A stretch of DNA of 54,699 nucleotides, from the NCBI GenBank assembly GCA_903960515.1, contig CAJCBL010000247.1:1-54699 (forward strand), written 5' to 3'. The DNA comes from an uncultured Verrucomicrobiota bacterium. Its GTDB lineage: Bacteria; Verrucomicrobiota; Verrucomicrobiia; Opitutales; Opitutaceae. Of this stretch, positions 1 to 54,699 are shown piece after piece; position 1 is the stretch's first letter, and every line of letters begins with the position of its first letter. Under the pieces are notes generated by a model. The model made no database searches and was not told the origin of the DNA. It was given only the letters and a program-made list of their open reading frames with translations. Both the position numbers and the translations under genes were made by a program.

Positions 1-27
1 AATCGCGTGCAAGCACGCTCCTACAAA
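1..27 (-). repeat. REP-like palindromic element, cut by window edge
   Basis: An inverted repeat GCGTGC-AA-GCACGC (5-18) is followed by GCTCCTACA (17-25). Read on the minus strand this gives the TGTAGGAGCGTGCTTGCACG arrangement, the classic layout of bacterial REP sequences (conserved head plus short palindrome). The same TGTAGGAGC head occurs again at 33464-33472. The element is cut by the left window edge. Confidence 0.5.
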
Positions 28-191
28 TGAGTGGTTACGCCTAAGGGCGGCGAATACTCGCGCACCGGCCAGCCGGCAGGCATGCGCGGTATGCGCTAGT
101 GGGAGCAGTCTCACCCGGGCGCAACGCATCCCGCAGGCACTTCACCAGCGGCGCACGCGAAGGAGTCACAGAATGATCACCTCGTCTCCCC

Positions 192-1964
192 TCACTTCTT
201 GTAGAGCGGGCGCGCGGTGTAGCGGGTATGCAAAAGCTGGTGGGCCTTGGGACTGTTGGGACGGCCAAGGAAGTCGGCGTAAAGCCGCTGCACCTCCGGG
301 TTCTCATGCGAGCAGCGCACAGCGTGGTCGCGATCGTCCTGGTACAGGCCGGCGGTGCGCAGGCGGCGGCGCTCGTTGTCCACGCCGTAGGGCTGGCCAC
401 CGCCGCCGATACAGCCGCCCGGGCAGGCCATGACCTCGATGAAATGGTAGGGCGTATCCTTCCCGGCGGCTCGGGCAGCGCGGACCTGCTCGAGAACGGC
501 GGCCACATGGCTGAGACCGTGGGCCACGGCTACGCGCACTGTAGTGCCGTTTATGGGCACCGCTGCGGTCTTCACCCCTTCGAGTCCGCGCACCGCCTCG
601 AACTCGACCTTCCCCAGCTTCTGGCCGGTGGCGTAGTGCACGGCGGTGCGCAGCGCCGCCTCCATCACCCCTCCGGTTGCGCCAAAGATCGTGCCGGCTC
701 CCGTGTATTCGCCCAAGATGGAGTCCGCGGCGCCGTCGGGGAGATTGAGGAAGTCGATGCCCGACTGCTTGAGCATGCGGGCGAGCTCGCGGGTGGTCAG
801 TGCGATGTCCACATCCTTGTGACCCGAGGCGAACATCTCCTCGGTGCGCGAGAGTTCATACTTCTTGGCGGTGCAGGGCATGATCGATGCGACGAAGAGC
901 TTCGCGGGGGCGAGCCCGGCCTTCTCGGCGTAGTAGGTCTTGGCGAGCACCCCGAGAATCTGCTGGGGCGACTTCGCGGTGGAGAAGTTGTCGATGAAAT
1001 CCCAATGCCGCTTCTCCATGTAGTCGGTCCACGACGGGCAGCAGGAGGTGATGAGCGGGAGCGGGCCGCGCTTGTGTACGAAGCGCTGTATGAACTCGGT
1101 GGCCTCCTCCACGATGGTGACGTCGGCCGAGAAGTTGGTGTCGAACACCGCGTGGAAGCCCAGGCGACGCAGCGCGGTATACAGTTTCTTGGTAAGGTTG
1201 GTGCCGGGGGGCAGCCCGAAAGCCTCGCCTATGGTCACGCGCACGCTCGGGGCGATCTGCACCACGCAGATCTTTTCCGGATCGTGGAGCGCCGCCCACA
1301 CTGCGGCCGTCTCGTCGTTTTCCACGATCGCGCCGGTGGGGCAGTGCGCGGAGCACTGGCCGCATTTCACGCAAGGGGAGTCGGCCAAGAGGATGTCGCC
1401 GGCAGGGGCCATGCGGGTGTTGATACCGCGTTCGAGGAAGGAGAGCGCCCAGGCGTCCTGCATCTCCTGGCACACCTGGAGGCAGCGGCCGCATTTGATG
1501 CACTTCTCGAACTCCACGATGATCGAGCCCGTGGAGCGGTCGGCGGGCAGCTCCCGCACGTAGCGCTTGATCGGGGCCTCTCGCAGGTTGAAGTCGGCGG
1601 CAATGGACTGGAGCTCGCACTCTCCGTTGCGCCCACAGTTAAGGCACTCGGCCGGGTGGTTGGAGAGGATGAGCTCCAAGGTGGCACGACGCACCTCGAC
1701 GATCTCATGGTCGTGTGTGACAATCTCCATGCCGCTCTCCAACGGCGTGCAGCAGGCACGCAGGAGCCGCGGTCCTCCCTTGTTGCGCACGATGCACAGT
1801 CCGCAGGCGGCGGTGGGCAAGAGGTCCGGATGTTTGCAGAGCGTGGGGATCTTCACCGCCGCGCGGCGGGCGGCGTCGAGGATGCTGGTGCCCTCCGGCA
1901 CCTCCACGGGCAGACCGTTGACGGTGGCTTTGACGGTGGCCGTAGCGGCAGTGGCGATGCTCAT
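192..1964 (-). CDS. hydA: [FeFe] hydrogenase catalytic subunit HydA (trimeric NADH-linked type)
   Basis: This is the 590-residue catalytic subunit that interconverts protons and H2. The N-terminus is a plant-type [2Fe-2S] ferredoxin domain (Cys 43, 54, 57 and 71/72). It is followed by the His-ligated [4Fe-4S] site HPAECLNC (His 103, Cys 107, 110, 116) and two [4Fe-4S] sites (Cys 155/158/161/165 and 198/201/204/208). All three H-cluster signatures are intact: TSCCPSW near 306-312 (proton-relay and ligand cysteines), MPCTAKKYE near 362-370, and MACPGGCIGGGGQP in the C-terminal part. The enzyme should therefore be active. It is the last gene of hydCBA, three bases after hydB. The small-subunit domain is fused at the C-terminus, as in HndD/HydA of NAD(P)-linked enzymes. 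HydEFG maturases are not in the window. The protein is probably cytoplasmic, because no export signal is seen. Confidence 0.96.
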   Translation of the reverse strand: MSIATAATATVKATVNGLPVEVPEGTSILDAARRAAVKIPTLCKHPDLLPTAACGLCIVRNKGGPRLLRACCTPLESGMEIVTHDHEIVEVRRATLELILSNHPAECLNCGRNGECELQSIAADFNLREAPIKRYVRELPADRSTGSIIVEFEKCIKCGRCLQVCQEMQDAWALSFLERGINTRMAPAGDILLADSPCVKCGQCSAHCPTGAIVENDETAAVWAALHDPEKICVVQIAPSVRVTIGEAFGLPPGTNLTKKLYTALRRLGFHAVFDTNFSADVTIVEEATEFIQRFVHKRGPLPLITSCCPSWTDYMEKRHWDFIDNFSTAKSPQQILGVLAKTYYAEKAGLAPAKLFVASIMPCTAKKYELSRTEEMFASGHKDVDIALTTRELARMLKQSGIDFLNLPDGAADSILGEYTGAGTIFGATGGVMEAALRTAVHYATGQKLGKVEFEAVRGLEGVKTAAVPINGTTVRVAVAHGLSHVAAVLEQVRAARAAGKDTPYHFIEVMACPGGCIGGGGQPYGVDNERRRLRTAGLYQDDRDHAVRCSHENPEVQRLYADFLGRPNSPKAHQLLHTRYTARPLYKK

Positions 1965-1967
1965 GGG

Positions 1968-3998
1968 TCAGGCTCCTGCGGGGGTGACTACAGCGGGGGT
2001 GGGCACGGCCTCGGCCCCGCCGGTGGCGGTGCGGGCCATCTTGCGGGCGTAGCTGGGACCGCCCTCGATGTAGGCGCGGTATTCGTCGTCGAAATAGCGC
2101 AGCGTGGAGAGCACGGGGTTGGGCGCGGTCTGGCCCAGGCCGCAGAGCGAGCCCTTCTGCATCGCCAGGCAGATACGGCGCAGGATGACCAGATCCTCGG
2201 CGGCACCCCGGCCGCGGGAGATGCGGTCGAGCACCTGCAGCATCTGGTAACCACCGATTCGGCACGGAGCGCACTTGCCGCAGGATTCGTCCACACAGAA
2301 CTTCAGGAAGAACTTGGCGACGTCGACCATCGAGTCGGTCTTGTCCATGACGATCATACCGCCCGAGCCCATGATGGAGCCCAGCGACTGGAGCGTCTCG
2401 TAGGCTACGGGGGTGTCCAGGTGCTTGTCGGGGATCACCCCGCCGGAGGGTCCACCGGTCTGCACAGCCTTGATCTCGCGGTCCTCAAGCACGCCGCCGC
2501 AAATGTCGAATACGATCTGGCGCAAGGTCGTTCCCATCGGCACCTCGACCAACTGGGCCTGTTTCACCTTGCCGGTTACAGCGAAAACCTTGGTGCCGTG
2601 GGAGGTTTCGGTTCCGTAGCCGGAATACCACGCTCCGCCGCGCAATATGATCGCCGGAACGCTGGCGAGAGTCTCCACGTTGTTGATCGCCGTGGGCCGC
2701 CCCCACAGGCCGCGCACCGAAGGATATGGCGGGCGCGGCGAGGGGCTGCCTCGCCTGCCCTCGATGGAGGCGATGAGGGCCGTCTCCTCGCCGCACACGA
2801 AGGCGCCGGCCCCCAGGCGGATCTTGGCGTCGAAATCGAAGCCGCGCCCCAGGATGTTCTTGCCGAGCAGGCCGGCGGCGCGGGCCTGCTGGAGCGCACG
2901 CTCAACACGCTCCACGGCCTTTGGATACTCGGCGCGGATATAGAGGTAGCCCTGCGTGGACCCGATCGCATAGCCGGCGATCATCATGCCCTCGATCACG
3001 CTGTGCGGATCGCTTTCGAGCACGCTGCGGTCCATGAACGCCCCCGGGTCTCCCTCGTCGCCGTTGCAGATGATGTAGCGCTGCCCGGGCGGCTGCTTGC
3101 GGGTGAGGTCCCACTTCATCCACGTAGGGAAACCGGCCCCACCGCGCCCGCGCAGGCCGCTGGTCTTCATCTCCGCGATCACCTGCTCGGGCGTGAGCGC
3201 GAGCACCCGGCGCAGCGCCTGGTATCCATCGACCCGTTCGAGGTAGTCAGTGATCTCCTCGGGGTCGATCTCCCCACAGTTGCGAAGGACAATGCGCGCC
3301 TGCAGCTCGGGCTGCTTCCAGAGGAGGTCGTCGAGCACCTGCCGCTGTTGCACGGAGCGCTCGACAATGCGGGCCACATCGGGCGCGAGCACGTTGGTGT
3401 AGGTGACGCCACCCGGTAGCAGTTGCACCACCACGCCCTCGTCGTAGACGCCTAGGTCGAGCGCACGCACCACCTGCACGGTAGCGGCGAGCCCGCGGCG
3501 CTTGAGCTCCTCGGAGAAGGAGATCTGGAAGAACTGGGTCTTGCCCTCCCCGGGGCCGGAGTCTCGCACCAGCAGGTGCTCGACGGGTACCGAAATAGTG
3601 GTCCCACGCGGGCCGGTGGCGATCACATGGTCGTCGAGCAGGCGCCGCTCCCGCACATGGGCGTTGAGCAGCTCCGGCACAAGCGCGGGGGTCATCTGGC
3701 CGTAGAGCACGGGGGCCAGGCCGGCGGCGCGGATCTCCACAACGGGATCCGCCCACGAACGTCCGTGCGACCCCACCCGGAGCACCGGCAGCGGCAGCTT
3801 CTGCGCCGCCACCGCATCCCGGAGAGATTCGAACACCTCGGTGGCCCCGGCGGCGATGCCGCCGGTGTCGAGCTGCACGCGTATGAAATCGGTGGGCGCA
3901 GGGCGCCCTCGCTGCGCCAGAGCCTCGAGGGAGGCGGGCGTCACGGGCGCCACGGGGGCGGCGGCGGGGATGGGCGAGGCAGCCGCTACCGGGCTCAT
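1968..3998 (-). CDS. hydB: NADH-binding flavoprotein subunit of [FeFe] hydrogenase, NuoF-like, atypical N- and C-termini
   Basis: This 676-residue NuoF/HydB homologue should bind FMN and NADH and pass electrons to HydA. The core is canonical: [38 protein letters not shown], and the [4Fe-4S] motif ESCGKCAPC with a later SLCGLG cysteine. It departs from bifurcating HydB (for example Thermotoga) in two ways. The N-terminal ~250 residues look like two tandem thioredoxin-like domains with the [2Fe-2S] cysteines replaced (TGGIAAG and GSHGRSW where CxxGTGC and GCxGxC-type motifs are expected). The C-terminus stops at [18 protein letters not shown], without the usual 2x[4Fe-4S] ferredoxin domain. It overlaps hydC by four bases and sits three bases before hydA, so the three are probably one transcript. 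The identity is firm; the consequence for electron bifurcation is inference. Confidence 0.94.
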
Positions 3999-4693
3999 GG
4001 CTTGGCCTCCTTGGCGGCGGCGGCCGCGCGTATTCCGGCGATGAAGCCGGCGATTTCAGTGGGTTTCACCCGGCCGTGGGTCTTGCCGTCGCAGACCACA
4101 GCCGGCGACATCCCGCAACAGCCGATACAGCGCACGACCTCGACGTGGAACTCTCGGTCGGCGGTGGTCTGCCCCTCGCCCACGCCCAGCTGGGAGCGCA
4201 GCTCGTTGAGCAGGCCGGCGGCGTCCTTGAGGTAGCAGGCGGTGCCGTTGCAGACGGTCACATTGTGCTTACCGGGGGGCTGGAGCTTGAAATAGTGGTA
4301 GAACGTGATGACTTCGTAGATGCGCGCCAGCCGCACGCCCAGCTCGCGCGAGAGCTCCATGGCCACCTCACGCGGCACGTAGCCGTATTGGTTCTGTATG
4401 GCATGGAGGATCATGATGAGGTTGCCCTCCTCATCCTTCCAACGGGCCACGTGGGCCTGCACATCGCGGCGCACGCCGCCCTCAAGCTTGCCCTGGATGC
4501 GCTTGAGCCGCTCCATCTTCACTTCGAGCAGTCGGGCGATCTCGTCGCCGATCTGATGGGGGATGTATCCGTGCTTGCGCTCGATCTCCTCGAGCATGGT
4601 GAGCAGCGCGACCTCGTCCTGTTTCCACGGTTCCGGGGACGCAGGCGGTGGAGCTACTGGGGCGGGCGGGTGTAATTGCTCGGTGGGGTTCAT
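3995..4693 (-). CDS. hydC: NuoE-like [2Fe-2S] subunit of [FeFe] hydrogenase, with duplicated helical domain
   Basis: This 232-residue NuoE/HydC homologue is the thioredoxin-fold [2Fe-2S] subunit that pairs with HydB. The cluster ligands are visible as [12 protein letters not shown] and [10 protein letters not shown] in the C-terminal half. NuoE proteins normally have one N-terminal helical bundle (ILxxIQxxxGYxPxxxxxxLAxxL). Here it occurs twice: [20 protein letters not shown] at about residues 30-50 and [20 protein letters not shown] at about 92-111. This explains the extra length over the usual ~160 residues. A Pro/Ala-rich leader precedes it. It is the first gene of hydCBA; its stop overlaps the hydB start (ATGA-type coupling), and the operon diverges from the uracil-DNA glycosylase gene across ~260 bp. 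Confidence 0.94.
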
Positions 4694-4955
4694 GTTCGCA
4701 CCTCAGGGTTTGAGCGGAGGCTGTACGAGGTTTTCGCAGTCGGAAAACTGGAGGCGGGGCGGCGGAGAGTACCGAAACCTGCATCGGGCGCAAATCGGCG
4801 GACGGAATCGCGCTTGAAAAGTCGGCTCGCGTATCGGGTTTTCGGGTTGTGGTGGCTTCGCCCCGCCTACACCAACCGGCCGCCAATCGAACTGCGTCAC
4901 GTCACCGAGCGCTTACGGCTCGCGCCAGCCGGCCTCTGCGGCTGAAGCTGTGCGC

Positions 4956-5573
4956 ATGCCCGCCGACCCTCTGCGTCGCCACCTTGCCGATCTAAGCGCC
5001 TGCACCCTGTGCCCGCGCATGCACAAGCCGGTTGTGGTCGGCCGGCCGGTACACAGCCGGGTACTGCTCGTCGGGCAGGCGCCGGGCGACAAGGAGCCGG
5101 TGCTGGGCCGCCCCTTCGCTTGGACCGCAGGCAAGACGCTCTTCAAATGGTTCAACTCCGCGCTCGGCTGGAGCGAGGACGAGACGCGAGATCGCGTCTA
5201 CTTCGCCGCAGTGTGCCGCTGCTTCCCCGGCAAGAGGGCCGAGGGCGGGGACCGTGTGCCCGACGACGCGGAGATCGCCAACTGTTCGCGCTGGCTAGAG
5301 GCCGAGATGGAACTGCTGCGGCCCACGCTGGTGATCGCGGTGGGCAAGCTGGCGATGCACCAGTTTCTGGAGCCGGCGCTGCTCACTGAGCGCATCGGCC
5401 AACTCTTCCCGACACAGTGGCGAAGCCACCGTTTCGATATGCTGCCGCTGCCCCACCCCTCCGGCGCCTCGACCTGGCATCGCGTGGAGCCCGGCAAGTC
5501 TCTCCTGGCCCACGCACTGCGCCGGCTGGCCGAGCACGAGGCCATAAGGGCGCTAGGCGCAGCGAAAATGTAG
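4956..5573 (+). CDS. Uracil-DNA glycosylase, [4Fe-4S] family
   Basis: This is a 205-residue uracil-DNA glycosylase of the iron-sulfur group (family 4/5-like), which removes uracil from DNA in base excision repair. The N-terminal CTLCPRM supplies two cluster cysteines; CRCF and NCSRW further on supply the others. The active-site motif GQAPGDKE (GEAPGxxE in the family) is followed by GRPFAWTAG, and the second motif LPLPHPSG is present near the C-terminus. ATG at 4956 was chosen over an upstream GTG at 4950 because the family starts just before the CxxC. It is transcribed away from hydCBA. Which of families 4 and 5 it belongs to cannot be settled by eye. Confidence 0.88.
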   Translation: MPADPLRRHLADLSACTLCPRMHKPVVVGRPVHSRVLLVGQAPGDKEPVLGRPFAWTAGKTLFKWFNSALGWSEDETRDRVYFAAVCRCFPGKRAEGGDRVPDDAEIANCSRWLEAEMELLRPTLVIAVGKLAMHQFLEPALLTERIGQLFPTQWRSHRFDMLPLPHPSGASTWHRVEPGKSLLAHALRRLAEHEAIRALGAAKM

Positions 5574-5827
5574 AGCGCCGAAGCCCAGGGGAAATTACGG
5601 GAGGCCCACACTTGCCCACGGTTACGCATTCGCGGATACTCGCCGCACCCGCTAGGCCCGCGCCCCCACCCCGCCGCCGGATATTCCGAAAACTTTCTAA
5701 GAAATATGCCGCTCGAGTGTCTTAACGGGAGGGGCCGCCATCGACTCCACATTTCTCCGCCATGGAATCCCCGGCTTTCGCCCACGCTGCCCCACCCCGC
5801 CCCCAACCGGCAGCGGAGTTCCGTGCG

Positions 5828-6337
5828 ATGAGCGCCCCCTCCCGTCCCACGCTCGCCGCGCTCTTTGAATCCGAGGAAAGCGGACTACTCCGCTACGCCC
5901 TTGGGCTCGTAGGCAGGCGGTCTGTAGCCGAAGAGTTGGTGCAGGAGTCGTTTCTGCGGCTCCATCAAGTATGGGACCAAGTGGAGAACCCTCGGGCCTG
6001 GCTCTACCGCAGCCTGCGCAACCTCGCGCTCAACCACCTGCGCGACCACCCGCCCGAAACCGAGCTCACCGAGGAGACCGCCAACAGCGACGCCCGCCCC
6101 GCCGCCGAGCAACTCGGCCGCGACGAAGCCATCGGCACCGTGCGCCTGCGGCTCGCCGAACTGCCCGATGCGGACCGCCGCCTCCTCCGCCTGAAATACC
6201 ACGACGACCTGAAATACCAGGACATCAGCCGCCACACCGGCCTGAGCGTCGGGAACGTGGGATACCGCCTGCACCACCTCTTGAAGACGCTCGCCGACGA
6301 CCTGCGCCGCGTAGGCATCGAAGGGAGCCGGGGCTAA
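5828..6337 (+). CDS. RNA polymerase sigma factor, ECF type
   Basis: This is a 169-residue sigma-70 family factor of ECF type. Region 2 is seen as LLRYALGLVG...AEELVQESFLRLHQVW...NPRAWLYRSLRNLALNHLRD. Region 4 is a helix-turn-helix, ELPDADRRLLRLKYHDDLKYQDISRHTGLSVGNVGYRLHH. The ATG at 5828 is preferred because GGAG lies about ten bases upstream and the protein then starts where ECF factors usually do; an in-frame ATG at 5762 would add 22 Pro/Ala-rich residues with no visible ribosome site. The next gene begins four bases after the stop and encodes a membrane protein with an anti-sigma-like cytoplasmic head, so the two probably form a sigma/anti-sigma pair. Confidence 0.9.
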   Translation: MSAPSRPTLAALFESEESGLLRYALGLVGRRSVAEELVQESFLRLHQVWDQVENPRAWLYRSLRNLALNHLRDHPPETELTEETANSDARPAAEQLGRDEAIGTVRLRLAELPDADRRLLRLKYHDDLKYQDISRHTGLSVGNVGYRLHHLLKTLADDLRRVGIEGSRG

Positions 6338-6341
6338 CACC

Positions 6342-9011
6342 ATGAATCACGATACCATTCCCCCCGTACCACCCGCCGACCCCGAATTGGAGGCGCGCAT
6401 TGTCGCCTGGGTGGCCGGCGAAGCATCGGCCTTCGAGATCGAGACCTTGCAGGCCGCCATCGCCGCCCACCCCGAGCTCGCCGTCTTCAAACGCCGGATC
6501 GAAGCCGTGCACGGACTCGTAGCCGAAGCCGCGCGCCCCGACCGCGCCCCGCTGCGCCTCACGCCCGAACGGCGGGCGAAACTGCTGCAAACCATCGGCG
6601 TGGCCGAGTCCGGCGTATCCGGTTCCACGGCCACCACCACCGGCCCGCGCGCCGCGTCAGCCAGAGGGAAAGCCGTGGTGATGCCCGGAGCGAAGAAGCC
6701 CAAGCAGCCGTTCTGGACCCAGCACTGGTTCTACTCCGCCGCAGCGTGTGTGGCCTTTGCCACAATCCTCTTCGTGCTGCCCCTCACCGAGCACTTCTCG
6801 CCGGCAAGGATGGCCCACGTGATCCCTTTGGAGATGCCGAGTTCAGCAGGAGATGAAGAGGGAGAAGAGGGTGCGCGCTTGGCCGAACCGCTCAGCGTAG
6901 CAGCGGAGCCCGAAGCCCCCACCGTGTACAAGGTCGAAATGCCAAGGGTGTCATCGGCCATGATGATGAGGTCATCTTCCCCCGAAATGGTGACACTGGG
7001 CCAACTGGAGAAGGGCACCCCCACGAAGACGGGCCCCCAGCTAAGTGACCTGAAGATGCGCGCTGCCGTCGGTTTCGCTGCCACCGCAAAGGAAGATCGT
7101 CGCATATATGGAAGTTCTACGACAAACGCTCCGTCTGCGGCACCAGCCAAGCGGCAAGCCAATCAACAGCCCACCCGTCCAGCAGCCCCAGCCGACGAAA
7201 ACGATGTGGTAGTGCTCTCTCCCTTCGTAGTCGCGAGTTCAGACGACGCAGGCTACGGCGCCACCTCCACCCTCGCAGGCACCCGCGTTCGCAAGGAGCT
7301 GAAGGATACCAGTTCAGCGATCTCCGTGGTCACCCAAAATTTCCTCAAAGACACCGGGGCCACCGCCAACAAGAGCCTGCTTGATTACACATCGGCAACC
7401 GAGACAGGGGGCGTGCGCGGCCACTTTCTGGATTCACAAAAAGGCAAGCGTGGCAGCACCGGCCAGAACCGCCCCAAGCGCCCCGCCCCCTCGGCCACCT
7501 CTGCCGGCATGGGGCCAGGTGCCGCAGAAGGCTCCTTCGCCGGGCTGGAGCAGAAGCAAAAGAAGGCTGATCGCTCCGATCGGTCAGCTCCGACCGATCA
7601 GTCGGATAAGCCCGTGATCACCGGCGCCGATTCGCCCACCCTCGACCAGCCCCAGCCGCCCACCCCTCCCCCACCCACCCTAGAGGAGGTCAGCGCCGCA
7701 CAGGAGGCAGTGTCCACGTTCTCCCTCCACGTGAGCGACGTCTCCTTCAAGCTCGCACTCGCCGCACTCGCCTCAGGCACCTGGCCCGACCGCGCCACCA
7801 TCCGCCCGGAGGAGTTCTACAACGCCTTCGACTACGGCGACCCCGCCACCGCCGCCTCCGAAAAGATCTCCTGCCGCGTGGAGCAGGCGGCCCACCCCTT
7901 CGCCCAACAGCGCAACCTCGTGCGTATCGCCATGCGTGTGCCGGCCACCGGCCGAGGAGCCGGCCAGCCGCTCCACCTCACCGTGTTGCTGGATACATCC
8001 GGCTCCATGGAGCGGCCCGACCGCCGCGCCACTGTGCGCGCCGCGCTCGCCACGCTTGTAGGCCTGCTCGGCCCAGCCGACCGGCTCACGCTCATCGGCT
8101 TCGCCCGCCAACCGCGCCTCTTGGCCGAGGCCCTCGACGGCAACCACGCCAACCAGGCCCTCGACCTGCTCGACCGCACTCCCGCCGAAGGCGGTACCAA
8201 CCTTGAGGAGGCGCTGCGCCTTGGCAGCGAGCTCGCGCGTCGCCAGTACGTCGCCACAGCGCAGAACCGCATCGTCCTGCTTACCGACGGCGCCGCCAAC
8301 CTCGGCGCCGCCGACCCCGAGCGCCTCGCCGCCGCTGTGGAGTCGTTGCGCGCTCAACGTATCGCCTTCGACGCCTGCGGCGTGGGTCTCGACGGCCTCG
8401 ACGACACCATTCTCGAAGCGCTCACCCGCAAGGGCGACGGCCGCTACTACGTGCTCAACTCGGCCGAGTCGGCCGACGCCGGATTTGCTCGCCAGATCGC
8501 CGGTGCGCTGCGCCCGGCCGCCGAGAACGTGAAGGTGCAGGTGCGCTTCAACCCGTCGCGTGTGGGCCGCTACCGTCTCGTGGGCTTCGAGAAGCACCGC
8601 CTGCGCGAGGAGGACTTCCGCAACGACTCCGTGGATGCCGCCGAGCTCGCCGCCGAGGAGGCCGCAGTGGCCGTGTACGAGATCGAGGCCAAGCCCCAGG
8701 GCGAAGGCGATCTTGGAGAGGTGTTCGTGCGCTTCCGCGACGCCGCCACCAAGGCGATGGTCGAGCGTTCCTGGGCGCTGCCCTACGAAGCGCGAGCTGC
8801 CGCCTTCGATCGCGCCGCGCCCAGTCTCCAACTCGCCGGCACGGCCGCGATGCTCGCCGAGAAGCTGCGCGGCGGCCCCGCTGGCGACAGGGTGGAGCTC
8901 GATACCCTCGCGCCGATCGTCAACGCGCTGCGCGGCCGCCACCCCGACGACAAGCGCCTCCAGGAGCTGGCGACGATGTTTGAGCAGATGCGCAAGCTCC
9001 AGGGCAAATGA
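6342..9011 (+). CDS. Membrane VWA-domain protein with anti-sigma-like head and TonB-plug-like insert
   Basis: This is an 889-residue chimera. Residues 1-120 form an acidic/helical cytoplasmic region (ARIVAWVAGEASAFEIETLQ) that resembles anti-sigma heads and directly follows an ECF sigma gene. One membrane helix lies at about 129-149. Residues ~287-363 match the plug start of Opitutaceae TonB-dependent receptors (VVVLSPFVV, TLAGTRVRKELKDTSSAISV, LLDYTSATETGGVRG), but no barrel follows. After a Lys/Pro/Asp-rich linker comes a VWA-N/VWA unit with an intact MIDAS (DTSGS near 550, GGTNLEEAL, LLTDGAANLG) and a DUF3520-like C-terminus, as in YfbK proteins. It probably spans the inner membrane with the VWA domain outside. 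A palindromic repeat is embedded in frame at 7578-7599. The VWA assignment is firm; the anti-sigma role is inferred from position. Confidence 0.85.
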   Translation: MNHDTIPPVPPADPELEARIVAWVAGEASAFEIETLQAAIAAHPELAVFKRRIEAVHGLVAEAARPDRAPLRLTPERRAKLLQTIGVAESGVSGSTATTTGPRAASARGKAVVMPGAKKPKQPFWTQHWFYSAAACVAFATILFVLPLTEHFSPARMAHVIPLEMPSSAGDEEGEEGARLAEPLSVAAEPEAPTVYKVEMPRVSSAMMMRSSSPEMVTLGQLEKGTPTKTGPQLSDLKMRAAVGFAATAKEDRRIYGSSTTNAPSAAPAKRQANQQPTRPAAPADENDVVVLSPFVVASSDDAGYGATSTLAGTRVRKELKDTSSAISVVTQNFLKDTGATANKSLLDYTSATETGGVRGHFLDSQKGKRGSTGQNRPKRPAPSATSAGMGPGAAEGSFAGLEQKQKKADRSDRSAPTDQSDKPVITGADSPTLDQPQPPTPPPPTLEEVSAAQEAVSTFSLHVSDVSFKLALAALASGTWPDRATIRPEEFYNAFDYGDPATAASEKISCRVEQAAHPFAQQRNLVRIAMRVPATGRGAGQPLHLTVLLDTSGSMERPDRRATVRAALATLVGLLGPADRLTLIGFARQPRLLAEALDGNHANQALDLLDRTPAEGGTNLEEALRLGSELARRQYVATAQNRIVLLTDGAANLGAADPERLAAAVESLRAQRIAFDACGVGLDGLDDTILEALTRKGDGRYYVLNSAESADAGFARQIAGALRPAAENVKVQVRFNPSRVGRYRLVGFEKHRLREEDFRNDSVDAAELAAEEAAVAVYEIEAKPQGEGDLGEVFVRFRDAATKAMVERSWALPYEARAAAFDRAAPSLQLAGTAAMLAEKLRGGPAGDRVELDTLAPIVNALRGRHPDDKRLQELATMFEQMRKLQGK
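7578..7599. repeat. Palindromic repeat, intragenic copy
   Basis: The perfect inverted repeat GATCGGTC-N6-GACCGATC lies inside the VWA gene and is translated as part of a Ser/Asp/Arg-rich linker (SDRSAPTDQSD). The identical 22-base sequence recurs at 9044-9065, just after the stop codon of the same gene. Confidence 0.8.
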
Positions 9012-9031
9012 GCCCCCCTCGCGCTCCCCTC

Positions 9032-9065
9032 ACCGATCCGTCGGATCGGTCAGCTCCGACCGATC
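9032..9065. repeat. Compound palindromic repeat downstream of the VWA gene
   Basis: Two overlapping palindromes share sequence. ACCGATCC-GTC-GGATCGGT occupies 9032-9050, and GATCGGTC-N6-GACCGATC occupies 9044-9065; the latter is identical to 7578-7599. They can form alternative hairpins 20-55 bases after the VWA stop. No T-run follows, so this looks more like a REP-type or RNA-stabilising element than an intrinsic terminator. Confidence 0.7.
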
Positions 9066-9195
9066 TGCCCGACCCCTGACATCCCCCTGACAAATTTCTT
9101 ACCTGTCCCTTACGACATTCCGCGGCGGCTATGAGACTATCAACCCCACCGGTTCCACCGGCCGCCAACTGTATTTCCCAAACAAAGGCACTCCC

Positions 9196-12100
9196 ATGAA
9201 CGACGCCCTGCTGATCGGTTACCCCTCCTTGCGACGCTTCGGCGCTCTCGCGCTCGCCGTCCTCCTCTCCACAGCGCTGGCGGCGAATCCGAAAGCCTCC
9301 GACTCCGCCAAGGCATCCACTACGCTCACACCGGAGGGCGGCCGCATCGTCGTCGACGTGCAGGGTGTGCCGCCGGCAGTACCGCTGTTCTTCTCCGCCG
9401 CAGCCGAGCAGACGGTGCGACTGGGCCCGGCCGAGATCGCCGGCGAGTTGCGCCTGAAGCTGCACATCGTGCAGGGCAGGCCCGAGGTCCTCGCGCTCGG
9501 CCTCAGCGGCGACGGCGATGTCGTGGACGTGACCGGAGCCGGCCTAGCCTCCTGGGCGGTGCGGCAGCTTCCCGGCGCCGGCAACCGGTTCCTGGATCTG
9601 CGTCCGGTCCTCGCCGACGGCGTCGCCGCGCCGCGCGACCTCGAACTCGTAGTGCACACCCGGTTGCGCAAACCGGCCGTGCCCGGCTCTTCCACGGTGT
9701 TGATCGCCGCACCGGGCGAGGCGGTGGGCTTCGCCTCCAAGATCACGTTGCAGCCCGAGGCGATGGTCGACCTCCGCGTAACCGCGGCCACCGGCCTCAT
9801 TCCGCTGGGCGAAACCCACGGGCCGCGCGATCCCGTCCAGTTCTATGCTACCGGTGACGGTCGGCTAGAAGTGCGCCTCTCCGCCCGCGGCGCGGCACCG
9901 GCCGAGGCCGAGCTCCTCGGCGCCCAACTCGCCGGCAAGATCAACGAGACCGCCGGCAGCGCCGAGTTCCGCCTCCGCGGACAACTGCGCGCCGCGAAGG
10001 CCGGCGCCCGTTTGCCGCTGCTCTCCGGTTCGGCCGCGCCCAACGACAAGGTCGCTGGCGACGGCTGGCACCTCGAACTTGCGTCACCGGAAAGCGGTTT
10101 CCGCGGCTACGAACTGGTCGCCGAACGCGAGGGCCTGCTGCCCGTCGAGCTGTCCTTCGCCGCCGCAGTGGTGGAGAACGGCGAATGGCGCGTGCTCAAC
10201 TTTGCGATGTCCGCCGGCGCCGTAGTGCCGCTGCAACTCGAAGGCCTGCCCGCCGGAGTCAGCTTTGACCCCTCGCGCCCGGTGCTGCCCGTCGCCACGG
10301 CCCAGGGCTGGCAGGGGTTTCTCCCCTCCGACGGCTCCACCGCACTAGCCTGGAAGCACCAGACCAAGGCGGCCGAGGGCGCGCTGTTCTTTACCAGTAC
10401 CGAGACAACGGATGCCCGCCTGGGCGCCGGCCTGCTGCGACAGGAGGCGCGCATCGACCTGCGCATCCTCCAGGGCAAACTGAGCTCGCTGCGCTGCCGC
10501 ATGGAAGGCCCCGGTGAGATCGTCGGCGTAGAGGGCGCGAATCTCGTGAGCTGGAAAGTACTGCCCACCGACGGCGCACGCGTCCTGGAGGTTCAATTCA
10601 GCCGGCCGGTGGAAACGGAGGGCAAGCTCACCGTGCGCAGCCAGACCGAGCTTGGCGGCTTCCCGATCCGCGCCGAACCGCTGCGGCTGGTTCCCGAAGG
10701 CGTGGTACGGCATTCCGGCTTCCTGCGCGTGGCGAACGACGGCGCGGTGCGCCTCGAGGTGGCCGATGTGTCCGGGATGATGCAGCTCGCCCCCGAACAG
10801 TTCCCCGGGGACGCGCTCGGCGCCGACGAAGCGCGCCAGATCTTCGTCTATCGTTTCCCGGCGGCGACCTATGGATACCGCCTGCTCGCCTCGCAGATCC
10901 AGGCCGAGGTCGGGGTATCCGCAATCGTAACCTACGAACTTGGAGAGACCGACCGCATCATCGCCGCAAGCCTCGAGCTCGATGTGCGCGAAGCGCCGCT
11001 GCGCGACTGGTCCCTGCAGGTGCCGGCCGAGTACACCGTGGTCGGCGTGACCGGCGGCGGCGTGGCCGACTTCATCGCGGAAACGGCCTCCGCCGCCGGC
11101 TACCGCACGCTCAAGATCGTCTTCGCGGCCGCCGTCGAGGGCCGGCAGCTGCTGCAACTGCGACTGGAGAAGAACCAGACCGCAGCGGCAGGCGAGTGGA
11201 CGCTGCCGCCGCTGCGCTATCCGGGGGCAAAGTCCGTGCGCGGCCATATCGGAGCCGTGGCGACACCAGGCTACCGCCTCGTTCCCGCGACGGTCGAGCG
11301 ACTCGTCGAGGTGCCGCTGAGCTATTTCCCGCAGCAAACCGCCGGCCTCCAGCAGGCGTGGCGGTTGCGCGAACCGGACTGGACGGTCGCCCTCAAGGTC
11401 GAGGCGCTCGGCCAGAGCGTGCAGGCCGACGTATTCCATCTCTACACCGTGAAGGAGGGCGTGGTCTACGCCAGCGTGCTGCTCAACTACTTCGTCGTAG
11501 GCGCCCCGGCCACAGAGTGGCGGCTCGCCGTGCCGCCGGAGGCCGGGAACATCGACGTCACCGGCCAGAACGTACGCCGCGATTGGCGGCGCGAGGGCGA
11601 CCAGGTGATCGTCTCGCTGCACCAGCCCGTGCTCGGCGCGGCCACCCTGCTGCTCACCTTCGAGCAGCCGATGAGCGCTCGGGGCGGCACGATCCAGCCC
11701 GGCCAGGTGCGCCCGCTCAACGTCCAGGCCGAGCGCGGTTTCCTGCAGGTGGTCAGCCCCGCACAGGTGAAGCATGAGATCCACAAGGCCGACGGCGGTC
11801 TCCTTAAACTGGAGCCGCTGGAGCTGCCCGCGGAGTTCCGGCTGCTCTCCAGCGCACCCTCGCTGGCGATCTACCAATACACCGCCCGGCCCTTCGCCCT
11901 CGAGGTGGGAGTGGAGTGGTACGCCGCCGGCGAGACGGTGGACCAGGTGGTCGATTTCGCGAAGCTCTCCAGCCAGATCTCGCGTGACGGCCAAGTGGTG
12001 ACCGACGCCCAGTTCTACGTGAAGACCCGCGGCCGCAAGGCGCTGCGCCTCGAGCTGCCCGCCGGCGCGAAACTCTGGGAAACCCGGGTGGACAACGAAA

Positions 12101-15100
12101 TCGTCAACGCACGCGCCGACGGCGGCCAGACGCTCATCCCGCTGCCCGCACGGCTCAACCCGAACGAACCGGTGGCCGTATCCTTGCGCCTGGGCCAGGC
12201 GGCAACCGGCACCGGCTCGACAGTGAAACTCGTCGCCCCGCGCACGGTGGCGCCCAGCGTCGTCAACGAATGGACGCTGCGCGCCGATGCCGGCCGCCAA
12301 CTCGCGCCTCGGGGCGGCAACGCCGAACTCCTCCGCCCCGCGCTCACGGAGACCGGCTTTGAGTGGATCGCCGAACGCGGGCGTTTCTCTGCGGTGCTGC
12401 TGCTCGGCCTCACCGCTCTGGGCGCGCTGCTGCTGCGCTCCGATTCGGGGCGTAACCAACTCTTGGCACTAGTGATCCTCGCGAACACTATGATCGCCAT
12501 GCTCTTTGTGGCGGCAGGAGCTACGGTGGCCCGCCGCGTGAACCTGCACGAACTCACCTACGCCGCCACGATGGTGCCGGCTGAGCAAAGCGTGACGATC
12601 ACCGTCGCCAACATGAACCCGTTACTCGCGCTGGTTTCCTGTTGGGGTATCGCCGCAATGGTGATCGGTGGCGCCGTAGCCGCCTTGGCCCAGCGCCGCG
12701 GCTATGCGATCGCGCAGGTCGCCGGCATCGCCCTCGCCGCCGCCGGCCTGCTCGCGCAGCACGGCGGCGCTGTGCTCTTCTACACCGCAGCGGCTTTAGC
12801 CGCCTGGCTACTGCTCTTCATGCCCGGCGCCGGACGCTGGAACCGTGAACGCAAGGAGCGCAAAGCGGCCGAGGAGGCCGCCCAGGAGCCCGAGGCCGAT
12901 TCCGGCCCGAGCGCGGGCGCATCCTCGGTGCTGCCGTTGCTGGCAATCGTGGGCATCGGCGCTGCGGCGCTCGGCGGGGGCAACACCCTGCGGGCGGCAG
13001 TGGATCCGGCAGTGTGGGTGGAGAATGGTGGCAAGGCGGCCCAGTCGATGGTGCAGACCTGGTCCATCCACGACGACCGCCTCTACGGTGAAATGGATGT
13101 GACGGTACGCGGTGTGCCGGGAGACAACTTCCTGCTGCTGCAGGCCCCCGCGATCCTAACCGACTTCAAGGGCGACGGCCTGCGCCTGGGCAAGGTCGAG
13201 GACCACGGCGAACACGGATACATGATCGCCCCCGAGCGCGCCGGCGTGCTCACCGCCCATGTGCGCTTCGAAATGCCCGTACCCAAGGGCACCAGCGAGA
13301 TCCCGCTGCCCAGCGGCCCGGCCGCCGCGCAGAGAGTAACCATCGCCCTCGACCAAGGCGGCTGGGAGTTCGCCTCGCCGGCGGCGGTGCAGGTGCTGCC
13401 GACTCCGAACCTCGGTGACGCCCGCAGCGGCGCCACCCTCGTGCTCGCGCCCCACGGCGCGGCCACAATCCGCCTGCAGCCCAGGCGCCGTGATCTCGCC
13501 ACGGAGACGGCGCAGTTCTTCGCCGAGTCCGCACAGCTCTACATGCCCGGCCCCGGAGTGGTGAACGGCCTCGCCCGCGTGTCCATTCGCCCAGTGCAGG
13601 GTCGCGTGACCGAGCTCGTGCTCGACGTACCAGCCGGCCTTACGGTGGGCGATGTGAAGGAGGGACCGGTGGGCTCCTGGCGTTTCGATCCCGTGAAACA
13701 CCGTTTGCTGGTGACGCTGGCCGCCGCGCAGGAGCGCGAGTTCCACTTCGATGTGGAGACACAGCTCGGCACCGGGGCATTGCCCTTCGACCTGGCGCTG
13801 ATGCCGCTGCGGGTAAACGGTGCCGGCGGCGACGTTGGTACGATCGCGCTGGCCTTCGGCGGGGACGCGCAACCGGAAGGCGTACACGCTACCGGACTTT
13901 CCGCTGTGAATCCGGAAGACTTCGACGCCTCCCTGATCCCGAACAACTCCGAGGACGAGCCGGTGGCCGCATTGCAACAGGTCTGGCGCTACGGCCCGGC
14001 GGCCGGCAAAGTGGAGCTGCGCATCGCGGCGGTGGCGCCCGAGGTGCGTGTAACCGGGCGGCAGGTACTCTCGCTCGACGACGACCGCCTGGTGATGGCG
14101 GTGGATCTGGCGGCCTCGATCACCCGGGTGGGCCTGTTCAAGCTCAGCTTCGTGTTGCCCAAGGGGCTGGAAGTCGAGGCGCTCAGCGGGGCCGCGCTCA
14201 GCCACTGGACCGAGGCCCGGGAGGGCGCGCAGCGCATCGTGACCCTGCACCTCAACGGCCGAACCATCGGCGAACAAAAGTTCACCCTCGCGCTGGCTGG
14301 CGCCGCGCCGCGAGCCCAGGAGGCGTGGCCAGTGCCGCACCTGCTCGTACGCGAGGCCACACGACAGACGGGCGAGGCGCTCATCGTGCCCGGCAAAGGC
14401 CTACGCCTGCGCGCGGTGGAGCGCGAGAAGGTCACCCAGCTCGACCCGCGCCAGGTGGGCGGGCTCCAGCCCGGCACCCTCGCATTCCAGCTGCTGCAGG
14501 AGGACTGGTCGATCCGCCTCGGTATCGAGGCGCTGGACCCGTGGGTGACCGTGCAGTCGTTACAGGAGACGACGGTGCGCGAGGGCCAGACGCTGGTGCG
14601 CCTGGGCCTGCGCTACCGGGTGGAGAACGCCGCGGTGAAACAATTCCGGGTGAAGCTGCCCGGGCTGGGCGAGGAGCGGGCGCGCACCGTGCGCGCCACC
14701 GGCCCTGCAGTGAGCGACATGGTGCGGGTGGCCGGAAGCCCCGACCTCTGGGAGATCCGGCTGCAGCGCGGCATCGCCGGCGAAACGGAGGTGCAGATCG
14801 AGTACCAGGGACCGGCCACGAGGGACCAGAATCTGGAGACGATTGCCGCGCCCGAGTTCGTGGGCGCGCGCCAGGCGGTGCAGTTTGCCGCAGTGCGCGC
14901 CAGCGGTCGCCTGGAGCTGGAGACCGGGGCTCTCCCTCGCGGCTGGACGCGGATCGACTGGAGCGCGGTGCCCGCGTTTCTCCAAAGCCGCACCGAGCGC
15001 GGCGTGCCGGCGCTTTGCTTCCGGGTGGCCGAGGCCGAGGCCGCGCTCCCAGTGACGGTGCGCCGCCACGAGGTGGCCGACTCGCTCAAGCTGCGCGTCA

Positions 15101-16167
15101 CCCAGGGCAACATGACGACGCTCTTCTCGCCCGAGGGCGCGAGTCTCACGTCGGTGGAGATGCGCGTGGAGGTGCTGGAAAAGAGCACTCTGCGCGTGCG
15201 ACTGCCCGAGGGCGCAAAGCTCTTCAACACGCTGGTGAACGGCGAGAGCGCCTCAGTGGTGCGGGAGGGCGACGCGTTCCTCTTCCATGTGACGCCCAAC
15301 ACGGCCGGCGAGCGCTCCGCGGCGGTGCGCCTAGTGTATTCGGTGGCCGGAGCCGTCGGCGCCGCCCCCACTCTGGTAGGCCCCAGCCTGAGCGTGCCGC
15401 TGGAGAACGTGACCTGGCGGGTGGTGCTACCGCCCGGATACGAACTGGAGAGCTACGCCGGCGGCCTGCGGCTGCGCGAGGAGCCCAGGTCCCGCGGGGA
15501 TTGGGGAGTAGGCTCGTCCGGCCTGGCCGACTACCAGTCGGTGGTCGTTTCGAAGCGTTCCGCCGAGTCGAAGAAGGCCGCGGCGATGATGCAGGAGGCG
15601 AGCGCGCTGCTGCAGAAGGGCGACCAGCAGAAGGCCGGCGAGGTGCTCAGCCGCGCCTACAACACCCAGGCCCTCGACGAGGCGGCCAACGAGGATGCAC
15701 GCGTGCAGTTGCGCAACCTCAAGACCCAGCAGACCGTCCTTGGCCTGAATACCCGTCGCCAGCGCATGTATCTGGACAACCGTGTAGACGCCGCGCGCAA
15801 CGAGCAGCTCGAGCAGGCGGCCAGCCTGAATCCGTTTATGCAGGGCAAGGAGAACTTCGATCCGCGGCAGGTGGACCAGTTGCTCATGGGCAACTCCGCC
15901 GAGGAGAACACCGCGCTGCGAGGCATCGCCGACCGGCTCGTGGACCAGCAGCTCGCCGCCGAGCCCGCTCCGCGCGCCATCGACGTGACGCTCAGCGAGC
16001 GCGGCCAAGTGCTCATCTTCACCCGCAGCCTGCAGGTGGACGGCAGCGCGCCACTACAGCTCAAGCTGGCGGTGGCCCGCACCGCGCGTCCGCCCTATGG
16101 ATTCACGGCGCTGCTGCTGCTCGCCGTGGCCGGCATCGCGGCGATCCCGCTGGTGAAGCGGAAATAG
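9196..16167 (+). CDS. Giant (2323-residue) envelope protein with beta-rich repeats and central membrane block, function unknown
   Basis: I do not recognise a named family. The protein starts with a signal peptide (RRFGALALAVLLSTALA). Residues ~30-1060 are beta-rich, with recurring modules of the form L-x-hydrophobic-QG...GxVVxVxGxxLxSWxV (for example LHIVQGRPEVLALGLSGDG and LRILQGKLSSLRCRMEG). A block of about four to five membrane helices spans ~1064-1218, with one more near 1245-1265. The second half repeats the beta-rich style, then comes a helical stretch (~2121-2210, AAAMMQEASALLQKGDQQKA). One C-terminal helix (TALLLLAVAGIAAIPLV) ends in KRK. The layout suggests two large extracytoplasmic arms anchored by a central membrane domain. 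It lies 184 bp after the ECF sigma/VWA pair on the same strand, so it may be their partner or target. Confidence 0.85.
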   Translation: MNDALLIGYPSLRRFGALALAVLLSTALAANPKASDSAKASTTLTPEGGRIVVDVQGVPPAVPLFFSAAAEQTVRLGPAEIAGELRLKLHIVQGRPEVLALGLSGDGDVVDVTGAGLASWAVRQLPGAGNRFLDLRPVLADGVAAPRDLELVVHTRLRKPAVPGSSTVLIAAPGEAVGFASKITLQPEAMVDLRVTAATGLIPLGETHGPRDPVQFYATGDGRLEVRLSARGAAPAEAELLGAQLAGKINETAGSAEFRLRGQLRAAKAGARLPLLSGSAAPNDKVAGDGWHLELASPESGFRGYELVAEREGLLPVELSFAAAVVENGEWRVLNFAMSAGAVVPLQLEGLPAGVSFDPSRPVLPVATAQGWQGFLPSDGSTALAWKHQTKAAEGALFFTSTETTDARLGAGLLRQEARIDLRILQGKLSSLRCRMEGPGEIVGVEGANLVSWKVLPTDGARVLEVQFSRPVETEGKLTVRSQTELGGFPIRAEPLRLVPEGVVRHSGFLRVANDGAVRLEVADVSGMMQLAPEQFPGDALGADEARQIFVYRFPAATYGYRLLASQIQAEVGVSAIVTYELGETDRIIAASLELDVREAPLRDWSLQVPAEYTVVGVTGGGVADFIAETASAAGYRTLKIVFAAAVEGRQLLQLRLEKNQTAAAGEWTLPPLRYPGAKSVRGHIGAVATPGYRLVPATVERLVEVPLSYFPQQTAGLQQAWRLREPDWTVALKVEALGQSVQADVFHLYTVKEGVVYASVLLNYFVVGAPATEWRLAVPPEAGNIDVTGQNVRRDWRREGDQVIVSLHQPVLGAATLLLTFEQPMSARGGTIQPGQVRPLNVQAERGFLQVVSPAQVKHEIHKADGGLLKLEPLELPAEFRLLSSAPSLAIYQYTARPFALEVGVEWYAAGETVDQVVDFAKLSSQISRDGQVVTDAQFYVKTRGRKALRLELPAGAKLWETRVDNEIVNARADGGQTLIPLPARLNPNEPVAVSLRLGQAATGTGSTVKLVAPRTVAPSVVNEWTLRADAGRQLAPRGGNAELLRPALTETGFEWIAERGRFSAVLLLGLTALGALLLRSDSGRNQLLALVILANTMIAMLFVAAGATVARRVNLHELTYAATMVPAEQSVTITVANMNPLLALVSCWGIAAMVIGGAVAALAQRRGYAIAQVAGIALAAAGLLAQHGGAVLFYTAAALAAWLLLFMPGAGRWNRERKERKAAEEAAQEPEADSGPSAGASSVLPLLAIVGIGAAALGGGNTLRAAVDPAVWVENGGKAAQSMVQTWSIHDDRLYGEMDVTVRGVPGDNFLLLQAPAILTDFKGDGLRLGKVEDHGEHGYMIAPERAGVLTAHVRFEMPVPKGTSEIPLPSGPAAAQRVTIALDQGGWEFASPAAVQVLPTPNLGDARSGATLVLAPHGAATIRLQPRRRDLATETAQFFAESAQLYMPGPGVVNGLARVSIRPVQGRVTELVLDVPAGLTVGDVKEGPVGSWRFDPVKHRLLVTLAAAQEREFHFDVETQLGTGALPFDLALMPLRVNGAGGDVGTIALAFGGDAQPEGVHATGLSAVNPEDFDASLIPNNSEDEPVAALQQVWRYGPAAGKVELRIAAVAPEVRVTGRQVLSLDDDRLVMAVDLAASITRVGLFKLSFVLPKGLEVEALSGAALSHWTEAREGAQRIVTLHLNGRTIGEQKFTLALAGAAPRAQEAWPVPHLLVREATRQTGEALIVPGKGLRLRAVEREKVTQLDPRQVGGLQPGTLAFQLLQEDWSIRLGIEALDPWVTVQSLQETTVREGQTLVRLGLRYRVENAAVKQFRVKLPGLGEERARTVRATGPAVSDMVRVAGSPDLWEIRLQRGIAGETEVQIEYQGPATRDQNLETIAAPEFVGARQAVQFAAVRASGRLELETGALPRGWTRIDWSAVPAFLQSRTERGVPALCFRVAEAEAALPVTVRRHEVADSLKLRVTQGNMTTLFSPEGASLTSVEMRVEVLEKSTLRVRLPEGAKLFNTLVNGESASVVREGDAFLFHVTPNTAGERSAAVRLVYSVAGAVGAAPTLVGPSLSVPLENVTWRVVLPPGYELESYAGGLRLREEPRSRGDWGVGSSGLADYQSVVVSKRSAESKKAAAMMQEASALLQKGDQQKAGEVLSRAYNTQALDEAANEDARVQLRNLKTQQTVLGLNTRRQRMYLDNRVDAARNEQLEQAASLNPFMQGKENFDPRQVDQLLMGNSAEENTALRGIADRLVDQQLAAEPAPRAIDVTLSERGQVLIFTRSLQVDGSAPLQLKLAVARTARPPYGFTALLLLAVAGIAAIPLVKRK

Positions 16168-16205
16168 GAACGCCAGCTCGGGCGGAGTGGAGTGCGAGGC
16201 ACCTC

Positions 16206-16376
16206 CCGCCCGAGGATGGCGGTGGACCTGCGGGGTATGACAACTTCCAGGCCGCCATTGGTGATCCGGCACACGAGGAGCACGAATCCATGCTCGAATG
16301 GGTCGGCGGAGGCTTCGATCCGGCGGCTTGCGATCTCGGGATCGTCGCCCGGGCGCTGGCCAAGTTGAAAGGGTGA
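16206..16376 (+). pseudogene. C-terminal remnant of a pRiA4b ORF-3-like gene
   Basis: This stretch codes for PPEDGGGPAGYDNF... to ...ARALAKLKG and a stop. It is almost identical to the last ~57 residues of the intact gene ending at 18510. It has no start and no N-terminal domain, because homology begins abruptly at 16206. It follows the giant gene by ~40 bp. Confidence 0.8.
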
Positions 16377-16418
16377 GGTGCCGGGGCGCGCGCAAAGGGA
16401 TCGGCGCTCCCCCAAACG
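16206..16418 (+). repeat. Direct repeat, left copy (partner 18340-18553)
   Basis: This copy of a ~210-bp direct repeat covers the pRiA4b remnant and extends past its stop into GTGAGGTGCCGGGGCGCGCG and GGGATCGGCGCTCCC. The right copy differs by only a few substitutions and one extra A. Similarity outside the coding part shows that the DNA segment itself was copied. Confidence 0.85.
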
Positions 16419-16479
16419 GGATATCGGCCCCGAAAGTATCCGTCTGACGCCTCCGGAGAATTTGCTGGGGCGGGCAACA

Positions 16480-17637
16480 ATGCCTCAGCCCTCCTCCAAT
16501 ACTGGCACCGTCAAGTTCCAGCGTCGCCTACACGAATTCCTCTTTTCTCACGGCACTACTACCGCCAACGATCAGTCCGTGTCTAAACCATCCAGGCAGC
16601 CGAAACCTCCGATCGTACCGCTCGAACTCTGGAAGCGCACTCTCGATGCCGTGCTCGCATTCCGCGCTCTAGAGCCATGGGAATGGATGGGCGACGCCGA
16701 GACCTCAGTTGTGATCGACGGGGGCGGAGTGCCTTGGTTCGCCTCGGTACTCGGCGGCTCTGGACAGGTCTACGGCTTGGCCCTCTATCGCGGCAGCCAG
16801 GGTCTGCGCGTACTCGAGCGGCTCCTCACCGCCCGCTGCATTGAGGATCTGGAGGGGATGCCGTATCAACAGGATGGGCTGACTGTTTGGTTTGGGCCCA
16901 AGAGCGAGCTCAGCGCAATGCAGCGCGAGCGCTACGCTGCATTGGGCTACCAGCCGGCGCGAGGCACCCGGATGGCCTGGCCGAGCATCCTAAACCACAG
17001 CCCCGGATACATGCCTTGGGCGCCCGAAGCGAGCGAGGTGGCCTGGCTCGCCGTTGCGATTCGGGCGGTTATGCAGTATGCCGCGTTGCTGATGAACCAC
17101 CCGGAGGTGGCGTCGGGACGCGACAGGCTCGAGTTCCCGATCATCCCAACCAACGAATCTGCGCTCGAGCCCGGGAAGCTGGAATGGCGGCACTGGAGCG
17201 CCGAAGCGGACCGGCCGCCAGCGGCCGCCCTGCGTATCACGACACCGGAATTAGAAGCCGCCCTACGCGCTCTGCCACTGGTACAGGGCCCGGGCCTAGA
17301 ACTCGATTGGATCTATCTTCCTGATACAATTGCGGAAGGTTCGCGCCCCTATCATCCCCGGGCGATCCTGATTTTCGATGCGGCCACGACCATCTGCCTG
17401 GCGATGGAATTGATACCGGTCGGCGACAACCTCTTCGAGAAAATCGGCGACAAGTTGATCCGGGCTATGCTGAAAATGGGGACACTGCCCGAGCGGGTGC
17501 AGGTGCGGCGACCTGAGCTGGCGCAGCTCCTAGGGCAGCTTCTGGAGGGATTGGGCAGCAAAGTGCAGTTGGTGGATCGGCTGCCCGCCGCAAAGAGTTT
17601 CCAGGAGGGCATGCTGGGCTTCCTAGGCCGGCGCTGA
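16480..17637 (+). CDS. Uncharacterised protein, DUF7309/DUF6930-like
   Basis: This is a 385-residue cytoplasmic protein with no signal or membrane segment. The N-terminal part (LWKRTLDAVLAFRALEPWEW, WFASVLGGSGQVYGLALYRG) and the C-terminal part (ELDWIYLP, RPYHPRAILIFDAATTICLA, LPERVQVRRPEL) resemble the DUF7309 and DUF6930 modules, which are often found together and near pRiA4b ORF-3-like genes. That assignment is from memory of family style. ATG 16480 is chosen because the upstream in-frame start (16378) lies inside the direct repeat and adds a low-complexity leader. The gene sits between the two copies of that repeat, next to an intact pRiA4b gene. Confidence 0.7.
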   Translation: MPQPSSNTGTVKFQRRLHEFLFSHGTTTANDQSVSKPSRQPKPPIVPLELWKRTLDAVLAFRALEPWEWMGDAETSVVIDGGGVPWFASVLGGSGQVYGLALYRGSQGLRVLERLLTARCIEDLEGMPYQQDGLTVWFGPKSELSAMQRERYAALGYQPARGTRMAWPSILNHSPGYMPWAPEASEVAWLAVAIRAVMQYAALLMNHPEVASGRDRLEFPIIPTNESALEPGKLEWRHWSAEADRPPAAALRITTPELEAALRALPLVQGPGLELDWIYLPDTIAEGSRPYHPRAILIFDAATTICLAMELIPVGDNLFEKIGDKLIRAMLKMGTLPERVQVRRPELAQLLGQLLEGLGSKVQLVDRLPAAKSFQEGMLGFLGRR

Positions 17638-17910
17638 GCCCTCGCCGAAGCATCGCCCGCCGCGGCATCCCCCAATGCCGCGCCCCGGGGAAGTGCGCAG
17701 TCCTCGCCGGCCGGGCCATAAGTCATTACCGATTGGCCCCCGCATAGCCGCGAGGCAGACGAGTCGCCTCGAGATCGGGCGGCGACAAACAAGCTCAACT
17801 TGGCGCCCTCCGCCTCCGTACCTCGGATTACGAGGAAGACGGTGCAAACGGCTCGCCAACGCGCCCGTGACCCGGCGAACATCCATTTGAAAACGCCAAC
17901 CCGAAACCAC

Positions 17911-18510
17911 GTGTCGACTCCATTCACCTACGAACTTCGTGTATCGCTCCAATTTGTCCAGCCCGAGATCTGGCGCGTACTCCGCGTGCCTCACGACCTC
18001 CGGTTTAGCCAGTTGCACAAGGTGCTCCAAACGGCATTCGCGTGGACTAACTCCCACCTTCACCAATTCCACGTTCACGACCCGGTAAAAAACATAGAGT
18101 CCATCGTCGGCGATCCACGCAACGATGACGACCTCTACATCCCGGGCGAGGAGGCTCCTTCGAAGACCCGCGACGAGCGCAAGGTCACGCTGGAGGAATA
18201 TCTAGGAAAACCCGGCGATCACCTCCTCTACGAATACGATTTCGGCGACGGATGGATGCACGAGGTCACTTTGGTGGCGATCCATCCGCAAGCGACCCGA
18301 CTGACGACGGCCTTGTGCCTCGACGGGGCCCGGGCGTGTCCGCCAGAGGATTGCGGTGGCCCTCCGGGGTATGACAACTTCCTGACCGCCATTGGTGATC
18401 CAGCACACGAGGAGCACGAATCCATGCTCGAATGGGTCGGCGGAGGCTTCGATCCGGCGGCTTTCGATCTCGGGGTCGTCGCCCGGGCGCTGGCCAAGTT
18501 GAAGAGGTGA
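17911..18510 (+). CDS. Plasmid pRiA4b ORF-3-like family protein
   Basis: This is a 199-residue protein of the pRiA4b ORF-3 family. Diagnostic stretches are LRVSLQFVQPEIWRVLRVP at the N-terminus, FSQLHKVLQTAFAWTNSHLH, YEYDFGDGWMHEV in the middle, and CPPEDCGGPPGYDNF...WVGGGFDPAAFDL at the C-terminus. The biochemical role is unknown; family members are scattered on plasmids, transposons and chromosomes. GTG at 17911 is preferred because family members start just before this beta strand; an ATG at 17800 would add an Arg-rich leader. The last 170 bases are duplicated at 16206-16376. Confidence 0.88.
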   Translation: MSTPFTYELRVSLQFVQPEIWRVLRVPHDLRFSQLHKVLQTAFAWTNSHLHQFHVHDPVKNIESIVGDPRNDDDLYIPGEEAPSKTRDERKVTLEEYLGKPGDHLLYEYDFGDGWMHEVTLVAIHPQATRLTTALCLDGARACPPEDCGGPPGYDNFLTAIGDPAHEEHESMLEWVGGGFDPAAFDLGVVARALAKLKR

Positions 18511-18553
18511 GGTGCCGGGGCGCGCGCAAAAGGGATCGGCGCTCCCGCAAGCG
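18340..18553 (+). repeat. Direct repeat, right copy (partner 16206-16418)
   Basis: This is the right copy of the ~210-bp direct repeat. It comprises the 3' end of the intact pRiA4b gene plus about 43 bp of downstream DNA. The two copies are ~2.1 kb apart in the same orientation and enclose the DUF7309/DUF6930-like gene. Confidence 0.85.
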
Positions 18554-18585
18554 GCCCCCCTACAGCTCGATCCCAGGACCACTCC

Positions 18586-20130
18586 TCAGGGCAGCCGCCC
18601 GATGATCGTCCCGTCGTTGCCACGCGGATAAGCGCCGAGGTCTTCACCGGTCCGGCCTCTGCCCAGGCAGGGCGAGCCCGGCTTGAGGTGATAGTCGCCG
18701 TTGGCCGCATCGACGAAGACGGGAACGGTGATGATCGAATGCTGTTCGAAAGGCGGATGCAGGGCGGTCCAGGATGCGAGGGAGCTGGCGCGGAGCGCGG
18801 CGTCGATGAACCAGATCGAGCCGTCCGTGGGCGGGATAGACAGGCAGTTGTAGTCCATGACGTAGTCGGCGCTGTCGACGGGGACGGAGCCGTACTTGTT
18901 GAGGTTGAGAAACCGGCCCGCGGTGTCGGAGCCGGCGCCGATGTTCCGGGCCGTGCGATCCAAGAAGAGGTTGTTGGCGTAGAGCTGCCCGGTGGTGAAT
19001 CCGTCATCCCAGCCGAGAATGAAGTTCGTGCAGTCGACGAAGGTGTTGTTGAGCAGGCGAACGTCCTCGCGCAGATGCCCGTAGGTGCCCAGTCCACCGA
19101 TCATGAAGCCGCCCCCGGTTCGGAGCACGAGGTTCTCGGTGATGGACACGTTGCGACATCCGTCTTGGGCTGCGAAGTAGAACGCCAGGCCGCAATCCGC
19201 GATCAGGTTGCGGCGGACGATCATGTTGGTCGGCGAGTCCTTGCCGCCCACGGCCTGCTCGCACCGGCGGAATTCGTTGTTCTCGATGATCCAGCCGTCG
19301 GTGTCGTAAAGCCGCAGGGCGGGCGCGAGGTTGTCGTGGAAATAGCAATTCCGAACCAAGACGTTGCTAGAATAGCCGTTCTCGGTGCCCATGCAGCGGA
19401 GCACGGAGGTATTCTCGCTGCCCACCGGTGCCGGCAGGCCGAAGAACTCGCAGTCGATGAAAGCACAGTCGTTGGTGGCCTCCAGGTAGATCATGGAGGC
19501 GCCGACCTGGGTGGAGGTCGTCGTGAAGCGCAGGCCCCGGAACGTGATGCCCGTCGAGAACTGCAGGGAGACGCAACTGCCCGCGCCGCCGTCGATGAGC
19601 ACGGATTCGCCGGGGAAATTGGCGAAGGTGATCGGCTGCAGCTTGGTACCCTTGTTCTGTGGATGCACGTGGGTGGCCAGGCGGTAGGTTCCGGCGCGCA
19701 GGAACACAACTTCGCCTGCCCGCAACGAGGCGGCGGCCTTTGCGAGCGAACGCCACGGGTGGTCCAGCGTCCCGGGCTGCGCGTCGTCCCCTGCGCTCCC
19801 ATCAACAAAGAAGGTGGCCACGAAGGGCGATGAGGCTGTCACCCGCCAGAACTGGCGCGCCAGCGCGGAGACGGCGGCCGGCCGTGCGATGGCCTTGAGC
19901 TCCTGGCCGGTGCCGGCGATCTCGCTCGTGACGGGCCTCCAACCACCGAGATCGGAGGAGGACTCGACGCGATAGTACCGCCCGGACTCGCTCGGCCAGT
20001 GGAGGGCAAGGTTGCCGCCGGCGTCGGTCTGCAACGTGGCGTCGAAGGCCACGGCGAGCGCGGACAGGGCCGTGAATACGAAACCGAACACGAGCGAAAG
20101 GTAACAACTCAAGCGAAGAGGAAGAGACAT
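18586..20130 (-). CDS. Secreted right-handed parallel beta-helix protein
   Basis: This is a 514-residue exported protein. ATG 20130 gives a clear signal peptide (SCYLSLVFGFVFTALSALAVA); a longer in-frame start adds 14 residues before it. An N-terminal module (YYRVESSSDLGGW) of the sort common in verrucomicrobial secreted proteins is followed by FFVDGSAGDDAQPGT and HPWRSLAKAAASLRAGEVVF, the usual opening of DUF1565/pectate-lyase-like beta helices. The body is a series of N-x-F/hydrophobic rungs (IENNEFRRC, VRRNLIADC, ITENLVLRTGG, LLNNTFVDC). The likely role is binding or cleaving a polysaccharide such as pectin; lyase activity is unproven. It faces the pRiA4b gene tail-to-tail. Confidence 0.8.
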   Translation of the reverse strand: MSLPLRLSCYLSLVFGFVFTALSALAVAFDATLQTDAGGNLALHWPSESGRYYRVESSSDLGGWRPVTSEIAGTGQELKAIARPAAVSALARQFWRVTASSPFVATFFVDGSAGDDAQPGTLDHPWRSLAKAAASLRAGEVVFLRAGTYRLATHVHPQNKGTKLQPITFANFPGESVLIDGGAGSCVSLQFSTGITFRGLRFTTTSTQVGASMIYLEATNDCAFIDCEFFGLPAPVGSENTSVLRCMGTENGYSSNVLVRNCYFHDNLAPALRLYDTDGWIIENNEFRRCEQAVGGKDSPTNMIVRRNLIADCGLAFYFAAQDGCRNVSITENLVLRTGGGFMIGGLGTYGHLREDVRLLNNTFVDCTNFILGWDDGFTTGQLYANNLFLDRTARNIGAGSDTAGRFLNLNKYGSVPVDSADYVMDYNCLSIPPTDGSIWFIDAALRASSLASWTALHPPFEQHSIITVPVFVDAANGDYHLKPGSPCLGRGRTGEDLGAYPRGNDGTIIGRLP

Positions 20131-20539
20131 AGGGCGGCAATTGTGGGACCAGGCACGTTCAACGGGGGCCAAAGACGAATCCCGGTCGCCGCAGGGGGCG
20201 GCAACCCCTACGGAGGCAAATTCCTGTAAATACGAAAGGGAGGCGCGCGCGCGTGGCGCGCTGCCCCGGGTTCAACGTGGGGAAGGCTCGGAGGAGTTTC
20301 GGGGGCGCATCATCATCGGCTAAAAATGCCCTTGCCCACCGCTCGCTGAAGGGCCCCTCCAAGGTTTGCCACCAACGTTGCAACCTACTGCGGTTTCGCT
20401 GCTTGCCCCAGGCACCCCGCTTCCCCTCGGGCTTCGCTTCCCCCCGCCCGCGCCCAAATTCGCCCATCCCAAAAATACTTTCGCCCAGCCCTTGAAACAA
20501 ATTGGGCTTGTTCCGAACTGATTCAGCGAACACACATTG
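20131..20539. other. Intergenic region without a recognised gene
   Basis: This is the ~410 bp between the beta-helix gene (transcribed leftwards) and the sigma-54-like promoter. It holds GC-alternating DNA around 20243-20262. No open frame with convincing composition or start site was seen. Confidence 0.5.
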
Positions 20540-20557
20540 TTGGCACGTTTCTCGCAT
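20540..20557 (+). promoter_or_regulatory. Sigma-54-type (-24/-12) promoter candidate
   Basis: TTGGCACGTTTCTCGCAT matches the RpoN consensus TTGGCACG-N4-TTGCAT with one mismatch. The invariant GG (20542-20543) and GC (20554-20555) are separated by exactly ten bases. The predicted start is near 20567, at the ATG of the small ORF (20569), so the product would be a near-leaderless mRNA or an RNA. Confidence 0.6.
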
Positions 20558-20568
20558 AAACCGCTTCC

Positions 20569-20718
20569 ATGAACTGCACACTGCACCACCTGTCCGCCAA
20601 GGCCCTCCATCTGGAGTGTCAGCAGGCGTTCGTGCGCATGCAGGCCGTCTCCACTTGGCAGATTTGCCAGGTAGCAACGACTAAACGCGCCGCCGCCGAG
20701 CGCCAGGAAGTGGAATAA
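20569..20718 (+). CDS. Possible 49-residue small protein under a sigma-54-like promoter
   Basis: A short ORF starts MNCTLHHLSAKALHLECQ and ends KRAAAERQEVE. It lies between a good sigma-54-type promoter and a strong intrinsic terminator (20746-20774), giving an isolated transcription unit of about 200 nt. The peptide has an amphipathic middle and a charged C-terminus, with three Cys. No family is recognised. No leader remains for a ribosome site if transcription starts near 20567, so the unit may instead make a small RNA. Confidence 0.4.
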   Translation: MNCTLHHLSAKALHLECQQAFVRMQAVSTWQICQVATTKRAAAERQEVE

Positions 20719-20741
20719 CTGAGGAGCGACTGAGATTCTCC

Positions 20742-20778
20742 AAAGCCCACTTCCCTCCCGGAAGTGGGTTTTTTGTTT
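20742..20778 (+). terminator. Intrinsic terminator after the small ORF
   Basis: A perfect nine-base stem, CCCACTTCC (20746-20754) with GGAAGTGGG (20760-20768), has a five-base loop and is followed by TTTTTTGTTT. Confidence 0.9.
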
Positions 20779-20789
20779 CTCAAACCCAA

Positions 20790-21091
20790 TACCCCTTCCG
20801 GGAAAGCCGAGCGAAACGCTCGGGTTCTTTCCCAGAAAACACAGGCGGCCCGGAAACGGGCCGCGCGGATACCAAAGCCCGCGCCGTCGTGATGACGACG
20901 CACTAAAGGCCCCGGTACCGAAACCGCTCTCCGGCCATCCTCTTGGCTGGTTGCGCCCAGCCATCCCACCCCGGCTTGTGAAGTTGGACACAGGAGCAAT
21001 CCTGCAACCAGCGACCTGAGCCGGGGGCAGGACGCGGGGCGCTCCAGCCAAACCAGCGGGGATGCAACCGGAACCGCCCGCGGAGCCCCGC
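20790..21091 (+). ncRNA. Hairpin-rich region, candidate structured RNA
   Basis: Successive strong stems fill this non-coding stretch. 20800-20833 is GGGAAAG/CTTTCCC stacked on CCGAGCG-AAA-CGCTCGG. 20845-20864 is GCGGCCCG-GAAA-CGGGCCGC, with a GNRA loop. 20885-20900 is CGTCGT-GATG-ACGACG. 20945-20962 is GGCTGG/CCAGCC. 20969-21026 has outer CCCCGGCT/AGCCGGGG, then GTTG/CAAC, then CAGGA-GCAA-TCCTG with a GNRA loop. 21034-21091 is GCGGGGC...GGAGCCCCGC. Nested stems and two GNRA tetraloops favour a folded RNA over chance. Strand is not certain. No known riboswitch, RNase P, tmRNA or SRP signature was found. Confidence 0.4.
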
Positions 21092-21328
21092 CGTCGCTTG
21101 AAACCAATCGCAGTGAAAAACCCACTGCGCGACGGCGGGCTCCCGGCGGACGCGGCATCGCCCGCCCAACAGAGCAGGCACTCGCAGAAGGTGCGGCCCC
21201 CGCCGCCCTCCAGCCACCGCTCTCAGCGACCGGCCCCCAATACAGCCGGCCCACACCTTTCCCGCAGGACACCACTTCCCAACCACAACACTCACTTTCA
21301 ACCAACTCTCACCCACCACTCTTCCGCC

Positions 21329-21565
21329 ATGAAATCCACGACACCGACCATCTCCACCCGAGCTTCCAACCGCACCGCCGCCACCGCCGTCGAACGCCTA
21401 ACGCGCCGCGCCCCAGGTTGGCCCTACTCCCTTCAGCCTGGTCGGCCCAACTACAACCTCAGTCCGCTCTCGGACTCCGAATGCCCTTTCTACGTCCACA
21501 TTTCCCGGTCTGAAAACCGGACCTCCTCCTGCACACAGCGGTTGAACGCCGCACCGCCGTTATGA
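21329..21565 (+). CDS. Possible 78-residue ORF coupled to the sigma factor gene
   Basis: This short Ser/Thr/Arg-rich ORF starts MKSTTPTISTRASNRTAATA. Its TGA overlaps the ATG of the FliA-like gene (ATGA), a typical translational-coupling arrangement. It has no recognised domain, and its composition does not clearly separate it from non-coding DNA. It could be a leader ORF or chance. Confidence 0.28.
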   Translation: MKSTTPTISTRASNRTAATAVERLTRRAPGWPYSLQPGRPNYNLSPLSDSECPFYVHISRSENRTSSCTQRLNAAPPL

Positions 21566-22251
21566 ACGCCGCGCCTGCCGTCCCTGTTCTTTCCTCCGTA
21601 CTCGACGTGCTCGACGTCGTAGACTCCGCACTTGCCGCCCTGGACCGCCGCCTGCCGCTGTATGTCTCGCGTGAAGACCTCGCCTCCGCCGGGCGGGCCG
21701 CACTGGTCGCTTCTTTCGGCCGGGCCGCCGGACCGGTGCACGAAGTGCGCGCCTACTGCTTTGCGCGTGTCCGCGGTGCCATGTTCGACGAACTCCGCCG
21801 GCTCGACCCGCTCTCCCGACGCACCCGCGACCGCGTGAGCGAGGTACGCCGCGGGGCCGCCGAACTCGAGCAGGCCCTGGGCCGCGCGCCCAGCGACGAC
21901 GAACTCGCCACCTTTGTAGGCCTCACCCCGAAGGCCCTGCGCCAAGCGCTGCGCCTCGGGATTGCGGCCGACTCGCGCGGCACCGAGCCGGAGGCGCTCG
22001 CTGCCCTGGCCGACCACGACGCGGTGTCGCCGGCCGACTCCGCCGAGACCGGCGACTTGGTGGCGCACATGCGAGCCGCGCTCGGGAGGTTGCCAGAGCG
22101 GCACGCACACGTCGTCCAGCGTTACCATCTCGAGGATGCAACGCTGGAGGTGATCGCGGGCGAGCTTGGCGTATCGATCGAACGGGTCCGGCAGTTGCGT
22201 GCCGCCGGCGAAAAGATGCTGCGCGAGGAACTGGCGGTTCTCGCGTACTAA
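21562..22251 (+). CDS. RNA polymerase sigma factor, FliA/WhiG type
   Basis: This is a 229-residue alternative sigma-70 factor. It has region 2 (SREDLASAGRAALVASFGRA, CFARVRGAMFDELRRLD, the FliA-type RIRGAMLDELR motif), region 3 (ELEQALGRAPSDDELATFVGL) and region 4 (LPERHAHVVQRYHLEDATLEVIAGELGVSIERVRQL). This architecture is that of flagellar/sporulation-type sigma-28. No flagellar or chemotaxis genes occur in the window, so its regulon is unknown and no symbol is assigned. Start ATG 21562 overlaps an upstream short ORF. The N-terminal ~35 residues are more divergent than in FliA. Confidence 0.88.
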   Translation: MNAAPAVPVLSSVLDVLDVVDSALAALDRRLPLYVSREDLASAGRAALVASFGRAAGPVHEVRAYCFARVRGAMFDELRRLDPLSRRTRDRVSEVRRGAAELEQALGRAPSDDELATFVGLTPKALRQALRLGIAADSRGTEPEALAALADHDAVSPADSAETGDLVAHMRAALGRLPERHAHVVQRYHLEDATLEVIAGELGVSIERVRQLRAAGEKMLREELAVLAY

Positions 22252-22401
22252 GCCCACGCTGACGCGCGTGCGGGGGCGATCCACCCAGGGGCCCCCGCAC
22301 GCCCCACAGCCAGGGTCACGCGCAACTTACCGAAGAGCCGGTAGAAGGGCCTCCGGCTTTGGGCTCGAAAACTCGCAGGGGCATGCTAGAGGTGAGTCAA
22401 C

Positions 22402-22749
22402 ATGCCTATGAATTGGATCGCCGCTCTCGATTGGTCGAAGGTCACGGAGAAACTGCCGCCAGATTTCTTGATGAAGACCGCCATCTTTCTGGGAGTCGTC
22501 ATCGTAGTGGTGCTCGCGGTGCGCTTCTACCAGAACTCGAACAAGATCTTCCTCACCATCGGCATCGCCGTAGTCACCGGGGTGATCTTCTTCAACTGGA
22601 TCTACAACCGCAGCGAGCCCGAATTCCTCTCACCCCTAATCGAACCGCTGGCCAACTTTTTCCCCAGCAAGGGCTACGAGAAGAAGGACGTCAGCGACCT
22701 CGACAAGCAGAAGAAGGGCGGAAACGTGGTTCCGCCAAAGAAGAAGTGA
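22402..22749 (+). CDS. Small membrane protein of unknown function
   Basis: This is a 115-residue protein preceded by a good ribosome site (AGAGGTGAG about eight bases upstream). It has two membrane helices (TAIFLGVVIVVVLAVRFY at ~26-43 and IFLTIGIAVVTGVIFFNWIY at ~49-68) and a charged Lys-rich tail ending VPPKKK. No family is recognised. It stands alone between the sigma factor gene and queD. Confidence 0.75.
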   Translation: MPMNWIAALDWSKVTEKLPPDFLMKTAIFLGVVIVVVLAVRFYQNSNKIFLTIGIAVVTGVIFFNWIYNRSEPEFLSPLIEPLANFFPSKGYEKKDVSDLDKQKKGGNVVPPKKK

Positions 22750-22827
22750 CCCGGCGCCGGCGGCTTCCTTCGCCGCCGGGCACACGTACCCACTATTCCG
22801 GTCGCCGCGTCCGTCCTTGCCCGCGCC

Positions 22828-23256
22828 ATGCTCACCTGCTCCAAGACCTACCCTGAGATTCCCTTCGCCCACCGGCAACATCTGCACGAGGGCCATTGCG
22901 CCTTCATCCACGGGCACAACTGGAGCATCACGCTGACCTTCGCCTGCGCCAAGCCCGACGCCAACGGCTTCGTGGTGGATTTCGGGAGACTGAAGTACAT
23001 TCGCCAGTGGATCGACAAGAACCTCGACCATGCCTGCCTCTTCAACGAGGACGACCCACTGCATGCCGTGCTCTTCGAGGCGGCGCCCACGGTATGGAAG
23101 GCAACCATTGTGCCCAACTGCTCCTGCGAGGGGCTGGCAGAGTGGGTATTCCGCAGCCTCGATCCGCTGGTGCGCGAGCACTCCGCCGGGCGAGCCTGGC
23201 TCACCGACGTAGTCGTGGGTGAGGACGCACGGAACTTCGCCCGCTATACGCCCTGA
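22828..23256 (+). CDS. queD: 6-carboxy-5,6,7,8-tetrahydropterin synthase (QueD/PTPS family)
   Basis: This 142-residue QueD-like enzyme converts 7,8-dihydroneopterin triphosphate to 6-carboxytetrahydropterin in queuosine/7-deazaguanine synthesis. Zinc ligands His 15, His 28 and His 30 and the catalytic Cys 24 are in place (FAHRQHLHEGHCAFIHGHNW). FVVDFGRLK, the DHACLF segment and the CEGLAEWVF glutamate region also fit. The rest of the queuosine pathway is not nearby. Some PTPS paralogues act in other pterin pathways, so the substrate is inferred from family. Confidence 0.88.
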   Translation: MLTCSKTYPEIPFAHRQHLHEGHCAFIHGHNWSITLTFACAKPDANGFVVDFGRLKYIRQWIDKNLDHACLFNEDDPLHAVLFEAAPTVWKATIVPNCSCEGLAEWVFRSLDPLVREHSAGRAWLTDVVVGEDARNFARYTP

Positions 23257-23381
23257 TCCGGTCCGACATCGAGGGCCCCGGGGCGCTGGCAAGGGGCATC
23301 CACGCCCCTCTTTTTCGAAAGCGGCTACAGGCTGGCGCCCGCATTCACGCCGGGGCGCTTCGGAGTCCTCGAATGCCGCCG

Positions 23382-23401
23382 CCCGCCCCCCCGGGGGCGG
23401 G
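23382..23401. terminator. GC hairpin between convergent queD and ppnP
   Basis: A perfect stem CCCGCCCCC-CC-GGGGGCGGG lies between two convergent genes. It lacks a T-run, so it is only a possible bidirectional transcript end. Confidence 0.3.
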
Positions 23402-23517
23402 TTGCGACACGAACCGCCAGGCAGCTCCAAAGGGAGCGCGCAGGGTCCAGTCTGGGACCGGCCCTACCCGCTGGCGTGTCGCGCAGCCCACTTGAGCCGC
23501 GCGACGCGCCGAACGCT

Positions 23518-23844
23518 TCAGCCGAGAAACGAGCAGACGTATTCGCAAAGGCCGGCGGCCACCACGATGGAGAACCCGCTCTTGCCGGGGACATCGAAAT
23601 ACTGGTCCGCTCCGTAGGTGTGAGCGGCGCTCTGCCCGTCGAGAGTTACCACGCAACTGCCGGCGACAATCTCCATGCGCTCCGGCGCACCCGTACCGAA
23701 ATGATAGGTACCGGGCCGGATGAGGCCGAGGGTTTTCTTGGAGCCGTCGGTGAACCGCACGGTGTGCGACACTACGCCGCCGTCGAAATAGACATTGGCC
23801 TTGGACTCGACGGTTACGCCGGTGAATTCGGAGGGAGCGCTCAT
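23518..23844 (-). CDS. ppnP: Pyrimidine/purine nucleoside phosphorylase (PpnP/YaiE family)
   Basis: This is a 108-residue single-domain cupin matching the PpnP (formerly DUF1255) family, which phosphorolyses a range of nucleosides to base and ribose-1-phosphate. Typical stretches are ANVYFDGGVVSHTVRF, KTLGLIRPGTYHFGTGAPER and DQYFDVPGKSGF. ATG 23844 gives the usual family length; a longer in-frame start is not supported by homology. It is transcribed divergently from the malic enzyme gene. Confidence 0.9.
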   Translation of the reverse strand: MSAPSEFTGVTVESKANVYFDGGVVSHTVRFTDGSKKTLGLIRPGTYHFGTGAPERMEIVAGSCVVTLDGQSAAHTYGADQYFDVPGKSGFSIVVAAGLCEYVCSFLG

Positions 23845-24015
23845 GGTTGGTGGCCCGAGGTTTGGGGGAAATTCCCCGCGTGACAAGCGGACGTTACGAT
23901 CCGGTGACGATGGCGGGCACCCCGCGACCGTGGTTGAATAATTGTGCAACTCCGGACTCCCAGCCCCCAGATCGATCTTTCCAGCAGCGACGAACCTGCC
24001 ATAAATCGTCCACTT

Positions 24016-25689
24016 ATGGCACAGAACTGCTCCAAAGGAGGCCTGCTTCCGCACGCAGGCCCCATGCTCCCACGTGGCACCGCGATGCTCGCCAACCCCA
24101 TCCTCAACAAGGGGACGGCCTTTACCGAGCGCGAACGCGATACCCTAGGTCTGCGAGGGCTGTTGCCCCCCCGGGTCTTCACGATCGAGGAGCAGGTCCT
24201 GCGCGCCATCGCTAACTTCCGCCGCAAGACCGATCCGCTGGATAAGTACATCTTCCTCTCCAACCTCCAGGGCCGCAACGAGACCCTCTTCTACCGCCTC
24301 CTTGAAGAGTTCCCCGAGGAGATGATTCCGATCATCTACACGCCCACCGTAGGCCAGGCCTGCCTGGAGTTCGGCGCCATCTACCGTCGCCCCCGCGGCA
24401 TCTACATCACCATCAAGGACAAGGGCCGCATCTCCGAAATCCTCGGACACTGGCCCAACCCCGACGTGCGCATGATCGTCGTCACCGACGGCGAGCGTAT
24501 CCTCGGCCTGGGCGATCTCGGCGCCTACGGCATGGGCATTCCGATCGGCAAGCTCGGCCTCTACACCTCCTGCGCCGGCGTGCATCCCTACTACTGCCTG
24601 CCCATCACCATCGACGTGGGCACCAACAACAAGAAGCTCCATGACGACCCGATGTACATCGGCCTCGCCCAGGAGCGCGTGCGCGGCCCCGAGTACGACG
24701 AGTTGATCGAGGAGTTCGTGACCGCCGTGCAGAAGGCGTATCCGAAGGTCCTCATCCAGTGGGAGGATTTCGGCAACACCACCGCCTTCAACATCCTGCA
24801 CAAGTACCAGAAGCGCGTCCTCAGCTTCAACGACGACATCCAGGGCACCGCCTCGGTGGCCCTCGCCGGTATCCTCGGAGGCCTGCGCCTCAACGGCGGC
24901 AAGCTCCTCGACCAGAAAATCCTCTTCCTGGGTGCCGGCGAAGCCGGCACCGGCATCGCCGATCTCTTCGTGGAAGCCTCCGTGCAGGCCGGCATGGCTG
25001 CCGAAGACGCGCGCAAACGCTGCTGGTTCGTCGACTCGCAGGGTCTGGTGGTCAAGGGCCGCCCCGGCAAACTCGCCGAGCACAAGCTGCCCTACGCCCA
25101 GGACCACGCCTTCGTGGCCACCCTCGCGGAGGCCGTCGAGGTCCTCAAGCCCACCATCCTCATCGGCGTATCCGGAACACCGAAGACCTTCACCAAGGAG
25201 ATCGTCAGCCGCATGGCCGCGATCAATCCCCAGCCGATCATCTTCGCGCTCTCCAATCCCACCTCGAAGGCCGAAGCCACCGCCGAGGAGGTCTACACCT
25301 GGACCGACGGCCGCGCGATCTACGCCAGCGGTAGCCCCTTCCCGACCTTCGTGCTCAACGGCAAGACCTACGTGCCCGGCCAGGGCAACAACGTCTACAT
25401 CTTCCCGGGCGTAGGCCTGGGGGCACTCGCCTGCGAGTCGCGCGAAGTCACCAACAAGATGTTCCTCATCGCCGCCCAGACCCTCGCCGGCCTCGTGGGC
25501 GAGGACGATCTTGCCGTGCGCCGCGTGTATCCGCCGCTCTCCAAGATCCGCGAGGTCTCGGCCAAGATCGCCGCTGCCGTAGTCGAAGAGTGCCACCGCG
25601 AAGGGCTCGCCCAGATCCCCCGCCCGGCCGATATCGAGGCCGATGTGCGCTCCCGCATGTTCAAGCCCACCTACGAAGAGTTCGCCTAA
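24016..25689 (+). CDS. NAD-dependent malic enzyme
   Basis: This 557-residue malic enzyme of the long bacterial/eukaryotic type (close to E. coli MaeA in length) decarboxylates malate to pyruvate. It has the N-terminal FTIEEQ...LDKYIFLSNLQGRNETLFYRLL, the YTPTVGQACLEFG motif, the catalytic VTDGERILGLGDLGAYGMGIPIGK segment, the metal site WEDF...FNDDIQGTA, and the dinucleotide fold LFLGAGEAGTGIADL. ATG 24016 agrees with family length; an upstream ORF extension to 23944 overlaps the divergent regulatory region. A terminator follows. NAD preference is inferred from subfamily. Confidence 0.93.
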   Translation: MAQNCSKGGLLPHAGPMLPRGTAMLANPILNKGTAFTERERDTLGLRGLLPPRVFTIEEQVLRAIANFRRKTDPLDKYIFLSNLQGRNETLFYRLLEEFPEEMIPIIYTPTVGQACLEFGAIYRRPRGIYITIKDKGRISEILGHWPNPDVRMIVVTDGERILGLGDLGAYGMGIPIGKLGLYTSCAGVHPYYCLPITIDVGTNNKKLHDDPMYIGLAQERVRGPEYDELIEEFVTAVQKAYPKVLIQWEDFGNTTAFNILHKYQKRVLSFNDDIQGTASVALAGILGGLRLNGGKLLDQKILFLGAGEAGTGIADLFVEASVQAGMAAEDARKRCWFVDSQGLVVKGRPGKLAEHKLPYAQDHAFVATLAEAVEVLKPTILIGVSGTPKTFTKEIVSRMAAINPQPIIFALSNPTSKAEATAEEVYTWTDGRAIYASGSPFPTFVLNGKTYVPGQGNNVYIFPGVGLGALACESREVTNKMFLIAAQTLAGLVGEDDLAVRRVYPPLSKIREVSAKIAAAVVEECHREGLAQIPRPADIEADVRSRMFKPTYEEFA

Positions 25690-25720
25690 GCTTCCCGGCG
25701 ACTCGTATCCGATTCCTACG

Positions 25721-25747
25721 CCCCGGCTTCCAAGCCGGGGCATTTTT
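25721..25747 (+). terminator. Intrinsic terminator after malic enzyme
   Basis: The stem CCCCGGCTT-CC-AAGCCGGGG is followed by CATTTTTG, 32 bases after the stop codon. Confidence 0.9.
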
Positions 25748-26130
25748 GTGTCACCAGGCAGGCACTTCCGTTCGGTCCGGTTTGCCGCCGCAAGAGGAGG
25801 CCCACAGCTCTCCTGGGTATCCGAGCCCAGGGTGCTCCAGCCTCAAGCGCCACCGTTCCTATCGCACTGAGCCCCCAGAATTGACCTGTCCCTATCTACC
25901 ACCTGAGCCCCCAGAATTGACCTGTCCCTATCTACCACAGAATTGACCTGTCCCTATCTACCAGGCCCCGGGTGCCTGATGGGCGAACAGGCACCGGTGC
26001 GTGCGATGCCGGCGATCGCGACAAGGCAAGAGCCGGCCCGATCGCCGCCTTCCTGCGATTCCGTGGTTCTCCTGGGCGAGCGCTTGCCCGTAGTATCCGG
26101 CCTCGCTCCACACTGCGTCCGCTCCCTCCG
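25748..26130. other. Intergenic region between malic enzyme and MATE genes
   Basis: Apart from the tandem repeat at 25866-25963, nothing recognisable is seen. In-frame extensions of the MATE gene into this region are not supported, because they encode Arg-rich sequence with no membrane character. Confidence 0.5.
25866..25963. repeat. Tandem repeat, two 36-bp units plus one 26-bp unit
   Basis: Three near-perfect copies of a unit contain AATTGACCTGTCCCTATC followed by TACCA. Units 1 (25866-25901) and 2 (25902-25937) carry a 10-bp CTGAGCCCC prefix; unit 3 (25938-25963) lacks it. The reverse complement contains ATAGGGACAGGTCAATT, which I associate from memory with sequences around REP-associated (Y1) transposases. 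No transposase is present here. Confidence 0.9.
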
Positions 26131-27465
26131 ATGTCCGCCCTCTCCGAAACTTTGCGCGAACTGCGCCCCACCCTCTGGCTGGCCCTGCCGATCACCACCG
26201 GCCACCTGGGCCAGATTCTGCTCGGGCTGACCGACAGCGTCATGGTGGGCCGGATAGGCGCGGTGCCCCTGGCGGCCTCGGCCTTCGCCGGGGCGCTCTT
26301 TGGCCTGGCGTTCCTGGTCGGCGTGGGGCTGCTCACTCCAGTGGCGGTGCGCGCCGCGGAGTCCTTCGGGGCCGGCCGGCTGCGCGACTCGGGCGAGACG
26401 CTTCGCCACGGCCTTGTGCTGGCCGCCGCTGCGGCCGTGGCGCTGGCCAGCGTTGTCACCGCCCTCTCGGGCTCGCTGCACTGGTTTGGCCAGCCGCCGG
26501 AGGTGGTCGCTGTGGCGCGGCCCTACCTGATCATCGTCTCCTGGTCGCTGTTACCGAGCCTGGGCTTCGTAGCCCTGAAAAGCTATTACGAGGCGCTGCA
26601 TGAGCCGTGGACGCCGCTGTACCTGGTGCTCGCAGGCGTGGTGCTGAACTGTTTCCTCAACTGGGTGCTCATCTACGGCCACCTCGGGGCCCCGGCCCTG
26701 GGGCTCACCGGTGCGGGCTGGGCGACCCTGGTCGCGCGCCTGGCGATGCTGGTCGCCCTGGGCTGGCACCTGCGCCACAGCCGCGCCCTAGCGGCCACGC
26801 AACCGCTGCGCTGGTGGGCGCCGCTGGAGCGCTCCGAACTCGCCGCGCAACTGGCCACGGGCTGGCCGGTGAGCCTGCAGCTCTTCTTCGAAGTGTCTCT
26901 ATTCTCGGTTACAGCACTGCTCATGGGCTGGCTGGGCACGGTGGCGCTGGCGGCCCATCAGGTGGCGCTCAACTGCGCCTCCACCACCTTCATGTTCCCG
27001 CTGGGCCTCTCGCACGCTCTGGCGGTGCGCCTCTCCCACGCCCGCGGCGCCGGCCAGGCCCACCTGCTGCGGGTCATCGGTTTCGGCGGCATCGGCGCCG
27101 GGGCGGCGCTGATGGCCGGCTTCGGAGTGATATTCATCTGCGCCGGACCGCAGATCGCCGCCGGCTTCATCCACGAGCCGCAGGTGGTCGCAGTAGCCGC
27201 ACGACTGCTGGTCGTCGTAGGCATTTTCCAGATTTTCGACGGCACCCAGGTTACCGCGATGGGCGCGCTGCGGGGGCTGGGCGATGTGCGCCTGCCCACC
27301 GCAATCACCTTCGTGGGCTACTGGCTCTGCGCCCTGCCGGTGGCCTGGGTCGGCGGCATCGTGTTGCACGGAGGCCCGGTGGGAATCTGGGCCGGGCTGG
27401 CCGTGGGACTCGGACTGGGGGCGCTGCTGCTGGCCACCCGCTTCGCCGTGCTCACGAGGACGTGA
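26131..27465 (+). CDS. MATE family multidrug/toxin efflux transporter
   Basis: This is a 444-residue inner-membrane transporter with about twelve membrane helices. MATE signatures are present: LALPITTGHLGQILLGLTDSVMVGRIG at the start, the inter-repeat pattern SLQLFFEVSLFSVTALLMGWLG in the second half, and DGTQVTAMGALRGLGDVRLP. It most resembles NorM-type drug/cation antiporters. ATG 26131 places helix 1 correctly. It stands alone, downstream of a tandem repeat. The substrate cannot be told. Confidence 0.9.
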   Translation: MSALSETLRELRPTLWLALPITTGHLGQILLGLTDSVMVGRIGAVPLAASAFAGALFGLAFLVGVGLLTPVAVRAAESFGAGRLRDSGETLRHGLVLAAAAAVALASVVTALSGSLHWFGQPPEVVAVARPYLIIVSWSLLPSLGFVALKSYYEALHEPWTPLYLVLAGVVLNCFLNWVLIYGHLGAPALGLTGAGWATLVARLAMLVALGWHLRHSRALAATQPLRWWAPLERSELAAQLATGWPVSLQLFFEVSLFSVTALLMGWLGTVALAAHQVALNCASTTFMFPLGLSHALAVRLSHARGAGQAHLLRVIGFGGIGAGAALMAGFGVIFICAGPQIAAGFIHEPQVVAVAARLLVVVGIFQIFDGTQVTAMGALRGLGDVRLPTAITFVGYWLCALPVAWVGGIVLHGGPVGIWAGLAVGLGLGALLLATRFAVLTRT

Positions 27466-27750
27466 CGCTCGACAAGCCGACGCCGAGGCGGCCTCCACCA
27501 CCGGCCACCAGTTCGCCGGCGCAGCTGTGTTCAAACTACCGACGCACCTTGGGCGCGGGCACCAGTAGCCTCCCATCCGTAATCATTCAGCGGCGCGTGC
27601 GTGCAGGCAATCCAGGCCGCAGATCGGGGGCATTTGTGTTGTTACGGGGGACACCGGAGCACTTGCCCCAAATAGGTGGGAGCCAGCCTCAAGGGCATGG
27701 TCACGGCTGCGTCACCGAGGGGCCCGGGCTCCGCAGGCAAGCCCGCGCAA

Positions 27751-28146
27751 CTACGAGGCAGTCGGCCCCTTGTCCGCAGTTGCCAGCGGCCATGTCACCG
27801 CCGCCCATTTCGCCTCGTCGAAGCCGACCAGCCCGAAGTCGGGCCCGAGCACGAATGGGCGTTTCACGAGGCGGCCGTTGCCGGCCAGCAGCTTGAGCGC
27901 CTCGTTGTCGCTGAGCCCCGGGAGCTTGGCCGCAAGGCCCAGAGCGCGGTATTCGATCCCCGAGGAGTTGAAGAGGCGGCGCAGATTGCCCTGCTGGAAC
28001 GCGAGCATGCGGCCCAGTTCCCCCACGCTGGGAGGGGTCTCCGTGATGGGCCTCTCATCGAAGGCCACGGCCCGCGCTCGTAACCAGTTGGTGGCGTTGC
28101 GGCAGGTGCTGCAGCGGGCATAGGAGTAGACGGTGATTGGAGGCAT
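27751..28146 (-). CDS. ArsC/Spx-family thioredoxin-fold protein
   Basis: This 131-residue ArsC-like protein has an N-terminal CxxC (YARCSTCRNA, Cys 12 and 15), PITETPPSVGEL, RRLFNSSGIEYRALGL and NGRLVKRPFVLG. This is the pattern of the Spx/MgsR/YffB branch of the arsenate reductase superfamily. The residue set is closer to Spx-like or YffB-like proteins than to genuine arsenate reductase, and no ars genes are nearby. Function (redox regulator or glutathione-linked reductase) is not resolved. It lies 63 bp after the carbonic anhydrase gene on the same strand, so co-transcription is possible. Confidence 0.82.
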   Translation of the reverse strand: MPPITVYSYARCSTCRNATNWLRARAVAFDERPITETPPSVGELGRMLAFQQGNLRRLFNSSGIEYRALGLAAKLPGLSDNEALKLLAGNGRLVKRPFVLGPDFGLVGFDEAKWAAVTWPLATADKGPTAS

Positions 28147-28209
28147 GGGGAAGAGGGAAAGGATACCGCCGGGGCGGGCAAGGCTCCTGCGTGGCGGCGC
28201 CGGGCGCCG

Positions 28210-28857
28210 TTAGCCCAGTTGCGTGAGCGCGCGCGTGTAGCTTTCCACTACCTGACCGGGATTGGATGCGCTGGCGTGGAGGTCGCGAAGCCGCCCGTCG
28301 CTCAGGCCGTAGATCCAGCCGTGTACAGCGACCTCCTGCCCCCGACTCCAGGCATCCTGGACAACCGTGGTCAGGCCCACGTTGGCAACCTGCTCGATCA
28401 CGTTGAGCTCGCACAGCCGGTCGGAGCGCGCGGGACCGGCTTCGGTGAGCGCGGACAGCCGCGGCGCGTGTTTCTCACGCACGTCCTGTACGTGGCGCAG
28501 CCAGTTGTCGGCCAGGCCCACGCGGTCGCGGCGCAGCACTGCGCCCACACCGCTGCATCCGTAGTGTCCGCACACGATGATGTGCCTCACGCGCAGCAGG
28601 TCTACTGCGTACTGGATCACCGAGAGGCAGTTGAGGTCGGTGTGCACCACCACGTTGGCGATGTTGCGGTGCACGAAGAGCTCGCCGGGCAGCAGACCCA
28701 CAATCTCATTGGCGGGCACCCTGCTATCCGAGCAGCCGATCCAGAGGTAGGTGGGGGCCTGTTGGCCCGCGAGCTTTCGGAAGAACTCCGGGTCCTGTTC
28801 GTGGCGGCGGCGCGACCAGTCCCGGTTGTTGGCGAACAGAGTTTCGAGCTGCGACAT
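28210..28857 (-). CDS. Beta-carbonic anhydrase
   Basis: This 215-residue cytoplasmic enzyme hydrates CO2 to bicarbonate. Zinc ligands are Cys 42 (WIGCSDSR), His 98 and Cys 101 (VCGHYGCSG), with the Asp 44/Arg 46 dyad; these are the same positions as in E. coli Can. FVHRNIANVV, SVIQYAVDLL and VHGWIYGLSDG complete the family pattern. ATG 28857 matches Can length; the longer upstream frame is not homologous. It probably shares a transcript with the ArsC/Spx-like gene downstream. Confidence 0.95.
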   Translation of the reverse strand: MSQLETLFANNRDWSRRRHEQDPEFFRKLAGQQAPTYLWIGCSDSRVPANEIVGLLPGELFVHRNIANVVVHTDLNCLSVIQYAVDLLRVRHIIVCGHYGCSGVGAVLRRDRVGLADNWLRHVQDVREKHAPRLSALTEAGPARSDRLCELNVIEQVANVGLTTVVQDAWSRGQEVAVHGWIYGLSDGRLRDLHASASNPGQVVESYTRALTQLG

Positions 28858-29121
28858 GTGGTCGGGAGGGAATGACGATCCCGGGCGGGAGCCAGCGCAG
28901 AACGCAACAGGATGAACTTCTCCGGCCCTTCGTTGCGGTATCCCGGCGTGGGCTCGGGCCCCGGCAGGGGCAATACGCACACCGGGCTGCAGGAGGAGAA
29001 CGAGCCGGGCCGCTCTCAACGCCGGAGGAAGCGGCACGCCTGGGAGGCGCGAAACGCCATGCGCACCCCGCCGTGATTCCGGGCTGGCGGCGCAGCGGGC
29101 ATGGCCGAACGCTGGAGGGCG

Positions 29122-29865
29122 ATGAGCAAGACCCCTCAGCCGCCTCAGCCGGCGAGCCCCGAGCGCGAAACCGACCTGTACGCACCAGTGCGTGCCTTGC
29201 TGGTGGCGCAAGGCTTCACCGTGCGCGCCGAGGTGCGTGGTTGCGATGTTGCGGCGGTGAAAGGTGAACACACCGTGGTCGTCGAGCTCAAGCTGGCCTT
29301 CACCATCGGCCTTCTGCTGCAGGGGGTGCGCCGCCAGCGCGTGGCCGACCTGGTCTATGTGGCGGTGCCTCGCCCGGCGAAGGCGGCGCACGAGGCCCGC
29401 TTGCGTGAGAATCTGCCGCTGCTGCGCCGGCTGGAGCTCGGGCTCCTTGTGGTTGATTTTCGGAGTGCCGCACCGGGAGTGGAGGTGGTGCTACAGCCCG
29501 TGCCCTTCCAGCGGCGCAGCGACTCGAAGGGGCGCAAGGCGCTGCTGCGCGAACTGGCTCTGCGCTCGGGCGACGACAACACCGCAGGCTGCACGAGGCG
29601 CCCGCTGGTGACGGTCTACCGCGAGAACGCCCTGCTCGTAGCCGCAGCCCTGGCCCGCTTCGGGCCGCTGGCACCGCGCCAACTCCGCGCAATGGGCTCA
29701 GGGCCCAAGACGCTTTCGATTTTGCACGGCAACGTCTATGGCTGGTTCGAGCGCATGGACCGCGCTCTTTACCGGGTGAAGCCGGCGGGCGCGACCGCGC
29801 TGCAGACCTACGCGACTGTGGTGAAGCGGATCAGTGCGCAGCTTCCCGAGCAGTTGCCGGAGTGA
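29122..29865 (+). CDS. DUF2161 family protein, PD-(D/E)XK nuclease-like
   Basis: This is a 247-residue protein of the DUF2161 (COG5482) family. The N-terminal part has a PD-(D/E)XK-type core: ETDLYAPVRALLVAQGFTVR, then DVAAVKGEHTVVVELKLAF, giving the D...E-x-K triad. The middle has YVAVPRPAKAA, and the C-terminal helical domain has VTVYRENALLVAAAL, FGPLAPRQLRAMG and YGWFERMDRALYRVKP. ATG 29122 is chosen because GGAGGG lies just upstream; an ATG at 29101 would add seven residues. The family is annotated as a putative phosphodiesterase or nuclease without proven activity. Confidence 0.8.
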   Translation: MSKTPQPPQPASPERETDLYAPVRALLVAQGFTVRAEVRGCDVAAVKGEHTVVVELKLAFTIGLLLQGVRRQRVADLVYVAVPRPAKAAHEARLRENLPLLRRLELGLLVVDFRSAAPGVEVVLQPVPFQRRSDSKGRKALLRELALRSGDDNTAGCTRRPLVTVYRENALLVAAALARFGPLAPRQLRAMGSGPKTLSILHGNVYGWFERMDRALYRVKPAGATALQTYATVVKRISAQLPEQLPE

Positions 29866-30077
29866 GCAGCCCGGAGATCGCACCGGCGCGCGATCCTCGG
29901 CACCAAGGGGCAGGGGCGCGTTTCGAGCGTCCTCAGCCTAGCGTAGCCGCCGGGACCGTTGATCAAACCTGGGCAGTATCCGGTTCCCGCCCGACCCGAC
30001 ATACAGGCATTCCCCGACCGGGCGCACATTGAGCCGGCGGCGGGGTGCTCCATCATCGCCTCCGGAGATTCCCTACA

Positions 30078-31997
30078 ATGCATCTCGCATCCCAGTGTCG
30101 CAGTTGTTTGGTTGCGGCCCTCCTGTTCGCCCGGGGAATGGGCGCCGAGGTGGGGGTCACGCGCCTCCAGCAGGTTTCCGACGAGATCTCCACATTGCAG
30201 GCCGTCGTCGACAAGCTGCCCGAGGGCCGGGAGCGCAAGAAGCTCGAAGAGCGCCGCGCGCTGCTGGAGCGCGAACGCAACCTGCTCCTCCGGCGCGAAT
30301 CGCTTGAGTCCAAGGAGCAGGCGATCGGCCGTCGGCAGATCGACAACCCCGCGGGGCGCCTGCAGGCCCTGATCCGTACTCGCGACGCCCACGCCCAGCC
30401 GCTCCAGACCCGGTTGGACAACCTCAACGGGCGCCTGCACGAGGCCGCAGTGCGTCGCGACAGCTTGAGCACCGCCCGCCAGAAGCTCGCCGCATCCCGC
30501 CCCGGTATCGAGCGCGACACCCGCCTCGCGGGCCTCGACGAGCAATTGCTCACTGCCGGGGAGGAGATCGACGCACTCCAACTCCAACGCGAGGCGGTCG
30601 GCTTCGGCATGGCTCTCGCCAGCGAGTTGGAGTCAATGGCCCAACGCCTTCACGACGAACCGGCGTCGCCGCCGCTCAATGTTCGCAGATGGTGGGAGCG
30701 GCGCCAGGAGTTGCGCGAACGGGTGGCCCGCCTAGCCCAGGCGGAGGAGTCCGCGGCGGCCGTCAACGACCGACGCGACGCCGAGTACGAGGTGCTCCGA
30801 CTCGCCAAGGAGAAGCTCGCTGGCATCGACGAGGAGATCGCATTGCTGGCACCGCAAACCGGATTCTTCCGGTCCACCCCGGGGTTCGATCGCCTGCTGG
30901 CCGCCGCCAACCGCGAGAAGGCCGCGCTCGCCGCTCGAATCCCGTTCCTGGAGGCGCAGCATGCCGCGCTGGAGGAGGCCGCATCCGTTGCCACCCAGAC
31001 CGTCGACACGCTGCGCACCGCCGACGAGTGGCTCGCGCTGCGCCAGCAGCACTTCGCCCGGAGGCTCGCGTACTGGCTGGCATGGCCGGCCACCGCAGTG
31101 ATGGGAGTGCTGACACTCTTTGCCGCCAGCAGCCGGTGGGCACTACCACGGCTGTACGGGCGGGAGATGCTGGTCAGCGCCCGGAGGGTAAACCGGTACC
31201 TCGCCTCGGCTGTGTTGGCCGCAGTGCTCGCCGGCTTCTTCTTTGAGGACCTCAGGGTGCTCGCCACCACACTGGGCATCGTCAGCGCCGCTCTGGTCAT
31301 CGCCCTGCAGGACGTGTTCGCCTCGCTCGCCGGCTGGTTCGCCATAATCGTGGGCGGCAAGATTCGAGTGGGTGATCGCGTGGAGATCGACGGCGTGAAG
31401 GGAGACGTGCTGGAAATCCAACTCTTCCGAACAACCGTAAACGAGATCGACGGAGGGCTGCACCTCGACCATCCCACCGGAAGGATCGTGGGAATCCCCA
31501 ACAGCTTCATTTTCCGGACCCGGGTGCACAACGCCACCCACTGGCACCGATGGGTGTGGCTCCGCACCGACATCACGGTCACCTTCGAGACTCCGCTGGC
31601 CGAGGCCACGGCGGTTATCCGCAGGGCCCTTGAGGAGACGTCAGCCGAGGACTTCATCGCGGCTCGGCGCGAGGCGGCCGGCATGGAGCAGCGCTATGGC
31701 TGCCCGGATGCCGTGTATGAGCCGAAGCTTCACTGGGTGATAGCCGACAGCGGTGTGACGTTCACCCTCGTAACCATCGCCGACTATCGTTCCAAGTCGG
31801 CCATGCTCGACCGGCTGCACTCGCGGATTTTGGCGGACTTTGCGCGCGATTCCCGGCTGCAGTTCGCCTACCCCACCCACCGCGCACTCCTCGCCCGCGA
31901 GCACGCAGTGCCCACCTCCCCCAGCATGACGGCGCAGACTGCTGCAGAACCTCCGGGGCCCACCCGATTGTCCGCCTGGCCGGGGTCGGCGAACTAG
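30078..31997 (+). CDS. MscS-family mechanosensitive channel with long N-terminal coiled coil
   Basis: This is a 639-residue membrane protein. A short signal peptide (CLVAALLFARGMGA) precedes about 310 residues of Glu/Arg/Leu-rich coiled coil (QQVSDEISTLQAVVDKL..., ERRALLERERNLLLRR), likely periplasmic. Three or four membrane helices follow from about residue 333. The pore-lining TM3 and MscS beta domain are clear: VIALQDVFASLAGWFAIIVGGKIRVGDRVEIDGVKGDVLEI, IPNSFIFRTRVHN. It resembles the extended MscK/YbdG-style channels but is not an orthologue that can be named. It has a Pro/Thr-rich C-terminal tail. Solitary gene. Confidence 0.88.
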   Translation: MHLASQCRSCLVAALLFARGMGAEVGVTRLQQVSDEISTLQAVVDKLPEGRERKKLEERRALLERERNLLLRRESLESKEQAIGRRQIDNPAGRLQALIRTRDAHAQPLQTRLDNLNGRLHEAAVRRDSLSTARQKLAASRPGIERDTRLAGLDEQLLTAGEEIDALQLQREAVGFGMALASELESMAQRLHDEPASPPLNVRRWWERRQELRERVARLAQAEESAAAVNDRRDAEYEVLRLAKEKLAGIDEEIALLAPQTGFFRSTPGFDRLLAAANREKAALAARIPFLEAQHAALEEAASVATQTVDTLRTADEWLALRQQHFARRLAYWLAWPATAVMGVLTLFAASSRWALPRLYGREMLVSARRVNRYLASAVLAAVLAGFFFEDLRVLATTLGIVSAALVIALQDVFASLAGWFAIIVGGKIRVGDRVEIDGVKGDVLEIQLFRTTVNEIDGGLHLDHPTGRIVGIPNSFIFRTRVHNATHWHRWVWLRTDITVTFETPLAEATAVIRRALEETSAEDFIAARREAAGMEQRYGCPDAVYEPKLHWVIADSGVTFTLVTIADYRSKSAMLDRLHSRILADFARDSRLQFAYPTHRALLAREHAVPTSPSMTAQTAAEPPGPTRLSAWPGSAN

Positions 31998-32163
31998 GCG
32001 CACGAGTTCTCTCGCTCACGGGCCCGGCCTGTATCGGCTACCCAGGGTGATGCTGTAGTGCCGGCTTCCCGCTTACGTAGCGCCGGACCGAACGCAATAC
32101 CCGCCACTGCTGGTGGGTGGATCAACTCGGCCCGGGCGTTGCGGTGCTGTTCGAGCAAGCGAA

Positions 32164-32520
32164 TCAGCCCGGAGTCGGGTGCCGGCCTAGTATGCGGCGA
32201 CAAAGAAGTTCGCCGCGGGTGAACACACGGCAGGTAAGCGGGCGGATGTCGTAGATGGTGCAGAGGCGCGTAACGGGGTCGAGAGCCACACAGGCGCCGT
32301 CCCCATGCTGGTCCATGCACCGGGCACCGTAGTGCTCTGCCACGAGCGGCTCGGGTACCCAGTCGCCGTCGCGCAATTCAACTACCAAGTGGCAGCAGCG
32401 GCCGCAGCCGGCGCATTCGGGAAGATCGGGATGAGTGGTGATGCGGGCCAACAGGACCGGTTTCGCCCAGCTTGGCGACCCCAAGTTTGAAGCCTGCCTG
32501 TGCAGGTCTAGGCTCGCCAT
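32164..32520 (-). CDS. YkgJ-like cysteine-cluster protein
   Basis: This is a 118-residue putative zinc/iron-chelating protein of the YkgJ/UPF0153 family. The Cys pattern is CAGCGRCCHLVVELRDGDW, CMDQHGDGACVALD, CTIYDIRPLTCRVFTRGELLC. ATG 32520 gives a normal family length; the frame continues upstream but overlaps the divergent small gene at 32609. Function is unknown; members may bind Fe-S or Zn. Confidence 0.8.
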   Translation of the reverse strand: MASLDLHRQASNLGSPSWAKPVLLARITTHPDLPECAGCGRCCHLVVELRDGDWVPEPLVAEHYGARCMDQHGDGACVALDPVTRLCTIYDIRPLTCRVFTRGELLCRRILGRHPTPG

Positions 32521-32608
32521 CGAGCGGAAACCTGGTGGATAAATGCGGTGCACCCGCGGGGAAACGAACATCCCGCAGCCGCTGCAAATCAACTCAGGCA
32601 CTACAATC

Positions 32609-32752
32609 ATGGGCGACAAATCACCGAAATCCACGCAGAAGAAAGCCACGCAAAAGCAGACGACCACCGACAGCGCCAACAAGCAGAAGCAGGCGCTGGT
32701 TACCTCCCAGCAGGCGACGAAGGCGAAGGCCGCCGCAGCCAAGAAGAAGTAA
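32609..32752 (+). CDS. Lys-rich microprotein 1 (47 residues)
   Basis: A tiny very basic protein starts MGDKSPKSTQKKATQKQ and ends TKAKAAAAKKK. It is Lys/Gln/Thr/Ala-rich with a poly-Lys tail and no hydrophobic segment. Its start resembles the next gene (MGKSQDSQKQTKKKAQK), so the two look like paralogues. The composition recalls histone-H1-like or ribosome-associated basic peptides, but no function is known. It is divergent from the YkgJ-like gene, with 88 bp between them. Confidence 0.72.
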   Translation: MGDKSPKSTQKKATQKQTTTDSANKQKQALVTSQQATKAKAAAAKKK

Positions 32753-32883
32753 GGCGCAACGGCACCTTGTCGTGCCCGAGGCCCCACAGCCTGCGGGCAG
32801 CCAGCGCGCCGGGCCGGGTGTAGGCGCAGTGCCGACGCCGGTCACAACTCTCCAACTCCAACCTCCGAACCAAAACCACGACC

Positions 32884-32985
32884 ATGGGCAAATCCCAAGA
32901 CTCCCAGAAGCAGACCAAGAAGAAGGCACAGAAGACACCCGCCGAGAAGAAGGTCGCCAAGCGCGACAAGAAGGCCGGTCGCTGA
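32884..32985 (+). CDS. Lys-rich microprotein 2 (33 residues)
   Basis: A 33-residue ORF, MGKSQDSQKQTKKKAQKTP...AKRDKKAGR, similar in sequence to microprotein 1 and followed at once by an intrinsic terminator (33021-33060). Paralogy plus a terminator at the right distance support a real gene despite its length. Function unknown. Confidence 0.65.
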   Translation: MGKSQDSQKQTKKKAQKTPAEKKVAKRDKKAGR

Positions 32986-33017
32986 GCCTGCGGTTGCTGT
33001 CTGCCGCCGCCGGAACC

Positions 33018-33063
33018 AAACGCCGCGTCCCTCCCCTCCAGGGGAGAGGCGCGGCGTTTTCGC
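33018..33063 (+). terminator. Intrinsic terminator after microprotein 2
   Basis: Outer stem CGCCGCG (33021-33027)/CGCGGCG (33050-33056), inner stem TCCCCT/AGGGGA, then TTTT. Confidence 0.8.
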
Positions 33064-33254
33064 GTCCTGGTCTGAAGCGAGGCGTTTGCCCTGAGGCCCC
33101 CGAGAGCCCTCACGCTCAAGTCCCGCTGCGCCCCCCCCAACGCCCCGCCCCGCGCGGTGCGCTCGCTGGCCTGGCTGCAGAACCCGCGGCAAACAGTGCC
33201 CCTAGGGCTACGAATCTGGTTGCCCGCCCATCGAATTGCCGCCGGCCTCTGGCA

Positions 33255-33395
33255 ATGGGCGCCAAGTATCTACCAACCGTCAAAGACCAGAAAGCCATCC
33301 TGCGCTACAAGCAGCTGCAGAATCCGCTGCACAAGCTCAACCGTTCGGCGGAGGCGCAGGCCGCGCACGCCGCCAAGAAGGCCAAGAAGAAGTAG
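33255..33395 (+). CDS. Lys-rich microprotein 3 (46 residues)
   Basis: A 46-residue basic protein, MGAKYLPTVKDQKAILRYKQ...AAHAAKKAKKK. It shares the MG start and AAKKAKKK tail with microprotein 1 but has a more ordered amphipathic middle (QKAILRYKQLQNPLHKLNRSAEAQ). It is the third Lys-rich microprotein within 800 bp, and lies after the terminator of the second, so it is probably transcribed separately. Unknown function. Confidence 0.65.
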   Translation: MGAKYLPTVKDQKAILRYKQLQNPLHKLNRSAEAQAAHAAKKAKKK

Positions 33396-33429
33396 CGCAT
33401 CCAGGGCTCTTCGTCACAGGATCCTCGGT

Positions 33430-33503
33430 GCAGCCCCGCGGGGGCACGAGGGCCCTACCCGCGGCTCCTACAGGGAGCCCGTAGCAAGATCGCTTCGCGC
33501 TAC
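33430..33503. repeat. REP-like palindromic sequence
   Basis: This stretch has a cluster of short palindromes (CCCCGCGGGG near 33435, GGGCCC, GTAGC...GCTAC near the right end). It also contains GCTCCTACA at 33464-33472, the same head as the REP-like element at the left window edge. It lies between the third microprotein and the PRMT gene, which converge. Confidence 0.45.
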
Positions 33504-34612
33504 TACTGCGTGGATGCGGCCACCGGTGCCGGCGCCGGCATCACGCCCGTAGCCGCTTTCTTGCTGTGGCTCCACCGCCAGGTGTCGGGCTCAGCCCACG
33601 CGCCCACGGTCAGGGTGAGCTCAATCACCTCTCCCACCGTGAAATCCTCTTTGGCAACGCGCAGGGTGCGGAAACCCCAATGGGGCGCACGCCCGGCGTC
33701 CAGCGGGCCGGAACTCAGCGAGAGATCGCCGTCCACCCGTGCCCGGAAGAACACCACAAAGCCGTCCAGCCGGCCGGCGTTGACCACGGTGCGCTGAAGG
33801 CGAATCTCGTGCGGCAGGTCGTCCTCATTGAGGGTCTGCAGGTCCAGGGTGAGGGCGGGGGCGGGATTGCCGAGGAAGTGCTCGACCACGCCAAGGTCGC
33901 AACTGTTGTGCCGGTAGTAGGGAGCTTCCTGCGGCCGACTGCGCTCCAAGCAGGAGAAATTGTATCCGTGCACGTCGAGCTCCCAGATAAAGGGGATACG
34001 GCGCTCGTCCTTCACCTTGATCGGCTCGCAGTAGAACTCGAAGACCGAGGGCACGATGCGCCCGCCCGGTTTGAGCACACGCTCGCGCAGGTCGATGACG
34101 TTGGGCACCATCGCCTCGTCGAAGAGGAAGTCGCCCATCTGCTCGTGGAGGATCACATCGACCCGCTCGCGCAGGGCGAAATCCCTGCTGTGGGTCGAGA
34201 TGAACTCGACCTTCTCGATACCGTTGTGGGTGGCCAGGCGGCGCGCGTGCTTGAGGATCTTGGAGTGGTCGATGGCGTAGACCTTGGCCGCTCCCTTGCG
34301 GGCGGCAAAGGCGGCGAGAATACCGGTGCCCGTGCCCAGGTCGATCACACGGTCGCCCGGATGCACATGGCGCTGGATCGCTGCGTGGTAGAAATCCATC
34401 CGGGGCCGGTCGGCCAGCATCTTCTCCTGCTCGCCGAACTGGGCGAAATACCAGCCGTTGAACTCGCGGTAGCCCGCGTCGGATCCCTGTTTCCCGTACA
34501 GCCAGGCCGCCACGCCGGGTCGGGCCCGTACCCAGTCCCCGCACCAGATCACCCCGCGCCGCAAGGCCGAGAATACACCCACACTGAGACGCTGCAGACT
34601 TCGAGAGAACAT
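33503..34612 (-). CDS. Protein arginine methyltransferase-like enzyme (PRMT family)
   Basis: This 369-residue SAM-dependent methyltransferase has full PRMT architecture. The N-terminal helix FGEQEKMLADRPRMDFYHAAI matches PRMT alpha-X/Y. Motif I is DLGTGTGILA (91-100), with an acidic ribose-binding residue D115. The double-E loop is HEQMGDFLFDEAM with E157 and E166, nine residues apart as in PRMT1 E144/E153. GGRIVP and HGYNFSCLE follow, then a beta-barrel with a THW-loop equivalent APHWGFR (310-316). PRMTs methylate arginine side chains in eukaryotes; bacterial members are uncommon. ATG 34612 is preferred over upstream starts that add Arg-rich sequence. It converges with three Lys-rich microproteins, which contain few Arg, so they are not obvious substrates. 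Confidence 0.85.
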   Translation of the reverse strand: MFSRSLQRLSVGVFSALRRGVIWCGDWVRARPGVAAWLYGKQGSDAGYREFNGWYFAQFGEQEKMLADRPRMDFYHAAIQRHVHPGDRVIDLGTGTGILAAFAARKGAAKVYAIDHSKILKHARRLATHNGIEKVEFISTHSRDFALRERVDVILHEQMGDFLFDEAMVPNVIDLRERVLKPGGRIVPSVFEFYCEPIKVKDERRIPFIWELDVHGYNFSCLERSRPQEAPYYRHNSCDLGVVEHFLGNPAPALTLDLQTLNEDDLPHEIRLQRTVVNAGRLDGFVVFFRARVDGDLSLSSGPLDAGRAPHWGFRTLRVAKEDFTVGEVIELTLTVGAWAEPDTWRWSHSKKAATGVMPAPAPVAASTQ

Positions 34613-35042
34613 TGATGCCGGGCCCGAGGCCCGAATTGGCAGCGTGCGAGCAGAGAGGGCGGAACGCAACCGCCGAGCACGCGGGAGGCCGGCAAACGCG
34701 CGCAACTCAGTCGGCACGATGAAGACCACCGACGAGTGTCGAGTGGCGAGAGCCGCACCACCAGTGATCGGCTCAGGAACAGTCGTGCTTCCGAGGTCTT
34801 GCTCGGTGATCAGTCGCTCGGCTCTAAACTCTCGACGGAATGGTCGCCCTCTCAGGTTCCGAGAGGGCGGACGAAGTTTCTCATGAACCCGCCGTAACAG
34901 AAGCGCTTCGCCTCCGATGTGCTTCGCCCCCGCACGGAAGAGCGCTGGTGCGCAGTACGGAAGCCGCTCAGCGACGCTGAGTGGGGCTTCCTGGATTATT
35001 CAGAAACTGAGATACTTCCGCGCGCCGCTTACACGCGGCCAC
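34613..35042. other. Intergenic region with one palindrome
   Basis: No gene seen in ~430 bp. A perfect nine-base stem CGCCCTCTC/GAGAGGGCG lies at 34845-34869 with a seven-base loop and no T-run. Confidence 0.5.
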
Positions 35043-35372
35043 CTACTCGCTCTTCTTCACAAAGCATGCCTTCAGCGCCATGGCGGAACCGTCGATACGG
35101 CAGTCGATCTCATGGTCGCCGTCCACCAGTCGGATACCCTTGGCCTTGGTCCCTCCCTTGAGCACCCCCGAACCGCCGCGCAACTTCAGGTCCTTGATGA
35201 GCACTACGGTGTCGCCGTCAGCCAGCGGGGTGCCATGGGCGTCCTTGACAATGCGGGCCGCCACGGGCGCGGCTTCCTTGGGCCACTCATGGCCGCAGGT
35301 GGCGCACTCCCAATGGTCGGAGTGGCTGAGGACATCGTCGAGGGTGCAGGCAGGGCAGGTGGGTTGGGACAT
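35043..35372 (-). CDS. YjdM/PhnA-like zinc-ribbon protein
   Basis: This is a 109-residue protein of the YjdM (alkylphosphonate-utilisation, PhnA) family. It has an N-terminal zinc ribbon (CPACTLDDVLSHSDHWECATC) followed by a KOW/SH3-like domain (GDTVVLIKDLKLRGGSGVLK, GTKAKGIRLVDGDHEIDCRI). Despite the historic name, a direct part in phosphonate use is doubtful, and no phn genes are nearby. ATG 35372 gives the standard length. Confidence 0.92.
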   Translation of the reverse strand: MSQPTCPACTLDDVLSHSDHWECATCGHEWPKEAAPVAARIVKDAHGTPLADGDTVVLIKDLKLRGGSGVLKGGTKAKGIRLVDGDHEIDCRIDGSAMALKACFVKKSE

Positions 35373-35938
35373 CGGGAGGAGGGAAACTCGACAATTGCGC
35401 GCCTCGCGCAGGAGGGTGCAAGCGAGGAATACCCGGTGGTGTTGGGGCGCCCTACCGGCGCCCCCATTTGGGAGCCGCCCCAGCGCTCCGAGAGCCGCTC
35501 GGCCGATACCGGGACCAAAGCCCAACCACACCGCCAATTACCCCCGGTCCGGGCCAAAACGCTTTTCACATTCACAGGAGGAATGCATGGTTACGGCACG
35601 CCGCTACCAATCTGCCGCGGGATGAAGCGTGCCCAAACTCCGGTGCCAGCCGGCGCGATTAGCGCTCTGATAGGTTGGCGGTGTAGTGCCGCCACGGTGC
35701 TCCGCTAACGCAGAAAGATGAGCGCAGAACCCAAACCGAAGTTGTGAGAAGCGAGCAGCCTGTCTGCGTGCGGCCCGCGCAGGCAGGCGGGTAATGGGAC
35801 GCCCTCCCGTCTCCGCCTTCCGGGTTCCGCACTCTGCCTTCTGAACTCTTCGTCTTTCGTCAGGCCTGCGGCAACCTCCCATGTTGATCCGGTCCGGACG
35901 CAAGGCCCGCCCCAACATCCGGTTCGAATCGCCTCGGC
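35373..35938. other. Intergenic region without a recognised gene
   Basis: About 565 bp holding only hairpins, including GGGGCGCC-N5-GGCGCCCC near 35444-35464 and an imperfect GCCTGTCTGCG/CGCAGGCAGGC stem near 35760-35790. No convincing open frame. Confidence 0.5.
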
Positions 35939-36862
35939 TCAGTGCAGGATCTCGCCCTTCGTACAGTCGCCGGGTGCATCCAGGAGCACGATGCTGGAGA
36001 TCGTGCGGAATGCGGCGTGGTCGGCATAGGCCCACTCGACCCGCTTGCTGCGGGTCACCTCGATCACGTGCGGCCCCTGCCCGATCTGGCCGTGGCCGAG
36101 CCAGTTTGTCATGACAGTGTTCCCGTTGGCCAAGCGCTGTAGGCCAGTCATGAAACTGAGCTTCAGGCCGGGGACATCCTGCTGAGTGAACTGCCAGACG
36201 ATCTTCCCGGCCGGGTCGACCTCGATCACTCGCGGGTTTCGGTCGCCGTCGGCAACGGCGATGAGTGTGTTGCCGTCGGGCAGGCGCACGGCGCTGTGCG
36301 GCCCTCCGGAGGCCGGGATCTCTCGCACCAGCAGGCCGGTGGAAGCGTACTCGCGCACCACGCCCAGCCCATAGTGCGCGACAAGGTAGTTGCCGTCTGG
36401 CAACGCCCGGGCGTTGCGCATGAACGCCGGCCCGCCCTCCTTGCCCTCGGGCAGGAGCCGGACCTCCTTCACGATCTCGCCATTTGGCGACACCTCCAGC
36501 AACCGCCCCAGCTCGCATTCGGCGACGAAGGTGTTGCCGTTGGCCAGTCGCTGGCAGGCGTAGACGGAGCTCTTCGATTCATAGGTGAACACGACGCTTC
36601 CCCCGGTCCCGCCCTGCCCGGGCACGAGTTCCTTCACACCGTGCCCGGTCACAAAGAGGATGTTGCCGCCGGGCAACACCCACAGGTCGTTGCTCGAGGG
36701 AGCTTCGGCCAGTCGCTCAACCGTGCCGTCGCGTGAAACTCGGCACACGACGCCCTGGGTGTAGTCGGTGCACACGAAGGGATGCGCGATGGGCTCGGCC
36801 GCAGGAGCGGTGAGCGCAGCGCCAAGGAGGATTGCCAGTGGGGCAAGGATTCGGGATTTCAT
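35939..36862 (-). CDS. Secreted beta-propeller protein (NHL/arylsulfotransferase-like repeats)
   Basis: This is a 307-residue exported protein. The signal peptide is MKSRILAPLAILLGAALTAPAAE. Six or so propeller blades follow, marked by recurring L-P/A-D/N-G-N motifs: VLPGGNILFV, RLANGNTFVAE, ALPDGNYLVAHYG, RLPDGNTLIAVADG, RLANGNTVMTNWLG. Each is followed by a hydrophobic VIEVDPAGKIVW-type strand. This is the style of secreted NHL or arylsulfotransferase-like propellers. An enzymatic role cannot be read from sequence. It sits 148 bp downstream of the GH88/105 gene on the same strand, so the two may be co-expressed. Confidence 0.8.
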   Translation of the reverse strand: MKSRILAPLAILLGAALTAPAAEPIAHPFVCTDYTQGVVCRVSRDGTVERLAEAPSSNDLWVLPGGNILFVTGHGVKELVPGQGGTGGSVVFTYESKSSVYACQRLANGNTFVAECELGRLLEVSPNGEIVKEVRLLPEGKEGGPAFMRNARALPDGNYLVAHYGLGVVREYASTGLLVREIPASGGPHSAVRLPDGNTLIAVADGDRNPRVIEVDPAGKIVWQFTQQDVPGLKLSFMTGLQRLANGNTVMTNWLGHGQIGQGPHVIEVTRSKRVEWAYADHAAFRTISSIVLLDAPGDCTKGEILH

Positions 36863-37010
36863 ACAGGAGCGGGCTGTCGATTTTCACGGGGGCAGAGGCC
36901 TGCGGAGTGCGCGCTGCCGGATTGAAGCTGCGAATACTAATTCTTCTGGGCCGGATTACATTCCTCGGAGGATGCCGAGCCTGTCCGCATCGGCAGGAGG
37001 CGGTATTTCA

Positions 37011-38108
37011 TCAGGCTGCCTTCGCCTGCCAATCCCTCCGGGCGGCTTCCATCAGGAGGTAAAACGCCTGGCCCTCGGTCGAGGTGCCCGAACTGTTGAA
37101 GAACGGCGCGCCGCAAACTCCCTGCACGATCCCAAATGCATCCACCTTCCCGATCGCCGCGGCGCGCAGCGACTCGGCCGTGGGCAGGTACGATCGAGGC
37201 ATCCATCCGCCGGCGACCCCGCGGTAGAGCGTGTAGGCGAGCATCTGGGCGAAGTTGGTCTCCTCAAAGGTGGAGGGATCGTTGAGCACATCGTGGAAGA
37301 GGCCGGAAGCCCGGCGCCACGCGAGCGAGGCGTCGACCAACTCGCGGATCCACTCCACGAGCTGGGCCCTCTCCGCGGCCATCGAGGCCGGCAGCGAGCG
37401 CAGCACCCGCGTCATGCCCGCCATGGCCCAGCCGTTGCCGCCGGCCCAGAGCGCCTTGCGCTCGAAGGCCTGCTTGTCCTCGTCCCAGATGTGCGAGTAG
37501 AGCTTTGTATCCGGATCCCGGAGTGCCTTGCGGAAGCCGGCGATCTGCTTCATCGCCTCGGCGTGCTGCCCGGCTGCGGCCAGAAACGGCGGCATCATGT
37601 AAAGCCCGTCAACCCATATCCGGTTCTCGGACAGGGTGTGGTAGATAATGCCGGATCCGGTACGATGCGCCTTCTGCAGCAGGAAATCCAGCATGCGCTC
37701 GGCCGCCTTCTGCAGCGAGGGGTCGCCCGTGACCTTCGCGGCGAAGAGCACCGGCTCCCCGTTCACCGCCGGGTCGCACACGGCGGTATTGCCCTCATTG
37801 AGCCCAAGGCGGCCGTCGCTGAGCTGGTTGACCACGGCATCCTTGGCCAGCAACACCACCCAGTCCGTCTCCCCGAGCTCGAGCAAGGCCTGGGCGGCCG
37901 TACCCTGTTCCCACACTCGCCGCTGCATCGCGAGCATCGCGTTCCTCACCTTCCCTAGGCGCACCGCGTCGGCGTCGGGCGCGGCCACCAACGGGGCCGC
38001 AGGCGGTCCGCCCATCTCGGTGCCGAGGACCAGCGAGGACAAGCCGAGGGCACTGCCCGAGAGTGCGACGTTGCGGAGGAACTGCCTACGGTGAAGAAAG
38101 GTATTCAT
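37011..38108 (-). CDS. Tat-exported glycoside hydrolase family 88/105-like (unsaturated uronyl hydrolase)
   Basis: This is a 365-residue (alpha/alpha)6-barrel hydrolase. The Tat signal has HRRQFLRNVALSGSALGL. Family features are LAMQRRVWEQGTAAQALLEL, GNTAVCDPAVNGEPVLFAA, RIWVDGLYMMPPFLA (probable catalytic Asp 167), LYSHIWDEDK, WAGGNGWAMAGMTRVL and GLFHDVLNDPSTFEETN. GH88/105 enzymes split unsaturated galacturonyl or glucuronyl residues left by polysaccharide lyases, which fits the beta-helix proteins elsewhere in the window. ATG 38108 places the Tat motif at the N-terminus. Substrate not determinable. Confidence 0.87.
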   Translation of the reverse strand: MNTFLHRRQFLRNVALSGSALGLSSLVLGTEMGGPPAAPLVAAPDADAVRLGKVRNAMLAMQRRVWEQGTAAQALLELGETDWVVLLAKDAVVNQLSDGRLGLNEGNTAVCDPAVNGEPVLFAAKVTGDPSLQKAAERMLDFLLQKAHRTGSGIIYHTLSENRIWVDGLYMMPPFLAAAGQHAEAMKQIAGFRKALRDPDTKLYSHIWDEDKQAFERKALWAGGNGWAMAGMTRVLRSLPASMAAERAQLVEWIRELVDASLAWRRASGLFHDVLNDPSTFEETNFAQMLAYTLYRGVAGGWMPRSYLPTAESLRAAAIGKVDAFGIVQGVCGAPFFNSSGTSTEGQAFYLLMEAARRDWQAKAA

Positions 38109-38353
38109 GGTACGGGGGCGGTGAAACGCAGGGGTATGGCTGGATTGTGGCCTCGGCCCCGCCCACGATCCAGCCCGGCGTGGATCCGGCGCATTATCCG
38201 CGCCTCCAAACGACCTGCCGGCAGGCGCGCTTTCAACGCTACCGAGGGAACCGGAGAGGCTTTGGTGGAAACCGGCCTCAAGGGAGCCCCACCATTCTTC
38301 ACTCGTGAGCGAAAAGGAGCAACGCCCCTGCCCGTTCGCTCCGGTCTCCATCG
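38109..38353. other. Upstream region of the GH88/105-like gene
   Basis: Non-coding; no gene or recognised promoter. It forms the first part of a 977-bp gap between two minus-strand genes. Confidence 0.4.
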
Positions 38354-38370
38354 TTGGCATGGGCACTGCT
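38354..38370 (+). promoter_or_regulatory. Second sigma-54-type promoter candidate
   Basis: TTGGCATGGGCACTGCT has GG and GC ten bases apart and matches the RpoN consensus except at two positions. It points toward a terminator 80 bp downstream with no ORF between. Confidence 0.42.
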
Positions 38371-38380
38371 AAGACCCGAG

Positions 38381-38487
38381 CGACCCGTTCATCCGGGGTT
38401 TGGGGTAACATGGATGTTCCGCCGTGAGGCGAAACGAAGACAATAATGGGCCCGGCGTTAAGGGGTTTTCGCCGGGCCCTATTTTTT
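38381..38487 (+). ncRNA. Candidate small RNA between a sigma-54-like promoter and a terminator
   Basis: A ~105-nt segment runs from the predicted start (12 bases after the GC of the promoter-like site) to the terminator. It contains a CGCC-GTGA-GGCG hairpin with a GNRA-type tetraloop (38420-38431), a single-stranded A-rich stretch (GAAACGAAGACAATAAT), and the terminator stem. No significant ORF. It runs opposite to both neighbouring genes. Confidence 0.4.
38448..38487 (+). terminator. Strong intrinsic terminator
   Basis: Ten-base stem GGGCCCGGCG (38448-38457)/CGCCGGGCCC (38470-38479), followed by TATTTTTT. No coding gene lies upstream on this strand, so it must end another type of transcript. 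Confidence 0.9.
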
Positions 38488-39086
38488 CGCGGTAACCGAA
38501 TCCTGCGCTCAATAGTCCGAACCCGAGTGGCCCGGAGTATTCAGGATTTAGATCCCTTGGCGTTTCCCTAGGTGGACAATTCGCTGTGCCCTTGGCCCCG
38601 ATGGCGCTGCCCCTGCGAGTCTTTCTGCAGGTGCCTGGATCTGAACCTCATCCACACGAGGGCTGAACCGTTGCTCGCTTCAGCCACGAGCGGTTTCAAA
38701 GCTGCCACTACGAAGTCGCGCAGGCCCTTGGGCTGCTCCCGCTATTCCCGGCAAACGGAGTGCCGGAGGTTGGGAACCCGGACCGCGTAATGCGCAGTAG
38801 CAGCCACCCACCATGGCGGCTTTGGTGCGCTCCGGTTGGCAATCGGGCCCGCTCGACTTGAGCTACCCCGCCTCCCTGTAAGCGGCCCAATATCACCCCC
38901 GGTGATGGGGAAATGGATCCGCCGGCATTCGGCCAACCGAATGCTCCGCCTCGCCCCGGCCGGTTCCCCGGCCCTCTTCGCATCGCGATCACGGAACCCA
39001 CCACAAAGATTGGTCGGCGACGGGCGCTCTATCGCTCTGCCCCCGGCCCTAGCTCAGGGCGATTGCAGGGGGCCGCCGCGCCGCTG
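38488..39086. other. Intergenic region without a recognised gene
   Basis: About 600 bp between the candidate small RNA terminator and the response-regulator stop. Open frames here have no coherent composition, start site or domain. Confidence 0.5.
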
Positions 39087-39788
39087 CTACGTGCTCAGTG
39101 CGCCGAACAAACGAGCCAACACCGGCAACCTCCGCAGGAGCTCCGGCACGGCATCGTGGGAGGCACCCGAATTCTCCCACTGAGCCAGCGCCACATCGAT
39201 CGTGCGCAGCCCAAGGTCGGTCGCAGTACGGCGCAGCACCGCGAGATGGTGCAGTGCGGTCTTCCGCTCGTCATCGGTTTCCACGACCATCCTCAGGGCC
39301 GACTGCATCTCGGCGAAAAACGTCTTTCCCTGCTGTGCGATGTGGTCGCGGTCCGTGCTGAGTCGGCGAGTGACGCTTGCCGGATCCTCGAAATGCGCAC
39401 GAATCCACCGCGTGCCCAGAGCCTTGCTCACCGCAGCCCGGATACGCACTGCATCGTAGGGTTTTGTGAGGAAGGCGGCTGCGCCCAACTGGGCCGAGCT
39501 GAGCACCGAGTCCCGGTCCGGGGTGGCACTACAGATCACCACGGGCAGCGCCGCCCAGATCGCGTCGGCCCGCAGGCGGCGCATCAGGTCGATCCCGCTG
39601 GCCTCGCCCAGCCGTAGATCCACGATCGCCAGATCGGGCGCGGCGGCGTCGGCCAGCACCCCCCAGGCTTCGTCCGGCGAAGCGGATTCCCAGACAGTGT
39701 GCGACTCACGCTCCAGCAACACGCGCAACAAATGGCGCGCTGCAGAGTCGTCTTCGATGAGGAGAATTCCGGCCACGGAGTCGAGCAT
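39087..39788 (-). CDS. Stand-alone response regulator with helical output region
   Basis: This is a 233-residue protein. Residues 1-122 are a CheY-like receiver: acidic pocket EDD at 12-14, phospho-acceptor Asp 57 (LAIVDLRLG), VICSATP, and Lys in FLTKPYD. The C-terminal ~110 residues are helical (DRDHIAQQGKTFFAEMQSAL, HHLAVLRRTATDLGLRTIDVALAQWE) and resemble an HPt-like bundle, but no clear phospho-His motif is seen. There is no DNA-binding domain. It may be a phosphorelay intermediate or a partner for an unlinked kinase. Confidence 0.8.
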   Translation of the reverse strand: MLDSVAGILLIEDDSAARHLLRVLLERESHTVWESASPDEAWGVLADAAAPDLAIVDLRLGEASGIDLMRRLRADAIWAALPVVICSATPDRDSVLSSAQLGAAAFLTKPYDAVRIRAAVSKALGTRWIRAHFEDPASVTRRLSTDRDHIAQQGKTFFAEMQSALRMVVETDDERKTALHHLAVLRRTATDLGLRTIDVALAQWENSGASHDAVPELLRRLPVLARLFGALST

Positions 39789-40502
39789 GCGTGTCCGGCT
39801 CTCGGGTTCCAGCGCATTTCGAGCCCATCGGGTAAATACCCCGCCCGGCCCCCGTGAGTGCGCTGCTCCTACTACGGCCCATCCGCCCGCTCTACTTGGA
39901 AGCCGCTCACTCCCGCCTGCAGCATCGTAGGCGCCGGGGGGAGCAGCATGGGACCAGAGCGAGTGTCGCCGCCTGGCTGAGGGAAGGCTTCGCCTCCTCG
40001 CCGGGGCGGCCTGCGCTCCTGCACCAATTCGAATTGCCCATGTTGCCGGGCGGGGAAGACAAGACCCGAAGCGGTCGGCCGCTGCGGGCCCGAGGCCGTC
40101 GCAAACTTCCACGGACAAGTACCGTATCCGCCGTTCGCGGTGAAAACGTCTCCTATTTCGGCATATCCACGGCCCGGGCCATCGTTCTGGGCGGGGCGCT
40201 GTTCTCTGCCGGTGAACTCCGGACTTAGCCCCGGCGCCCGGTGAGCACACAGCGTCCCAGAGTTGCTCGCCTCGCACCCGCCAGCCTCCACACCGCACTG
40301 GCCATCGCAGAGGGCAGCCTCTTCACGGGGGAAACGCAGCGGCCGGCCAGAGCGCAGGAAGATGCCGCCGCTGCCGGGCTATGCGGGACACCCGCCCCAA
40401 GGGGTAACTATTTCCAACTACGGCGCTGCGCCCCATCTGCAGCCCAAAGCGCCGAGCGTGATTCCGCAGGAGGGGAGGAAACTCGCCGCTGCGGGCAAAC
40501 AA
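39789..40502. other. Intergenic region without a recognised gene
   Basis: About 710 bp upstream of the response regulator and downstream of the DHOD-like gene. No convincing coding frame or RNA gene. Confidence 0.45.
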
Positions 40503-40532
40503 AAGGCCCGCCGGGTGACCGGCGGGCCTTGG
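40500..40532 (-). terminator. Intrinsic terminator of the nifJ/DHOD-like unit
   Basis: The stem AAGGCCCGCCGG/CCGGCGGGCCTT (40503-40530), read on the minus strand, is followed by TTGTTTG, about 85 bases after the stop of the DHOD-like gene. Confidence 0.82.
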
Positions 40533-40613
40533 AAAAGAGTTGGCAGCGGGGATCGAGCCGCTCGCTGCCCACGCCTTGATTTTTGCTGCCTACGCTCTCG
40601 TCGATCCCTCCGC

Positions 40614-41612
40614 TCAGGTCTTCCAGACCTGGAGGATCTTGAGGTAGTTGGCGCGCTCGAAGGCCGCCGGGTCCGGGCAGTTCTGCAGGCTGAGGGCGCC
40701 GCGCATCTGGCTGACTGAGGAGTACTCCTTCTCCTGCATCCACTGTTCCAGGCCAGCGAGGAGCGTGCGGATGTGCGCGGGGTTCTGCTTGAGCAGCGAG
40801 GAGACCACCTGCACGACACTGGCGCCGGCCAGGATGGCCTTCACCACGTCGTGGGCGGAATGCACACCGCCGGTGCAGGCCATCGGCAGCTTCACCTGGC
40901 CGAAGAGGATCGCCAGCCAGCGCAGCCGCAGGCGCAGCTCCTCGGGCGAGGAGAGGTCGAGCTTAGGCACTACTTCGAGGGCATCGAGGTCGATGTCGGG
41001 CTGGTAGAAGCGGTTGAAGAGCACCAGGCCGTCGGCGCCGTTGAGCTCGATCTCCTTGGCCATGTGGCTGACGGAGGAGAAGAACGGGGAGAGCTTCACG
41101 GCCACCGGAATCTTCACTCCTGCCTTCACTGTGCGCACGATCTCGAGCACGTCGGTCTCGACCTCCTCGCCGGAGATGGCGCCGTCGGTGGCCAGATAGT
41201 ACAGGTTGAGCTCGAGGGCGTCGGCGCCGGCCTGCTGGATGAGGTTGGCGTATTCGACCCAGCCTCCGAGCTGTGTGCCGTTGAGCGAGGCGATGACGGG
41301 GAGCTTGCAGGTCTCCTTGATGCGGCGGATGTGCGCGAGGTACTCCTGGGGCCCGAGCGCATAGTCGTCGCTCTCGGGGAAGAAGTTGGCGGCCTCGGCG
41401 AACACGTCCTCGTGGCTGCGCAGGTGTACGTATTCGGCCTTCATCTCGCGGTCGATCTGCTCCTCGAAGAGGGAGTGCATCACGATGGCGGAGGCGCCGG
41501 CGTCCTGCATCGCCTTCACGCGGTCGAGGCTGTCGACCAGCGGCGAGGCGCCGGGCATGATGGGATTGGCGAGCTTGATGCCGAGGTAGGTGGTGGAGAG
41601 GTCGAGGGCCAT
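40614..41612 (-). CDS. Dihydroorotate dehydrogenase-like flavoprotein linked to PFOR
   Basis: This is a 332-residue FMN-binding TIM-barrel protein of the dihydroorotate dehydrogenase-like family. It has LANPIMPGASPLVDSLDRVK, IASLNGTQLGGWVEYA, ALELNLYYL, VAVKLSPFFSS, LVLFNRFYQPDIDL and ACTGGVHSAHDVVKAILAGA. It lacks the typical PyrD active-site context, and true pyrimidine synthesis is unlikely. Such proteins are often encoded next to nifJ in anaerobes and cyanobacteria, as here (178 bp downstream of nifJ, same strand). The substrate is unknown. Confidence 0.86.
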   Translation of the reverse strand: MALDLSTTYLGIKLANPIMPGASPLVDSLDRVKAMQDAGASAIVMHSLFEEQIDREMKAEYVHLRSHEDVFAEAANFFPESDDYALGPQEYLAHIRRIKETCKLPVIASLNGTQLGGWVEYANLIQQAGADALELNLYYLATDGAISGEEVETDVLEIVRTVKAGVKIPVAVKLSPFFSSVSHMAKEIELNGADGLVLFNRFYQPDIDLDALEVVPKLDLSSPEELRLRLRWLAILFGQVKLPMACTGGVHSAHDVVKAILAGASVVQVVSSLLKQNPAHIRTLLAGLEQWMQEKEYSSVSQMRGALSLQNCPDPAAFERANYLKILQVWKT

Positions 41613-41790
41613 GATGGGCGGGGGATCGGGCAGAGTTTCGGGTTTTCGAATTCCCAGTATCGGGGTTCCTCCGTCGCCGGGGCGTTGGAGGACGGGCGAT
41701 TTTCTAGCAGAGGGGCGGTAAGGCGGTAGGCTCAGGGTGCCGGAGTGAGCGCGGGGCGCGCTCCGGCACCGTAGTTGAACCGGTGGGGGA

Positions 41791-44700
41791 TCAGGACGCG
41801 GCGGCGGGGGGCGTCACCTTGGGGGCAACGGCGGCCTTGGCGGCGTCGGCCAACTGCTGGTACACGGCCCAGCGGGTGGAGATGTTGGCCTGGGCTTTGT
41901 CGCCGAGCATCTTAGCGCGCACCGGGTCCACCTTATGGAGGAACTGGTAGCGGATCTCGTTCTTGGTGTATTCGGACAGGGCGACCTTGGGCGCACCCGA
42001 ATCGAGCACGAACTCCGCCTCGCCGCGGGCGGGGCGGCGCGGGTCGTAGCGGAACATCGGCCAGTGGCCCGACTCTACGGCGAGCTTCTGCTGGTCGAAG
42101 CCGTTGACCATCGAGTAGCCGTGCGCGATGCAATGGCTGTAGGCGATGATCAGCGACGGACCGTTGAAGCTCTCCGCCTCCCGGAAGGCCTGGATGGTCT
42201 GCGAGTCCTTGGCGCCCATGGCGACGCGGGCTACATAGACGTTGCCGTACTGCATCGCCATCAGGGCGATGTCCTTCTTGGCGGTGTCCTTGCCGTTGGC
42301 GGAGAACTTCGCCACGGCGCCCATCGGAGTGGACTTCGACTTCTGGCCGCCGGTGTTGGAGTACACCTCGGTGTCGAGCACCAGGATGTTGACGTTGCGG
42401 CCGGTGGAGAGGACGTGGTCGACGCCGCCGTAACCGATATCATAGGCCCAACCGTCGCCGCCCAGCACCCACACGCTCTTCTTTACGAGGTAGTCGGCAA
42501 GCTGCACGAGGGTCTTGGCCTCGGGCTGGTTGACGGTGGCGAGCTTCTGCTTGAGGGCGCCAACGATGCGGCGGGCCTCGGCGATGCCGGCCTCGGTGGT
42601 CTGGTCGGCCTTGGCGAGCGCCTCGACGATACCGTCGCCTACATGCGAGGCGAGGGACGTGAGTAGAAGCTGGGCCTTGATCTCGAGCTGGTCGGCGGCC
42701 AGGCGCAGGCCCAGGCCGTACTCGGCGTTGTCTTCAAACAGCGAATTCGACCAGGCCGGCCCGCGCCCCTCGGCGTTGGTGCAATACGGGGTGGTGGGCA
42801 GGTTGCCGCCGTAGATGGAGGTGCAGCCGGTGGCGTTGGCCACCAGGAGGCGGTCGCCGTAGAACTGCGTGAGCAGTTTCACATACGGAGTCTCGCCGCA
42901 GCCGGTGCAGGCGCCGGAGAACTCGAAGAGCGGCTCCATGAACTGCGAGCCCTTCAGGTCGGGCTTGAGCAGGGTGCGGTCGGGCTTGGGGAGCTTCAGG
43001 AAGAAGTCCCAGTTGCGCTTCTCCTGTTCGAGCAGCGCGGGCTGGGGCTGCATCATCAGCGCCTTCTTCTGGAGGTTGGACTTGTCCTTGGCCGGACAGA
43101 CGCGGGCGCAGAGGGTGCAACCGGTGCAGTCTTCCGGGGCCACCTGGATGGTGAATCCGCAGTCCGGATTCTCGTTGGAGCGGAACTTGGCGGTCTTGAA
43201 CGTCTCCGGGGCGCCTTCGAGGGCCTTGTTCGGGTAGAAGTTCGTGCGGATGGCCGCATGCGGGCAGACCAGGGCGCACTTGTTGCACTGGATGCACAGC
43301 GCGGTATCCCATACCGGGATGTCCTGGGCGAGGTTGCGCTTCTCCCAGCGGGTGGTGGAGAGGGGGAAGGTGCCGTCGATCGGGAAAGCGGAGACGGGGA
43401 GCAGATCGCCTTCGCCGGCCATCATGCGGGCGGTCACGCGCTGGACGAAGTCGGGCGCATCGGCGGAAACCACCGGCGGGCGGCGGCGCTTGGTGGTGGG
43501 CGCGGCGGGCACCGGCACCTGGTGCAGGGCGGCCACGGAGTTGTCCACGGCGATCCAGTTCTTCTTGACGATCTCCTCACCCTTCTTGCCGTAGGACTTC
43601 TGGATGGCCTTCTTGATCTGGCCGATGGCCTCCTCGCGCGGCAGGATGCCGGCAAGGGCGAAGAAGGCGGTCTGCATGACGGTGTTGATCTGGCCGGTCA
43701 TGCCGCTCTCCTTGGCCACCTTGAAGGCGTCGATGGCGTGGACCTGGAGCTTCTTGGCGATTACGGCCTCCTGCATCTCGAGCGGGAAGCTGTCCCAGAC
43801 CTGCTGGGGCGTGCCGCTGGAGTTGACCAGGAAGGTGGCGCCGGGGCGCGCGATGCTGGTCATGTCCACCTTGTCCACGAAGGTGGACTGGTGGCAGGCC
43901 ACGAAGTTGGCCTGACGGATGAGATACGTCGAGCGGATCGGCCGGGGGCCGAAGCGCAGGTGCGAGGTGGTCATCGCGCCCGACTTCTTGGAGTCGTACA
44001 CGAAGTAGCCCTGGGCGAAGAAGTCGGTTTCCTCGCCGATGATCTTGATGGAGTTCTTGTTGGCCGAGACGGTGCCGTCGGCGCCCAAGCCGAAGAAGAC
44101 CGAGCGGGTTACGTCGTCCATCTCGGTGTCGAGCTCGGTGTCGTAGTCCAGCGAGGTGCGGGTGACGTCGTCGATGATACCTACGGTGAAGTGCTTCTTG
44201 GACTTCGCCTTGGGGAGCTCGTCGAAGACGCCGATGACCATGGCCGGTGTGAACTCCTTGGAGCCCAGGCCGTAGCGGCCTCCAATGATCTTGGACACCT
44301 TGCGGGTGTCGGACTCCGCAAACGCGGTAACGACATCCATGTACAGCGGCTCGCCGGGGGCGCCGGCCTCCTTCACGCGATCGAGCACTGCGATCGTTTT
44401 GACGGTGGAGGGCAGTGCCTGCAGGAAGTTCTCGATGGAGAACGGCCGGTAGAGACGCACGGAGAGCACGCCCACCTTGGCGCCGGTTTTGTTGAGATGG
44501 TCGACGGCCTCGCAGGCCGCCTCGAAGCCGGAGCCCATGATCACGATCACGCGCTCGGCCTGGGCGTCGCCGTAGTAGTCGAAGAGCTTGTACTTGCGGC
44601 CGGTGAGCTCGCCGAACTCGTCCATCTTCTTTTGGACCAGGGCGGGCAGGCGGTCGTAGAAGCCGTTGGCGGCCTCGCGGGCCTGGAAGAACACGTCGGG

Positions 44701-45375
44701 GTTCTGCGCTGTGCCGCGGATGGCGGGGCGGTCCGGAGTGAGGGCGCGGGTACGATGGGCGGATATCGCCTCCTCGCTCAGGAGGCTGCGCAGGTCGTCG
44801 TCGGAGAGCAGGTTGACCTTCTGGATCTCGTGGGAGGTGCGGAAGCCGTCGAAGTAGTGCAGGAACGGTACGCGGCCTTCGAGGGTGGTGGTGCTGGCGA
44901 TGGCGGCGAAATCATGCGCCTCCTGCGGGGTGTTCGAGCAGAGCATCGCAAAGCCGGTCTGGCGGCAGGCCATCACGTCGCCGTGGTCGCCGAAGATGGA
45001 CAGCGCGTGGGTGGCCAGCGCGCGGGCCGTCACGTGCAGCACAAACGGATGCAGCTCGCCGGCGATCTTGTACATGTTCGGGATATACAGCAGCAGTCCC
45101 TGCGAGCAGGTGAAAGAGCTGGCGAGGGAACCGGCCTGGAGGGCGCCGTGCACGGCACCGGCGGCACCGGCCTCCGACTGCATCTCCATCACCTCGGGCA
45201 CCTGGCCCCAGAGGTTGGTCTTCTTCTTGGCCGCCCACTCGTCACAATGCTCGCCCATGGGCGAGGAGGGGGTGATGGGGTAGATCGCGAACACCTCATT
45301 GAGGCGATAGGCGACCGACGCTGCGGCTTCGTTGGCGTCCATGGCGACGCACTTCGGTTGCAGAGGCTTGATCAC
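41791..45375 (-). CDS. nifJ: Pyruvate:ferredoxin (flavodoxin) oxidoreductase
   Basis: This is a 1194-residue homodimer-type PFOR, full length for the family. It decarboxylates pyruvate to acetyl-CoA and CO2 and reduces ferredoxin. It has the pyruvate-binding N-terminus YPITPSSPMGE, domain II GDHGDVMACRQTGFAML, and two [4Fe-4S] clusters in the inserted ferredoxin domain (CIQCNKCALVCPH near 695 and CTGCTLCARVCPAKD near 748). The TPP domain carries GCGETPYVKLL, NATGCTSIYGG and GGDGWAYDIGYGGVDH, and the C-terminal part YSNTGGQKSKSTP is present. It transcribes with the DHOD-like gene and diverges from the HEAT-repeat gene. With HydABC it implies H2-evolving fermentation. Confidence 0.97.
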   Translation of the reverse strand: MIKPLQPKCVAMDANEAAASVAYRLNEVFAIYPITPSSPMGEHCDEWAAKKKTNLWGQVPEVMEMQSEAGAAGAVHGALQAGSLASSFTCSQGLLLYIPNMYKIAGELHPFVLHVTARALATHALSIFGDHGDVMACRQTGFAMLCSNTPQEAHDFAAIASTTTLEGRVPFLHYFDGFRTSHEIQKVNLLSDDDLRSLLSEEAISAHRTRALTPDRPAIRGTAQNPDVFFQAREAANGFYDRLPALVQKKMDEFGELTGRKYKLFDYYGDAQAERVIVIMGSGFEAACEAVDHLNKTGAKVGVLSVRLYRPFSIENFLQALPSTVKTIAVLDRVKEAGAPGEPLYMDVVTAFAESDTRKVSKIIGGRYGLGSKEFTPAMVIGVFDELPKAKSKKHFTVGIIDDVTRTSLDYDTELDTEMDDVTRSVFFGLGADGTVSANKNSIKIIGEETDFFAQGYFVYDSKKSGAMTTSHLRFGPRPIRSTYLIRQANFVACHQSTFVDKVDMTSIARPGATFLVNSSGTPQQVWDSFPLEMQEAVIAKKLQVHAIDAFKVAKESGMTGQINTVMQTAFFALAGILPREEAIGQIKKAIQKSYGKKGEEIVKKNWIAVDNSVAALHQVPVPAAPTTKRRRPPVVSADAPDFVQRVTARMMAGEGDLLPVSAFPIDGTFPLSTTRWEKRNLAQDIPVWDTALCIQCNKCALVCPHAAIRTNFYPNKALEGAPETFKTAKFRSNENPDCGFTIQVAPEDCTGCTLCARVCPAKDKSNLQKKALMMQPQPALLEQEKRNWDFFLKLPKPDRTLLKPDLKGSQFMEPLFEFSGACTGCGETPYVKLLTQFYGDRLLVANATGCTSIYGGNLPTTPYCTNAEGRGPAWSNSLFEDNAEYGLGLRLAADQLEIKAQLLLTSLASHVGDGIVEALAKADQTTEAGIAEARRIVGALKQKLATVNQPEAKTLVQLADYLVKKSVWVLGGDGWAYDIGYGGVDHVLSTGRNVNILVLDTEVYSNTGGQKSKSTPMGAVAKFSANGKDTAKKDIALMAMQYGNVYVARVAMGAKDSQTIQAFREAESFNGPSLIIAYSHCIAHGYSMVNGFDQQKLAVESGHWPMFRYDPRRPARGEAEFVLDSGAPKVALSEYTKNEIRYQFLHKVDPVRAKMLGDKAQANISTRWAVYQQLADAAKAAVAPKVTPPAAAS

Positions 45376-45641
45376 GGTGGTGGAGAGGTTGGTTGGCAGA
45401 CGGTTCGACTAACGAAGCAGTATTGCATAGCGAGGCCCTGCGAAGCTCGTCAAACGTTGCGAAAGGCTGGGCATATTTTGCGCGGAGCGGCCCGGGCATT
45501 GACCGGCATCAAGCATTTCCTGTGCTTGCCGCGGCACGCCAGGCTGCGCAACCTGCGCCCCGTCCGCTGCCGCCTGCTCCCCTTGAGTACACGCCCGTGT
45601 ACCCAAGTGATCGACTCGCCCGAGCTCAACGCTTTCGCCCC

Positions 45642-47444
45642 ATGCTTGGTCCCCACCCCATCCGCCGGCTCGCCGTCCTAGGCCTGCTCGGGGGCGCCAT
45701 CTTCGCCGGTTTCGTGGCCTACCTCTGGCACACCGAGGACAGCGTGGAATGGGACTGGGAGCGCCTCGACTCGACCATCGTCGGGCGGGCACTGGGGCGA
45801 ACTATAGCGAATGGCAGGCAAAGCCATGAGTTCTCCATCGAGTTGAACATGCATAGGGAAGTCGGTTACGCCCAAGTGCTGCCGCTGCTGGACAGCTCGG
45901 CACCAGAAGTCCGCGACGCCGCTGCGGCCATTCTGGTATCCACTCGCCTCGGTAAACCGGAAGATTTCGCAACCTTGGTCGCTGGCCATCGTCGCGGCCT
46001 TCCAGTGCTCCCCGTCATCAATGCCATCGGGACTCCGGAAGCGGAGGAGTATGTGTTCGCCGAGCGGAGCAAATCCAGAGCGCCGACCGACCTCGCTTGG
46101 GCCGTTCTCTCAACTGGCCCGCGCGGGCACGAAGCCCTCGCGGCGATCTACCGGAGCCCTGAGCCCATCGCCCCGGAACTTCACCGCGCCCTATGCGCGA
46201 TCCTGCACGCCAAACCCAATCCTTCGCTCCCACCTCCTCCCATCGCCCCAACCTGTCTCGCGGTCGCTCGCGACTCCACTGTACCTCCACACAACCGTAC
46301 TGCGGCCCTCGAACTGCTCGGGCTGCTGGGCGACAATGCCGCGGAGACCGTGCCATCCCTCCGCGGGATCGCCGGCAGCAAATCAGACCCAATCGCTGCG
46401 GCAGCGGGTGTCGCAGCGGATCGGATCGAAGGGAAAGGAACCCTCGCCCGCCTCCTCCCGGATCTCGAGTTCGAGCTGGGGCCGGAGTATCCCACTGTTT
46501 GGCGCTCGCTCGAGGATACGCTGCGCGAACTCTCCAGTCTTGGCTATTCCGGTCACGCCGCCGGCCCTCAGGTGGTCCGCTTGCTCGACTCCCATAAATG
46601 GGAACTGCGAGTAGAAGCCGCCCGCCTGCTCGGAGCCATCGGCTACACCGAAGCCACCCCGCAGCTGCTCTTGGCTTTGGAGAACAGCAACGACTGGCTC
46701 CTCTCCGGAGCCGCCGCCGAAGCACTCGTGCGTCTTGGTGCCCATGAGGCGATCCCCGCCCTACAACGCCTCGCCGCCGGCCACTGGTATCCGCCAATTC
46801 GTGCCTTGGCGGCTGAGTCCATCCGGGTTCTCGCCGGCGAAACCCGGTTCCCGAAGCCCGAGCGCCCTCGGAAATATATCGAGTGGGACCGCGATATGGC
46901 CGTCGATCGCCACGTTCGGGAATTCGACGCGCACCCGCCGGAGCGAACGGTGCTTCGGATTCTCGGTCCCCGGCTCGCCTGTTTCGCCGGCAGTACCTGG
47001 GACCGCGCTTGGCTCTGGCGCGCCTACCGGGTCGCCAAAGCCTCGACATCCCACTCGTCGAGGCCCGACTACGGCCAAGCCTTCGGCGATGGGTATCTGC
47101 TCGGTTACGACGACGGCGAATGGGGCGGCCGTATCGCCTACATGGTGAAGGGAGAACTCGTTCGCGAGTTCCGGGTGGGCAACTCCAAGGGTTTCTACCC
47201 GATGCCCTTCGGCTTGGTCGCGGTCACCTCACATTTTCAGTCCGGCGAGAGCATGCTCTACCTCATCACGAGCGGTGCCGGGGGGGCTGTCACCTGCGAG
47301 CCATACAAGCGCATCCCCTTCGAGACCGAGAGCGGATTCAGTTTCGCCCCCGTCGCCCGCCGATGGAACCGCGAGTTGCTCATCGTCGGCAATCACCAGG
47401 CAATGGTGCTCACCCGAGCCGGCGAACTCCGGTTAGCCGACTGA
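45642..47444 (+). CDS. Membrane-anchored HEAT-repeat protein
   Basis: This is a 600-residue protein with one N-terminal membrane helix (RRLAVLGLLGGAIFAGFVAYLW), then HEAT/PBS-lyase-type helical repeats (VLPLLDSSAPEVRDAAAAIL; AETVPSLRGIAGSKSDPIAA; WELRVEAARLLGAIGYTEAT; AAEALVRLGAHEAIPALQRL). A C-terminal beta-rich domain of ~170 residues (YGQAFGDGYLLGYDDGEWGG, LRVGNSKGFYPMPFGLVAVT-like strands) follows. ATG 45642 is chosen because sequence upstream is Pro/Arg-rich and overlaps the nifJ promoter region. Function unknown; probably a scaffold facing the periplasm. A 51-bp piece of this gene is repeated downstream. Confidence 0.78.
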   Translation: MLGPHPIRRLAVLGLLGGAIFAGFVAYLWHTEDSVEWDWERLDSTIVGRALGRTIANGRQSHEFSIELNMHREVGYAQVLPLLDSSAPEVRDAAAAILVSTRLGKPEDFATLVAGHRRGLPVLPVINAIGTPEAEEYVFAERSKSRAPTDLAWAVLSTGPRGHEALAAIYRSPEPIAPELHRALCAILHAKPNPSLPPPPIAPTCLAVARDSTVPPHNRTAALELLGLLGDNAAETVPSLRGIAGSKSDPIAAAAGVAADRIEGKGTLARLLPDLEFELGPEYPTVWRSLEDTLRELSSLGYSGHAAGPQVVRLLDSHKWELRVEAARLLGAIGYTEATPQLLLALENSNDWLLSGAAAEALVRLGAHEAIPALQRLAAGHWYPPIRALAAESIRVLAGETRFPKPERPRKYIEWDRDMAVDRHVREFDAHPPERTVLRILGPRLACFAGSTWDRAWLWRAYRVAKASTSHSSRPDYGQAFGDGYLLGYDDGEWGGRIAYMVKGELVREFRVGNSKGFYPMPFGLVAVTSHFQSGESMLYLITSGAGGAVTCEPYKRIPFETESGFSFAPVARRWNRELLIVGNHQAMVLTRAGELRLAD

Positions 47445-47586
47445 CCCCGACTTGGGCGGTCCGGGCCTTTCAGTGGCTCATCGTCGTCTGGGGCAAACCC
47501 CGTCTCCGATTGCACTAGCCTCGCTGTTTCACGCGTGCGCCGGCCCTTCGAAGCTTCGCACTGGGGCCTCCAGCCGTTGAGTTACT

Positions 47587-47620
47587 ACCGTTTGGGTTCA
47601 CGTCCGTGAACCCAAACGGT
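47587..47620. repeat. Perfect 16-bp inverted repeat
   Basis: ACCGTTTGGGTTCACG, a two-base TC centre, then CGTGAACCCAAACGGT: 34 bp with no mismatch. It is longer and more exact than a normal terminator stem and has no T-run. It could be an operator, a cruciform site or the end of a mobile element. Confidence 0.9.
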
Positions 47621-47676
47621 CGGAGTGTAGAGCACTGCATCCACGAACTGAACGCAGCCGGCTTTCGGGCTGAGAA

Positions 47677-47727
47677 TGCCGCTGCTAGACGGCTCGGCAC
47701 CAGAAGTTCGCGACGCCGCCGCGGCCG
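47677..47727 (+). pseudogene. Remnant copy of HEAT-repeat gene segment
   Basis: About 47 of 51 bases match 45881-45931 of the HEAT-repeat gene (coding for PLLDSSAPEVRDAAAA). Similarity stops abruptly on both sides, consistent with a decayed duplicate. Confidence 0.65.
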
Positions 47728-48015
47728 CCTGCACTCCGCGAACCGGCGGCCGCCGCCCAGGCAGTGTTCAGGCAGTTCGGCAGCAACAGCCTCTGCTCTG
47801 TTCTTCAGCGGTGGTGTAGGGGCGTAGCCCCCGCAATCATCGCAACGCAGAGCGCTGGCACGGCGCACCGCCCGCGACCAAACCGGTACTGGCGCAAGGC
47901 CCGCCCCTTCAATCGGACAGCGTGGTTGCGCCTAGGGGCTACGCCCTGGGCTGCCGTTGGCCTCGCTGCACCGGGGGTTTCAGATCGCCGCCGGCAGACC
48001 GATGGGGCCTCTCCG

Positions 48016-48312
48016 ATGAGCATGCATGACCACAAGCGCGACGCTTGGCATCGCAGCCTTGGGGAGGCCGCAGTGCCCGAGGCCCACGATCCGGCCACCC
48101 GCCGGGCCATCGAACAGGCGGGGTCTTTGGCCAAGGAATTCCATGACCGCGGGCGCCTCCTCAAGCCCTTCGAGGCCATGGCCGTAGCCTGCAAGGACGG
48201 CCACAGCACGGAGACGCTCTATTCCCTCGCCCGCACCACCGCCTTCGCCACGGGCGGCGACATCGACACCATTCTCAAACACCTCGAGCACTCGTGGCCC
48301 GACTTCGTCTGA
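48016..48312 (+). CDS. Hypothetical 98-residue protein
   Basis: A short soluble protein, MSMHDHKRDAWHRSLGEAAV..., rich in His, Glu and Ala. It has a helical middle (RRAIEQAGSLAKEFHDRGRLL) and a C-terminus ILKHLEHSWPDFV. No family is recognised. Start and composition look normal for this genome, and the gene stands alone. Confidence 0.55.
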   Translation: MSMHDHKRDAWHRSLGEAAVPEAHDPATRRAIEQAGSLAKEFHDRGRLLKPFEAMAVACKDGHSTETLYSLARTTAFATGGDIDTILKHLEHSWPDFV

Positions 48313-48478
48313 AGTCCTCACCTACGGCCACTTCCGAGCAGCGAACGAATCCTGCAGCCTTGTAGGCACTGGTGGCGCGGCGTGGCGTGGCGCGGCGCTG
48401 CTCGGCCGCTGGCGGTGGGGCCGGCGCCACGGCGTCCTTTTCGGGCGGGCGCTTCGCCGCAGCCAACCCACTCGCCCC

Positions 48479-48730
48479 CTACGCCCGCACCAGTAGCAGC
48501 CCCAGCAGCCCCAACCAGCCCGCCCACACCACCAGCGCGGTGCGCAGCCAAAGCCGCGCGGTGAACGTAAGGCAGGTTTCCTCACGAAGGATGGGATCGG
48601 AGCCAAGGCCGAGCGAGGAGGCGCGGTACCGCCGCCGGGCGCGCTCGCCCGCCAGGGAGGCGGAGGCGTGGGCAGAGGCTGGCGACGCGGCCAAGATGGC
48701 GCGGGCAGCGGAGTAGCTTTGCGGATTCAT
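48479..48730 (-). CDS. Small single-helix membrane protein (83 residues)
   Basis: MNPQSYSAARAILAASPASA... with a C-terminal membrane helix (LRTALVVWAGWLGLLGLLLV). It diverges from the WYL regulator across 58 bp, a common arrangement for a regulator and its target. No family is recognised. Confidence 0.45.
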   Translation of the reverse strand: MNPQSYSAARAILAASPASAHASASLAGERARRRYRASSLGLGSDPILREETCLTFTARLWLRTALVVWAGWLGLLGLLLVRA

Positions 48731-48788
48731 GCGCCCACTTTAGCGCAGAGGGTTGGACATCCGCCGTCCTGCCCCGCAACACTCCGCC

Positions 48789-49781
48789 ATGCCCGCCGCC
48801 GTCCCCGTACGCCTCTCCCGCCCGCCCTACGAGCGCATGACCTACATCCACGAGCAGCTCCAGCTCGACAAGCACCCCAACTGCTCCACGCTGGCCGAGC
48901 ACTTCGAGGTATCCAGTAAGACCATCCAGCGCGACCTCGAGTTCATGCGCGACCGCTGGCAACTGCCCCTCGCCTACGACGAGACCCGCCACGGCTACTA
49001 CTACTCCGAGCCGGTCGAAAACCTCCCGCTGGTGACCATGACCGAGGGCGAACTGGTGGCGCTGCTGGTAGCCCAGAAGGCGGTGGAGCAATACGCCGGC
49101 ACCGCCTTCGAGGCGCCGCTCACCAACGCCTTCGCCAAGCTCACCGCGCAGCTCGACGGCCCGGTCACCGTCGCCCTGGGCGCCGCCCGCCATGTGTTCT
49201 CCTTCAAGGCCGCCGGGCCCGCCAAGGCCGACCTCGAGCTCTTCCGCCAGCTCAGCCAAGCGGTGCTGGAGACCCGCGAGATCGCCTTCGACTATCGCGG
49301 CCTTGGCGACGCCAAGCCGGCCCGCCGCCGCCTCCAGCCCTGGCATCTGTGTTGCGTGGACAACCAGTGGTATCTCATCGGCCACGACCTCGAGCGCGAC
49401 GCCAAGCGCACCTTCGCCCTCCCGCGTATCGCCGGAGTCGAGCTCTCCAGCCGCACCTTCCCCCGCGCCGCCGGCTTCTCCATCCGCGAGCACCTCGGAG
49501 GCAGCTTCGGCATCATCGCCGGCACCGGCGACTACAGCGTGCGCCTGCGCTTCGACTCCTGGGCCGCCCAGCTCGTACGCGAGCGCTTCTGGCACGATTC
49601 CCAGGAACTCGCCGAGCGGCGCGACGGCGGCCTCGACCTCACCCTGCAGCTCGACAGCCTCGCCGAGGTCGAGCGCTGGGTCCTGAGCTGGGGTGAGCAT
49701 GTGGAGGTGCTCGCCCCCAAGATGCTGCGCCAGCGCCTCGCCACCGTGGCGGCCAAGGTAGCCGCCCGCCACAGCGGTTGA
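48789..49781 (+). CDS. WYL-domain transcriptional regulator
   Basis: This 330-residue regulator has an N-terminal winged helix-turn-helix (RMTYIHEQLQLDKHPNCSTL, HFEVSSKTIQRDLEFMRDRW) and a central WYL domain with the namesake motif (VDNQWYLIGHD) and conserved basic residues (KRTFALPRIAGV). A WCX-type C-terminal extension (VRLRFDSWAAQLVRERFWHD) follows. WYL proteins sense nucleotides or single-stranded DNA and often control DNA-damage or defence genes. No defence genes are recognised next to it. ATG 48789 starts just before the HTH. Confidence 0.9.
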   Translation: MPAAVPVRLSRPPYERMTYIHEQLQLDKHPNCSTLAEHFEVSSKTIQRDLEFMRDRWQLPLAYDETRHGYYYSEPVENLPLVTMTEGELVALLVAQKAVEQYAGTAFEAPLTNAFAKLTAQLDGPVTVALGAARHVFSFKAAGPAKADLELFRQLSQAVLETREIAFDYRGLGDAKPARRRLQPWHLCCVDNQWYLIGHDLERDAKRTFALPRIAGVELSSRTFPRAAGFSIREHLGGSFGIIAGTGDYSVRLRFDSWAAQLVRERFWHDSQELAERRDGGLDLTLQLDSLAEVERWVLSWGEHVEVLAPKMLRQRLATVAAKVAARHSG

Positions 49782-49855
49782 TTTTCAAGTCCGCTTTACG
49801 GGTACACGCTGCCTGGCGGCTCGACCCCGCGCTGCGTCGTAAGCAAAACTGCCGG

Positions 49856-51844
49856 ATGCGCGTAGCCCCAATCCGCCATCCGATCACGCTCCTCGCCCTC
49901 GTCCACCTGCTGGGCACCCTCCCTTCCTTCGCCGCCACCTACTTCGTGGCCCCCGCCGGCAACGACTCCGCCGCCGGCTCCGAGGCCGCCCCATGGCGCA
50001 CCCTCCAGCGCGCCGCAGATCACCCCGCCCTCACCGGCGGCGACACCGTGTATGTACGCGGCGGCACCTACGCCCAGAGCGTCACGCTCACCCGCTCCGG
50101 CACCGATGCCGCCCGCCCCATAACCTTCGCGGCCTATCCGGGCGAATACCCGAGACTCGACGGCACCTCGCTCACTCCGCCCGACGACACCACCGGCCTG
50201 ATCACCATCAACTCCGCCGGCTTCCTGCGCGTTGTCGGCTTCGAGCTCGCCAATTACCGCGCCAACGACGGTTCAACCAACCATAAAAAAGTCCCCTGCG
50301 GCATCTACCTGCACGGCACCTGCCGCGACATCGAGATTCGCGGCAACAACATCCACGACATCGCCAACCACTTCGCCAACGGCGACGCCTTCGGCTTCGT
50401 AGCCTATGGCGACACCGTAGCCCCGATCACCGGCCTGGTCGTGGCCGACAACGAGGTTCACCACTGCTCCACGGGCAACAGCGAGACGCTCACCATCAAC
50501 GGCAATGTCGTCGGCTTCCGCATCACCGGAAACCGGATTCACCACAACACCAACATCGGCATCGACATCATCGGCTACGAGGCCACCTGCCCCGATCCCG
50601 CCCAAGACCGCGCCCGCAGCGGCGTAGTCCGCGCCAACACCGTCTGGGAGTGCACTAGCACCGCCAATCCCGCCTACAACAACCTCCCCGCCGCCGGAGG
50701 CATCTACGTGGACGGAGGCACCGACATCCTCATCGAGAACAACACCAGCTATCAGAACGACATCGGGCTGGAGCTCACCAGCGAGCACACCGGCCGCAAC
50801 TCCGACCACTGCACCGCCCGCAACAACCTCATCTGGGGCAACCGTATCGGCGGCATCTTCCTGGGCGGCTCTGAGCCCCAAAATGGCGGCTCCGAATACA
50901 ACCTGGTCGCCTCAAACACCCTTTGGGCCAACGACACCCGCGGCGATGGCAACGGCGAGATCCAGTTCAGCCATTGGTGCGCCCACAACACCCTCCGCCA
51001 CAACCTGGTGGTCGCCGGCGCGCAAGCACTGCTCTGCAGCAACCCCGTTGCCGCCACCCTCAACGGCCGCGCCACCAACACCGACAACCAGTTCGACTGG
51101 AACCTCTGGTGGGCCCCCGGCGGCCCCACAGCCTCACAATGGCAGTGGAAAAACACCACACGCACCGGCTTCGACGGCGCCTCCGGCTGGAAAACCGCCA
51201 CCGGCCAGGACCCGCGCTCGCTCTTCGTAGACCCTCGTTTGCGCAACGCTTCGCTCGTGGGCACCGCCGACCTCCACCTACGCAGCGACTCACCTGCCGT
51301 CGACGCCGGCGACCCCACCGCCGCGCCAGCCGCCGGCGAAAGCGACCTCGACCGCTTGGCCCGCCTCACCGGCACCCGCCTCGATATCGGCGCCGACGAA
51401 CTCTCCCCCTACGACGCGTGGCGCCGCACCCGTTTCGGAGCCGGCGAACCGGCCACCTCTCTGCCAGCCGCCGACCCCGACGCCGATGGGGTGCCCAATA
51501 TCCTCGAATACGCCCTCGGCGGCGATCCGCTCTCCGCCTCCTCCGCGCCGCAGCCCCTGGTGGGCACCGCCGCCGGCAGCTCCGCCCCAACCTTCACCTT
51601 CGCCCGGCAGGGCCTCGCGTCCGACCTCATCTACCGGGTCCAGGTAAGCACCGATCTCGTTGTTTGGACCGATGGTTCCACCTACGGCCCGTCCGGCGAT
51701 TCCCCGAACACTGCGCTCACCACCGAAATCGCCAGTACTGTAAGCGGCAACACCACTCTGCTTACGCTCCGCGCCAACCTCGCGCCCGGCTCGCCCCGCC
51801 TCTTTCTCCGTTTGGCGACCAGTTTCGCCGCCGCCGCCCCCTAG
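49856..51844 (+). CDS. Secreted right-handed parallel beta-helix protein with verrucomicrobial C-terminal tail
   Basis: This is a 662-residue exported protein. The signal peptide is PITLLALVHLLGTLPSFA, then TYFVAPAGNDSAAGSEAAPW and GGDTVYVRGGTYAQSV open a DUF1565/PL9-like beta helix. The body has many rungs (IRGNNIHDIANH, VVADNEVHHC, ITGNRIHHNTN, IENNTSYQND, ARNNLIWGNR). After the helix comes DPDADGVPNILEYALGGDP, a calcium-binding-like tail common in verrucomicrobial secreted proteins, then a final beta module (YRVQVSTDLVVWTDG). It likely acts on plant or algal polysaccharide; catalytic residues cannot be assigned with confidence. It starts 74 bp after the WYL gene. Confidence 0.82.
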   Translation: MRVAPIRHPITLLALVHLLGTLPSFAATYFVAPAGNDSAAGSEAAPWRTLQRAADHPALTGGDTVYVRGGTYAQSVTLTRSGTDAARPITFAAYPGEYPRLDGTSLTPPDDTTGLITINSAGFLRVVGFELANYRANDGSTNHKKVPCGIYLHGTCRDIEIRGNNIHDIANHFANGDAFGFVAYGDTVAPITGLVVADNEVHHCSTGNSETLTINGNVVGFRITGNRIHHNTNIGIDIIGYEATCPDPAQDRARSGVVRANTVWECTSTANPAYNNLPAAGGIYVDGGTDILIENNTSYQNDIGLELTSEHTGRNSDHCTARNNLIWGNRIGGIFLGGSEPQNGGSEYNLVASNTLWANDTRGDGNGEIQFSHWCAHNTLRHNLVVAGAQALLCSNPVAATLNGRATNTDNQFDWNLWWAPGGPTASQWQWKNTTRTGFDGASGWKTATGQDPRSLFVDPRLRNASLVGTADLHLRSDSPAVDAGDPTAAPAAGESDLDRLARLTGTRLDIGADELSPYDAWRRTRFGAGEPATSLPAADPDADGVPNILEYALGGDPLSASSAPQPLVGTAAGSSAPTFTFARQGLASDLIYRVQVSTDLVVWTDGSTYGPSGDSPNTALTTEIASTVSGNTTLLTLRANLAPGSPRLFLRLATSFAAAAP

Positions 51845-52087
51845 CCCAGCACCTCCTCGCGCTTCGCCGCGGGGCTGAGCGCCTCTCGCCGGGCCCGGTA
51901 TTTCAGCCGCCAGCACCTTCACTCGTGAGAGCGCTGCCATGCCCGCCCCCACGGCTCACCGCATCGGCCGGCCGGTTTCCCGGGGGCTTCGCCCCATCTT
52001 TGCCCTTCAGCCGAAGGGGCTGGGGCCGATAGGGCCTTCACCCCTTGTGTGGCGGCCTTCAGCTGTTCACGTCAGGGACCTATCCGC

Positions 52088-54454
52088 ATGCCAACCTCAG
52101 CCCCTCATCGCCGATGCCTGATCGTGGAAGACGATCCCGCCTCCAACCGGATCGCCGCCAAGGTGCTTGATGCCGAGGGCTGGCAAGTTACCTGCTTTTT
52201 CAACGCCGAGGAGGCCGCCCTGCACGCCACCGGCAGCGTGCCCGACCTGCTGCTACTAGACCTGGGCCTGCCCGGCGTAGACGGCCTCACCTTCTGCCGC
52301 CAACTGCGCGAGGACCCCCGCTGGCGCGATGTGCACATCTTGGTCTGCACCGGCCGGGTGGACCCCGCCGACTTCACCGCAGTGCTCGACGCCGGCGCCG
52401 ACGACTATCTCACCAAGCCGGTCGCCCCAGCGCTGCTACGGGTGCGCCTGCGCATCGCCGCCGCCCGAGTCGACCGCGCTCATCGCCGGCGTGAACTCGA
52501 GCGCGAGGCCTCGGCTTTCAAGTTCAGCGCCGAGTCCAGCCAGGACCCCGTGTACTGGATCGACCCCGACCAGCGCTTCCGTTTCGTGTGGGTCAACGAC
52601 GCCTGCTGCAGCCACTTCATGCGCACACGCGGCGAGCTCCTGGAACTCTCCCTTGAGGACTGCGACCCCACCTTCGGCCCCAGTGAGGCGGCGCAACTGC
52701 GCGAGCGCCTCCTCACCGCCGGCTCCTCCCTGTCGGAAACCCTCCACCTGCGCGGCGACGGCAGTGTTGTCCCCGTGGAGATCTCCGCCAACCGCTTCGT
52801 GGACAGCGGCCGCGAACTGATCACCGGATACATCCGCGACATCTCCGCCCGCAAGGCCGCCGAGGCCACCACCGCCCGCGCCGCCCTGCTGCTCGCCCGG
52901 CTGCGCGATGCGGTGATCTGCACCGAACTCGACGGCACCGTGACTTTCTGGAACGAGGGCGCCGAACAGCTCTTCGGCTGGTCCGCCGGCGAGATCCTCG
53001 GCCGCCCCCTCTACCTGCGCTTCCCCCCCGAGGCCGCCGGCGAAGCGCGAGCCCTGCTCGCCCGCGTAGCTGGCGGCGAGGAATGGCACGGCGAATGGCT
53101 CGACTACCGCCGCGACGGCTCTCGCGTTTGGACCGACTCCACCATGGGCCGCTTCCTCGACGCCGAGGGCCGCCCGTCGGGCATCCTCGGCATCGCCCGC
53201 GACGTCTCGGAGCGCAAACAGTCCGAACTCGAGCGCGCCGAACTCGAGCACAAGCTGCAGGAGACTCAGAAACTGGAGAGCCTCGGTGTGCTCGCCGGCG
53301 GCATCGCCCACGATTTCAACAACCTGCTCACCGGCATCCTGGGCAACGCCTCCCTGGCCCGCCTGGACCTCATCCCCGAGTCCTCCCTCGATATCGGTAT
53401 TGGCCAGATCGAGACCGCCGCCCTGCGCGCCGCCGAACTCTGCCAGCAGATGCTCGCCTACTCCGGCAAAGCCCAGTTTGTCGTGCGCCCGCTCGCCTTG
53501 GGCAGGCTGGTCGAGGAAACCGCCCGCCTGCTGCATCTCTCGATCAACAAGAAGGCCCACCTCACCCTCGACATCCCCCAGGACCTCCCGCTGGTGATGG
53601 GCGACGCCACCCAGTTGCGCCAGGTGGTGATGAACCTCGTGCTCAACGCCTCCGAAGCTCTCGGCCCGCACCCCGGCGCGATCAACGTGGCCATCCTTCG
53701 CGTAACCAGAAACAGGGAGCAACTGGACCGCCTCCACGCCGGGGCCGACCACCCCACCGGCGACAGCCTCGAACTTACCGTGCGCGACACCGGCTGCGGC
53801 ATGAACCCCGACACCCTGGCGCGCATCTTCGATCCCTTCTTCACCACCAAATTCACCGGGCGAGGTCTGGGCCTTTCGGCGGTGTTGGGCATCGTGCGCG
53901 GCCACCATGGCGCCCTCGACGTCACCAGCTCCCCGGGCTCGGGCACCACCTTCACCATCCTGCTGCCCGTGGCCGGGGCGTCCTCCCTCGAACCCGCGCT
54001 GGCCGCTGCCGCGATGCCGGTCTGGCTGGGCACCGGCACTGTACTGGTGGCCGACGACGAGGCCCCCGTGCGCGATGTGCTAGGTCACATGCTCACCCGG
54101 CTCGGCTTCGATGTCGTAGCCGCCTCCGACGGGCTGGAAGCGCTCACGCGTTTCCGCGCCACCCCAGAGCTCTTCGTGGCCGTCCTGCTCGATCTATCGA
54201 TGCCCCGCTGCGACGGCGCGGAGACCCTGCACGCGATCCATTCCCTACGTCCCGACACTCCGGTGCTGCTCATCAGCGGCCACGGTTCGGGCGAGCTCAA
54301 CGCGCAGTTCGCCCATGAGCGGCTGGCCGGGATAGTGCAAAAGCCCTTCACCACGCCGTCGCTACGCGAGGCGATGCAACGCGCCCTTGCTGTACGGCCC
54401 CTGCCCACCCCGAAGCCAGCGGCAGTCCCCCCGCCGCCCCGTCCGGGGCACTGA
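52088..54454 (+). CDS. Hybrid sensor histidine kinase (REC-PAS-PAS-HisKA-HATPase-REC)
   Basis: This is a 788-residue cytoplasmic kinase without membrane helices. It has an N-terminal receiver (EDD 14-16, Asp 58, Lys in DDYLTKP), two PAS domains (about 150-265 and 268-385; ELITGYIRDISARKAAE; TVTFWNEGAEQLFGWSAGEI), and HisKA with His 408 in GGIAHDFNNLLTG. The ATPase domain follows (QVVMNLVLNASEAL; DTGCGMNPDTLARIFDPFFT; GRGLGLSAVLGIV). The C-terminal receiver has ADDEAP, Asp 702 in LLDLSMPRCDG, and VQKPFT. A receiver ahead of the sensor means it may itself be a phosphorelay target. It has no cognate regulator adjacent. ATG 52088 directly precedes the receiver. Confidence 0.93.
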   Translation: MPTSAPHRRCLIVEDDPASNRIAAKVLDAEGWQVTCFFNAEEAALHATGSVPDLLLLDLGLPGVDGLTFCRQLREDPRWRDVHILVCTGRVDPADFTAVLDAGADDYLTKPVAPALLRVRLRIAAARVDRAHRRRELEREASAFKFSAESSQDPVYWIDPDQRFRFVWVNDACCSHFMRTRGELLELSLEDCDPTFGPSEAAQLRERLLTAGSSLSETLHLRGDGSVVPVEISANRFVDSGRELITGYIRDISARKAAEATTARAALLLARLRDAVICTELDGTVTFWNEGAEQLFGWSAGEILGRPLYLRFPPEAAGEARALLARVAGGEEWHGEWLDYRRDGSRVWTDSTMGRFLDAEGRPSGILGIARDVSERKQSELERAELEHKLQETQKLESLGVLAGGIAHDFNNLLTGILGNASLARLDLIPESSLDIGIGQIETAALRAAELCQQMLAYSGKAQFVVRPLALGRLVEETARLLHLSINKKAHLTLDIPQDLPLVMGDATQLRQVVMNLVLNASEALGPHPGAINVAILRVTRNREQLDRLHAGADHPTGDSLELTVRDTGCGMNPDTLARIFDPFFTTKFTGRGLGLSAVLGIVRGHHGALDVTSSPGSGTTFTILLPVAGASSLEPALAAAAMPVWLGTGTVLVADDEAPVRDVLGHMLTRLGFDVVAASDGLEALTRFRATPELFVAVLLDLSMPRCDGAETLHAIHSLRPDTPVLLISGHGSGELNAQFAHERLAGIVQKPFTTPSLREAMQRALAVRPLPTPKPAAVPPPPRPGH

Positions 54455-54506
54455 CCGTAGACGGCAGGTACTGGGCCGTAGACGGTGAACGGTGGCCTGT
54501 AGACGG
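54455..54506. repeat. Short degenerate tandem repeat (GTAGACGG, ~21-bp period)
   Basis: CCGTAGACGG at 54455 and 54476 and CTGTAGACGG at 54497, spaced ~21 bp, directly between the kinase stop and the IS-like sequence. Confidence 0.7.
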
Positions 54507-54549
54507 AGAGCGACGGACGCTAGTGTAGTGTTCGCGATATGGGTGATCA

Positions 54550-54699
54550 TTAAGCAGATTTTGCCGCCGCGGCACGAGCCCGGTGGATTTTTTCGAGTAT
54601 GGCCTGTCCTTGGGCCTTCCAAACATAGCGCTTGGGCTTGAGATCACGTTCCGTCATATAGGATTCTATCGCTTGGGTCAGTTCACGCACATGCGTGAA
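54550..54699 (-). CDS. IS630-family transposase, C-terminal end (cut by window edge)
   Basis: The last 49 codons of a minus-strand gene read ...HVRELTQAIESYMTERDLKP and KRYVWKAQGQAILEKIHRAR, ending AAAKSA and a stop. This is the usual C-terminus of IS630-type DDE transposases (V.EL..AIE.Y...HN..PKPFVWT....IL.KI.RAR). The rest lies beyond the window. AT content is higher than in neighbouring genes, as expected for an insertion sequence. Confidence 0.75.
   Translation of the reverse strand, partial: FTHVRELTQAIESYMTERDLKPKRYVWKAQGQAILEKIHRARAAAAKSA

Follow-up and report, generated by a model that had tools for sequence, protein, structure and literature searches.

The window, i.e., the whole 54,699-nucleotide stretch of DNA analyzed here, carries a gene for a protein resembling protein arginine methyltransferases (PRMTs) and, convergent with it and approximately 750 bp away, the gene for a small protein, sA (Table 1). 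The frame of the former starts with an ATG at 34612 and is open to the stop at 33503, in agreement with the coordinates given in an earlier note, which did not indicate the strand (minus); a longer open frame, reaching 34729, shows strong third-position GC (0.67/0.46/0.84). In seven pairs of relatives, dN of 0.014–0.21 against dS of 0.19–0.99 (dN/dS 0.05–0.23, NG86) indicates that the protein is under purifying selection. The draft genome holding the window (5.5 Mb, 379 contigs) contains a single strong copy of the gene, the second-best match being a methyltransferase core with 29% identity (E = 6e-5); 16S was not found in this draft. Rfam gave no match at gathering scores, and a sigma-70-type scan, which is of low informative value, yielded no promoter- or terminator-like site. 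The sA frame is the first of 3 Lys-rich small ORFs in a row on the plus strand (47, 33, and 46 aa, the other two at 32884–32985 and 33255–33395), which had no family match; the third has one relative, in locus L013. Elsewhere in the window, a 1194-aa ORF (41791–45375, minus strand), presumably pyruvate:ferredoxin oxidoreductase-like as judged by eye, has a dihydroorotate dehydrogenase-like neighbor (40614–41612, minus strand).

Table 1. Coordinates of the features discussed in the text.
Feature	Coordinates	Strand	Basis
PRMT-like methyltransferase gene, 369 aa	33503..34612	-	ORF; PDB phmmer, profile and structure matches
Predicted N-terminal cationic amphipathic helix, residues 2-29	34526..34609	-	helix in both models; hydrophobic moment
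alpha-Y segment MLADRPR, residues 65-71 (M48, D51, R54 of PRMT1)	34400..34420	-	alignment
Motif I VIDLGTGTG, residues 89-97, SAM binding	34322..34348	-	consensus PMC12925635
Double-E loop HEQMGDFLFDEAM, residues 156-168	34109..34147	-	E157, Q158, E166, M168 invariant 22/22
PHW loop, residues 310-312 (THW loop of PRMTs)	33677..33685	-	alignment
sA, 47-aa Lys-rich small protein	32609..32752	+	recurrent gene neighbor in other genomes

PRMT fold, active site and N-terminal helix

By fold and core motifs, the protein is a real, divergent member of the PRMT family, i.e., a distant relative of the eukaryotic protein-arginine methylation enzymes and a variant of an already known enzyme type. A phmmer search against PDB retrieved Arabidopsis PRMT10 at 4.1e-30, and 59 of the best 60 of 86 matches are named arginine methyltransferases; the remaining one, 8rbk (named only MGC151858 protein), parallels PRMT9 and was hence counted as PRMT9. 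With this count, the best 60 of 66 matches of a 20-sequence profile (7.6e-39) are all PRMTs. The AlphaFold model of the protein (pLDDT 74.6, pTM 0.71) matched PRMTs in Foldseek with E of 1.4e-21, although with a high rmsd (6.5–11.7 Å among the 50 matches listed), and in VIA with Z of 24.4–25.4 over 276–293 residues, all 50 matches listed being PRMTs. The match spans residues 42–355 and comprises, in the predicted model, a Rossmann domain followed by the PRMT-type C-terminal beta-barrel. The Pfam PRMT_C profile scored 23.9 bits, below its gathering score of 27; since the relatives in G006, G099, and G397 and at L014 pass at 27.4–28.2, this score is borderline. The earlier proposal of a PRMT rather than a generic class I methyltransferase is thus borne out by the PDB searches, the fold and the barrel.

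We aligned 22 members of the clade to which the window protein belongs, 8 eukaryotic sequences, and 8 bacterial sequences from outside this clade. Six motifs and YFxxY are described as typical of type I PRMTs in passages of PMC12925635. Motif I (consensus VLD/VGxGxG), post-I (V/I-x-G/A-x-D/E, here VYAID), motif II (xDII-like, VDVI), motif III (LKxxGxxxP, LKPGGRIVP), and the double-E loop (SExMGxxLxxExM) are all present in the window protein, the double-E loop deviating from its consensus only in the first S. The nine-residue spacing reported earlier for this loop corresponds to E157 and E166, which align with E144 and E153 of rat PRMT1 and are invariant in the clade, as are motif I, R71, D68, and D115, the last at the position of PRMT1 E100 and shared with yeast Hmt1. 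Both type I active-site methionines, M65 and M168, are also kept in 22/22; their PRMT1 equivalents, M48 and M155, place the arginine for asymmetric dimethylation, as stated in passages of PMC8619983.

The same alignment reveals several departures from PRMT1, in line with the caution on specificity voiced in the earlier note. Both substitutions listed there were seen: SEWMG is replaced by HEQMG in all 22 sequences, with Q158, at the W145 position, occurring in no other aligned row, and P takes the place of T in THW. The alpha-X/Y helix described earlier stands only in part: M65, D68, and R71 are invariant, but N52 and F56 replace, at aligned positions, the type I tyrosines Y35 and Y39 throughout the clade, a combination shared outside it only by L048 (L049 has the F). 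Because YFxxY is absent, we do not file the protein as type I. For the claimed THW-like loop in a C-terminal barrel, PHW aligns with THW and the barrel is seen in the predicted structure; W312 corresponds to W294 of PRMT1 in 22/22, and at the H293 position 19 sequences have H and 3 have N (TNW). The window protein reads PHWGF, without the T and Q of THWxQ, and the PRMT7 and PRMT9 rows deviate here too. An insertion at residues 201–242 aligns with the PRMT dimerization-arm region and is modeled with low confidence (pLDDT below 50 at residues 205–236, and at 210–239 in the model of a relative).

Compared with the type I enzymes PRMT1, PRMT2, PRMT6, and plant PRMT10, the clade thus shares the fold, motifs I, post-I, II, double-E, and III, the M48/M155 equivalents, and the HW-loop W, but differs in HEQ for SEW, the lack of YFxxY at the corresponding positions, a PHW or TNW loop, a basic N-terminal helix and a very long stem. 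Invariance of the core equivalents together with the changes at Q158, N52, and F56 points to an active-PRMT core with an altered substrate entrance, and the protein is, as judged from its sequence, probably active as an enzyme. We view the clade as a PRMT lineage of compact, single-domain proteins whose substrate entrance has been rebuilt.

The N-terminal residues are helical in both models, with a mean pLDDT there of only about 49–67. The hydrophobic moment of the helix averages 0.57, compared with 0.41 in shuffles, none of 2000 of which was as high; taken singly, only 6 of 14 representatives reach p < 0.05, and the rows are related to one another. Net charge of the helix is positive in 22/22. 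Such a basic helix would probably tether the enzyme to membrane or nucleic acid.

Phylogeny and distribution

The 22 sequences group together as one clade with support of 100/100, and its stem measures 2.5 changes per column. The phylogeny with eukaryotic PRMTs suggested in the earlier note puts this clade on the canonical side, with PRMT1/2/6/10 and the bacterial loci L045–L047, split from the PRMT7/9-like rows at 99/95, whereas the attachment of the stem is not settled by AU tests: grouping with L045–L047 (p = 0.14), AtPRMT10 (0.29), or all six eukaryotic type I rows (0.32) was not rejected, and the placement is unsure because of long branches. A single clade of all bacterial rows was rejected (p = 0.003), and bacterial PRMT-like proteins therefore comprise several lineages. 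The data speak neither for nor against a recent transfer from eukaryotes. The earlier statement that PRMTs are mainly eukaryotic needs softening, given the other lineages in the same phylum (L045–L047, L048–L049, L054–L055) and an alphaproteobacterial one (L050). The canonical-type L045–L047 come from the same phylum (L045 from the same family) and have the same motifs but, unlike the window clade, keep SEW and THW, pass PRMT_C (56.8–65.1 bits), and lack such an N-terminal extension.

These other lineages differ in architecture. In Verrucomicrobiota, L054 and L055 (G168, G363) encode proteins of approximately 700 aa in which 2 PRMT_C-like stretches make up a tandem-duplicated PRMT; for L054, 8rbk and PRMT9 are nearest to the second half (7e-38). 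L048 and L049 (G360, G404) are PRMT-like, read SEIIGND, and carry an N-terminal extension of approximately 100 aa, which has no Pfam match at E 0.05 and which, by eye, may resemble peptide-binding PqqD-like domains. The PRMT7/9-like protein of Tistrella mobilis plasmid pTM2 (L050:3815-4903) is annotated as 50S ribosomal protein L11 methyltransferase; its gene adjoins AMP-binding protein and oxidoreductase genes.

Relatives of the window protein with 58–71% identity were found at 21 loci, mostly titled Opitutaceae, Opitutus, Opitutae/Opitutia, or Verrucomicrobia; 3 titles name Akkermansia, Akkermansiaceae, or Verrucomicrobiaceae. That of L003, an Akkermansia muciniphila MAG, looks doubtful, the protein being 84% identical to that of IMCC26134 and all other finds of the clade pointing to the window's family. 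Among 57 genomes including the window's own, 12 have the clade (>400 bits); all 12 belong to the 37 genomes of the same family, and the 2 other genomes of the same genus both lack it; G010 and G020 have a distant match (32–36% identity). In 387 genomes of the phylum, the clade was found in 13, all from Opitutaceae, the window's family, and a distant PRMT-like gene in another 5; a PRMT_C search of the same set recovered 11 genomes, missing 7 of the 13, and none of 14 control genomes. A viral origin was rejected: the phage search returned no match to the gene, and no confirmation was obtained for any of 24 pattern matches among viral contigs. Plasmids gave one weak match. A literature search that included Verrucomicrobia but not Opitutaceae by name, with most subscription journals outside its coverage, found no paper on a PRMT of these bacteria.

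Dedicated protein arginine methylation in bacteria is little explored. One of the relatives lies in the complete genome of IMCC26134 (CP011265.1), which makes PRMT-type arginine methylation in bacteria directly testable, and the patchy distribution allows carriers and non-carriers of the gene to be paired naturally inside a single family and even inside a single genus (G397 versus G386).

The small neighbor sA and candidate substrates

In a survey of ORFs of at least 60 aa at the 22 loci, the largest clusters were the PRMT-like gene itself or its shadow frames, and otherwise no neighbor was common to more than 5 loci. Clusters of 3–5 loci lie among close relatives (L006/L008/L010/L011/L023 and L014/L015/L016); the upstream PhnA-like ORF of the window is shared only with L012, and 2 ORFs (one ArsC-like) only with L013. 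This size limit misses sA, which came from short ORFs. The sA family (MGDxSPKS) occurs in 16 of the 387 phylum genomes, with one match per genome where present; it has no Pfam, NCBIfam, or PHROGs match, and a literature search with sA peptide words returned no paper.

At L005, L013 (on the same contig as G023), L025 (G025), and L038 (G397), sA lies on the same strand as the methyltransferase gene and starts 116–145 bp after it. Overall, 5 of 37 different sequences have sA next to the gene (4 of them in tandem), scattered on the gene tree with 5 changes, at least 3 of which are forced by well-supported branches. In the 387-genome sample, sA was detected in 8 of the 13 gene-bearing genomes and 3 of the 20 gene-less genomes of the same family listed (p = 0.009, a value that ignores relatedness, with G267, which has a distant PRMT, left out). 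A partly overlapping sample, chosen earlier for another purpose, gave 9/15 versus 3/15 (p = 0.06). Both the presence of sA beside the gene, with its higher frequency in gene-bearing genomes, and the cationic amphipathic N-terminal helix are new here.

The 2 genes are adjacent in 4 and apart in 8 of the 12 genomes known to hold both, a count that includes G023 and G397, which had joined the sA search because the adjacency had already been seen there. As 6 same-family genomes have sA without the gene, sA does not need it; weak sA matches occur in 5 genomes of other families, and in G099, G137, and G304 sA adjoins a phosphoglucose isomerase gene. In genus g60, G386 (L153) and G397 (L154) have the sA site in common: the spacer that separates sA from the flanking gene contains the methyltransferase gene in G397 and measures only some 340 bp in G386, so that the gene was gained or lost next to an sA already in place. 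The overall pattern would fit either an old pair since dispersed or repeated arrival beside sA. Since sA of the window and of G186 contains no Arg, it is not just the protein that becomes methylated on arginine, and we rejected it as a dedicated arginine substrate.

Other candidates are proteins with an RNA recognition motif (RRM), one of which, encoded in the window's own genome, has a textbook RGG tail (L064). The maximum RGG count per genome was 1.93 with and 2.21 without the gene (p = 0.54; 14 versus 14 genomes, one of the 15 gene-bearing genomes being without an RRM match and the gene-less G013 having been dropped). Such tails are equally frequent without the gene and therefore give no evidence of coupling, which we rejected; as judged from their sequences, RGG-tailed RRM proteins are possible substrates.

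Proposed function and alternative readings

We consider it rather likely, on the strength of the motifs and the predicted model, that the protein is a SAM-dependent arginine N-methyltransferase of PRMT architecture with an altered entrance, a narrow substrate choice and a tethering N-terminal helix. E157 and E166 would grip the guanidinium of an arginine, R71 and D115 would position SAM, and the retained M65 and M168 would favor monomethyl and asymmetric dimethyl products. The insertion at 201–242 may mediate a putative dimer. With Q158 in place of W, N52/F56 in place of Tyr, and PHW, the entrance would impose a narrow substrate choice unlike that of PRMT1, with cellular proteins as the most likely substrates, and the N-terminal helix would probably anchor the enzyme to membrane or nucleic acid. 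A bolder extension, which we hold to be improbable, is a home-grown bacterial arginine-methylation module in which this tethered PRMT with its re-cut entrance would have the disordered-looking sA as a partner presenting or regulating substrates, including RGG-tailed RNA-binding proteins.

The main rival, unlikely but serious, is a PRMT-fold enzyme whose substrate would be free arginine or some other small guanidine compound, as for SznE in streptozotocin biosynthesis. SznE belongs to the PRMT family and acts on free arginine. In PMC12637814, SznE is described as an arginine methyltransferase encoded in the streptozotocin cluster, and a homologue with 31% in the saskemycin cluster is presumed there to supply omega-N-methylarginine; on this description, bacterial arginine N-methylation would be what the window protein and SznE have in common. 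An altered entrance would suit a small substrate, and the distant Tistrella gene (L050) stands next to one for an AMP-binding enzyme. However, SznE-type enzymes sit in biosynthetic clusters, none of which was seen here: the neighbor survey revealed no recurrent biosynthetic gene set, and the Pfam families of 10 window neighbors do not suggest such a pathway.

We regard as quite improbable a class I methyltransferase of other specificity (ribosomal protein, as in PrmA, the ribosomal protein L11 methyltransferase, or RNA, DNA, or lysine) in a PRMT-like shell. Over the SAM core, Pfam generic SAM-binding domains, FtsJ, MTS, and PrmA exceed their cut-offs (PrmA 40.5 versus 22 bits), and the PADLOC defense-system model mad2 scores 63 bits; furthermore, no other PrmA-like match was found in the window's own genome, and the recurrent neighbor sA is Lys-rich and Arg-free here. 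A profile search had been named in the earlier note as capable of overturning the PRMT assignment, but the likeness to PrmA is confined to the SAM-binding core (residues 78–164 for PrmA), as is that to mad2, whereas the barrel, double-E loop, HW loop, and structure fit PRMTs. Comparable PrmA scores are reached by the canonical PRMT-like L045, L046, and L047 (53.0, 38.6, and 46.6 bits), and the NCBIfam PrmA equivalogs stay far below cut-off (36.8–39 versus 183–269 bits; TIGR00406 36.8 versus 183.15). Moreover, separate PrmA-like matches (79–165 bits, all below the NCBIfam cut-off) occur in 13 of 15 gene-bearing genomes; therefore, the gene does not generally replace PrmA, and we rejected such a replacement. 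The best PrmA-like matches of G000 (the window genome) and G019, at 37 and 35 bits, are the PRMT core, with one further weak core match in G019; in each of the remaining 28 of the 30 family genomes, a PrmA-like match scores 68–170 bits, being split in two in G001, G002, G017, and G025.

Finally, a PRMT-fold scaffold devoid of catalytic activity, comparable to trypanosome PRMT3, might be read from the lost aromatic entrance residues and THW threonine, but is highly improbable given that both glutamates, R71, D68, D115, and motif I are retained by every clade member.
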